From: Chthoniobacter flavus
GTDB lineage: Bacteria > Verrucomicrobiota > Verrucomicrobiia > Chthoniobacterales > Chthoniobacteraceae
DNA length: 34,927 bases
Assembly (NCBI GenBank): GCA_945860355.1
Contig: CAMARB010000019.1
Location: forward strand, 1 to 34,927
Direction: 5' to 3'
In this document: piece by piece, positions 1-34,927 of the stretch
Layout of the letters: each line of letters opens with the position of its first letter
How positions within the stretch are numbered: the stretch's first letter is position 1
Notes under the pieces: model-generated
The model's database searches: none
What the model saw: only the letters and a program-made list of their open reading frames with translations
What the model was told of the DNA's origin: nothing
Translations under genes and position numbers: made by a program

Positions 1-56
1 ATACTCCGCACGAACTCTCAAAAGGGTTCTCGGCGCGATCGATCTGATGCGGACTT

Positions 57-93
57 GAGGTCCTCCGGCGGTTACCGGAGGGCCTCTTGCTTT
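57..93 (+). terminator. Hairpin followed by T-rich tail, likely intrinsic terminator
   Basis: GAGGTCCTCCGG (57-68) pairs with CCGGAGGGCCTC (75-86) as a 12-bp stem with one T-G wobble and a 6-nt loop, followed by TTGCTTT. It would end a plus-strand transcript entering from left of the window. The T tract is short and interrupted, so the call is tentative. Confidence 0.5.
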
Positions 94-149
94 GGTGACA
101 ACCAAGCCGTTTTATCCGCTCCGTTGCCTCACGCAAAGAGACATACAAG

Positions 150-393
150 ACGCGGGGAACGCGGAGACCTTTTTTGGAAATTACGGAACGCCGGGGTGTT
201 GCACTTCCGCCCTTTCAGTCACTCCGCTGGAACTCCGGTTTTCGGGCTGAACTGAGCTCCCTGCGCACAGCACCCTCGCGTCTTTTAAGCATGAAAACCG
301 GCGTTCCCGCAGTTTGACTGCGGCTCCGGAACCGCAACGCCTTGGCGTTCGGTTCTTTCCAAAAAATCCTCCGCGTTCTCCGCGACTCCGCGT
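150..393. repeat. Intergenic fold-back (inverted repeat) element
   Basis: Two nested inverted repeats fill the spacer between the terminator and the DUF1552 gene. The outer arms (about 150-180 and 357-393) share GAACGCGGAG and TTTTTTGGAA in opposite orientation. The inner arms (229-243 and 293-307) are GGAACTCCGGTTTTC and its complement with one mismatch. No convincing gene lies in 1-441. The sequence type (CTCCGCGTTCTCCGCGACTCCGCG) resembles dispersed intergenic repeats common in bacteria with large genomes; copy number cannot be judged from one window. Confidence 0.55.
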
Positions 394-441
394 GAACCCA
401 GTCTTTCTCTGTAATTCCGGGGTGCGGGCGAGAGGTCGCGC

Positions 442-1725
442 CTAGGCCACCAACCCCGGCAAGCCGACGCCCTTGCTCGTCCCGAAACTCGACGTCTCCA
501 CGCCCATCCGCTGCAGGATCTGCAGGTAAAGGTTGCAGAGTGGGGGCGCGTTGTCGGGTTGAAACGCCAGATGCTGGCCATGTTTGAACCCGCCCCCGGC
601 CAGGAGGATGGGCAGGTTGAAATTGTTGTGGAGCGCGGCGTTGCCCAGCGCGCTGCCCATCAAGGTAATCGTGTGATCGATCTGCCGTGCCCCGGCTTCA
701 GGCGTTTCTTTGAGACGCTGGAGGAAGCCCCCCCATTGCGCAAGCAGGTCGCGCTCGAGCCGGGTGAGGTCCTCGAGTTTTTCAGGACTCTGACCGTGGT
801 GCGTAAGGTCGTGGTGCGCAAAGGTGCCCCGGGGATCCGACGGCGTCTTTGAGGTGCCCGAATAAAACAGCACCGCCGCACGCGTCAGATCCGCCTGCAT
901 CGCAAGGCGCGTCACTTCAAGCAGCAGCCCCAGCTTGGCGGTTTCTTCTCCCGGCCCGGGATCCTGGATGGGCGCCGCCTTGGGATCCGGTTTCGGGGCT
1001 TTGGCGAATTGCTCGTTGCGCACCAGGCGCTGTTCGACCGCACGCACGCTGGTGAAATACTGGTCGAGTTTCTCCCTGTCCCCGGGTCCGACCTCGCGCC
1101 CGAGGCTCTTGGCCTTGCCCAGCAGGCGGTCCATGATCGAGTGGCCCCGCTGGAGACGGGCCACTTCGCGCGCCACCTCCTGCGGCGAACCGTTGATAAA
1201 ACACCGGGCAAAAAGTTTCTCGGGACTGCTGGCGGCGGGGATCGCCACGCCGCCTCGGGTGTAGCTGCACGTGGCCGCAGCGTGGGTGGAGAGACTCAGC
1301 GCCGGATACCGCGAATCTTGGCCCACGGTCTCCGCGATGACTTGGTCCAATGAAACCGTGTTGCGGAAGGTCGGCGCCCCTGGATGGATTGCGCCGGTGA
1401 AAAACGAAGGGTCGCAATTGTGCCCCCCATGGACCTCGGGATGGGAGAGCCCCGAGACCACGGTGAAAACGTCCCGGTGTGCGTTGAGGATCTGGAGATG
1501 AGGCGACGGCGCGTAAGCCGGACCGGATTCTTCCGGGAAGAAATAGGAAGGCACAAACCCGAACTGGTTGAGGATGCCCACAAACCGTGTGGGGGTTGTG
1601 GCTTCCGCGGCGCAGGCGGGCTGCATGGCGTCCAACCAAGGCAACGCCAGGCTGATTCCGGCGGCGCGCAGGAAAGTCCTTCGGGAAAGGGCTGTTTGGC
1701 TGGTGAAAGTAAGCGGGTTGATCAT
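442..1725 (-). CDS. DUF1552 family secreted protein
   Basis: A 427-residue protein of the DUF1552 family, found mainly in Planctomycetota and Verrucomicrobiota, usually next to DUF1592-type cytochrome proteins. The N-terminus has a twin-arginine-like signal (SRRTFLRAAG at about residues 14-23, then a hydrophobic stretch LALPWLDAM), so export by Tat is expected. Typical family stretches are visible: HGGHNCDPSFFTGA, the region TTTYTRGG-like (CSYTRGGVAIPA), and a C-terminal FNLPILLAGGGFKHGQHL. The biochemical role of the family is unknown; its fold is thought to be related to the alkaline phosphatase/sulfatase superfamily. It starts 24 bp after the stop of the large cytochrome gene on the same strand, so the two are almost certainly one transcript and may act together outside the cytoplasm. 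No intrinsic terminator was seen after the TAG stop. Confidence 0.9.
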   Translation of the reverse strand: MINPLTFTSQTALSRRTFLRAAGISLALPWLDAMQPACAAEATTPTRFVGILNQFGFVPSYFFPEESGPAYAPSPHLQILNAHRDVFTVVSGLSHPEVHGGHNCDPSFFTGAIHPGAPTFRNTVSLDQVIAETVGQDSRYPALSLSTHAAATCSYTRGGVAIPAASSPEKLFARCFINGSPQEVAREVARLQRGHSIMDRLLGKAKSLGREVGPGDREKLDQYFTSVRAVEQRLVRNEQFAKAPKPDPKAAPIQDPGPGEETAKLGLLLEVTRLAMQADLTRAAVLFYSGTSKTPSDPRGTFAHHDLTHHGQSPEKLEDLTRLERDLLAQWGGFLQRLKETPEAGARQIDHTITLMGSALGNAALHNNFNLPILLAGGGFKHGQHLAFQPDNAPPLCNLYLQILQRMGVETSSFGTSKGVGLPGLVA

Positions 1726-1749
1726 CTCAGCGGGTGTGTTTATGGGGGG

Positions 1750-4700
1750 TTATTTGTGGGTAAAAAGTCGGCTCGCGAGGACTTCCTCCAGGAGGGTCCG
1801 CACGCCGTAACCATCCGCGCGGGCACGCTGGAGAATGTCCTCCACCACCTCGCGGTCGGCAAACTGCACCCGGGCACCGGTCAGTTGGGTGGCGAACTTC
1901 GTCACCAAGCCCCGGGCGAGGCGTTCGGGGTCCGCCGCGAGCAAGTCTTTGAGCCCGTCAATGTCGGCAAACGCGCGGCCATCCTCGAGCTGGTAGCCCG
2001 GCAGCACTTTTGGGCCCTCGTCGTAGAGCACATAGGGTCCTGCCGGCTGGGTGCGCCTGCCCAGTTTATCCCGGGACAGAACCCGGTAGTTCTCGCGCCA
2101 ACGCCCGGTGACATCGTAGTTCTCCAAGGCGAACCCGGGGGGATCCATTCGGACATGGCACACGGCGCAGGCGGCGTCCTGGCGATGTTTCTCGAGCTGC
2201 TCCCGGATGGTGCTCGCCCCGCGAATGTCGGGTTCAATGGCGGGGACACTCTCGGGCGGGCGCGGCGGGGTGATGCCCAGGATCCGCTCCAGCACATACG
2301 CGCCGCGCACCACCGGCGACGTCACCGTGCCGTTGGCGGACACCTTGAGCACGGCGCCTTGGGTGAGGAATCCACCGCGCCGGGAATTGGGCGGCAGCGG
2401 CACTTTGCGGAGCGCGTCTCCGCGGACCCCGGCGATTCCGTAATGCTCGGCAAGCCGTTCATTGAGCATGGCGAAATCGCTTTGCACGACATGGGTGACA
2501 GAGAGGTTGTTCTCGACGAGTTCCCGCAGGAAGGCCTCCGCCTCGGCCAACATCGACTGCTGGAGTTGGTCGTCGAACTCGGAAAAGAGCCTGCGATCGG
2601 GCTGGGTGGCGTCGATCTCGCGCAGGTTGAGCCAGTTGCCGAGGAACCCCCGGTATAACCGGCCCGCGCGGTCATCAGCCAGAAGCCGCGCAATCTGGGT
2701 TTTGAACGTGGCGGGGTCCCGCAACCGGCCCGCATCGGCGAGTTGTTGGAGGGTGGCGTCGGGCGCCGTGCCCCAAAGCCCGTAACTCAGGCGCGTGGCC
2801 AGCGCGTGATCCCCGAGCGGCCCCGGGTTCTCGCGGCGCAGGAGAAACTCCGGCGAACACAGCGCCAGTTTGTACGCCTCTAAAAGCGCTTCATCGAAGG
2901 GGACTCCCCGGGAATGGTGCTCCAAGAAAAGGCCAAGATATTCATCGCGCTCGGCCTCGGGGACGGGCCGCCGGAAGAGTTTCGGGAGCAGGTTGGCCAG
3001 CAATTTACCGGCGTCGGCGGAAGGCTGCCCCGAGGTCACCCGCAGTTTGCCCGAGCCCCGGTCCGGCTGGAGCGGCAGATCGCCGTAAAGGAGCTGATGC
3101 CCCCGGGGCGGCCACTGCTCAAAAAGCGGCCCCTCCACCTCCACATGCTCCACCACGACGCACATCCCGTGGAACACACCGCCCTGTTCCCCGGGCGCCT
3201 CGGGCAAAATCCGATGGGGCGCGATCCGGAGCGTTTGCCCCGCAGGAACCCGGGTCTCGTAGACAAACTCCCGGAACTCCGACGGGCTCGCCTCAAAATA
3301 ACGGAACTGGGAGTTGATCCATTTTGCTGAACCGAGGCTCAACGCCACGGTGATCCGGGGATCTTGTCCCGCCTTGGGCCAGCGGTTGTTGAGCACCGCC
3401 CCGGATTGCCCGGGGTGACTCGATGAGCGGCGGTCGGGGGATTTGCCGCCCCCGCCCCATTGCTCCTTGTCATCCAACATCGCGCGAGCCCGGACCCGGA
3501 AACGGTAGCGGGCATCGGGAACTTCCGGGGACCAGAGGAGGAGGTTCTGAAAGCCGCTTTCGCGCAGGTTGCGCACCGCCAGAAACCCCTCCGGCGAATA
3601 GCTCCAGTGGTGCTGGCCCACCGCGGCGTGGGTCAGCCACTGTTCGCTGAGATCCAACCGGACCTTTTTTTCCGTCGGCCGGGGCCGGTCCACGGTGGCT
3701 GCGCGCAACACCCGTTCGGCCGCTTCCAGATACGCCTCCAGATGGCTCGGGGAAAGCTGCAACGCCGCGCCCACGGTGTCGAACCCGGCCTCCATCCCGT
3801 CCCTAGGCAGCAAATCCTCCAGCGGGCTGTGGACATCAAAAAGATCCCGCACGGTCTGGATATACTCCGCCCGGTTCAGGCGCCGGACCACGGCGCGGCC
3901 CTCGGTTACCTGACGGGCCCGCGTGACCCCGTGCAAAGCGGCCCCGAGCGCCTGGGTGGACCGCGCCACGAGGGGCTCCGGCGGACGCGGCTTCTTTTTG
4001 GGCGGCATTTCCCCGTTTTTGACCCGGTCAAACACGCCAATCCACGCCTGGAGATTGGCTTCATCGCCGGGATTCCACGGGAGCGCAGCCAGGTCGAGTC
4101 CGCCTTTCTTGGTCTTGCCTTCGTGGCAGTCGTAGCAATGCGCATCCAACAAAGGCTCCAAAGCCGCCCGCACATCGGCCATCTGCGCGCTCGGGTGCTG
4201 CGCCGGCAGCGGCCGGGCCAAACGGAACCCGACATCGGCTTGCTGGATCCCGGGCGACCCGGTGATCCGCATCACCGAACGCAACCCCTGGCTGGGTTTG
4301 GTCACCGAGCCGCCGCGCAGGATCCGTTTGTTCTGATATCCCCGCCCGGCATTCCATTCCCAGACGCTGCCGCCCTGATCGAACGTGCCATAAAAACTCG
4401 GGGCGTTGGGATGCGACCCGACCGGGATCAGGAACCCGTAGTCGGCCCGGTGCAGAGTGAAATCCATAAAACTGGCCGAGTTGGGCAGTGGCCCACCCTC
4501 CCTCGCCAAGGCGGGCGGCTCGTCGCTCCGGGTGGGATACAGCCAATAACCGCCCTCCGGTCCGCCCTGCGCCGGAGGCTGGTAATAAGCGGCCTTGTAC
4601 CACTCGTCTTCGGTCGCGATCCAAACCCGGGCCTCTTTTTCCTGCGCGCCCCCCGGCTCTGCCAACGAGTAGGCCCCCGTCTCCGTGTCGCCCCGGCCTT

Positions 4701-5088
4701 TCCCGTTGTGCAGCCAGTTGGCAAACCGCATGGCGTCCTCGAAACTCACAAACACCACCGGCAACCTCTCGCACCCGGGCAACACATCGTACCGGTACTC
4801 CCCGCTCTCGCCAGTGCGCCGGAGAAATGTCGTGTGCGCTTTGCGCGCCCCGGCGTCTCCCATCCGCTCATCCCAGAGACCGTGCGGATCGCTTCCGGCC
4901 ACGGCGTTCAAGAACTCGGCATACTGCTCGACGCTGACCTCGTATTTGCCGATCTGGTAGGCGTAAGGCACACCGCCGTAGCCGGTTTTGTCGGGCAAGT
5001 TGCCGGGGTCGCCCACGGTCACCCATTGGATTTCCACAGCGGAAGCGGACAAGGCCCCGAGCAGTCCGAGAAAAAAAGCGGCTTTCAT
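1750..5088 (-). CDS. FGE/SUMF1-like domain fused to planctomycete cytochrome c and DUF1587/1595/1592/1588/1585 domains
   Basis: A 1112-residue secreted multidomain protein. I chose the ATG at 5088 because a clean Sec signal (MKAAFFLGLLGALSASA) starts there; the frame stays open 54 bp further upstream. Residues about 17-292 form a formylglycine-generating-enzyme/SUMF1-like domain (QIGKYEVSVEQYAEFLNAV, FANWLHNG, GSVWEWN, RILRGGSV, DVGFRLARP). Where catalytic FGE has its active-site cysteines after the RGGS motif, this protein has TKPSQGLRS, so enzymatic formylglycine formation is unlikely. Next comes a haem c motif CYDCH (318-322), then DUF1587 (RRLNRAEYIQTVRDLF), DUF1595, DUF1592 (LATRLSYGLWG), DUF1588 with a second CAVCH motif, and DUF1585 at the C-terminus. 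The family usually lacks the N-terminal FGE-like part. It is upstream of the DUF1552 gene in the same operon. Function: inferred extracytoplasmic redox or substrate-binding protein. Confidence 0.88.
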   Translation of the reverse strand: MKAAFFLGLLGALSASAVEIQWVTVGDPGNLPDKTGYGGVPYAYQIGKYEVSVEQYAEFLNAVAGSDPHGLWDERMGDAGARKAHTTFLRRTGESGEYRYDVLPGCERLPVVFVSFEDAMRFANWLHNGKGRGDTETGAYSLAEPGGAQEKEARVWIATEDEWYKAAYYQPPAQGGPEGGYWLYPTRSDEPPALAREGGPLPNSASFMDFTLHRADYGFLIPVGSHPNAPSFYGTFDQGGSVWEWNAGRGYQNKRILRGGSVTKPSQGLRSVMRITGSPGIQQADVGFRLARPLPAQHPSAQMADVRAALEPLLDAHCYDCHEGKTKKGGLDLAALPWNPGDEANLQAWIGVFDRVKNGEMPPKKKPRPPEPLVARSTQALGAALHGVTRARQVTEGRAVVRRLNRAEYIQTVRDLFDVHSPLEDLLPRDGMEAGFDTVGAALQLSPSHLEAYLEAAERVLRAATVDRPRPTEKKVRLDLSEQWLTHAAVGQHHWSYSPEGFLAVRNLRESGFQNLLLWSPEVPDARYRFRVRARAMLDDKEQWGGGGKSPDRRSSSHPGQSGAVLNNRWPKAGQDPRITVALSLGSAKWINSQFRYFEASPSEFREFVYETRVPAGQTLRIAPHRILPEAPGEQGGVFHGMCVVVEHVEVEGPLFEQWPPRGHQLLYGDLPLQPDRGSGKLRVTSGQPSADAGKLLANLLPKLFRRPVPEAERDEYLGLFLEHHSRGVPFDEALLEAYKLALCSPEFLLRRENPGPLGDHALATRLSYGLWGTAPDATLQQLADAGRLRDPATFKTQIARLLADDRAGRLYRGFLGNWLNLREIDATQPDRRLFSEFDDQLQQSMLAEAEAFLRELVENNLSVTHVVQSDFAMLNERLAEHYGIAGVRGDALRKVPLPPNSRRGGFLTQGAVLKVSANGTVTSPVVRGAYVLERILGITPPRPPESVPAIEPDIRGASTIREQLEKHRQDAACAVCHVRMDPPGFALENYDVTGRWRENYRVLSRDKLGRRTQPAGPYVLYDEGPKVLPGYQLEDGRAFADIDGLKDLLAADPERLARGLVTKFATQLTGARVQFADREVVEDILQRARADGYGVRTLLEEVLASRLFTHK

Positions 5089-5185
5089 GATGTCTGGGAG
5101 GGAACAAGCGCTTACTTCCGGCGCCGTCCCATCCTGCCGCAATTTTGTGCGCTTTCTTTCAGGCCACGCTCAGTGACGGAGCAAA

Positions 5186-5285
5186 GTGGCACAGCCATCC
5201 TGGCTGTGACTGTCAGAGCTCACAGGATGGAAGCCTGTGCCACCTTGCGAGGGCACCCACCGGGGACACACCCACCGGGGACAGA
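5186..5285. repeat. Inverted repeat plus two tandem 15-mers in intergenic spacer
   Basis: The 296-bp spacer between the FGE-like gene and dabA holds no gene. GTGGCACAG (5186-5194) faces CTGTGCCAC (5235-5243), with a second partial pairing inside (CATCCTGGCTGTG against CACAGGATGG). Immediately right are two tandem copies of a 15-mer, CCCACCGGGGACACA (5256-5270) and the same with a one-base change (5271-5285). The GGCACAGGCTTCCA-type sequence looks like a dispersed intergenic repeat. Confidence 0.5.
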
Positions 5286-5384
5286 CAAAACTGCTGGAGG
5301 ACCGGAGGGTTTCCTCAGCAATTTGTATCCGCTCCGAGTGGAATCCGAGTCTCCCCCCTTGGACCGCAAGCTCAGAGCGGGCGC

Positions 5385-7850
5385 TCAATCGCAGCGCGTC
5401 CACTCACCACCCGGCTCGTACCGGTAGAGGCCCTCGCCCTCCATCGCAAAGAGGAGAATCCAGCCGTGCTCGGCCAGGTGCTTCACCGCCTCGTTCTTTG
5501 AGAGCACCGCACCGATCCGCAACCGCGGAGCGTCCACCATGGCGTGAAGCCGGAGCGGTTCATGGATCCAGCGTTGCCCGTCGTGAACGGATTGCAGCGG
5601 GAGCCCGGGCTGGAGATCGCCCCCGGTCCCGAGGCTGACGCCCAGGGTCCCCACCACGTTGTGCACCGCCTTGTTGCCGCTCCCAAAGAGCGGGTTGTTC
5701 ACCGTGGACGCGAAATACTGCAGGTTGATCCAACTGGCCACCACCATCGGGGCGCAGAGGATCATCTCCAGGATCCGATTGTCCGGGTCCTTCCGGTGAT
5801 CGTAATCGTGAAGGAAAACCCGCCCTCCCAGATTCACCCCCCGGGTCCGGGCCCGGGGCGCGGCAATCAACGCCGCGTTGCCCGCCAGCCCCCATTCGGG
5901 CCGCACCTGGGCCCAGTCGCGGCTCCGCGCCTGGATCTTTTCCTCAAGCAACGGATCGGCCGGGTCGAGCCCGAGTCGCGACGCCCGTTCGCTCCGGGAC
6001 CGGTCGCACGCCAGCTCCAGAATTTTGCGGAGTTGTTCGACGTCCGCCTCATGCGATTCGGGCACCCGGTCCAGATCAAAAAGCCGGACCTGATCGGTGG
6101 TGGTGTCGTGGAGTCCGGCGAGGAACCACGTGTCCTCCGGGATCACCACGCCGAAACCCGCCAGCGCGGCGCGCACCCCGGGCTCGTTGAGGAGAGCGGC
6201 GCCCACCTGCGCATTGGTGTCGCCGGCGTGGCCGCCGCAAGCCCCGCAGTCCAGCGCCGCCCCGTAGGGATTGTTCGTGGTGTTGCTGCCATGGCCGCAG
6301 AGCAAAACGAGCCGGGCGAAATTCCCCGTCAGCCCCATGTTGCGCAGCGCGCCGAGCGCTAGTGTCACCCGGTCCTCAAACGGAATCCCGCTGGCGCCGT
6401 CCTCGTCCGGGTGCAGCCGGGGGACGGGTTGGGCCGACGTGTCGGGCTTCGCGCCGCCGAGCCCGAAGGCGTCCCGGACGAGCCGGGCGGCGAAAGTCAG
6501 GCCGGCGGTTTCAACGAAGGAAAAAGAGGCGATGGCCGAACCCTTGAACGTGTCGAGGGAATGCGCGATGCGTTTGCCCAACCGCTTGGTCCGGAGTGCG
6601 CGCTCCCGCTCCTTGGGGTCGGCGCCGCGCGGGGTCTCATGCAGCGTGTATTTGGGCTGGAGCAACACGGGGCATTGCGGCACGGGCTCCTTCTGCCCGA
6701 AGGGCACCCGGGCTATGGGCATCCCGAAAAACCCGGCAAACCCAAGGGTCGCAACCTGGGGGCTGGTGTGTTCGATTGCGCGCCGGAGGATCTCGGAACG
6801 CACATCGATGCAGAACACAGCCTGCACCGAGGGACGCGGCAGCGGGGCGCCGGACGCGGATTCCGGAGCGAGCGTCAGGGCGACCGCCAAGCGCCTCTCC
6901 CAGGCGTGTTCGTCCGCGAGCTGCCAGAGATACCCGAGGAACACCGACGTGTCGTCCAACGGGCCATCCCAGGCCCAGAACTCGCGCAACGCCGGGCTGT
7001 CGTACCGCTCCAACAACGCCGAATCCAGGGCGACCCGGATGGCCAGCAAATCCAGAAGCGAAGGATCCTTCTCGCCTTGGAAACCTTTTTCGCGGACCCG
7101 GTACTGCACATAACCCGCCCAGCCCCGGATCGAGAGCAACTGCTTGTGCAGGAAGTCTTCGAGTTTCTCACCCACCCGGAACGAGGGCACACAACGCGCC
7201 AGCGCCTTCTCCGGATCCTCGGGCAGGCGGCTCACCCATTTTCTGAGTCCGGGCAGCCCCAGCAGCTCCAACGCGGCGTCCACGGACGCGTGCCGGCGCC
7301 AGGCCTCGAAAAGCGGCTGATCCTTCCAGGGCGACGGCCAGAGGGACTGCCCGGAGTCGAAATAAGCCGCGCAAAACTGTCCGATCGCCTCCGAGAACGC
7401 CGTCGTCCAATGAGTGCCCTCCAGCCGATCCACGGCTTCCGCGACGGTGAGGCACGCGGGCTCACCCGGCGACGCGGCCTCGCTGGAGAGATAGTCCTTG
7501 AGATCCGCCACCGTGCAGTTCGCCAGCGGGTGCCACTCGTCCGGCTTGAGCTCCCTCTGCGCCCGGGCCAGCGCCGCTTCCAGGTCCGCATCCCGGATCG
7601 CCCCGGTCCGGAGTTTTTCCTGGTAATAGGAGGCGGCCATTTGGATTCCCCCCGGGACGAGCCGTTGAAAGAGCGAGCACACCTCGGGAAACCGCCGGTG
7701 GGAGAGCCCGACAAACGGGTTGACCGCGACGAAGTGCTGGAGAGGCCACAGCGGGGCGATCCTGCCGCAAGCGGCCTCGGCGGCCACTCGGACAGGCGAG
7801 GGCGCTTGGGGCCAGGGCATCGAACCGACAGAGGAATCGGATGGCTTCAT
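5385..7850 (-). CDS. dabA: DabA, zinc-binding subunit of the DAB inorganic carbon transporter (DUF2309)
   Basis: An 821-residue DUF2309/UPF0753 protein. With DabB it forms the DAB complex, which in Halothiobacillus neapolitanus couples CO2 hydration by a carbonic-anhydrase-like zinc site to the cation gradient and accumulates bicarbonate. All four zinc-site residues are visible: Cys347 and Asp349 in FCIDVRSE, His520 in LLCGHGSNTTNNPYG, and Cys535 in LDCGACGGHAG. Each lies exactly four residues before the H. neapolitanus ligands as I recall them (C351, D353, H524, C539), which is strong support. The start at 7850 (MKPSDSSVG) is preferred over the longer open frame to 8051, because the extra N-terminus overlaps dabB and is unlike the family; the start is 11 bp after the dabB stop. 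It is predicted to be a peripheral cytoplasmic-face protein bound to DabB. Confidence 0.93.
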   Translation of the reverse strand: MKPSDSSVGSMPWPQAPSPVRVAAEAACGRIAPLWPLQHFVAVNPFVGLSHRRFPEVCSLFQRLVPGGIQMAASYYQEKLRTGAIRDADLEAALARAQRELKPDEWHPLANCTVADLKDYLSSEAASPGEPACLTVAEAVDRLEGTHWTTAFSEAIGQFCAAYFDSGQSLWPSPWKDQPLFEAWRRHASVDAALELLGLPGLRKWVSRLPEDPEKALARCVPSFRVGEKLEDFLHKQLLSIRGWAGYVQYRVREKGFQGEKDPSLLDLLAIRVALDSALLERYDSPALREFWAWDGPLDDTSVFLGYLWQLADEHAWERRLAVALTLAPESASGAPLPRPSVQAVFCIDVRSEILRRAIEHTSPQVATLGFAGFFGMPIARVPFGQKEPVPQCPVLLQPKYTLHETPRGADPKERERALRTKRLGKRIAHSLDTFKGSAIASFSFVETAGLTFAARLVRDAFGLGGAKPDTSAQPVPRLHPDEDGASGIPFEDRVTLALGALRNMGLTGNFARLVLLCGHGSNTTNNPYGAALDCGACGGHAGDTNAQVGAALLNEPGVRAALAGFGVVIPEDTWFLAGLHDTTTDQVRLFDLDRVPESHEADVEQLRKILELACDRSRSERASRLGLDPADPLLEEKIQARSRDWAQVRPEWGLAGNAALIAAPRARTRGVNLGGRVFLHDYDHRKDPDNRILEMILCAPMVVASWINLQYFASTVNNPLFGSGNKAVHNVVGTLGVSLGTGGDLQPGLPLQSVHDGQRWIHEPLRLHAMVDAPRLRIGAVLSKNEAVKHLAEHGWILLFAMEGEGLYRYEPGGEWTRCD

Positions 7851-7861
7851 GGGAACTCGGG

Positions 7862-9463
7862 TTAAGCGGTGACTTTTTGGTTGAGAGCCTGAAGGGCCCG
7901 CCGGGCGAGGGTCCCGACGTAAAACCCCTGCGAAGCGTGCACATAAAAGAACTGACCCACCCGGGTCGCAGACCACGCTGGGAGCCGGGTTTGAAGGACG
8001 ATCAGCCCCAGGAACAGGAGGGCCACCAGCACCATGCCCACGATTTCCCAACCCTCACGGGGAGGCGCGTAATGCGGCAGGGAATCCGCGAACCATTTCT
8101 CAAAGAGCGTGTGGAGGGTGAAATAACTCAGGGCGGCGCCCACGGCCATGCCCAGTCCCCAGCCCAGCAGGGACGCCCGATGCGAGGACGCCCAGAGGTT
8201 CCAGAGCGAATAGGTCAACGCCATGGTGAAAACGGACCCGAGCAACAACACCCCGGGATCGCTCTGAAAAGTCACCCCGAAAAGCCATCCGCTCCCGACG
8301 GTAATCGACAGCGCCGAAGCCAGGGTGGCGACCAGGACCAAGGGCTGCGCCTTGGCCCGGTCCTTGGGCACCCACCGGGTCCGGCTCAGCTCCACCACGC
8401 GCCCCGAGGAAAGAAACGCGTGCGCTTTGTAGAGGGAATGCGCGACCAGGTGCAGGACGGCCAGGCCGAACGCGCCGAGCCCGCATTCGAGCATCATGAA
8501 CCCCATCTGCGCGACGGTGGAATAGGCGAGGGACCGTTTGACGCTGGTCTGGGTGAGCATCACCAGCGAGGCGAAAAGCGCCGTGAACGCGCCCACTACC
8601 GCCAGGCCGTTGAGGGCCGCCTGGGAGCCGGCGATGATCGGGCTCAGCCGCAGGACAAGATACCCTCCGCCGTTGATGATCCCGGCGTGCATCAGCGCCG
8701 AGACCGGCGTGGGCGTGTCCATGGTTTCAGGCAGCCAGCTGTGGAAGGGGAACTGGGCGGACTTGAGCAACGCCCCGGCCACCAACAACACACAGGTCCA
8801 GCCCAGCGCCGGGACCTGCGCGCCCTGGCCCCGAAGAACGTCCGCCTGCGCGAACATCTCCGAAAAATCCCAGCTCCCAAAACACTGCCAGGTGAGAAAC
8901 AGCGCGCCCACCATGCAGGCGTCTCCCATCCGGCTGATCAAAAACTTCTTCTGCGCGGCGATCACCACGCCGACTCCGTGGGGATAAAACGTGAGCAACT
9001 GATGCAGGCTCAGGCTCGTGGCGACCCATGCAACGGTGAAGAGCAGCAGGTTCCCGGAAACAATCAGCGTCAACACCGCGCCCGTCGTCACCGCCAACCA
9101 CCGGGCGAACTCACCGTGCCGGGGATCGCCCGCCAGGTAATGGACCGAATACCGGGTCACGACCAAAGCCAGGAACGAAACGAGCAGCTGCATCGTGAGG
9201 GAGAGCGCGTCGATGTGCAGCGCGATCCCCCAGGCGCCGATCCCCAAGCGCTGGGCGGCCGGCTGCGGCATGACCCCGGCGCACACCGCCGATGCGCACG
9301 CCAACCCGAAAACGCCCATGCAAAGCGCGGCCACCGCTTTCGGAAACCCCAGCCCGAAGCGGTTGATGAAGCGCTTGGGGAGGAGAACGGTCGACAGAAG
9401 CAGAACCGGGCCGACAAAAGCCAGGAACGCAGCGGACCGGAAGACAGACGGAGGAAAAGACAT
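7862..9463 (-). CDS. dabB: DabB, NuoL-like proton-conducting membrane subunit of the DAB transporter
   Basis: A 533-residue polytopic membrane protein of the proton-conducting transporter family (NADH dehydrogenase subunit 5/NuoL-like). The family core is clear: LLKSAQFPFHSWLPETM followed by TPTPVSALMHAGIINGGG, the antiporter-fold segment with the conserved lysine and the PTPVSALxHA signature. The length is like other DabB proteins and shorter than true NuoL, which also carries the long lateral helix. No other complex I gene is nearby, and the next gene is dabA, so this is the cation-flux partner of DabA and not part of respiration. It is first in the operon; the promoter should lie in the 83-bp spacer shared with the divergent LysR gene. 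Confidence 0.92.
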   Translation of the reverse strand: MSFPPSVFRSAAFLAFVGPVLLLSTVLLPKRFINRFGLGFPKAVAALCMGVFGLACASAVCAGVMPQPAAQRLGIGAWGIALHIDALSLTMQLLVSFLALVVTRYSVHYLAGDPRHGEFARWLAVTTGAVLTLIVSGNLLLFTVAWVATSLSLHQLLTFYPHGVGVVIAAQKKFLISRMGDACMVGALFLTWQCFGSWDFSEMFAQADVLRGQGAQVPALGWTCVLLVAGALLKSAQFPFHSWLPETMDTPTPVSALMHAGIINGGGYLVLRLSPIIAGSQAALNGLAVVGAFTALFASLVMLTQTSVKRSLAYSTVAQMGFMMLECGLGAFGLAVLHLVAHSLYKAHAFLSSGRVVELSRTRWVPKDRAKAQPLVLVATLASALSITVGSGWLFGVTFQSDPGVLLLGSVFTMALTYSLWNLWASSHRASLLGWGLGMAVGAALSYFTLHTLFEKWFADSLPHYAPPREGWEIVGMVLVALLFLGLIVLQTRLPAWSATRVGQFFYVHASQGFYVGTLARRALQALNQKVTA

Positions 9464-9546
9464 CGCGGCTATTCATAGGGGCGGCCCCGCCGTTCGGTCT
9501 AATACACCTTTTGCATCCCATCGTTCCTTTTATTAGAAGACCCGCG
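9464..9546. promoter_or_regulatory. Divergent promoter region between dabB and the LysR gene
   Basis: This 83-bp spacer must hold promoters for both directions. It contains TCTAAT (9498-9503) facing ATTAGA (9532-9537), an A/T-rich inverted pair in otherwise GC-rich DNA, with the run TAATACACCTTTTGCAT between. LysR-type regulators usually bind such spacers and control the divergent operon. The exact site is inference. Confidence 0.4.
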
Positions 9547-10446
9547 ATGTCCTTTCTCAACTACCATCATCTGCGCTATTTCCGGGCGATCGCCACCGAG
9601 GGCACACTCACCGGCGCCGCCCAGCGCCTCCAAATCTCGCAGTCGGCTCTCAGCGTCCAGCTCCGCAGCCTGGAGGAAAACCTCGGGCAACTCCTGTTTC
9701 ACCGCCAAAAAAAAACCCTCGTGCTGACCGAGGCCGGGCGGATCGCCCTGGAATACGCCGAATCCATTTTCCGGTCCGGGGAGGAAATGATGGCGGTGCT
9801 CCGGAACGAGAAGGCGGTCCAGCGGCGCGTGCTCCGGATCGGGGCGGTGGCGACGCTTTCGAGGAATTTCCAGCTCGAGCTGCTCAAGCCGCTCCTGGGC
9901 CGGGACGACGTGGAGCTCATCCTGCATTCCGGGAGCCTGCGGGATCTCCTCGCGCAGCTGCGCGCGCACGTGATCGACGCGGTGCTCTCCAATCTGCCCG
10001 TCCGCCGCGATGCCGAGACCAACTGGCACAGCCGGCTCATCGAAGAGCAACCGGTGAGTCTTGTGGGCAAGCGCACCTCCAAACGGGCCCGGTTCAAATT
10101 TCCCGAGGACTTGCGGCACACGCCGCTCCTGCTCCCCGGGCTCGACAGCAGCATTCGGGCGGCCTTCGATCTGCTGCTGGAACAACATCATATCCGCCCC
10201 ATCATCGCGGCGGAGGTCGACGACATGGCGATGCTGCGGCTTCTCGCCCGGGAAGGCGCCGGTCTGGCCCTGGTGCCGCCCGTGGTTGTGAGCGGGGAAC
10301 TGGCAACCGGCGCCCTGGTGGAGCACTACCGGATCCCGCAGGTCCGCGAGAGTTTCTACTCCATCACGCCCAGCCGGAAATTCCCCAACCCGATTCTGGC
10401 GGAGATCCTCGGCAAACCCGCCCGGGAATCGAGGTCCGCCAGCTGA
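9547..10446 (+). CDS. LysR-family transcriptional regulator (NhaR-like), probable dab regulator
   Basis: A 299-residue LysR-type regulator. The start at 9547 (MSFLNYHHLRYFRAIATEG) is chosen over the upstream ATG at 9511 because family members begin right at the helix-turn-helix. The winged HTH (residues about 1-60) includes GTLTGAAQRLQISQSALSVQLRSLEENLG. The rest is the two-lobed effector-binding domain. LNYHHLRYF is typical of the NhaR branch, whose founder senses sodium and controls the NhaA antiporter. It is transcribed away from dabB across an 83-bp spacer, the classic arrangement for a LysR protein controlling its neighbour. I infer that it responds to low CO2/bicarbonate or ion status and regulates dabBA; the signal is not visible in the sequence. 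Confidence 0.9.
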   Translation: MSFLNYHHLRYFRAIATEGTLTGAAQRLQISQSALSVQLRSLEENLGQLLFHRQKKTLVLTEAGRIALEYAESIFRSGEEMMAVLRNEKAVQRRVLRIGAVATLSRNFQLELLKPLLGRDDVELILHSGSLRDLLAQLRAHVIDAVLSNLPVRRDAETNWHSRLIEEQPVSLVGKRTSKRARFKFPEDLRHTPLLLPGLDSSIRAAFDLLLEQHHIRPIIAAEVDDMAMLRLLAREGAGLALVPPVVVSGELATGALVEHYRIPQVRESFYSITPSRKFPNPILAEILGKPARESRSAS

Positions 10447-10514
10447 GCCCGCGGGCTGGGGGCGCTCCGGGGATTGACTCGGGGGACGTCCCGGGCTCCT
10501 TCTGGCGTGATTTT

Positions 10515-11387
10515 ATGGATACCCCGCCGATTCGCGCCGCGCGCGAGATGCTGCTCGCCCACGGAATCACACCCGACCGGTGCGAGATTCTCCAAGACGC
10601 CAGCACCCTGGTGCTGCGGCTCACCCCGACCCTTGTCGCGCGCGTGGTGCAAGACATCGAAGGTCCCCGCCAGGGCACGGAATGGTTTGCTCGCGAAAAC
10701 GCCGTCGCCCAGCACCTCACCACCCACGGCGCACCCGTCATTCCGCTGCACCCGGATCTGCCCCCGGGCCCCCACGAACATCTCGGTTATCCAATGAACT
10801 TCTGGAAATTCGTGACCGCCACCGGGGCCGAGCCTCATCCCGAGAAAATCGGGGAGACCCTGGGCCAATGCCACGGGATTTTGCGCCGGTTCGAGGGCGC
10901 GCTTCCCAGGCTGGCGATTCTCACGGAGAGCCTCGGCGTCGTTGACACGCTGGGGCAACGGAACCTGCTGCCTGCCGACATGCGCGACCTGTTGCGCAGG
11001 CATCTCAACAACACGCTCGAAGCGCTGGCCCCGGTGCCCGGGCAACCCCTCCATGGCGACGCGCATCCCGGCAACCTGCTCAACACCACGGAGGGGCTTC
11101 TCTGGACGGACTGGGAGGACACTTTTAGCGGGCCGCCGGAGTGGGATCTCGCCTCCGTGCTTTGGAACGCGAGGTTCCTGGAGAAGGCCGACGACGCCGT
11201 GGAGCGGATCCTGGCGGGTTACAGGAACTCGGGCGGCTCGGTGGACAACACGGTGCTTGAGCACTGTTTTGTCGCCCGCGCCGCGGTGATGTGCGCGTGG
11301 TATCCCGTGCTTTACCCCAATCCCGACGCGGACCGGCGCGCCAAACTCGCGCAGCGGCTGGAGTGGTTGCGGTGTCGGCCCGTGTGA
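10515..11387 (+). CDS. APH-family (aminoglycoside/choline kinase-like) phosphotransferase
   Basis: A 290-residue protein of the aminoglycoside phosphotransferase/choline-kinase-like family. The catalytic loop is intact: LHGDAHPGNLL (HGDxHxxN, giving the catalytic Asp and the metal-binding Asn), followed by TDWEDTFSGPPEWDLA, which supplies the DFG-equivalent metal-binding Asp. The N-lobe is divergent. Families of this type phosphorylate small hydroxylated substrates such as sugars, choline, homoserine or antibiotics; nothing here tells which. The gene stands alone between the LysR gene (68 bp upstream) and a convergent operon. I would not call it a resistance gene on this evidence. Confidence 0.8.
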   Translation: MDTPPIRAAREMLLAHGITPDRCEILQDASTLVLRLTPTLVARVVQDIEGPRQGTEWFARENAVAQHLTTHGAPVIPLHPDLPPGPHEHLGYPMNFWKFVTATGAEPHPEKIGETLGQCHGILRRFEGALPRLAILTESLGVVDTLGQRNLLPADMRDLLRRHLNNTLEALAPVPGQPLHGDAHPGNLLNTTEGLLWTDWEDTFSGPPEWDLASVLWNARFLEKADDAVERILAGYRNSGGSVDNTVLEHCFVARAAVMCAWYPVLYPNPDADRRAKLAQRLEWLRCRPV

Positions 11388-11405
11388 GTCGGCGACGGGG
11401 CGGAT

Positions 11406-11488
11406 GAACCGCGAAGAACACAGGGAGCGCAGAGAATTGCCGGGTTCCGGTTTTCCCCTTTAGCGGTCACTGCGCTCTTTGTGGTTTC
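11406..11488. repeat. Inverted repeat in convergent spacer
   Basis: GAACCGCGAAGAACACAGGG...AGCGCAGAGA (11406-11435) faces CACTGCGCTCTTTGTGGTTTC (11468-11488), an imperfect inverted repeat. It resembles the element at 150-393 (the 'gcgaagaacac...gcgcagag' wording) and may belong to the same dispersed repeat class. Confidence 0.4.
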
Positions 11489-11520
11489 AAAAAAAGAGCG
11501 CGCAGGCGCCGTAGGCGCTC
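11489..11520 (-). terminator. Intrinsic terminator of the sigma-DUF1501 operon
   Basis: Read on the minus strand, GAGCGC (11520-11515) pairs with GCGCTC (11501-11496) around a GC-rich loop that contains GGCGCC. It is followed at once by seven T (11495-11489). The hairpin overlaps the TGA stop codon of the DUF1501 gene, an economical arrangement. This is the clearest terminator in the window. Confidence 0.75.
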
Positions 11521-12985
11521 AGGACAAAATCCCCTTCACCACGTGGGCCTCTTCCACGCCGGTCAACCGCGTGTTCAACCCGCGGAACTTGTGGGTGAAC
11601 CGGGCGTGATCGATTCCCAGGCAATGCAGAATCGTCGCGTGCAGATCCCGGATGTGGACCGGGTTCTCCACGATGTTGTAGCAGAAATCGTCGGTCGCCC
11701 CGTAATCCATCCCGGGCCGGATCCCGCCCCCGGCCATCCAGAGGGTGAAACTGCGTCCATGATGATCGCGGCCCATGCCGGGCGAGCCCAGCTGGCCCTG
11801 GCTGAATACCGTGCGCCCGAACTCGGTGGCGAACACCACCAACGTGTCGTCGAGCAGTCCCCGCTGCCGGAGATCCTTCACCAATGCGGCCGTGGGTTGA
11901 TCGATGTCCCTGCACTGGTTGGGGAGCTGCCGCGTGATGGCAATGTGCTGGTCCCAGCCCCGGTGAAAAAGCTGCACGAACCGGACGTCCCGCTCCAGGA
12001 GCCGCCGGGCCAGCAGACAGTTGGATGCGTAGCTGCCGGGCTTGCGCACCTCGGGCCCGTACGCCTCGAGCGTCGCGGCCGACTCCCCGCTGATGTCGGT
12101 GAGATCGGGCACCGAGGTCTGCATCCGGAACGCCATCTCATAGGCCTTGATCCGGGTGAGTGTCTCCGGGTCGCTCATCTCCTCCGCTCGGATCTGGTTG
12201 AGCCGGGCGAGGTCGTCGAGCAGGGCGCGCCGCTGTTCGCGGTCCACCCCGGGCGGGTTCTCAAGGAAAAGCACCGGGCTGCGCCCCGGCCGCAGCCCCA
12301 CCCCCTGGTGGGAGGACGGCAGGAAACCGCTGCCCCAGAGCCTGGAGAAAACCGGCTGCCCGGGATTTTTTCCGGTGCCCTGGGAAACCATGGCGATGAA
12401 GGCCGGCAGGTTCTGGTTTTCCGTGCCGAGCCCGTAGCTTACCCAGGACCCCATGCTGGCGTAACCCGGCAACTGATTGCCGGTGTTCATGAAGGTGATC
12501 CCGGGATCGTGGTTGATGGCCTCGGTGTGCATGCTCTTGATGATGCAGAGCTCGTCGGCGATGGACTGGATCCCGGGCAACAAATCGCTGATCCACGTGC
12601 CCTGTTTGCCGCAGCGTTTGCCGGGTTCCAGGGGCGGCACCACGGGATACGCGGTCTGGCCGCTGGTCATTCCGGTGAGCCGCTGCGAACCCTTCACGCT
12701 GGGAGGAAGCTCCTTGCCGGCGTGCTGGTGAAGCATCGGTTTGTCGTCGAAAAGGTCCACGTGCGAGAGCCCGCCGCTTTGGAACAGGCAGAGCACGCGT
12801 TTCGCCTTCGGCGCAAAATGCGGCAGCCCGAGCCGGGGCAACCCGTCGCCGCCCTCGGATTGGGCCGCGCGAAGCAGATCGGGCTGGAGGAGGCTGCCCA
12901 GGGCGAGGCCGCCGATTCCGCGGGAGACATCCCCGAGAAACGTTCGGCGGGTGAGATGCGCAAGTCGGTCGATAATGGGGTTCAT
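11519..12985 (-). CDS. DUF1501 family secreted protein (sulfatase-fold)
   Basis: A 488-residue DUF1501 protein. Members have an alkaline phosphatase/sulfatase-like fold and are abundant in Planctomycetota and Verrucomicrobiota, nearly always encoded next to DUF1549/DUF1553 cytochromes, as here. The start at 12985 (MNPIIDRLAHLTRRTFLGD) is 10 bp after the stop of the preceding gene and places a Tat-like TRRTFLGD at residues about 12-19. Family stretches include RVLCLFQSGGLSHVDLFDDKP, HTEAINHDPGITFMNTGNQ, FATEFGRTVFSQG and GRDHHGRSFTLWMAGGGI. These have the Asp/His-rich metal-site pattern of the superfamily, but substrate and activity are unknown. It is last in a four-gene operon headed by an ECF sigma factor. 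Confidence 0.92.
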   Translation of the reverse strand: MNPIIDRLAHLTRRTFLGDVSRGIGGLALGSLLQPDLLRAAQSEGGDGLPRLGLPHFAPKAKRVLCLFQSGGLSHVDLFDDKPMLHQHAGKELPPSVKGSQRLTGMTSGQTAYPVVPPLEPGKRCGKQGTWISDLLPGIQSIADELCIIKSMHTEAINHDPGITFMNTGNQLPGYASMGSWVSYGLGTENQNLPAFIAMVSQGTGKNPGQPVFSRLWGSGFLPSSHQGVGLRPGRSPVLFLENPPGVDREQRRALLDDLARLNQIRAEEMSDPETLTRIKAYEMAFRMQTSVPDLTDISGESAATLEAYGPEVRKPGSYASNCLLARRLLERDVRFVQLFHRGWDQHIAITRQLPNQCRDIDQPTAALVKDLRQRGLLDDTLVVFATEFGRTVFSQGQLGSPGMGRDHHGRSFTLWMAGGGIRPGMDYGATDDFCYNIVENPVHIRDLHATILHCLGIDHARFTHKFRGLNTRLTGVEEAHVVKGILS

Positions 12986-12995
12986 GGGGAAAAAG

Positions 12996-15900
12996 TTAGT
13001 TGCGGGTAACGACCTCACTCAGGTTCAGAAGCAGCGAGGCCAGCTGCATCCATGCGGCGTGTTCCGCCGGTTCAATCGAAGGGTCCCGGGGCGATTCCCC
13101 CACGGAAAGAACCTCGGCCACGCGCGCGGCGTTGGCGCGGAAACGCTCCCGCTCCCGGGCAAGCGCCGATCTGAGCACTTCGAGCTCCGCCGGTTTCACC
13201 GCGCGGGAGGTGGCCTCCCGGAACGCCCAGCGCAGCCGCTCCGCGTCGTCCGGGGAATGCCGCACGATCCTCTGCGCGAACGCGCGGGCCGCCTCCACGA
13301 ACTGCGGGTCGTTGAGAGTGACCAAAGCCTGAAGGGGCGTTGTGGTGTTGCCGCGCGAGATCGTGCACACCTCGCGGTTGGGGGCGTCAAACGCCATCAT
13401 GTTGGGCGGCGGCGCCGTGCGTTTCCAAAACGTGTAGAGGCTCCTGCGATACAGCTTCTCCCCGTGGTCCTGAACAAAAGCCTGCGCCGTGGCCGGCGTG
13501 CTCCCGTAATGGCTCACCTCCCGCCACAGATCCCCGGGCGTGTACGGATTCACACTCGGCCCGCCCACCCTGGGCACCAGCAGCCCTCCCGCTTTCAACG
13601 CCGTGTCCCGAATCAACTCCGCCGGCACCCGAAACCGCGGGCCGCGCCCCAGGAGCCGGTTCTGCGGATCGCGCTCCAGCAGCGCGGGGGAAGCCGCCGA
13701 GGATTGCCGGTAGGTTTCGCTCATCACGACCAGCCGCACGAGATGTTTGACGTCCCAGCCGGATTCCATGAACTCCACGGCCAGCCAGTCGAGCAGAGCC
13801 GGGTGTGTGGGCCACTCGCCCTGCGCCCCGAAATCCGCCGGGGTGCCGACGATGCCCGTCCCGAAGAACATCTTCCAGAACCGGTTCACGGCGACCCTGG
13901 CCGTGAGCGGATTCGAGCGCATGGTGATCCAGCGGGCCAGCCCCAGGCGGTCCGCCGGCGCCCCTTCGGGCATGGGCGGAAGCGCGGCGATGGTCCCGGG
14001 GCTGACCTTTTCGGTCGGCTGCGCGTAGTCGCCCCTGTTGAGGATGAAAGTGTCCCGCGGCTTTGAGGCCACATCCATCACCATGGTCTGGAACGGCTGG
14101 GTCAACGCCGCGAGCCGTTCCTCGAGGTTCGCCAGCTCGATGCGCGCTCGGTTCAGGTCCTCAGACATCGCGGCGCATGCCGTCCAGAGCGCCGTTTTCT
14201 GGGCGTCGCTCCGGCTCTCCGCAGGCGCGGCGAGCGCATCGAGCACCGCCGGGGCGAGGTCGCTGTCGTCGTCCGTTCCCGTGACAACAAACAACTCGAG
14301 ATGCTCGGCCACCAGGCTCCTGCCATGACCGAAATTGAGCTGCACCGTCATGTTTCGGACCTCCTCGGGGGAGATCGGCCGGGCGAAAGTCGCCGTCAGC
14401 CGCACCGGCCCCTCGGCGCTCAGCTCGGGCGACCAACCGGACTCGTTCCGGGGATCCAGACAGCCCGACGGCGGATAACTCGGCGCCCAGCTACTCGCCG
14501 TCACCCGGGCGATCCGCTCCAGCTTGTGCAGGTTGATCTGGTCGTTCGCACGGCGATCCGCGGTGACTGAAAGGGACGTCAACACGAAGGTCCCTTTTTT
14601 GGCCGGCTGCGAGGCGTCCTCCGCGGGTTTGGCAGCCCCCTTTGCGGGTTTGCCTTCGGCCGGACCCGCCCCCCAACCGCCCCCGGTCAGCTCCGGGACA
14701 GGATGCACCACGACGCGCAGCCCGGTGATGGGCGCCCGCAGATCGGGCAGTTCCGTAGAAACATCGAACACGCCCATTTCACCGCCTCCCTTGAGACGCA
14801 CGTGGTTGCCGGCATCAAATTCGAGACCCGAGCCCCGGTTGGGCGTGGAAACATTGAGCACCTTGACGGGATGCGCGGCGAACCCCTTGCCGCGTTGGTC
14901 GAGGAGGGAGCGCTGGCGCTTCTCCCAAGCCGCCAGCGCGGCGGCGTCGGGCTTGGCAAGAAGCGCGTGGAGCTCTGCAATACGTTTCTCCACGGCCGGG
15001 ATTTCGTCGGTGCGCAGAACGGTTTTCGCCGAGATGTAAGGACCGGGATTGATACCCGCGTTTCCATCTAGCCCGCGGTCGCTCAGGGAGTTGAAGAAGG
15101 CGAAGATCTGGAAGTAATCCTTCTGGGTGATGGGATCGAACTTGTGGTTGTGGCACTGAGCACACGCCAGGGTGAGCCCCAGCACGGATTCGCCCAGGGT
15201 TTTGACCCGGTCCGCGTTGTAATTAGTGAGATTCTCCTCGGGCAGTGTGCCGCCCTCGTGGGTGACCATGTTGTTGCGCTGGAAACCCGTGGCGATGAGC
15301 TGTGCCTCGGTGCGTCCCGGCAGAAGATCGCCCGCCAACTGTTCCGTGAGGAACCGTTCGTAGGGCATATTGTCGTTAAACGCCTGAATCACCCAGTCCC
15401 GCCACAGCCACATGTGCCGGCCGCCATCGATTGAAAACCCGTTCGTGTCGGCGTACCGAGCCGCGTCCAGCCATTCCAAGGCCATGCGCTCCCCGAAATG
15501 CGGGCTCGCAAGCAGGCGTTCCACCAGCTTCCCGTAGGCGCCGGGAGAGGAATCCGACTCAAAGGCGACCGCCTCCTCCGCACTCGGCGGCAAGCCGGTG
15601 AGATCCAGCGACAACCGCCGGATAAGCTCCGCCCGATTCGCCGCGCCTCCGGGGGCGAGCCCCTCGTCCTTGAGCCGTTGCCGCACAAATGCGTCCACCG
15701 CGCCGTCCTTCCCCTCGGGGATCTCCGGCCGCTGAGGCGGGAGGAAGGACCAGTGGCCGGCGTATTTGGCCCCCTGCTCGATCCACAACTTGAGGAGGTT
15801 TTTCTCCGGCTCGGAAAGCTTGAGATGCGATTTGGGCGGAGGCATGAGCTCGTCGGGATCCGAGCTGAGAATACGCTGCCAGGCGTCGCTGCCTGCGAGG

Positions 15901-16127
15901 TCGCCGGGTTTGATCGCGGTCACCCCGTCCCGCTCGGCAAACGCGGACTCCGCAACGTCCAGCCGGAGCTCGGCTTTGCGGGATTTTTCGTCGAACCCGT
16001 GGCAGTGAAAACAGTTCTCCGAGAGGATGGGCCGGATATCGCGGTTGTAGTCCAAGTCGGCCGCGCGCGCTGAAACGCAGAGCAGTGCGGCGAGGAAAAG
16101 GGACCGGGTTCTGACGGGGATGAACAT
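12996..16127 (-). CDS. PSCyt1-DUF1549-DUF1553 secreted c-type cytochrome protein
   Basis: A 1043-residue secreted protein. The ATG at 16127 is chosen because it opens a Sec signal (MFIPVRTRSLFLAALLCVSARA). A planctomycete-type cytochrome c domain follows, with the haem-binding motif CFHCH at 39-43 (RPILSENCFHCHGFDEKSRKA) and a distal PPPKSHLKLS. DUF1549 comes next (ELIRRLSLDLTGLPPSAEE, DRYADTNGF-like AARYADTNGFSIDGG, CAQCHNHKFDP giving a second CxxCH). After a middle beta-rich region comes DUF1553 (RLGLARWITMRSNPLTARVAVNRFWKMFFG, FRVPAELIRDTALKAGGLL). The pair DUF1549/1553 plus DUF1501 is a standing gene partnership with unknown chemistry; extracytoplasmic electron transfer tied to polymer breakdown is an inference from genomic surveys. 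Confidence 0.92.
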   Translation of the reverse strand: MFIPVRTRSLFLAALLCVSARAADLDYNRDIRPILSENCFHCHGFDEKSRKAELRLDVAESAFAERDGVTAIKPGDLAGSDAWQRILSSDPDELMPPPKSHLKLSEPEKNLLKLWIEQGAKYAGHWSFLPPQRPEIPEGKDGAVDAFVRQRLKDEGLAPGGAANRAELIRRLSLDLTGLPPSAEEAVAFESDSSPGAYGKLVERLLASPHFGERMALEWLDAARYADTNGFSIDGGRHMWLWRDWVIQAFNDNMPYERFLTEQLAGDLLPGRTEAQLIATGFQRNNMVTHEGGTLPEENLTNYNADRVKTLGESVLGLTLACAQCHNHKFDPITQKDYFQIFAFFNSLSDRGLDGNAGINPGPYISAKTVLRTDEIPAVEKRIAELHALLAKPDAAALAAWEKRQRSLLDQRGKGFAAHPVKVLNVSTPNRGSGLEFDAGNHVRLKGGGEMGVFDVSTELPDLRAPITGLRVVVHPVPELTGGGWGAGPAEGKPAKGAAKPAEDASQPAKKGTFVLTSLSVTADRRANDQINLHKLERIARVTASSWAPSYPPSGCLDPRNESGWSPELSAEGPVRLTATFARPISPEEVRNMTVQLNFGHGRSLVAEHLELFVVTGTDDDSDLAPAVLDALAAPAESRSDAQKTALWTACAAMSEDLNRARIELANLEERLAALTQPFQTMVMDVASKPRDTFILNRGDYAQPTEKVSPGTIAALPPMPEGAPADRLGLARWITMRSNPLTARVAVNRFWKMFFGTGIVGTPADFGAQGEWPTHPALLDWLAVEFMESGWDVKHLVRLVVMSETYRQSSAASPALLERDPQNRLLGRGPRFRVPAELIRDTALKAGGLLVPRVGGPSVNPYTPGDLWREVSHYGSTPATAQAFVQDHGEKLYRRSLYTFWKRTAPPPNMMAFDAPNREVCTISRGNTTTPLQALVTLNDPQFVEAARAFAQRIVRHSPDDAERLRWAFREATSRAVKPAELEVLRSALARERERFRANAARVAEVLSVGESPRDPSIEPAEHAAWMQLASLLLNLSEVVTRN

Positions 16128-16175
16128 AAGCGGTTTTGAAAAGTGAACGCCCCTCGGGGGCGGCAAAGGGCGGGA

Positions 16176-17111
16176 CTATGGGGCGATGATCCAAGCGGCC
16201 CGGACGTCGTCCATGTAATGGTCGGTTCGCCCGGAAACGGGCCCCGGCGTGTTGGATCCCAAAGAAATCAGGAGGGTGCGCGCCTGGGGCGGCACGTCGA
16301 CGCGGATCGTGATGTTCCTCCAGCCCTGCTCCTCCGGGGTGGGGTAGATGGATTTCGCCGTCGAGGTGAGGATGAGTGGATTCATCTCTTGCCAGGCATT
16401 TCCCCAGGACGCAGCCAACTCACTGGGGCTCGCCAAAGAAGTAGCCGCCCGCAGCAAATAATGCTCCCCCTGCCCCGGCTTGGATGCGTGGAAATACGCG
16501 GACACCTCCACCTGCAGGGTCTTATCAGACACGGGGCGCCCAGTTGAAACGTCCGTCATCAGGCTCGCGAAGTAACCCTTCCCCTGGGGGGCGGGTCCGA
16601 GCCGGATCATCCGCTCCCCGGCAAAAGGAGCCGGACGCCCGTCGCCGCCGGGAAGAATCTCGGTGTCGATCCCGGACCACTGGCTGTAAACCGGGACCAG
16701 ATGCGACTGGGGAAGGGTCTCCTGCCGCTCGAACCCGGGATTCGCCAGAGGGAGCAGAATACGCCGGAGCCCCTCGGCCCACCCCCGGTGGTTGATGGCC
16801 CAGACCATGGACGTGCTCAGGCATCCGAGCAAAAGCCCCGCCGCGGCCGCCAGCCAGGGCCTGCGCGCGGTCGGCAAACTCCGCCAGGCCGCGCGCCCGA
16901 AGGCGGGCGAAACCGGCAGGGGCTCCAACCGGAAACGCTCGTGCAGCTGGGCCGAAAGCAACTGGGTCTCGGCGAACATCCGGCGCCGTTCCGGGCAGCG
17001 GCGTAATTCGGCCTCCAACACGTCCAATTCCGCCCCGGAAAGCTCGCCGTCCTGGTACCGCATCACCCGTTCCAGAAACGCGTCGTCCCCGCTTGTCTCG
17101 CTCTGTTTCAT
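16176..17111 (-). CDS. Membrane anti-sigma-factor-like protein with extracytoplasmic domain
   Basis: A 311-residue single-pass membrane protein. Residues 1-60 are a short acidic/helical cytosolic segment (FLERVMRYQDGELSGAELDVLEAEL) like the sigma-binding part of anti-sigma factors of this phylum. A transmembrane helix lies at about 85-106 (RPWLAAAAGLLLGCLSTSMVWAI). The remaining 200 residues are predicted outside the membrane and begin NPGFERQETLP, resembling carbohydrate-binding-module-like beta domains (PGFE, TLQVEVSAYFHAS, GWRNITIRVDVP). The start codon overlaps the stop of the sigma gene by one base (TAATG), so the two are translationally coupled. I infer that it holds the sigma factor until its outer domain senses a ligand, perhaps a glycan. 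The outer domain's identity is uncertain. Confidence 0.75.
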   Translation of the reverse strand: MKQSETSGDDAFLERVMRYQDGELSGAELDVLEAELRRCPERRRMFAETQLLSAQLHERFRLEPLPVSPAFGRAAWRSLPTARRPWLAAAAGLLLGCLSTSMVWAINHRGWAEGLRRILLPLANPGFERQETLPQSHLVPVYSQWSGIDTEILPGGDGRPAPFAGERMIRLGPAPQGKGYFASLMTDVSTGRPVSDKTLQVEVSAYFHASKPGQGEHYLLRAATSLASPSELAASWGNAWQEMNPLILTSTAKSIYPTPEEQGWRNITIRVDVPPQARTLLISLGSNTPGPVSGRTDHYMDDVRAAWIIAP

Positions 17112-17617
17112 TAAAAGGCCTCCTGCTTGCAACGCTCCCTCACGCAGTCCCCGAGCACCCGGTGAATCCGGGCCAGAGCCTGGTAAACACTCTCCAGTTT
17201 GCGCCCCATCACCGCCGCCACCTCCAAACAGGGGCGCCTCTCAAAATACCGGAGCCGGAGCAGCTCCCGGTTATTGGGAGTCACCTCCTCCATGCACAGG
17301 GCGAGCGCCTGCTGACGGAGATCCACGGCGTCCGGCCATTCCTCCGCCAGGGTGGCCAGGAGCTCCTCGCTCAAACCCTCGTACCGCCCGTATCGGGACC
17401 GCACCACATCGATGGCCCTGTGGCGCCCGGCGAGCCGCGCCCAATTGGCCACGTGCGCGGCGCTCTCAAACTCGCCGGCCCGCCCGACCGCCTTGACGCA
17501 AATCTCCTGAAAAATGTCCTCCGCCGCCTGAAAATCCCGCGTCACACTCCCGAATAGGGCGGTGAGCGGCAGGCGCTGGGCAATCAGGAGAGCGGCAACT
17601 TCCTCGGGGGGCAGCAT
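17111..17617 (-). CDS. ECF-type RNA polymerase sigma-70 factor
   Basis: A 168-residue ECF sigma factor. Region 2 is at about 20-75 (LFGSVTRDFQAAEDIFQEICVKAV, then the DNA-melting part NWARLAGRHRAIDVVRSRYGR). Region 4 is at about 112-160 (LALCMEEVTPNNRELLRLRYFERRPCLEVAAVMGRKLESVYQALARI, a helix-turn-helix). The wording fits the Rhodopirellula/Verrucomicrobium ECF subfamily, which typically heads operons of DUF1549/DUF1501 proteins. It is first in the operon 17617-11519 and probably autoregulates it. The upstream spacer (17618-17877) contains hairpin repeats; I could not identify a convincing promoter. Confidence 0.92.
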   Translation of the reverse strand: MLPPEEVAALLIAQRLPLTALFGSVTRDFQAAEDIFQEICVKAVGRAGEFESAAHVANWARLAGRHRAIDVVRSRYGRYEGLSEELLATLAEEWPDAVDLRQQALALCMEEVTPNNRELLRLRYFERRPCLEVAAVMGRKLESVYQALARIHRVLGDCVRERCKQEAF

Positions 17618-17758
17618 AGGTGTCTGCCTAAATTACGGGCGTACCCGCCCAAACTCGACATTCGGCGTGCGCATTTTTTTTCGCCGGGCGTCAGCCGGGG
17701 GCGTTGATGCCATCCGCCGGCCGATGGATGCGCCCCCCGTCGGCGGAGACCAAAGGGG

Positions 17759-17823
17759 GGCAGGCGTCCCGCCTGCCTTCTGCGCTGATCCCAAAGCTCA
17801 GCAAGGCAGGCAGGATGCCTGCC
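17759..17823. repeat. Pair of GGCAGGC hairpins in intergenic spacer
   Basis: Two related palindromes lie close together: GGCAGGC GTCCC GCCTGCC (17759-17777) and GGCAGGCA GGA TGCCTGCC (17805-17823). Both have perfect stems of 7-8 bp. They lie between the sigma gene and the BlaI gene, in a 546-bp spacer whose only other features are a possible short ORF and operator-like sites. Confidence 0.55.
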
Positions 17824-17877
17824 GGTCCCATGACAGCGCGCCGTTCTTAAGTGAGCTCTATCCGGGCCGGTCCCGGG

Positions 17878-17985
17878 TCAGCCCCGAAGAAAGGCAATCG
17901 CCACGGCGATGAGCATGATCAGCGCAGCGACGGGCAGGGCGATCAGACGGAACTTCTTAACAAAAGCGCGTTTTCTGGGGGGCAT
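17878..17985 (-). CDS. Possible 35-residue single-pass membrane peptide
   Basis: An ATG at 17985 opens a 35-codon frame ending in TGA. It encodes a basic N-terminus (MPPRKRAFVKKFR), one strongly hydrophobic segment (LIALPVAALIMLIAVAIAF) and a short LRG tail. This positive-inside, one-helix layout is typical of genuine small membrane proteins and is unusual for random GC-rich DNA. There is no recognisable Shine-Dalgarno sequence, which is also true of many genes here. It lies between the divergent sigma and BlaI genes. No family is recognised. Confidence 0.45.
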   Translation of the reverse strand: MPPRKRAFVKKFRLIALPVAALIMLIAVAIAFLRG

Positions 17986-18114
17986 GGCTGGGGAAGTGCG
18001 TTGGAAAGGCAGAATTGCCCCTTATATCTCCCGGTCACCCGCGAAAGGTTACAATTTTTTTCCCATGGCAGCCGCGGAGCGGCTCGGTGGCGGCGGTGCG
18101 TCCACCCCGACCAC

Positions 18115-18158
18115 CACATTTGTAGTTGACCGCGCCGCTACATTTGTAGTGAAACTAC
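18115..18158. promoter_or_regulatory. BlaI/MecI-type operator sites upstream of blaI
   Basis: BlaI/MecI repressors bind dyads of the form TACA-nn-TGTA. Just before the BlaI start are CACATTTGTA (18115-18124) and TACATTTGTA (18139-18148), spaced 24 bp. The second overlaps a further perfect dyad GTAGT-GAA-ACTAC (18146-18158). The A/T-rich repeats stand out in GC-rich DNA and end 5 bp before the start codon, fitting autorepression of the blaI-M56 operon. Confidence 0.65.
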
Positions 18159-18163
18159 ATCCC

Positions 18164-18544
18164 ATGATTCCTACGCCTGACATTTCCGACTCGGAATGGT
18201 CCGTCATGGAGGCGCTCTGGGCCGCCTCTCCCCAGACCGCCTCCGAACTCGCCAAAACCCTCCGCCCCACGACGCGCTGGGCCGAGAACACCGTGCGCAC
18301 CCTGCTGACCCGCCTCGTCGACAAAGGCGCCGTCAGCACCGGCGAAAACAGCGCCGGCACCCGCACCTATTTGCCGGCGGTGAAACGCGAGTCCTGCGTC
18401 CGGGCGGAGGGCGAGTCTTTCATGCAACGCATCTTTGGCGGCGCCGCCAAACCGCTCCTCGTCCACTTCGCCCAGAACACCAAGCTCACCGCCGAGGAGG
18501 TGCGCGAGCTCAAGAAAATACTCGATCAACGCCTCAACTCCTGA
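18164..18544 (+). CDS. blaI: BlaI/MecI/CopY-family transcriptional repressor
   Basis: A 126-residue winged-helix repressor. The start at 18164 (MIPTPDISDSEWSVMEALW) matches the family N-terminus; a longer open frame to 17909 would run through the operators. The DNA-binding domain covers about 1-75 (SDSEWSVMEALWAASPQTASELA, NTVRTLLTRLVDKGAV) and a C-terminal helical dimerisation part follows (FMQRIFGG, LTAEEVRELKKILDQRL). In the classic bla/mec systems the repressor is inactivated after signalling by the M56 protease BlaR1/MecR1, and the M56 gene starts 6 bp downstream here. Operator-like dyads directly upstream suggest self-regulation. The inducer need not be a beta-lactam: no penicillin-sensor domain is seen in the partner. 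Confidence 0.93.
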   Translation: MIPTPDISDSEWSVMEALWAASPQTASELAKTLRPTTRWAENTVRTLLTRLVDKGAVSTGENSAGTRTYLPAVKRESCVRAEGESFMQRIFGGAAKPLLVHFAQNTKLTAEEVRELKKILDQRLNS

Positions 18545-18550
18545 CCCGCC

Positions 18551-19825
18551 ATGAACTTCCCCCCCCTGGACTGGCTGCTTTCCGCGAGCCTGCGCGCCTC
18601 GCTGCTCACGGCCGCGGTGCTCCTTGCGCAATCCCTGCTCCGCAAACGGCTCTCCGCCTCCTGGCGGCATGCCCTCTGGCTGCCGGTCCTCGTCGTGCTG
18701 CTGACGCCGACCTTCCCCGAGAGTCGTTGGAGCGTCGGTTCGCTCCTGCAGCTCACCCGCCCGCCTTTGGCGGCGCCCGCTCCGGCCGCGGCGGCTGCGC
18801 CCGAGGCCGTCGACCCGAGTTCGCCCGTTCCACTGCGGGTTTCCGCGGAATCCCACCAGCCAGGACCCTTTCCATGGGGTAAGCTCGCCGGATTCACGTG
18901 GCTGCTGGGCGCCGCGGGACTCGGCGGAATCGGCCTCGCGCGGTTCCTGCAAACCCTCCGCCAGTTCAGACGGAGCCGGATCCCGCTCAGCGGCGCATTG
19001 CGGGAGGCCGTAACCGCCGTGGCCGACGAGGTCGGGCTCTCCAAGGTTCCCCGCATTTGGATGGGCTCAGCGATCCAAAGCCCGGCCGTGACGGGTTTGT
19101 TCCGGCCCGTCCTGCTTTTGCCGGCCGACTTCGAGCGCACCCTCAGCCCGGAGGAGACGCGGCTTGCGCTCAAGCATGAGCTCACCCACATCCGGCGCGG
19201 GGATCTGCCGCTCAACGCGCTGCTCTGTCTCCTGCTGACGCTGCACTGGTTTAATCCCGTGCTCTGGTTCGCGTTCTTTAAATCACGCCAGGACCGCGAA
19301 GCCGCTTGTGACGCCCGGGTGCTCGAACGCGAGGCCATTCCCCAGCGGGTCACCTACGGCCACACGCTGCTCAAGGTGGAAACCGCATTCCACCACCCGG
19401 GCCTGGGACTGGGCTTTGTCGGCATCTTTCAGAACAGCGCCGCCCTGCGCTCCCGCATCGAATCTCTCCTCAACCAACCCAACCCCCATCCCCTCATGAA
19501 AACCACACTCAGCATCGGCCTCGCCGTTCTCACCTTCGTCGGTGTCACACGCGCCGCCACACCCGACTCCGCCCCTCCCCAGCCCGCTCCGAAGCCTGCA
19601 CAGGCCGCCGCACCGCAGACGCCCACGCGGGAATCGGTCGAGCGCAAAATCAACCGGCTGATCCTGCCACGAGTTCAATTCAGACAAGCCACGATAGAGG
19701 ATGCGGTGCAATTCCTTACCCAAAAGAGCGTCGAGCTCGACACCGCCACAACGGATTCGACTGAAAAGGGGTCCACATCGTCCTCGCGGCTTCGGAAAAA
19801 ACCGAGGAAGCGAAAATCACCTTAG
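18551..19825 (+). CDS. M56 family (BlaR1-like) membrane metalloprotease, N-terminal part before a frame break
   Basis: The in-frame product is 424 residues. It has N-terminal membrane helices (LLSASLRASLLTAAVLLAQSLL, ALWLPVLVVLLT), a Pro/Ala linker and another helix, then the zinc protease motif HELTH at 209-213 with REAACDARVLE downstream. A further hydrophobic segment (MKTTLSIGLAVLTFVGV) begins at about residue 316. It pairs with BlaI upstream as signal-transducing protease. After FRQATIEDAVQFLTQKSVELD the frame runs into a short basic tail (RLRKKPRKRKSP) and stops, while the expected continuation KGVHIVLAASEK lies in the -1 frame from about 19765. The full reading would be about 658 residues to 20526. 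The switch is at GAA AAG GGG TCC, containing the slippery heptamer A_AAG_GGG. Programmed frameshift, mutation or base-call error are all possible. Confidence 0.85.
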   Translation: MNFPPLDWLLSASLRASLLTAAVLLAQSLLRKRLSASWRHALWLPVLVVLLTPTFPESRWSVGSLLQLTRPPLAAPAPAAAAAPEAVDPSSPVPLRVSAESHQPGPFPWGKLAGFTWLLGAAGLGGIGLARFLQTLRQFRRSRIPLSGALREAVTAVADEVGLSKVPRIWMGSAIQSPAVTGLFRPVLLLPADFERTLSPEETRLALKHELTHIRRGDLPLNALLCLLLTLHWFNPVLWFAFFKSRQDREAACDARVLEREAIPQRVTYGHTLLKVETAFHHPGLGLGFVGIFQNSAALRSRIESLLNQPNPHPLMKTTLSIGLAVLTFVGVTRAATPDSAPPQPAPKPAQAAAPQTPTRESVERKINRLILPRVQFRQATIEDAVQFLTQKSVELDTATTDSTEKGSTSSSRLRKKPRKRKSP

Positions 19826-20526
19826 ACCTGGCCAACATCCCTCTTTCCGAGGCACTCAAATATGTCGCCGGGCTCGCCAACCTCCGTGTTGTGGTGGAGC
19901 CGGATACCGTTGTCTTGCTTGCGGAGAGCGCTCGTTGGCCGAAGGCAGCCGCGGTTCGGCTGCCCAATGTGTCGTTCCGGCAGGCGACACTCAATGATGC
20001 GGTCAAATTCTTCCGGATAAAAACCCGCGATCTCGACCCCGAGAAGAAGGGCTTCAATATCGTGATCAAACCGGGCGGCGACCCCAATGCCCAGGCCATC
20101 ACCGCGGAACTCAAGAACATCCCCGCCTGGCAAGCCCTGCGTTACTGCGCCCAACTCGCGGGCTACACGCTGTCGTTTGACGGGGCTGTGGCCGTGCTGA
20201 CGCCCTTCACCGCGGCCACCACGGAGTCCTCAAGAACGACGGGACCGCGGCCCGCGGAACGCCTGCAGGAGGCCCAAAACGCGCGACAGGCCCTCATCGC
20301 CAAAGAATACTCGTTCCCGGAGAACATCCACCGCAAGTTCATCGCGGAGTCCTTGGAGAAAAACTTGAAGGGGGCCTTCATGGAAAAAGGGGTCCCCTTT
20401 CCGGAGGGCGCATCGATTGGTTGGTTCGCACGATCAGGCGGGCGGTTGATCGTGCGCAACACCGCGGAAAACCTTGAGCTGGTGGATTCACTGCTGGAGA
20501 ACGCACTGGCTGGCGCTGGACGATAA
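19765..20526 (+). CDS. C-terminal repeat region of the M56 protein, -1 frame
   Basis: This frame continues the M56 gene. Alone it has an upstream TGA at 19762 and its first start-like codon near 19891, with no ribosome-binding site, so it is unlikely to be a free gene. It completes repeat 1 (KGVHIVLAAS, ITLDLANIPLSEALKYVAGLA) and then contains repeat 2 (FRQATLNDAVKFFRIKTRDLD, KKGFNIVIKPG, ITAELKNIPAWQALRYCAQLAG). These look like secretin/STN-type short domains. It ends with a segment typical of such proteins (VPFPEGASIGWFARSGGRLIVRNTAENLELVDSLLE). The repeats replace the penicillin-binding sensor of BlaR1 and probably lie outside the membrane, so the ligand sensed is likely something other than a beta-lactam. 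Confidence 0.75.
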   Translation, partial: KGVHIVLAASEKTEEAKITLDLANIPLSEALKYVAGLANLRVVVEPDTVVLLAESARWPKAAAVRLPNVSFRQATLNDAVKFFRIKTRDLDPEKKGFNIVIKPGGDPNAQAITAELKNIPAWQALRYCAQLAGYTLSFDGAVAVLTPFTAATTESSRTTGPRPAERLQEAQNARQALIAKEYSFPENIHRKFIAESLEKNLKGAFMEKGVPFPEGASIGWFARSGGRLIVRNTAENLELVDSLLENALAGAGR

Positions 20527-20539
20527 CACGTCCAGTCCC

Positions 20540-20719
20540 GCAGCGACTTCCTCATCCCGGATTTGCACTTGAGCGGAGCCCCCAGGGGGAAGCTCTTGAT
20601 GCGATCCGCGTCAAAACCCGTGAAATCGATATCCACAAAAAGGGGGCCAAATCGGGATCGACCCGGCGGGCGAGCTCGGTCTCCGGATCACCCCGGTGTA
20701 TCGGGACGCTGTCGTCTGA
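20540..20719 (+). pseudogene. Decayed fragment resembling a further repeat domain
   Basis: After the TAA at 20524-20526 the DNA still carries protein-like sequence without a start codon. One frame (about 20556-20643) reads FALERSPQGEALDAIRVKTREIDIHKKG, echoing repeat 2 of the M56 protein (DAVKFFRIKTRDLD then KKG). After a -1 shift at an A5G5 run (20637-20646) another frame reads GGQIGIDPAGELGLRITPVY and ends with TGA at 20717. This looks like the tail of a lost or truncated paralogue. The rest of the 272-bp spacer to 20798 holds nothing recognisable. Confidence 0.4.
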
Positions 20720-20798
20720 AGGAGATGAGGCCGCGCTGTCTCCCGTGGCCCGTTAATTCACCGCGACCTCCGAACAACTCGTGCCCGGGCCGGGGGCG

Positions 20799-21998
20799 CT
20801 ACCTCAACCCCTGTCCCAGCGCGTCGCTGGCGGCCTGCTGGAAAACCCTCCGCACCTCGCTGGCGTCGCCATTGGTGTTGGCCCGTTGCACCATAAGCAC
20901 GTAGGCCACGCCCCGGACCGGATCCACCCACGCCTGGGTGCCCCATGCGCCTCCATGCCCGAAAGTGCCCGGCGAAAGCATCGCCGCCACCCCGGCATGG
21001 GGGCTGCGGAGCACGCAGGCGCCGATGCCCCAGCCGTAGTTGGCGCCGCGGCTGCCCTGTTTCTCGCCCTGCAAAAAACCGGTGGGCAACTCCCCGGTCA
21101 GCGGCGTGCTCATCAACCGGACCGCCTCCGGGCTCAAATACACACGGCCCTCCCGCTGCCCGCCTCCGAGCAGCATCTGACAAAACCGCGCGTAATCCTT
21201 CGCCGTCGAATAAAGCCCCGCATGCCCCTGCGGCGGCCGATCCGGGCTGCCAAAACCCGCCATCGGCGGCACCGGCTCCAAAGCCCCGGTCTCGGCGTTC
21301 TTCGTGTAAGCCGTCGCGAGCCGAGCCCGCTGATCCGGCTCCGGGTAAAACGTCGTGTCCTTCATGCCGAGCGGCTCAAAAAGCCAGGTCTTGAGAAACC
21401 CATCGAAACTCTGACCGCTCACCACCTCCACAATCCGCGCCCCGACGTTGATGCCGCTCTGCGTGTATTTCCATTTGTCGCCCGGCTCGTATTGCATCGG
21501 CGCGGCCAGCCAGAGCGGCACCAGATCCGCCAGGGTCCGCGCGGCCTTGGCTCCCGCAGAACCCGCCTCACCCAGCCCGGAGGTGTGTGTCATCACCTGT
21601 TGGATGGTGAGATTGGCCGGGCGTCCGGAGGGCGTTTTGAGCCCCTCAAACTCGGGCAGATATTTCGCCACGGGATCGGTGACCCGCAACCGGCCCTCGT
21701 CCTGGAGCATGAGGAGAGCCGTGGCGGTGACGGGTTTCGTCATCGACGCGATCCAGAACATCGTGTCCGGGGTCATCGGCCGTTGGGAGGCCAGATCCGC
21801 CAGCCCGGAGCATTCGAGTCCCAGCACCCGGTCTTTGGAGACCACGACTGTGACCGCGCCCGCGACTTCTTTCCGGGCAACCATTTCCTCCAGGGCCGGT
21901 CCCACGCCGAACAGTGTGGGATCCTTCGCAGAAGCCGATCCAGAGAGACACACGGTCATAAAAAGAACCAAACACAGAGCGCGGGAGGGGGAATCCAT
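20799..21998 (-). CDS. Beta-lactamase class C-like serine hydrolase
   Basis: A 399-residue exported serine hydrolase of the beta-lactamase/EstB/DD-peptidase (PF00144) family. The start at 21998 gives a Sec signal (SRALCLVLFMTVCLSGSASA). The nucleophile motif SMTK (Ser85-Lys88, in FWIASMTKPVTATALL) is intact. The second motif is Y178-T-Q in KWKYTQSGINV, where many members have YSN, and the third KTG-like motif appears as HGG in FGHGGAWG, common in esterase-type members. The changed second and third motifs favour an esterase or peptidase role over antibiotic hydrolysis. It is convergent with the BlaI/M56 pair. A link to that regulatory pair is tempting but not shown; no operator-like TACA/TGTA dyad was seen upstream. 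Confidence 0.85.
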   Translation of the reverse strand: MDSPSRALCLVLFMTVCLSGSASAKDPTLFGVGPALEEMVARKEVAGAVTVVVSKDRVLGLECSGLADLASQRPMTPDTMFWIASMTKPVTATALLMLQDEGRLRVTDPVAKYLPEFEGLKTPSGRPANLTIQQVMTHTSGLGEAGSAGAKAARTLADLVPLWLAAPMQYEPGDKWKYTQSGINVGARIVEVVSGQSFDGFLKTWLFEPLGMKDTTFYPEPDQRARLATAYTKNAETGALEPVPPMAGFGSPDRPPQGHAGLYSTAKDYARFCQMLLGGGQREGRVYLSPEAVRLMSTPLTGELPTGFLQGEKQGSRGANYGWGIGACVLRSPHAGVAAMLSPGTFGHGGAWGTQAWVDPVRGVAYVLMVQRANTNGDASEVRRVFQQAASDALGQGLR

Positions 21999-22227
21999 GG
22001 GTTGCCAGCGTGAAACGGCCCGACGCAAAGGAACAGGCAAAATTATATGGGCTGGACGCGGGGAGGAGACTGGAACATCCGGGCGCTGTTTTATTACAAA
22101 ACAATGTTGTGGAGCTCCTATCCGACCGTTGCGAATCGGCTAAACTGCAATAGGTAAATAGGCGGTTTAAGCGCCGATCTCGGCCGCCCCGCTCCACTGT
22201 CCATCTGCCCTAGTTTCCCGTTTCCCC

Positions 22228-23388
22228 ATGACCTCCCACCCGCTCGACCCCTTCGCTGAGGCCCGCAGAAACAGCGGCGTCCTCCAGTGCCCGTTCCAAG
22301 GCGAGAACATCCCGCTGCTGCTCCGGCACGCCGATGTGCGCGCGGCCGCGAAAAACTGGCAGACCTTCAGCTCCGACGCCCCGTTCCGCGTGCCCATCCC
22401 CTCCGAGGAATCCGTCCGCTCGGTGCGGCAACTTCCCCTGGAAACCGATCCCCCGCAGCACACGGATTACCGGCGGATTGCGGAGCCGTTTTTCCAGCGC
22501 CCAAAGGATCCCCGGTTCATCGCCCGGATCGAGGGGATCACCGGGGAACTGCTCCGGGACGCGCTCACGCGGGACACGGTGGAAATTGTGGGGGACTTTG
22601 CGCTGCCGCTCCAGTCGCTGGCGCTCACCCTGCTCCTCAACGTCCCCCGCGCGCACGCGGACCGGTGGATGCGCTGGGGGGTGCATGTTTTCCGCAAACA
22701 GGAGGGACTGGAGAAAAGCCCCGGCCTGGATGAATACATTGCCGAACAGTTCGATCGGGCCCGGCGCGAACCGGGGGACGATTTTTTCTCCGCGCTGGTT
22801 CAGGCGCGTTTCCAGGGCCGGCCTCTTTGCGAGGAGGAACTCTTTGGCTACGCCAACATCGCCTTTGCGGGAGGCCGCGACACGGTCATCCACACCGTGT
22901 GCTGCGCGCTGGCGCATCTCGCCGCGCATCCCGAGGCGCTGGCGTTTCTGAGGGAGGACCCGCGCCGGGTGGTCCACGCGGGGGAGGAGTTTTTCCGGGT
23001 GTTCATGCCGCTGACCCACATCGGCCGGGTCTGTCCGGAGGCGACCGATGTGCGGGGCATCGAGGTTCCGGCGGGCGGCCGGGTGGGGTTGTGCTGGGCG
23101 TCGGCGAACATGGACGAGACGGTGTTCGACGCGCCCGAGACGATCCGGCTCGGCCGGAAACCCAACCCGCATCTGGCCTTCGGGTTTGGCGAACACCTCT
23201 GCCTGGGCGCGCCACATGCCCGGCTCATTCTCCGCACCCTGCTGCGGCTGTGCTCGGAGCGGTGCGAGTCGATCCAAACCGTTGCCGCCCGGCCCCGGGT
23301 GGAACGCGAGGCGACCTATGAACGGGCGCTGGGATACGAAAGCCTCACCCTGCGTTTTGTGCCGCGCCCAACCGCTGCCTCTCTTTAA
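22228..23388 (+). CDS. Cytochrome P450
   Basis: A 386-residue soluble bacterial-type cytochrome P450. Diagnostic parts are present: C-helix region LETDPPQHTDYRRIAEPFF, the I-helix oxygen-binding motif AGGRDT at 214-219, the K-helix ExxR at 254-257 (EEFFR), and the haem-binding loop FGFGEHLCLG at 318-327 with Cys325 as axial ligand. The I-helix usually reads AGxDT or AGxET, and here GRDT fits. Substrate cannot be told from sequence, and no ferredoxin or reductase gene is adjacent. The stop is 4 bp before a TIM-barrel isomerase-like gene, so the two form an operon. The upstream spacer (21999-22227) is AT-richer than the surroundings and probably carries divergent promoters for this operon and the serine hydrolase. 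Confidence 0.93.
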   Translation: MTSHPLDPFAEARRNSGVLQCPFQGENIPLLLRHADVRAAAKNWQTFSSDAPFRVPIPSEESVRSVRQLPLETDPPQHTDYRRIAEPFFQRPKDPRFIARIEGITGELLRDALTRDTVEIVGDFALPLQSLALTLLLNVPRAHADRWMRWGVHVFRKQEGLEKSPGLDEYIAEQFDRARREPGDDFFSALVQARFQGRPLCEEELFGYANIAFAGGRDTVIHTVCCALAHLAAHPEALAFLREDPRRVVHAGEEFFRVFMPLTHIGRVCPEATDVRGIEVPAGGRVGLCWASANMDETVFDAPETIRLGRKPNPHLAFGFGEHLCLGAPHARLILRTLLRLCSERCESIQTVAARPRVEREATYERALGYESLTLRFVPRPTAASL

Positions 23389-23392
23389 CGCC

Positions 23393-24223
23393 ATGGACGC
23401 GCTGTTTTTCTGTCCCCGCTGGGGGAGCGAGTCCCTGCCGCCCGCGCAGTTTATCCAACGGGTGTTGGATGCCGGATTTGACGGGGTGGAGGTGGGACTC
23501 GCCGACGAGGATCCCGGGGCGGAACAGGTTCTCGCCGAGGCGAAGGCCGCGGGCCTGCGAATCATCACCCAGCACACGGTGACGCAGGACACGGATCCCG
23601 AGACGCATCTTGCCCAGTATGAACGTCGGCTCCGGCGCGCCGCGGGATTCAACCCGATCTTTATCAACAGCCACACCGGCCGGGACCGGTTTGGGCTGGC
23701 CGACAACGTGCGGCTCTTTGAGGTGGCGCAACGCGTTTCCCGGGAGACGGGGGTGCCCGTTTACCATGAGACCCACCGGAGCCGGTGCTGCCATTCCCCG
23801 TGGCGGACGGTGGAACTGCTCCGAGCGCTTCCGGAGACGCGGCTGGTACTGGATCTCTCGCACTGGTGCTGCGTGTGTGAGTCGCTTCTGGAAGACCAGG
23901 CGGACCTCCTGGAAGAGGTGTTGCCCGCCGTCGAACATGTGCACGCCCGGGTCGGCTGGGAACACGGCCCCCAGGTGAACGATCCGCGCGCGCCGGAATG
24001 GGCGCCCGCGCTCGCGGCGCACCTGCGCTGGTGGGACGCGCTGGCGAACCTGCGCAGGGCTGCCGACAACAAGGCTCTCACGATCACGCCGGAGTTCGGG
24101 CCGCCGCCCTACCTGCCCACGCTCCCCTACACCCGGCAGCCCGTGGTTTCGCAGTGGGCGGCGAACCTGCACATGCGCGAGCTTCTGCGGGCGCGTTACC
24201 AGGGGGAACGGCCCGGGGCGTAG
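23393..24223 (+). CDS. Sugar phosphate isomerase/epimerase-like TIM-barrel protein
   Basis: A 276-residue protein of the xylose isomerase-like/AP endonuclease 2 TIM-barrel family. Candidate metal ligands of this fold are visible at the ends of the strands: Glu in VYHETHRSR, Asp in LVLDLSHW, His in VHARVGWEHG and Glu in TITPEFGPPPY. FDGVEVGL near the N-terminus is the usual first strand. These enzymes isomerise or epimerise sugars or related polyols with a divalent metal. The start at 23393 (MDALFFCPRWG) lies 4 bp after the P450 stop; a longer overlapping frame exists but would read through the P450 gene. Joint action of a P450 and an isomerase on one substrate is inference from gene order only. 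Confidence 0.85.
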   Translation: MDALFFCPRWGSESLPPAQFIQRVLDAGFDGVEVGLADEDPGAEQVLAEAKAAGLRIITQHTVTQDTDPETHLAQYERRLRRAAGFNPIFINSHTGRDRFGLADNVRLFEVAQRVSRETGVPVYHETHRSRCCHSPWRTVELLRALPETRLVLDLSHWCCVCESLLEDQADLLEEVLPAVEHVHARVGWEHGPQVNDPRAPEWAPALAAHLRWWDALANLRRAADNKALTITPEFGPPPYLPTLPYTRQPVVSQWAANLHMRELLRARYQGERPGA

Positions 24224-24346
24224 AAGGGGGCCGCTGGCCAGTCACGACGCGGATTCCCCGCGCGGCGGAGGGCTTGAACCCCCGACCCGACTTACTCCAA
24301 GGCCCCGCCGGATCCTCTCGAATCGGAGCGGTCCGTGCAGCCCCGC

Positions 24347-25750
24347 CTACGGATTGATGTTGTAATCGATGAACTGGTAATCCTGCCCGTTGTCCGCCGG
24401 GATGGTTAGCCGGATGACGGTGGTATTGTTCTCGTAGTCGGCCTCTTGATACCGCCGCGAGGGATTGACCATGATTCGCAGAAGGTAATCGCCGGGGGCA
24501 ACGTCGGTCACGTCGATCCACTGCCCCGGAGTAGTCGATCCATAAATATCCGCCCAACCGGCGCTGATGGTCTGAGGTCCCCCCTCCGGGTTCTCGGGCG
24601 CCCACAGATCGAATCTGGAGACGTTGACAAGATTCCAAGCCTCCTTCCGGCCGGTCGTGACCGCGCCCGTGCTTTGATTAACGAGCTCAAACTTCATGAA
24701 GTCCTTCAAATGATAGTGCTGGTGGCACGGGTCAAACTCGTAGAACTCGGGGTCCTGCTCGTTGCTGGGTCCGCGGAAATCCATCCCTCCGGTGTTGCGG
24801 GTCTCCAAAGTGAACACCAGCAGTCGTCGGCTGCCCGCTTGGGCCCATCCGTGCTTCACCGCGCAATCATCTTCAGGCTCGGTCTCAGGAGTGAAGGTAC
24901 GGCGATAAATGTACGGTTCGATCGACGGCGCAAAAATGGAGAGATCCGGCCCATCACTGACCCGTTGAGCCATCAGACTGGTCTCCGAAAACGTGCTCGA
25001 TCCCTGCAGTCGGATGTAGATCTTCCCGGGGGCATTCATCCGCACGAGCGCACGCGCAATGACCTGATCGCCACCGCTGGGACTGCGAAACCAGCGCGGC
25101 TTCAAATCGTAGGACCGCGTCTGCGGGATGCGATTCCTTGCGATCAGAATGCTGGACCCGGCGGCACGTCCCTCTCCTGAAACCCGGTAAGTGCCGGCAC
25201 TGGGGGCATCCACGACAAACAGCCGGCTCGAGTTGGCGCCCCCGGCAAGATTATCAACGGAACGGCCCAGCTGCATCGGCTCCGGCCTGGCGTTCTGGGA
25301 AATGGTGTAGAGCCTTTCCACCGCGGGACTCGCGTAACCAAAGTCATCATAAAAACTCTTGGCAATCACCTTGGTCGTCGAACGCACCTTCAGCGGGCGA
25401 ACATAAATCGGACTGTCCGGGTTCGGCTCCGCCCCATCGGTGGTGTACCGAATCACGCCTTTGAGCCCCGCCCAGCTCGGGGTCACGATCCCAACGCTCA
25501 CAGAGCCCACATACGAGCCCGCCGCCGCGCGAAAAGCGGGCCGCGGGGTGGTCTGCAAATACACACTGAGGTGCATCCCTGAATACGCGGAATAGGGCGA
25601 CAAACGCACCATCATTCGGCCCGCCCTTGGTTTCTTGAACTCGATGCGCTCCGCGTTGGTCGGCCCTTGGCTCACTTGATTCGAGCCCGGCTCGGACTCG
25701 ATCGACGCGAACAGGTCACAGTTGCCACGCCCACCGCCGGTGACAACCAC
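24347..25750 (-). CDS. Lysyl oxidase-like protein (main open frame)
   Basis: The longest uninterrupted frame (467 codons from a GTG) encodes most of a secreted copper amine oxidase-like protein. Its order is the end of a PPC-type domain, a chitobiase C-terminal-like (Fn3-associated) domain (VIRYTTDGAEPNPDSPIY, VIAKSFYDD), a second PPC-like region, and a C-terminal lysyl oxidase domain. The copper-binding triad CHQHYH is at 24710-24727. The lysine in GRKEAWNL (codon 24644-24646) and tyrosine in ADIYGSTTPGQWIDVTDV (codon 24542-24544) align with human LOX Lys320 and Tyr355, which crosslink to the lysine tyrosylquinone cofactor. The tail PGDYLLRIMVNPSRRYQEADYENN matches LOX closely. The real N-terminus with signal peptide is in the same frame upstream, cut off by a stop (see the next entry). 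Confidence 0.85.
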   Translation of the reverse strand: MVVTGGGRGNCDLFASIESEPGSNQVSQGPTNAERIEFKKPRAGRMMVRLSPYSAYSGMHLSVYLQTTPRPAFRAAAGSYVGSVSVGIVTPSWAGLKGVIRYTTDGAEPNPDSPIYVRPLKVRSTTKVIAKSFYDDFGYASPAVERLYTISQNARPEPMQLGRSVDNLAGGANSSRLFVVDAPSAGTYRVSGEGRAAGSSILIARNRIPQTRSYDLKPRWFRSPSGGDQVIARALVRMNAPGKIYIRLQGSSTFSETSLMAQRVSDGPDLSIFAPSIEPYIYRRTFTPETEPEDDCAVKHGWAQAGSRRLLVFTLETRNTGGMDFRGPSNEQDPEFYEFDPCHQHYHLKDFMKFELVNQSTGAVTTGRKEAWNLVNVSRFDLWAPENPEGGPQTISAGWADIYGSTTPGQWIDVTDVAPGDYLLRIMVNPSRRYQEADYENNTTVIRLTIPADNGQDYQFIDYNINP

Positions 25751-25930
25751 CGCCGAAATTGTTCCCTCAGGGATCCAAACAGCGAAATTGCGGGGGCTGC
25801 CCTCGTTATTGGAAAGCCCGGTGAGTTTTTAGCCCGGATCCAGGGAGCGAATGAGCGGATTGATCTCCTCCTCCGCCCGGCTCACACAGGCCAGGACGAG
25901 GAAAACGAAAATACTAAGGGGACGAACCAT
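25751..25930 (-). pseudogene. 5' end of the lysyl oxidase gene with in-frame TAA
   Basis: An ATG at 25930 in the same frame as the lysyl oxidase-like gene encodes a good Sec signal (MVRPLSIFVFLVLACVSRA) and INPLIRSLDPG. It then meets TAA at codon 34 (25831-25829). The frame continues directly with KLTGLSNNEGSPRNFAVWIP, the expected start of a PPC domain leading into VVVTGGGRGNCDLF. The original gene was therefore about 527 residues and is interrupted by a single nonsense codon, one substitution away from CAA, GAA or AAA. Without this part the protein lacks an export signal. Confidence 0.75.
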
Positions 25931-26304
25931 GGTGATATATTGTTTATCTGCAGCTCAATTGTTACAGCTTTCCGGAAACCAAACGCAACAGAGTTCCCAT
26001 CGAAAGTTTTGTGCGCCCTCCCCCGAGTAAGTGCGAAGGAGTCCTCCTACCGGAAGGCGGGTCGGCTTGGAGAGGAGGCTACGCCACATTCCAAACGCCT
26101 CAATTAGCCGAACGGCCAGCCGAATCTGCGCGCCCCAGCCATCCATACGACACAGACACCGATTTGCGTTCGCCGCAAAGGGCTCCTCCAGGCCCTCAGC
26201 GCCTTCTCCCCGCTCCAAGCCGAAGCCTCTGCGGACGGCGCTTTTCACCGATTTGAGACGCCGCCGTCATCCGCGCGTCACTTTGCCGGGGCGTCTTTCT
26301 GGGC
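25931..26304. other. Intergenic spacer, no gene seen
   Basis: This 374-bp spacer separates the divergent lysyl oxidase-like and OlsB-like genes. The left part (25931-25975) is AT-rich (GATATATTGTTTATCTGC) and could hold a promoter. The middle contains GAAGGAGTCCTCCTACCGG and GGAGAGGAGGCTACG, which look like part of a dispersed intergenic repeat. No convincing ORF or RNA gene is present. Confidence 0.4.
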
Positions 26305-27114
26305 GTGATCACCGTTGAATCAAAACCAGTCCTTGGAACGCCCCGCCACCGCGAGATGGGCGCCCGAATCCTGCTGCGGAAGTCCGGGGCGGCAAACGAG
26401 GATCCCGCGCCTTACCGGGTCCGACTGGCCACCTCGCGGGAGGATGTCCGGGCGGCCCAGACGCTGCGGTTCATTGTGTTCAACCTGGAGATGCAGGAGG
26501 GCTTGGAGTCCTCCTATCTGACGCTCCGGGACGAGGACCGTTTTGACGCGGCCTGTGATCATCTCCTCGTGGAGTTTGAGGGCGAGGTGGTGGGCACTTA
26601 CCGGATGCAGACGGGACGCCAGGCAACTGCGGCCCACGGGTTTTACAGCGCGCAGGAGTTTGATTTCCGCCCGTTCCAAGGGTTCCAGCAGGCCCTCATG
26701 GAGCTGGGGCGCGCTTGTGTGCGAAAGGATCATCGCAACCTGCGCGTTCTCTCCCTCCTGTGGCGCGGCATCGCGCAGCACGCGCGCCGGGGCGGATGCC
26801 GCTACTTGTTGGGGTGCAGCTCGCTCACCTCGCAAAGTCCGGCCGAAGGCAGGGCTGTTTACCGGATGCTTGCGGAAAAATATCTCGCACCGGAGTTCCT
26901 GAGGACCGCCCCGCTCGCGGGCTGGGAATGCTCGTGGGACGGCCCCCAAGCGCAGGGGGTGGCGGTGCCGAGGCTTTTGCAGGCGTACCTTTCCCTGGGC
27001 GCCAAGATCTGCGGGGAACCCGCGCTGGACCGGGACTTCAAGACGATCGATTTCCTGACGGTGCTGGACCTCGCAGACCTGCCCGAGGCCGCGGCTGTTT
27101 TTCTTGGCCGATGA
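26305..27114 (+). CDS. olsB: OlsB-like GNAT N-acyltransferase (ornithine lipid synthesis)
   Basis: A 269-residue protein of the OlsB/Acetyltransf_5 family. OlsB transfers a 3-hydroxyacyl group from acyl carrier protein to the alpha-amino group of ornithine, giving lyso-ornithine lipid, a phosphorus-free membrane lipid. Family signs are the opening YRVRLATSREDVRAAQTLRFIVFNLEM, the core HLLVEFEGEVVGTYRMQTG, the LMELGRACVRKDHRN region and LLGCSSL. The first start is a GTG at 26305; an ATG at 26356 (MGARILLRKSG) is an equally likely start since the conserved part begins after it. The stop overlaps the start of the PlsC-like gene (ATGA), so they are translationally coupled, as is common for olsB-olsA. 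Amino acid substrate other than ornithine is possible. Confidence 0.82.
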   Translation: MITVESKPVLGTPRHREMGARILLRKSGAANEDPAPYRVRLATSREDVRAAQTLRFIVFNLEMQEGLESSYLTLRDEDRFDAACDHLLVEFEGEVVGTYRMQTGRQATAAHGFYSAQEFDFRPFQGFQQALMELGRACVRKDHRNLRVLSLLWRGIAQHARRGGCRYLLGCSSLTSQSPAEGRAVYRMLAEKYLAPEFLRTAPLAGWECSWDGPQAQGVAVPRLLQAYLSLGAKICGEPALDRDFKTIDFLTVLDLADLPEAAAVFLGR

Positions 27115-27932
27115 ACCCGGACCCTTTCGCGATGGAGGTCGATCTGGGCATTGCGGCGGCGCGTATTGAGGCGACCCCGGGCCTGCTGGAACGGAGGGAT
27201 GCCTGCGGAATCGTCGGGTGCGCGACCAAATGGACGCGGGGGCTGGCGCGCATCGTCGCCACCGTGGTGGAGGCCCGGCGGCGCGGGGTGTCGCGTTGTC
27301 CACTGGAGGGTGCCCGTCATCTGAGCGGCGCTTGCCGCCGGTTGGCGGAAATTTTCGCGCTGGAAGTGGTGATCCACGGACAGCCCCCGGCGGAGGGACT
27401 GGTGGTGGCCAATCACCTGGGTTTTCTCGACATCGTCGCGCTTTCGGCGGCGGCCCCGTGTGTGTTCGTGGCGAAACGGGAGGTCGGGCGCTGGCCTCTG
27501 GTGGGATCCGCCGCCTCGCATTGCGGAACGGTGTTTGTCGATCGGGAGCGGCGATCCGCGGTGGCGACCGTCGCGGGGCGGATGCGGCGGATCTTGGAGG
27601 CGGGCGCCCGGGTGGTGATTTTTCCGGAGGGCACAAGCACGGACGGCTCGGGGGTGCTGCCGTTTCGTCCGGCGCTGCTGCAGTCCGCGGTGGACGCCCG
27701 GGCGGCCCTGATTCCGTGCGGGATCGCGTATCGGGATCCGGCTGGAGCGCCTGTTCCTGAGGTGGCCTATTTCGGCGAGCGCTCGCTGGGGGCGACCCTC
27801 AGCGCCCTGGTGGCGCGGCGCCGGACCCGGGTGCATCTGGTTTTTGGTTCTCCGATCCGCCCCGAGGCCCCGCGGGCCGAGCTGGCGCGGGAGTTGCACC
27901 GGGAGGTGACCCGGCTAACGGCGACCGTGTAG
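27111..27932 (+). CDS. olsA: PlsC/OlsA-like 1-acylglycerol-3-phosphate (or lyso-ornithine lipid) O-acyltransferase, copy 1
   Basis: A 273-residue PlsC-type acyltransferase. The catalytic motif NHxxxxD is seen as ANHLGFLD, the substrate-binding FPEG as VVIFPEGTSTDG, and VFVDRERR and PCGIAYRDP mark the other two blocks. Coupled by a 4-base overlap to the OlsB-like gene, it is best read as OlsA, which adds the second acyl chain to lyso-ornithine lipid; a general PlsC role cannot be excluded. The start at 27111 (MNPDPFAMEVDL) is fixed by the overlap. From codon 6 onward the gene is included in a tandem duplication, and a nearly identical copy follows at 27997-28851 with a different N-terminus. 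Confidence 0.85.
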   Translation: MNPDPFAMEVDLGIAAARIEATPGLLERRDACGIVGCATKWTRGLARIVATVVEARRRGVSRCPLEGARHLSGACRRLAEIFALEVVIHGQPPAEGLVVANHLGFLDIVALSAAAPCVFVAKREVGRWPLVGSAASHCGTVFVDRERRSAVATVAGRMRRILEAGARVVIFPEGTSTDGSGVLPFRPALLQSAVDARAALIPCGIAYRDPAGAPVPEVAYFGERSLGATLSALVARRRTRVHLVFGSPIRPEAPRAELARELHREVTRLTATV

Positions 27933-28059
27933 GAACCGAAAAACCCCCGTTTTTTGGCTGGTCCCGGCCCGTCACCCGGGGCAGCAAAGTGGGTTGATGA
28001 AACAGACACTTTCGCTGCTGGTCTTGCTGGGGATCGGCGCGGCGGGTTTTGCGGGTCGA
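27126..28059 (+). repeat. Tandem duplication, unit 1 (934 bp)
   Basis: This unit runs from TTCGCGATGGAGG inside acyltransferase copy 1 through its stop, the 64-bp spacer, and the first part of a cytochrome c signal peptide frame. Unit 2 follows head to tail. The units differ in length only by a 15-bp gap near the start (AARIE present here, absent in unit 2) plus scattered substitutions. The edges coincide with the short shared sequence TTCG, which also occurs at the right-hand edge (28979-28982), suggesting duplication by microhomology. Confidence 0.85.
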
Positions 28060-28851
28060 TTCGCGATGGAGGCGGATTTGGGCATGGCGGCGACCCCGGG
28101 CCTGCTGGAACGGAGGGATGCCTGCGGAATTCTTGCGTGCGCGGCCAAATGGACGCGGGGGCTGGCGCGCATCGTCGCCACCGTGGTGGAGGCCCGGCGG
28201 CGTGGGGTGTCGCGTTGTCCCATGGAGGGCGCCCGGCATCTGAGCGGCGCTTGCCGCCGGTTGGCGGAAATTTTCGGGGTGGAAGTGGTGGTCCACGGAG
28301 AGCCCCCGGCGGAGGGACTGGTGGTGGCCAATCACCTCGGGTTTCTCGACATCGTCGCGCTATCGGCGGCGGCCCCGTGTGTGTTCGTGGCGAAACGGGA
28401 AGTCGGGCGCTGGCCTCTGGTGGGATCCGCCGCCTCGCATTGCGGGACGGTGTTTGTCGATCGGGAGCGGCGATCCGCAGTTGCGCCCGTCGCGGGCCGG
28501 ATGCGGCGGATCTTGGAGGCGGGCGGCCGGGTGGTGATTTTTCCGGAGGGCACCAGCACGGACGGCACGGGGGTGCTGCCGTTTCGTCCGGCGCTGCTGC
28601 AGTCTGCGGTGGACGCCCGGGTGGCACTGATTCCGTGCGGGATCGCGTATCGGGATCCGGCTGGAGCGCCTGTTCCTGAGGTGGCCTATTTCGGCGAGCG
28701 CTCGCTGGGGGCGACCCTCAGCGCCCTGGTGGCGCGCCGCCGGACCCGGGTGCATCTGGTTTTTGGTTCCCCGATCCGCCCCGAGGCCCCGCGGGCCGAG
28801 CTGGCGCGCGAGTTGCACCGGGAGGTGACCCGGCTGACGGCGACCGTGTAG
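27997..28851 (+). CDS. Chimeric PlsC/OlsA-like acyltransferase with a cytochrome signal peptide, copy 2
   Basis: A 284-residue protein produced by the tandem duplication. Residues 1-20 (MKQTLSLLVLLGIGAAGFAG) are the Sec signal peptide of the neighbouring cytochrome c with one change (I for L). From RFAME on it is acyltransferase copy 2. Against copy 1 I count about 14 substitutions and a five-residue deletion; NHLGFLD and FPEGTS are unchanged, and the C-terminal third is almost identical. The frame is fully open and uses the cytochrome's own upstream sequence. PlsC-type enzymes work at the cytoplasmic face of the membrane, so a cleavable signal would either misroute this copy or serve as a membrane anchor. 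It could be a functional novelty or a non-functional by-product; lack of stops over 855 bp with drift suggests some constraint or recent origin. Confidence 0.8.
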   Translation: MKQTLSLLVLLGIGAAGFAGRFAMEADLGMAATPGLLERRDACGILACAAKWTRGLARIVATVVEARRRGVSRCPMEGARHLSGACRRLAEIFGVEVVVHGEPPAEGLVVANHLGFLDIVALSAAAPCVFVAKREVGRWPLVGSAASHCGTVFVDRERRSAVAPVAGRMRRILEAGGRVVIFPEGTSTDGTGVLPFRPALLQSAVDARVALIPCGIAYRDPAGAPVPEVAYFGERSLGATLSALVARRRTRVHLVFGSPIRPEAPRAELARELHREVTRLTATV

Positions 28852-28978
28852 GAACCCAAAAACCCCGGTTTTTTGGCTGGTCCAGGCCCGTCACCCGGGG
28901 CAGCAAGATGGTTTGATGAAACAGACACTTTCTCTGCTGGTTTTGCTGGGGCTCGGCGCGGCGGGTTTTGCGGGTGAA
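28060..28978 (+). repeat. Tandem duplication, unit 2 (919 bp)
   Basis: Second unit of the tandem pair, covering the body of acyltransferase copy 2, the spacer and the signal-peptide start of the true cytochrome c gene. Its right edge is the TTCG at 28979-28982, after which unduplicated cytochrome sequence (GAGCCGATCGAAAAC) continues. Confidence 0.85.
28856..28876 (+). terminator. Weak A/T hairpin between acyltransferase and cytochrome c genes
   Basis: CCAAAAACC (28856-28864) can pair with GGTTTTTTGG (28867-28876) right after the stop codon of acyltransferase copy 2. The equivalent place after copy 1 (27934-27957) has a slightly weaker version. It might attenuate transcription into the next gene, but loop size and the lack of a proper T tail make this tentative. 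Confidence 0.3.
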
Positions 28979-29300
28979 TTCGAGCCGATCGAAAACTCGA
29001 TGAAATTCACGCACAAAGCGCCCAAGGGGGGAGAAGAAGGTGTCCGACCGGATCAACGAAGGCACCAACAGCCCCGAGGAACTGGCCAAGACCCTGGAGC
29101 TCTACAAGCTGATGCTCGACTGCAAACCGCCCAAGGGCGAACAGGCGGCGTTTAAGGAGAAAGTCGCCAAGCTCATCGCCGCCACCGAAGACGTGGTTCT
29201 CAACAAAGAGGGGGCGCGCGCCGCGTATAAAGAGGCGTCCAACTGCAAGGCCTGCCACAACGAGCACAAAGAGAAAAAGCCCGAGGCCCCCAAACCCTAG
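28916..29300 (+). pseudogene. Small periplasmic cytochrome c, frameshifted
   Basis: The gene begins with a Sec signal (MKQTLSLLVLLGLGAAGFAG) and continues EFEPIENSMKFTHKAPKG. It then shifts frame at a run of six G (29026-29031). With five G it would read KGEKKVSDRINEGTNSPEELAK and on to the stop at 29300. The second part contains LELYKLMLDCKPPKGEQAAFKEK and one haem motif CKACH (SNCKACHNEHK), giving a single-haem cytochrome of about 127 residues, a layout common in Verrucomicrobiota. As sequenced, the first frame ends at 29155 without the haem site. The indel may be real, a sequencing error or a slippage site. The signal-peptide part is duplicated upstream in the chimeric acyltransferase gene. 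The stop is 16 bp from the convergent barrel gene. Confidence 0.75.
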
Positions 29301-29316
29301 GCGCCCCCGAGCCGGA

Positions 29317-30129
29317 TCAGTAGCGGAAGCTCACCCCGGTGAAAACCCCGAGGTCCTGGGCCGCCCGGCTCATCCCGATCCGCACCCCGGCGTCGAGCAC
29401 CATGTCCGGGTGCAGTGCGTAGGTGACGCCCGAGTTGAAGCTCGCCTCAAACGGGTTTTTCCGGGCCGCCACGGCGACGAACTCGAAATAACTTCCGAGT
29501 TTCTCAGTCCACGCGACGCCGAACGTGACGGAATTGAGAAAACTAAACCGTTGGCGGCCGCCGGGGGCCTCGGGCAACCAGTCGCATTGCGTCATCAGTC
29601 CCATGGAGAACGGAGCGGGCAGGGCGATTGAAAACGGGACGATGAGTCCGCCCCCCCAGGACTTGTCACTGAGACGTGTCCGGGTCGGGACGTTCACATA
29701 CGGCATCAGCGCGAGGGCGGTGAGGCCGTCGTCGTTGCCCCAGAGGTTTTGTTTGAAGCGCACCGTCACATCCCCGAACCCCTCCGCTGTGCTGCGCTGG
29801 CCGGCCTCAGTTTCCTTGGCCGTGGAGTACGAATTGAGGATGACCTGCAGGTCCGAGTTCTGGGCCACGCCGAACTTGAGGTTCGTCTGGCCGTAGATCC
29901 ACTGCTCTTCCCGGGTCCGCTTGGAGGCGTCGGCGTCCCGGCTGTAGTCAAAGAAGCTCGCCTCCACCTGAAAAAAACCGCGCGGCACGCTCTTGGGCGA
30001 CTCCGTGGTGTCCGGGCGATCCGTGACCATCGGCCGGAGCGCCTGGGTGGGCTGGGCCTCGCCGGCAGAAAGCACGGACGGAGCGACGACAAAAAGGAAC
30101 AGGCGGGAAAGGGAAAGCGGGTTTTTCAT
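29317..30129 (-). CDS. Outer-membrane beta-barrel protein (phenol-degradation MetA/transporter-like)
   Basis: A 270-residue exported protein. A Sec signal (LSLSRLFLFVVAPSVLSAG) is followed by TDRPDTTESPKSVPRGFFQVEASFFDY, a wording typical of the 'meta-pathway of phenol degradation'/putative transporter barrel family. Alternating beta-strand segments continue to the C-terminus, which ends in an aromatic residue (GVSFRY), the usual signal for outer-membrane insertion. GFGDVTVRFKQNLWG is another family stretch. The cargo is unknown. The gene is convergent with the cytochrome c gene. A long repeat-rich spacer (30130-30646) lies upstream. Confidence 0.8.
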   Translation of the reverse strand: MKNPLSLSRLFLFVVAPSVLSAGEAQPTQALRPMVTDRPDTTESPKSVPRGFFQVEASFFDYSRDADASKRTREEQWIYGQTNLKFGVAQNSDLQVILNSYSTAKETEAGQRSTAEGFGDVTVRFKQNLWGNDDGLTALALMPYVNVPTRTRLSDKSWGGGLIVPFSIALPAPFSMGLMTQCDWLPEAPGGRQRFSFLNSVTFGVAWTEKLGSYFEFVAVAARKNPFEASFNSGVTYALHPDMVLDAGVRIGMSRAAQDLGVFTGVSFRY

Positions 30130-30258
30130 GGGCCATCAGCGCGTAGCACGAAACGAGCCAGGCGCGCAAAACCAAAGGGCTCAGGCGGCGGGCGCAGGGA
30201 AACCACGGGGGGGGCCCATGCGAACCACGCACCTGCGCCCGGTGCGAAGTGGGAGAAC

Positions 30259-30610
30259 CCAGGGCTCACGCATCTAAAAAAGCGCGAGGAACCCGCCGCG
30301 GGGCTCGATCCGATGCCGGAGGCATCCCAGAAAATAGCCGACGGTTGAGCGAAGCGACACCGCCGGAAGGCCGCCCCCCGGGACGGCACCCCCGCAGGGC
30401 GTGCCAGACACCACCCGGGCAACATCTCCGCGGCCACCCCTCTGTGGGGTGGGCTGTTTTTGGGACCGGGTTCCGGTGGTGTCGCTGCGCTCCACCACCG
30501 GCCACTCGCATTGTTCCCCCAGGGAACAATGCCTCCGCTTTGCCACGCACTCTGAGAACTTGTGCGTCCCCTCCCCCCGCGAAGCTCAAGTTTAGATGCG
30601 TGAGCCCTGG
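30259..30610. repeat. 352-bp element bounded by perfect 20-bp inverted repeats and full of hairpins
   Basis: CCAGGGCTCACGCATCTAAA (30259-30278) is the exact reverse complement of 30591-30610. Just outside the left arm, and just outside the right arm in direct orientation, is GGGAGAACCC. Between them are hairpins: GATGCC-GGA-GGCATC (30312-30326), CCACCCC-TCTGT-GGGGTGG followed by GCTGTTTTT (30434-30461), and CATTGTTCCC-CCA-GGGAACAATG (30509-30531). Two related REP-like units also face each other: GGTTGAGCGAAGCGACACCG (about 30345) and, inverted, GGTGTCGCTGCGCTCCACCA (about 30477). No coding frame is convincing. It could be a non-autonomous mobile element, a REP/BIME cluster or a structured RNA. 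Confidence 0.65.
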
Positions 30611-30646
30611 GGGAGAACCCCGCCATGGGCGGCCCCCCCCGGAATT

Positions 30647-31660
30647 TTAAAGCAGGCCCCGGGCGACGAGGTTGTTGAGGCGGCGGGCCGTGTCGGCAAG
30701 CCCGTCCGCAGTCACCTCCGTGTAGCTGCGGCCGTCGCGGGTGTCGATCCCGTGCCCGGAATCCAGCTTTCGGAGCAGCTCCAGCGCGGGGTCTTCGTGA
30801 TGGAACACCTCGACGAACACATGCTGAAGCTGGCCGGTCTTTGCGGCCGCCGTGAGCAGCAAGCCGATCCAGCCGTCATCGGTGGACAAACAGCCGCGGG
30901 TTGTTTTGGAGGACGCGTGGAAAATCCCCAGCTCGTCCGCCGCGGCGATCTCGCGGATCAACCCCTCGTTCTCGGCAATCGACAGCCCGGAATCCCCGCA
31001 GTGCGCGGCGTCCACGAGCAGCTTGAAGAATTTGCGGCCCAACGCCTGGTTGGCGGCCCGAACAAACGCCCAGCCTCGGTCCACGTTGGTGAACGTCTTG
31101 AACTCGCCCGGGCGCAGGAACTCGATGTGCCAGTTCTCAACACACGACCCGGAGAGCCCGGCCTCCTCGTAAACGCGCAGATGCACCTTCACGTTCTGGG
31201 CCACGGCCGCATCAAACGCCGCGCCGTCGCGCCGGGTTTCGTTGGCGCTCATCCACTCCTCGATCGAGGTGGAGGACACATGGCGCACCCCGTGGCGGAC
31301 GGCCGCCTTGAGGCTGGCCACGAGCTGCCCGACCACCGCGTCCTCGTCGGCCGGGTTCATCGGGTTCGCGCCGCCGACCATGATGATGAAATGAATCTCC
31401 AATCCGAGCGCCTTGAGCCCGTCAATGAGCTCCTGCACGTCGGCCGGATCCGCCGACGCGAAAAACGGGATCTGCACGCAGGTGGGTTTCACCGGGGAAA
31501 CCGCGAAAAGGTCGCGCATCCCGGCCACGGTGACGAGCACCCCGTTTTCGTCGCGGGGGAACTTGCCGTTGGCATCGGGCACGAGGCTGCCGACGAATTT
31601 AAGGTGGGTGGGGACGACGCCCAGCTGGGCTTTGGATTTCAGGGAGATGTTCGGGGACAT
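30647..31660 (-). CDS. TIM-barrel protein, sugar isomerase/epimerase-like
   Basis: A 337-residue protein, started at 31660 (MSPNISLKSKAQLG); the frame is open further upstream but that part overlaps the lactonase gene. It appears to be a TIM barrel of the xylose isomerase-like group: EIHFIIMVGGANPMNPADED, RHGVRHVSSTSIEEWM, CVENWHIEFLRPGEFKTF, LVDAAHCGDSGLS and HVFVEVFHHEDPALELLRK are strand-and-loop segments with candidate metal-binding Glu, Asp and His. I recognise the fold type but not a named family. It is last in a run of three same-strand genes with an alpha/beta hydrolase and an SMP-30 lactonase (89 bp to the latter), suggesting a carbohydrate or sugar-acid pathway. Confidence 0.7.
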   Translation of the reverse strand: MSPNISLKSKAQLGVVPTHLKFVGSLVPDANGKFPRDENGVLVTVAGMRDLFAVSPVKPTCVQIPFFASADPADVQELIDGLKALGLEIHFIIMVGGANPMNPADEDAVVGQLVASLKAAVRHGVRHVSSTSIEEWMSANETRRDGAAFDAAVAQNVKVHLRVYEEAGLSGSCVENWHIEFLRPGEFKTFTNVDRGWAFVRAANQALGRKFFKLLVDAAHCGDSGLSIAENEGLIREIAAADELGIFHASSKTTRGCLSTDDGWIGLLLTAAAKTGQLQHVFVEVFHHEDPALELLRKLDSGHGIDTRDGRSYTEVTADGLADTARRLNNLVARGLL

Positions 31661-31749
31661 GGTTGGAGTAGAATAGGGAATCTGCGAGGGAGGAAAGCCT
31701 TTAGGCGGCTCGGATTGGGGCGAGAACCGGCGGCCCCGCCCGTTTGCCG

Positions 31750-32805
31750 CTAACACCAGTGCGCTCCCTGCGCCTCGGTGTAAACGGCGTAGACACTCCG
31801 GCTCGCCGTCATGAAAAGCCGGTTCCGGCGCGGCCCGCCAAAACACACGTTGCTGCAAATCTCCGGCAGCACAATCTGGCCGATGCGTTCCCCGGCCGGG
31901 CTGAAAACATGCACGCCGTCGTAACCCTCCCCGACCCAGCCGGCGCTGCTCCACACGTTGCCGTCTTTGTCGCACCGGATACCGTCGGCGAACCCCGCGA
32001 CTTTCTTGCCGCCGAGCTCCATCTCCATGGAGACGAACTCGCGCCCCTTCACGAGCTTCGCGCCCTGGACCTCCCAGGCTTTGATGTTTTTGGGCGCCTC
32101 GGGATAATGAGACGCCCCGGTGTCGGTGACGTACAACGTCCGGTAGTCGGGCGAAAAACAGAGGCCGTTCGGCTTGAAAAGTTCATCGGTCACGAGCTCC
32201 ACTTTTCCGGAGCCTGGATCGATGCGGTACACGGCCTCCTTGAGGTGGAGTTCGCCCTTGTGGCCCTCGTAGTTCATGAGGCTGCCGTAGCCCGGGTCGG
32301 TAAACCAGATGCTGCCGTCGGGATGCACCACGCCGTCGTTGGGGGCGTTGAGGGGTTTGCCGTTGAACTGATCGGCCAGCACCGTCACCGAGCCGTCCCG
32401 CTCGTACCGCGTCACCCGGCGGCTGCCGTGTTCGAGCGAAATCTGGCGGCCCTCGCGGTCAAACGTGTTGCCGTTGCTGAAGCTGGCCGGCTTGCGCAAC
32501 ACGCTGACGTGCCCGTCCTCCTGCAGCCACCGGTGCTGGAGGTCGTTGGGGATGTCGCTCCAGACCAGGTAATTGCCCCAGCCGTTCCAAGCCGGGCCTT
32601 CCGCCCAATACATGCCCGTGTGCAGCCGCTCCACCGGGGCCGAGCCCAGCTTGTATTTCTGAAACGCCGGCTGAAGCACCCGCACATCGGGCTCCGGATA
32701 CCGGACCGGCGGGGCGCCCGGCCCGAAATCGCGCGCCAGCAGGGGCGCGCCGGCGAGAAGCCCGAGGCTGCTGAGAAAGGAACGGCGGGAGGACGGAATG
32801 TGCAT
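31750..32805 (-). CDS. SMP-30/gluconolactonase-like exported lactonase
   Basis: A 351-residue six-bladed propeller protein of the SMP-30/gluconolactonase/LRE family. A Tat-type signal is present (SSRRSFLSSLGLLAGAPLLA). The metal-site pattern is visible: Glu in YWAEGPAW, Asn in LNAPNDGVVHPDGSIWFTDP, Asn in FKPNGLCFSPD and Asp in AGFADGIRCDKDGNVW. Each blade ends in family wording such as SFSNGNTFDREGR. These enzymes open sugar lactones such as gluconolactone to the acid. It lies between an alpha/beta hydrolase and a TIM-barrel protein on the same strand. Confidence 0.9.
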   Translation of the reverse strand: MHIPSSRRSFLSSLGLLAGAPLLARDFGPGAPPVRYPEPDVRVLQPAFQKYKLGSAPVERLHTGMYWAEGPAWNGWGNYLVWSDIPNDLQHRWLQEDGHVSVLRKPASFSNGNTFDREGRQISLEHGSRRVTRYERDGSVTVLADQFNGKPLNAPNDGVVHPDGSIWFTDPGYGSLMNYEGHKGELHLKEAVYRIDPGSGKVELVTDELFKPNGLCFSPDYRTLYVTDTGASHYPEAPKNIKAWEVQGAKLVKGREFVSMEMELGGKKVAGFADGIRCDKDGNVWSSAGWVGEGYDGVHVFSPAGERIGQIVLPEICSNVCFGGPRRNRLFMTASRSVYAVYTEAQGAHWC

Positions 32806-32871
32806 CCCGCGATCACACGAAATTTTCCCCGCGAGGCAACCCCAATTCCAAGCGGCGGGCAGGCGGCGGAT

Positions 32872-33984
32872 TTATTGGATCTGGCCGGTCTCCTGGAACT
32901 TCTGCCAGTCCGCCGCAAACGCCGCGTTGAGCAGCCAGGACGCCCGGGATTTGTCGCCGGGGAAGCTGGCAAAAGGCGCGACGGGCAGCTTCTGGTAGCC
33001 GCCCGTGGCGAGATCCCAGTTTTGGCCGAGGTAACCCTGCTCGGGCAGCAGGGCGCGGAGCGGCACGGGGCCCTTGCGCGGGTCGGCATCGGCGGGCACC
33101 CGGGCGGCCCAGGAATGCCGGAGGAAAGAGAACACTAGGGGCCAGGTTTTTTCGCCCGGGCCGTGGCCGGTGTGGGGTTCCACCGCGTAATGCCAGAGCG
33201 CGTTGTGCTTGCTGCGCATCAGCTCCACCACCGCCAGGTTTTCCGGCTTGGAAGGGCGGCCCAGAAAATGGTCGTCCTCACCAAAAATCACCATCCCGGG
33301 CACCTGGGCGCCGCCCGGTTGATAGACCTGGAAAGTGACGCCGGGGCGCATGGACACCCAGCCCCAGACCCGGGCGCCCTCCGTGGCAGGGTAAATGGCG
33401 GAAAAACCGGTTCCATTGGAGTGCCCGTACAGAAAGACCGGCGCGTGCTCGATTTCAGGATGCCCGGCTTCCAGGCCCATCGCCTTGAGCCGTTCCGCCA
33501 AAAGGCTCTTCGGCCAAAAACCCCTCTGGACCGGGTCACCGATGAACTTCAGAAGGCCGAGCTGGAGTTCCCGCGCAATCTGGCGCAGCTGCGGGTTTTT
33601 GTAGAGCGCCGAGCCGCTGCCGTGTCCGGACATGACGACCATGCCTTTCACCACCGGCGCGCCCTCCGGGATCCAGAGGTCGAACGTGCACTCCTGTTTT
33701 TTGCCCTCGCCCTTTTCCGCCACGGCCGCCCGCCACTGCGCGTCGTTGATTTTCCAATCCCAATTGTATTCTCCGCCCTGCTCGCCGGAAGGGGTGCCCC
33801 ATTTCGCCTCGTCGAGTTTCCAGTCCCACTGCTTTTGATCCTTGGCGATGAGGTTGGTGCGCACCCACCAAAGGCTGTTGCTCTCGGACAACGTCAAGGG
33901 CTGGGAAATCTCGATGTCGGCGGCGCGCAGCGGGGAAAACGAGGCGAGAAAGGCGAGGAACCGGAGAGGGGTTTTCAAATTCAT
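32872..33984 (-). CDS. Exported alpha/beta hydrolase-like protein
   Basis: A 370-residue exported protein with a Sec signal (FLAFLASFSPLRA). The nucleophile elbow is GHSNG (Ser189, in VFLYGHSNGTGFSAIYP). An acidic residue in FGEDDHF (about 237) and His271 or His274 (EPHTGHGPGE) can complete the triad. VVMSGHGSGSALYKN may form the oxyanion region. It resembles dienelactone-hydrolase/esterase-like proteins but I cannot name a family. Between signal and hydrolase domain is a curious short repeat, WDWKLDEAKW (53-62) and WDWKINDAQW (75-84). It is first of three same-strand genes ending at 30647. Confidence 0.75.
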   Translation of the reverse strand: MNLKTPLRFLAFLASFSPLRAADIEISQPLTLSESNSLWWVRTNLIAKDQKQWDWKLDEAKWGTPSGEQGGEYNWDWKINDAQWRAAVAEKGEGKKQECTFDLWIPEGAPVVKGMVVMSGHGSGSALYKNPQLRQIARELQLGLLKFIGDPVQRGFWPKSLLAERLKAMGLEAGHPEIEHAPVFLYGHSNGTGFSAIYPATEGARVWGWVSMRPGVTFQVYQPGGAQVPGMVIFGEDDHFLGRPSKPENLAVVELMRSKHNALWHYAVEPHTGHGPGEKTWPLVFSFLRHSWAARVPADADPRKGPVPLRALLPEQGYLGQNWDLATGGYQKLPVAPFASFPGDKSRASWLLNAAFAADWQKFQETGQIQ

Positions 33985-34280
33985 AAGGACGTGGTTTGGG
34001 AACCCGCAAGAAAGAGCAGGGGTTAGGCCCGCGAACGCGGGAGACTGGGCGGTTTCCTCCTGAAATGCCGGAGGACCGTTCCCGGCGGAACAGAGATCGG
34101 GGATGGAGCGACCGCCCCGGGGGCCCGGATTGGAGGTCCCTCTCAGGGCTCATGTTGTTTCGCGCATCCCACCCAGCGTGTTGCGCTGGGCTGGGATGGG
34201 CTGGGCCTTCGGCCCGCAAAACAGTGAGCAACGCGGGCCGCCTTGGAGCCCACGTCACCTCTGCCCCCCTTCACCGCTGC
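33985..34280. other. Intergenic spacer with hairpins, no gene seen
   Basis: No convincing coding frame. CCCAGCG-TGTTG-CGCTGGG (34172-34190) forms a perfect stem extended by ATCCCA/TGGGAT outside it, and GGGCC-TTC-GGCCC (34203-34215) follows. CCCTCTCAGGGCT at about 34138 is a variant of a palindrome that recurs at 34353 and 34396. Confidence 0.5.
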
Positions 34281-34358
34281 CCAGCCCCAACAGGGCGGAT
34301 TTAGGGGAGCCCCGGGCACCGCCCGGGGTGAACGTGTTTAAAACACGCGCAAAGCCCT
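34281..34358 (+). repeat. 78-bp REP-like repeat, copy 1
   Basis: A 78-bp unit with two perfect hairpins: CCCCGGGC-ACC-GCCCGGGG and the palindrome CGTGTTT-A-AAACACG. A near-identical unit is at 34519-34596. Here the unit continues rightward with GAAGGGGC, completing a third palindrome AGCCCTGAAGGGGC. Confidence 0.75.
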
Positions 34359-34479
34359 GAAGGGGCACGTCATCGCGTCGGCCATGGTTTGAGACGCCCT
34401 TTCAGGGCTCGACATTCGCACCGGTCGGCCGACCCCGGGCGTTGCCCGGGGCTACCCTATTTCGCCCCTGCGGGGCTCC

Positions 34480-34514
34480 CTCACCTCTCACCTCTCACCT
34501 CTCACCCCTCACCG
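34480..34514. repeat. Five tandem 7-mers CTCACCT
   Basis: CTCACCT is present three times exactly (34480-34500), then CTCACCC and CTCACCG. It is a short tandem repeat between the two 78-bp units and a likely place for slippage. Confidence 0.8.
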
Positions 34515-34518
34515 CCCC

Positions 34519-34596
34519 CCAGCCCCAACGGGGCGGATTTAGGGGAGCCCCGGGCACCGCCCGGGGTGAACGTGTTTAAAACACGAGCAAAGCCCT
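34519..34596 (+). repeat. 78-bp REP-like repeat, copy 2, abutting IS110
   Basis: The same 78-bp unit as 34281-34358 with a few substitutions and both hairpins kept. Unlike copy 1, it breaks off after AGCCCT and is followed by CATCGGGAAGTTACG, which leads within 10 bp to the stop codon of the IS110-type transposase. This suggests that the element inserted here. Confidence 0.75.
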
Positions 34597-34606
34597 CATC
34601 GGGAAG

Positions 34607-34927
34607 TTACGTCGCAAGTGCCTCATTTTGAACGCAAGTCGGATCTAGCGGGAGGAGGCGGTAGCCGAGCGTTTTGGCGTTGGCTTCCAGTCGGTGAACG
34701 CGATTTTTGCGGTTCTCCGCTTCGATCTTCGCGTAGATCGAGTCGTCGTATTCCAAGCCCTCGCGCACCAGTTTGTAGATGATCCGCAGGATCATGTGCG
34801 CCATCGCCGTCAGCGCTTTGGGCGCCCCGAGTCGGGTGCGGAGCCGGCGGTAGCGTTCGCCCAGTGCGCTGGCACTGCGATGCAGTCCGAGCGCGCTTTG
34901 TCTGAGCATTTTTGCGATGCGCGGCTT
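34607..34927 (-). mobile_element. IS110-family transposase, C-terminal part (runs off the window)
   Basis: The frame is open to the window edge, so only the last 106 or so residues are seen. They match the C-terminal (Transposase_20/IS116-IS110-IS902) end of IS110-family DEDD transposases: RYRRLRTRLGAPKALTAMAHMILRIIYKLVREGLEYDD, in the usual pattern 'FYxRLxxRxGxxKAxxAxAxKxLxxIYxxLxxGxxYxD'. A catalytic serine is expected just outside or near the edge. IS110 elements encode a bridge RNA in a non-coding end that pairs with donor and target DNA; in the IS110 group this is upstream of the transposase, beyond this window. The stop at 34607 lies 10 bp from a REP-like repeat. Confidence 0.8.

Follow-up and report, generated by a model that had tools for sequence, protein, structure and literature searches.

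We describe here a tandem duplication of approximately 0.93 kb in Chthoniobacter flavus that has joined the signal peptide of a small cytochrome c, in frame, to the body of an OlsA-like lipid acyltransferase, leaving the ordinary acyltransferase gene in place immediately upstream. The window analyzed, 34,927 nt in length, is an entire contig (C19), and the duplication lies in its interior, away from the contig ends. To judge from comparison of the two copies, both enzyme bodies have been under purifying selection while diverging, a divergence possibly older than the fusion, and the fused gene is probably a working second enzyme. We lean toward the explanation that a short-junction duplication produced a second copy, which was then kept as an acyltransferase acting on the cytoplasmic side of the membrane, with the captured leader being mainly a by-product.

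Anatomy of the duplicated acyltransferase gene

The ordinary gene (copy 1) belongs to an olsB-olsA pair that is adjacent in nearly all relatives examined, and in which the ATGA at 27111 is shared by the olsB stop and the olsA start. Both copies of the second gene encode PF01553 acyltransferases in which the alignment shows the HX4D and FPEGTS motifs to be complete, and a structure search matched the model of the fusion to the PlsC of Thermotoga (5kym). Gene order, domains and motifs are like those of the OlsB-OlsA acyltransferases of ornithine lipid synthesis, but here OlsA is duplicated and the scores fall under the NCBI equivalog cut-offs. OlsA models are the best match for both copies, yet at 136-139 bits against an NCBIfam equivalog cut-off of 300; because of these scores we refer to the enzymes as OlsA-like and not as OlsA. 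Two related sequences were noted elsewhere. A second strong OlsB-like GNAT domain is present in the genome, away from the olsBA operon (L051; G000:C49:9033-9335). A scan of viral contigs returned one distant acyltransferase only, an OlsA-like sequence with 33% identity at 504-1127 of L049, which is listed as viral (IMG/VR) and may be cellular.

Table 1. Features of the duplicated locus, in window coordinates.
Feature	Position	Strand	Evidence and remarks
OlsB-like N-acyltransferase (GNAT, Acetyltransf_5), first gene of the operon	26305..27114	+	PF13444 E 9e-30; NCBIfam OlsB models E 5e-40, under equivalog cut-offs
Copy 1, OlsA/PlsC-like acyltransferase with native start, 273 aa	27111..27932	+	PF01553 E 3e-25; OlsA models E 9e-40
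Duplication unit 1, 934 bp, begins at codon 6 of copy 1	27126..28059	+	Repeat search, alignment
Chimeric ORF, cytochrome c signal peptide plus acyltransferase, 284 aa	27997..28851	+	ORF; PF01553 E 1e-25; PlsC fold 5kym E 7e-10
Duplicated signal-peptide stretch, 20 codons	27997..28056, partner 28916-28975	+	3 base differences: 2 silent, 1 Ile/Leu
Duplication unit 2, 919 bp	28060..28978	+	Repeat search, alignment
TTCG microhomology, 4 bp	28060-28063 at junction; also 27126-27129 and 28979-28982	+	Edge bases
Candidate internal start: GGAGG 28068-28072, 11-nt spacer, ATG 28084-28086	28068..28086	+	Duplex energy -9.3 kcal/mol
Small cytochrome c gene, leader donor, C-terminal CXXCH	28916..29300	+	Frame broken at G6 29026-29031; intact homologues in genus and family

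The initial annotation had claimed a tandem duplication with a microhomology at its edges, and alignment agrees with it on both head-to-tail units, their coordinates and a 15-bp gap between them (Table 1). The units are 94.9% identical, with 46 of 895 ungapped positions differing (27165-28059 vs. 28084-28978). A repeat search of the window gave a family of spacing 919, and in a search of the genome the unit matched at exactly two places (100% and 93%), with no third. Duplication of this anatomy is far beyond chance. The locus is a head-to-tail repeat of parts of two genes with both flanking originals present, the downstream one being frame-broken, as in a chimeric gene made at a short junction. 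The copied segment would run from codon 6 of olsA through the end of that gene and the 64-bp spacer into the leader codons of the neighboring cytochrome c gene. TTCG is found at all three unit edges (27126, 28060 and 28979), and the edge bases together with this common motif are consistent with a joint formed at these 4 shared bp; a match of 4 bp is weak, being expected by chance in an estimated ~2% of cases.

The single gap between the units is in frame and lies just 3′ of 28084-28089 in copy 2. It falls within an imperfect direct repeat at 27150-27176 (ATTGCGGCG / ATTGAGGCG), so that copy 2 may have lost the 15 bp by slippage or, alternatively, copy 1 may have gained them. A run of 111 identical bases after 27707 was considered as a gene-conversion tract; it is at about chance level (~15%, estimate) and no such tract is claimed.

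Divergence and constraint between the copies

Comparison of the two copies gives 23 synonymous and 14 nonsynonymous changes (dS 0.108, dN 0.0255). The resulting dN/dS is 0.235, and the excess of silent change is significant (Fisher P 2e-5). A pairwise ratio could mask one decaying copy, and we therefore ran 400 simulations in which one copy evolved neutrally for half of the dS. Neutral decay of this kind gave a mean of 26 amino-acid changes (minimum 18), a stop codon in 36% of the runs, and profile scores with a mean of ~245 bits and a maximum of 273, for an expected cost of ~47 bits. The real copies show ~12 amino-acid-changing differences in the simulated stretch, and a profile of 27 relatives scores the fusion at 295.5 bits, higher than copy 1 at 292.7 bits. 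Since simulated decay predicts more changes and lower scores than the real copies show, both bodies are constrained. At informative sites, the family-typical residue is found four times in the fusion (G94, V95, V99, and E102) and once in copy 1 (S180). The persistence of the fusion without stop codons, which had been pointed out in the initial annotation along with the comparison needed to examine it, is borne out by these data, and purifying selection on both copies can be added to it.

The divergence may nonetheless predate the duplication through recombination between strains ~5% apart, and, if so, the past constraint would carry no information on the fusion. A recent duplication would then have brought together diverged alleles whose differences arose in separate strains before they recombined, and the fusion would be young and perhaps a useless by-product. 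In favor of such an origin, the differences are spread evenly over the unit, the spacer, with changes at 6 of its 64 positions, diverges at about the synonymous rate, and close relatives by which to date the event are lacking. However, this explanation demands illegitimate joining between strains and not within one chromosome, and no second allele was found assembled elsewhere in the genome. We consider it unlikely.

The captured leader and the start of translation

The signal peptide at 27997-28056 (MKQTLSLLVLLGIGAAGFAG) is in frame with the acyltransferase from codon 6 of the ordinary gene, and the fused ORF is open over 284 codons to the stop at 28851, just as originally annotated. In the explanation that we favor, the duplication would have deprived copy 2 of the native start, the one overlapping the olsB stop, and supplied in its place, in frame, the cytochrome c gene's leader and start site. 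Translation would then begin at the captured start at 27997, whose spacer was copied entire, at the internal ATG at 28084, or at both. ATG 28084 has the strongest anti-Shine-Dalgarno pairing of the locus's seven candidate starts, with binding strength judged by duplex energy alone and with an 11-nt GGAGG-to-ATG spacing that is long. An enzyme begun at 28084 would be leaderless and of near-normal length, and the orthologues of several relatives begin nearby in the alignment. Copy 1 carries ATT at 27150 in place of this ATG, and the start codon may have been newly gained in copy 2 or, conversely, lost in copy 1. A promoter scan found none, and a spacer hairpin considered as a conserved terminator was rejected, as its folding is no better than that of shuffles in either copy.

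Acyl-ACP and acyl-CoA, the acyl donors of OlsA/PlsC-type acyltransferases, are cytoplasmic. An exported enzyme would therefore be expected to lose its function and decay; the fusion is instead conserved. Since the donors are cytoplasmic and the body is constrained, a second OlsA-like enzyme on the cytoplasmic side is the likelier product of the locus. Copy 2 would accordingly be a second lyso-lipid O-acyltransferase, its advantage perhaps one of dose or slight specialization, and the leader would be mainly a by-product of regaining a start and not a selected export device. An observation that counts against this explanation is that the frame of the leader has also been kept, as translation and export would require.

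A leader that works, with translation from 27997 and Sec-dependent transfer to or across the inner membrane, would yield a periplasmic or membrane-anchored acyltransferase. The leader is a genuine one, since homologous small cytochromes c have leaders at the same place, and it differs from its partner by one Ile/Leu exchange, being otherwise unchanged. The residues that follow it have an approximately neutral-to-negative net charge. Moreover, the hydropathy of copy 2 is the highest among the upstream stretches of relatives examined, from which it follows that the orthologues are normally without such a leader. On the other hand, export is hard to reconcile with cytoplasmic acyl donors and a constrained body, the start at 28084 would bypass the leader, and 20 codons give no statistical test of selection. 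In the structure model of the fusion, the body is of moderate confidence, and the leader and first 41 residues have pLDDT below 50, so the model supports no statement on the leader. Taken together, we find a functional leader doubtful. The initial proposal that the fusion could shift the enzyme to the periplasmic side is unsupported, as is the idea that it was retained on that account, given the cytoplasmic donors, a fusion as conserved as the ordinary copy, and the leaderless start. The boldest version, in which one short-junction duplication gave rise to a naturally fixed gene whose cytochrome leader directs the lipid acyltransferase to the outer side of the membrane, there to acylate lipids from a non-cytoplasmic donor, strikes us as very improbable.

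Leader donor, distribution and known systems

In the donor gene, the part encoding CXXCH is open in another frame (29040-29300), and the frames of the leader and of CXXCH never meet. Homologues read uninterrupted through the G6 point, and the other genes inspected in this part of the window are also uninterrupted; the break could reflect a pseudogene or an assembly error. Neither this break nor the olsB-olsA arrangement featured in the initial annotation. Homologous small cytochromes c in the genus and family bear leaders of their own at the same place and are located on contigs other than that of the same genome's olsA match. Since these homologues are not beside olsA, the olsA/cytochrome c neighborhood is, across the genomes examined, confined to this lineage.

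A strong match to the enzyme was found in 46 of 213 genomes of the order, including the source genome. Each of the other 45 carries a single copy, and two copies occur only in the source genome. Searches for a near relative, or for the junction itself, among relatives, in the family by DNA, in a collection of genome contigs, and in the order returned nothing above ~50% protein identity, and the event can therefore neither be dated nor seen elsewhere. The best named match is an Opitutaceae MAG (43%). An assembly or library artefact in this metagenome-assembled genome (86.5% complete, 276 contigs), to which the junction's presence in a single assembly and the nearby frame break might point, is highly unlikely, since the 4-bp overlap at the junction is too short for a false k-mer join by an assembler, the 46 differing sites show that the copies are not one locus read twice, and the junction lies inside a 35-kb contig.

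Most of the known chimeric genes born by duplication stem from laboratory selections, and they usually disappear again. In Pseudomonas fluorescens, Farr et al. reportedly described in 2017 a domain fusion with experimentally shown relocalization, which arose by another kind of rearrangement. The present fusion is similar as a new gene possibly altering the location of an enzyme, but relocalization is putative here and the rearrangement type differs. The closest parallel is with the chimeric nusG′-′sigH and rplK′-′sigH genes of Staphylococcus aureus, made by tandem duplications of 1,210 and 1,888 bp with flanking repeats of 8 and 7 bp, in which the fusion point lies at codon 7 or 16 of sigH, the initial codons come from the downstream nusG or rplK, and the captured start is used for translation (PMC3486894). 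As at our locus, duplication occurred between short direct repeats, the body of the upstream gene was joined in frame to the N-terminal codons of the downstream one, and the original copy remained intact (PMC3486894). In contrast, the sigH fusions were laboratory-selected and reversible and used repeats of 7-8 bp (PMC3486894), whereas the present one is natural, has a 4-bp repeat and ~10% silent divergence, and captured a signal peptide. An older precedent comes from Salmonella, where tandem duplications placed his genes behind new promoters (Anderson and Roth, 1978, cited in PMC11111574); the junction supplies new expression signals in both cases, by capture of a promoter there and of a leader and start codon here. 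Deletion is a further, broad route to gene fusions (PMC12803068).

Our literature search found no natural signal-peptide fusion born by duplication in bacteria. The locus would add to a known kind of event a natural, diverged and constrained case in which the captured piece is a signal peptide. The term new-gene birth, applied in the initial annotation, is fair for the ORF, but its body is a paralogue that has hardly changed, and events of this sort have already been documented experimentally (S. aureus sigH; PMC3486894). An apparently natural case, with ~10% silent divergence and both copies constrained, opens the transition from accident to retained gene to testing, and it shows that a truncated copy can regain a start via the leader of the next gene.

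Two further features of the window were noted. A protein carrying a lysyl oxidase domain (PF01186) together with chitobiase-like domains, of a family better known from eukaryotes, is encoded at 24347-25750, and a short tandem array (CTCACCT x 4.9) lies at 34480-34513, close to the contig end.

Follow-up and report, generated by a model that had tools for sequence, protein, structure and literature searches.

A multicopy IS110-group element inserted at one point of a palindromic repeat in Chthoniobacter flavus, with a probable bridge RNA in its leader

At the end of a 34,927-nucleotide stretch of Chthoniobacter flavus DNA (the window), an insertion sequence of the IS110 group interrupts a palindromic repeat, and we put the probability at about 0.9 that a bridge RNA guides this insertion into one exact point of the repeat. 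The junctions are fixed, target and element overlap by 2 bp, empty sites are found in the same genome, and the leader of the element contains matches to both target and donor. By analogy with the IS621 and IS110 literature, a circular intermediate, transcription of the leader and RNA-guided catalysis would complete the process.

Results

Junction between the repeat and a transposase gene

Repeat comparison within the window showed a direct repeat of 115 nt (34251-34365 and 34489-34603) with 87% identity between its two copies. The initial annotation had described copy 1 as running on past AGCCCT to complete a palindrome and copy 2 as ending at AGCCCT 10 bp before the stop codon of an IS110 transposase, and both descriptions were confirmed: in copy 1, AGCCCT is followed by GAAGGGGC (34353-34366), and copy 2 stops at AGCCCT (34596) and passes into CATCGGGAAG/TTA. 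On the minus strand, this TTA (34607-34609) ends a 106-aa frame, which is open up to the contig end and has its stop codon 10 bp from the core. The junction CT/CATCGGGAAGTTA occurred 16 times in the genome, always after GCCCT, so the meeting of repeat and transposase is not due to chance. The features are collected in Table 1.

Table 1. Features at the right-hand end of the window
Feature	Coordinates	Strand	Basis or remark
IS110-family element, right (transposase 3') end	34597..34927	-	runs off contig; same end elsewhere in genome
Predicted IS110-type transposase (P0001), last 106 codons and stop	34607..34927	-	open frame, homology
Core dinucleotide	34595..34596	.	CT on + strand, AG in transposase orientation
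Interrupted repeat copy 2, left half (outer hairpin, spacer, AAGCC)	34489..34594	+	direct repeat
Uninterrupted composite palindromic repeat	34251..34480	.	inverted repeats I1, I2, I22
Outer hairpins of the uninterrupted composite repeat	34286-34329 and 34432-34475
Inner palindromes of the uninterrupted composite repeat, spacer between	34353-34366 and 34396-34409
Empty target site AGCCCTGAAGGGGC	34353..34366	+	27 uninterrupted sites in genome
Second, inverted empty target site AGCCCTGAAAGGGC	34396..34409	-	inverted repeats and genome pattern count
Acido-Lenti-1 motif (RF01687), outer hairpin of repeat	34433..34477	+	41.1 bits, gathering score 37

The predicted protein P0001 (106 aa) was 44% identical to G018, which has PF01548 and PF02371 in its reading frames; with plasmid proteins under the annotation 'IS110 family transposase' the identity reached 44%. 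Homologues of P0001 at 29-44% identity carry PF01548 and/or PF02371. Judged by this homology, P0001 is probably the C-terminal piece of an IS110-type transposase. P0001 alone gave no Pfam match, the fragment being too short, or too near the end of the protein, to reach a score, and a PF01548 search of its own assembly found no match, the transposase N-terminus and catalytic residues not being seen there. No intact full-length copy was found in the same genome (PF01548 search), in genome contigs (protein search), in viral contigs (protein search with one spurious match, and pattern search) or in genomes of the order and phylum (leader-DNA search), the last of which returned a single relic, G016.

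Sister copies share both junctions

The genome is a draft assembly (276 contigs, 86.5% complete), and the right end of the element closes contigs C19 (the window), C255, C94, C61 and C271 and opens C46, as is expected if the reads are shorter than a multicopy element and the assembly breaks there. The genome holds at least six right ends of the window type, each preceded by GCCCT, and all 16 right junctions read GCCCT/CATCGGG. The window copy is read on one side only, its own left end lying outside the assembly; the left end was therefore read off fragments and deletion derivatives of other copies and then searched in the genome. Apparently intact left ends close or open C230, C222, C213, C92 and C46, and GAA(G/A)GGG was found beyond the core in all five, so that the GAAGGGG-like sequence foreseen past the other end of the element is present on sister copies. 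Ten of the 13 distinct left junctions read AG/CGGAGCTC into the element and GAA(G/A)GGG into the flank (window orientation); the remaining three belong to defective copies, with GTAGGGG, GGAGGGG and GAATCGG (core TT). Among the derivatives, those on C30, C78 and C233 have GAAGGGG or GAAAGGG beyond the left end, and the left end on C233 runs on into the C134 derivative (113-bp overlap).

Both junctions lie on one contig in four short defective derivatives, whose flanks, once rejoined, follow the pattern (A/G)AGCC-CT-GNAGGGG: AAGCC-CT-GAAGGGGC (C30), GAGCC-CT-GAAGGGGC (C78), GAGCC-CT-GTAGGGG (C56) and GAGCC-CT-GGAGGGG (C134:782-949). The overlap of target and element is therefore exactly two bases, CT/AG, and comparison of the 16 right and 13 left junctions with the 27 empty sites gave the same 2-bp overlap.

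The flanks of other copies had been proposed as a check on the repeat as target. The six apparently intact right ends were all found in hairpin repeats (a variant repeat on C271); the relics C56, C134:782-949, C11 and C84 lie outside the hairpin repeat, yet still after GCCCT. The repeat half might also be a passenger within a composite unit that travels or is duplicated together with the element, and a hairpin of the same kind does stand about 40 bp outside the junction at most right ends. We consider this extremely unlikely, in view of the uninterrupted repeat copies, one of them next door, of an element that is nearly identical between copies while its flanks diverge, and of the copies on C56, C11, C84 and C134 in unrelated sequence with only GCCCT in common; the rejoined empty sites contradict it as well. 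The repeat is accordingly treated below as the interrupted target.

The derivatives C56:1908-2076 and C134:782-949 are about 168 bp long and have both ends of the element, without transposase and without guides; both adjoin the same sequence (ATCTGCGGTTGATCTATC), and they are possibly copies mobilised in trans. On C80 (15881-16201), a right-end relic lies within a 217-bp tandem duplication. Several derivatives also contain, nested in them (C134, C11) or in parts (C30, C78), an element of about 350 bp that is present in the window at 30258-30611, has perfect terminal inverted repeats of 21 bp (CCCAGGGCTCACGCATCTAAA), occurs in some 15-20 long copies in the genome and includes a REP-like unit of the form GTAGCCGG...CCGG; it resembles a MITE.

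The target is the inner palindrome of an Acido-Lenti-1 repeat

The uninterrupted site AGCCCTGAANGGGC occurred 27 times in the genome and its reversed-pattern control not once. Of these empty sites, 25 lie near a CCCCGGGC-type hairpin, mostly about 40 bp away and all within 90 bp. The full composite unit, some 190 bp in length, consists of a hairpin, about 22 nt, palindrome 1, about 29 nt, the inverted palindrome 2, about 22 nt and the inverted hairpin. The CCCCGGGC-type outer hairpin of the window matches the Acido-Lenti-1 RNA motif (Rfam RF01687; PMC2864571) above the gathering score. The Acido-Lenti-1 hairpins here and in sister genera often form inverted pairs about 140-180 bp apart (with different inner palindromes in sister genera), in the manner of an intergenic BIME-type DNA repeat, which suggests that Acido-Lenti-1 is an intergenic DNA repeat and not a single RNA gene. 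The motif is multicopy in this order (window 34433-34477; loci L069-L071 and L074). At 34480-34513 the hairpin repeat of the window is adjoined by 7-bp tandem repeats (TCACCTC), and about 30 more TCACCTC-like runs occur elsewhere in the genome, many adjoining the same hairpin repeat.

The repeat had been called REP-like. This holds for its form, that of paired intergenic hairpins. A REP made by a RAYT would be a palindrome with a GTAG-type tag and linked to a RAYT gene; no copies of the target repeat were found beside the four Y1-transposase loci examined, and the GTAG-bearing REP-like unit of this genome is another repeat. Fragments of the GTAGCCGG...CCGG unit surround a Y1 (RAYT-type) transposase gene (C47:16879-17211) at C47:16672-18263, likely a RAYT/REP system distinct from the repeat that the IS110 element targets.

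The leader contains an ordered set of guides

In the IS110 group, tnp is preceded by a long leader and the right end is short (PMC11208160, PMC11187229). The same layout was found here, without long terminal inverted repeats, with 10 bp from stop codon to core and a leader that the C134 derivative keeps through to the probable start codon, an ATG (ATGAAAACCAAAAAACCAGAGTGGGCG, MKTKKPEWAGVK). This leader is non-coding and about 262 nt long, positions 146-262 being read from this one defective copy. On the transposase strand, CCTTCAG (136-142) equals the left target plus core (LTG), GAGCC (154-158) is complementary to the right target GGCTC (RTG), CGATGAG (204-210) equals the left donor plus core (LDG), and CTCCG (232-236) is complementary to the right donor CGGAG (RDG). 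The guides, of 7, 5, 7 and 5 nt, thus stand in the order LTG-RTG-LDG-RDG, and the score of the set was reached by none of 5000 dinucleotide shuffles and none of 5000 shuffled target sets. A target loop matching the repeat around AGCCCT had been predicted, and CCTTCAG and GAGCC fit the repeat in this way; the donor guides match too. The left target guide CCTTCAG is also present in the leader of intact copies, and the G016 relic of another genus (CAMCYN010000213.1), inserted at GCCCCTTCAG, has the same target loop with CTTTCAG for CCTTCAG, plus GAGCC. On inspection of the sequence, a CCCGT pentamer precedes each of the left guides, which two similar loops would lead one to expect. The folding energy of the leader was no better than that of shuffles (z = -0.55). 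An 8-bp inverted match near the ends, GGGAAGTT/AACTTCCC, was rejected as a subterminal inverted repeat, being asymmetric, with distances to the cores of about 5 and 37 bp.

The insertion point in the short palindrome AGCCCTGAAGGGGC beside other hairpins would also suit a transposase that recognises the folded hairpin as a DNA structure, with no RNA guide steering insertion. Such recognition is improbable given that the leader holds all four guides in the expected order, and that the sites on C56 and C134:782-949 deviate from the palindrome with most guide matches kept.

The left guides include the core AG, and the right guides show UG and GG where CU is expected; both right guides mispair, so the core does not take part in all four guide pairings as it does in IS621. 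On the strand opposite to the transposase the core reads CT, as in IS621, and one could imagine an arrangement, IS1111-like or inverted, in which that strand encodes the guide RNA. The same guide scan found no ordered guide set in the leader on the opposite strand, AG closes the left guides on the transposase strand, and ISPpu9 likewise generates an AG repeat, the first bases of its 5' end coming right after AG (PMC8450116), all of which makes the inverted arrangement very improbable. We therefore keep to a bridge RNA on the transposase strand and a core AG.

Discussion

Proposed mechanism and significance

In the mechanism that we propose, a DEDD/serine transposase would insert the circular form of this multicopy element at one point of the palindrome, with recombination at the 2-bp core AG of the target 5'-GCCCCTTC-AG-GGCTC (transposase orientation) in a repeat spread genome-wide. 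A bridge RNA encoded by the leader that precedes the transposase would select the target: the target loop of this RNA (CCUUCAG ... GAGCC) is predicted to pair with both sides of the palindrome, and its donor loop (CGAUGAG ... CUCCG) with the joined circle ends (CGATG-AG-CGGAG).

This would extend REP-targeting, bridge-RNA-guided IS110 transposition to Verrucomicrobiota with a readable set of guides, target and donor, and offer an AG-core example for asking how IS110 recombinases encode the choice of core. The analysis also shows that Acido-Lenti-1, a repeat filed in Rfam as an RNA, belongs to a paired intergenic repeat into which the element inserts. Two points are less expected: that the target repeat is Acido-Lenti-1, and that the core is AG with right guides that do not pair with it. 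A wider reading, which we offer tentatively and think rather doubtful, is that of an AG-core IS110 lineage in which the right guides skip the core, the inner palindrome of the Acido-Lenti-1 repeat serves as a safe intergenic target, and derivatives without transposase, even those of about 170 bp without guides, are mobilised in trans. If true, Acido-Lenti-1 would stand for a DNA repeat, mobile or REP-like, and not for an RNA gene.

Comparison with known systems

IS621 of Escherichia coli, of the IS110 group (PMC11208160, PMC11208158), shares with the present element the leader upstream of the transposase, the LTG-RTG-LDG-RDG order with similar spacing, the 2-bp core and a palindromic repeat as target. 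The two differ in the core, AG here and CT in IS621 (with T almost invariant in IS621 orthologues), in the start of the guides, at about 136 nt here and about 50 nt in IS621 (guides at 50, 77, 123 and 157; PMC11208158), and in the right guides, here unpaired with the core. ISPa11 and ISPpu10, members of IS110/IS1111, also insert site-specifically in REP-type repeats (PMC1525189, PMC11187229), but ISPa11 is of the IS1111 type, in which the guide RNA follows the transposase, and the targets are different.

ISPpu9, of the IS110/IS492 family in Pseudomonas putida KT2440 (PMC8450116), is likewise multicopy, takes a fixed position within REP sequences, carries AG at each end and also occurs at non-REP sites as short copies that keep the ends but lack the transposase. 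By description, our element is set apart from it by another repeat sequence and phylum and by short copies that are deletion derivatives, and an ssr9-like module as in ISPpu9 was not seen in it. The AG core and the short copies therefore have a precedent in ISPpu9, and IS621 and ISPa11 target REP sequences too; the element is on these grounds convincingly a new example of the known REP-targeting, bridge-RNA-guided IS110 mechanism and not a new mechanism.
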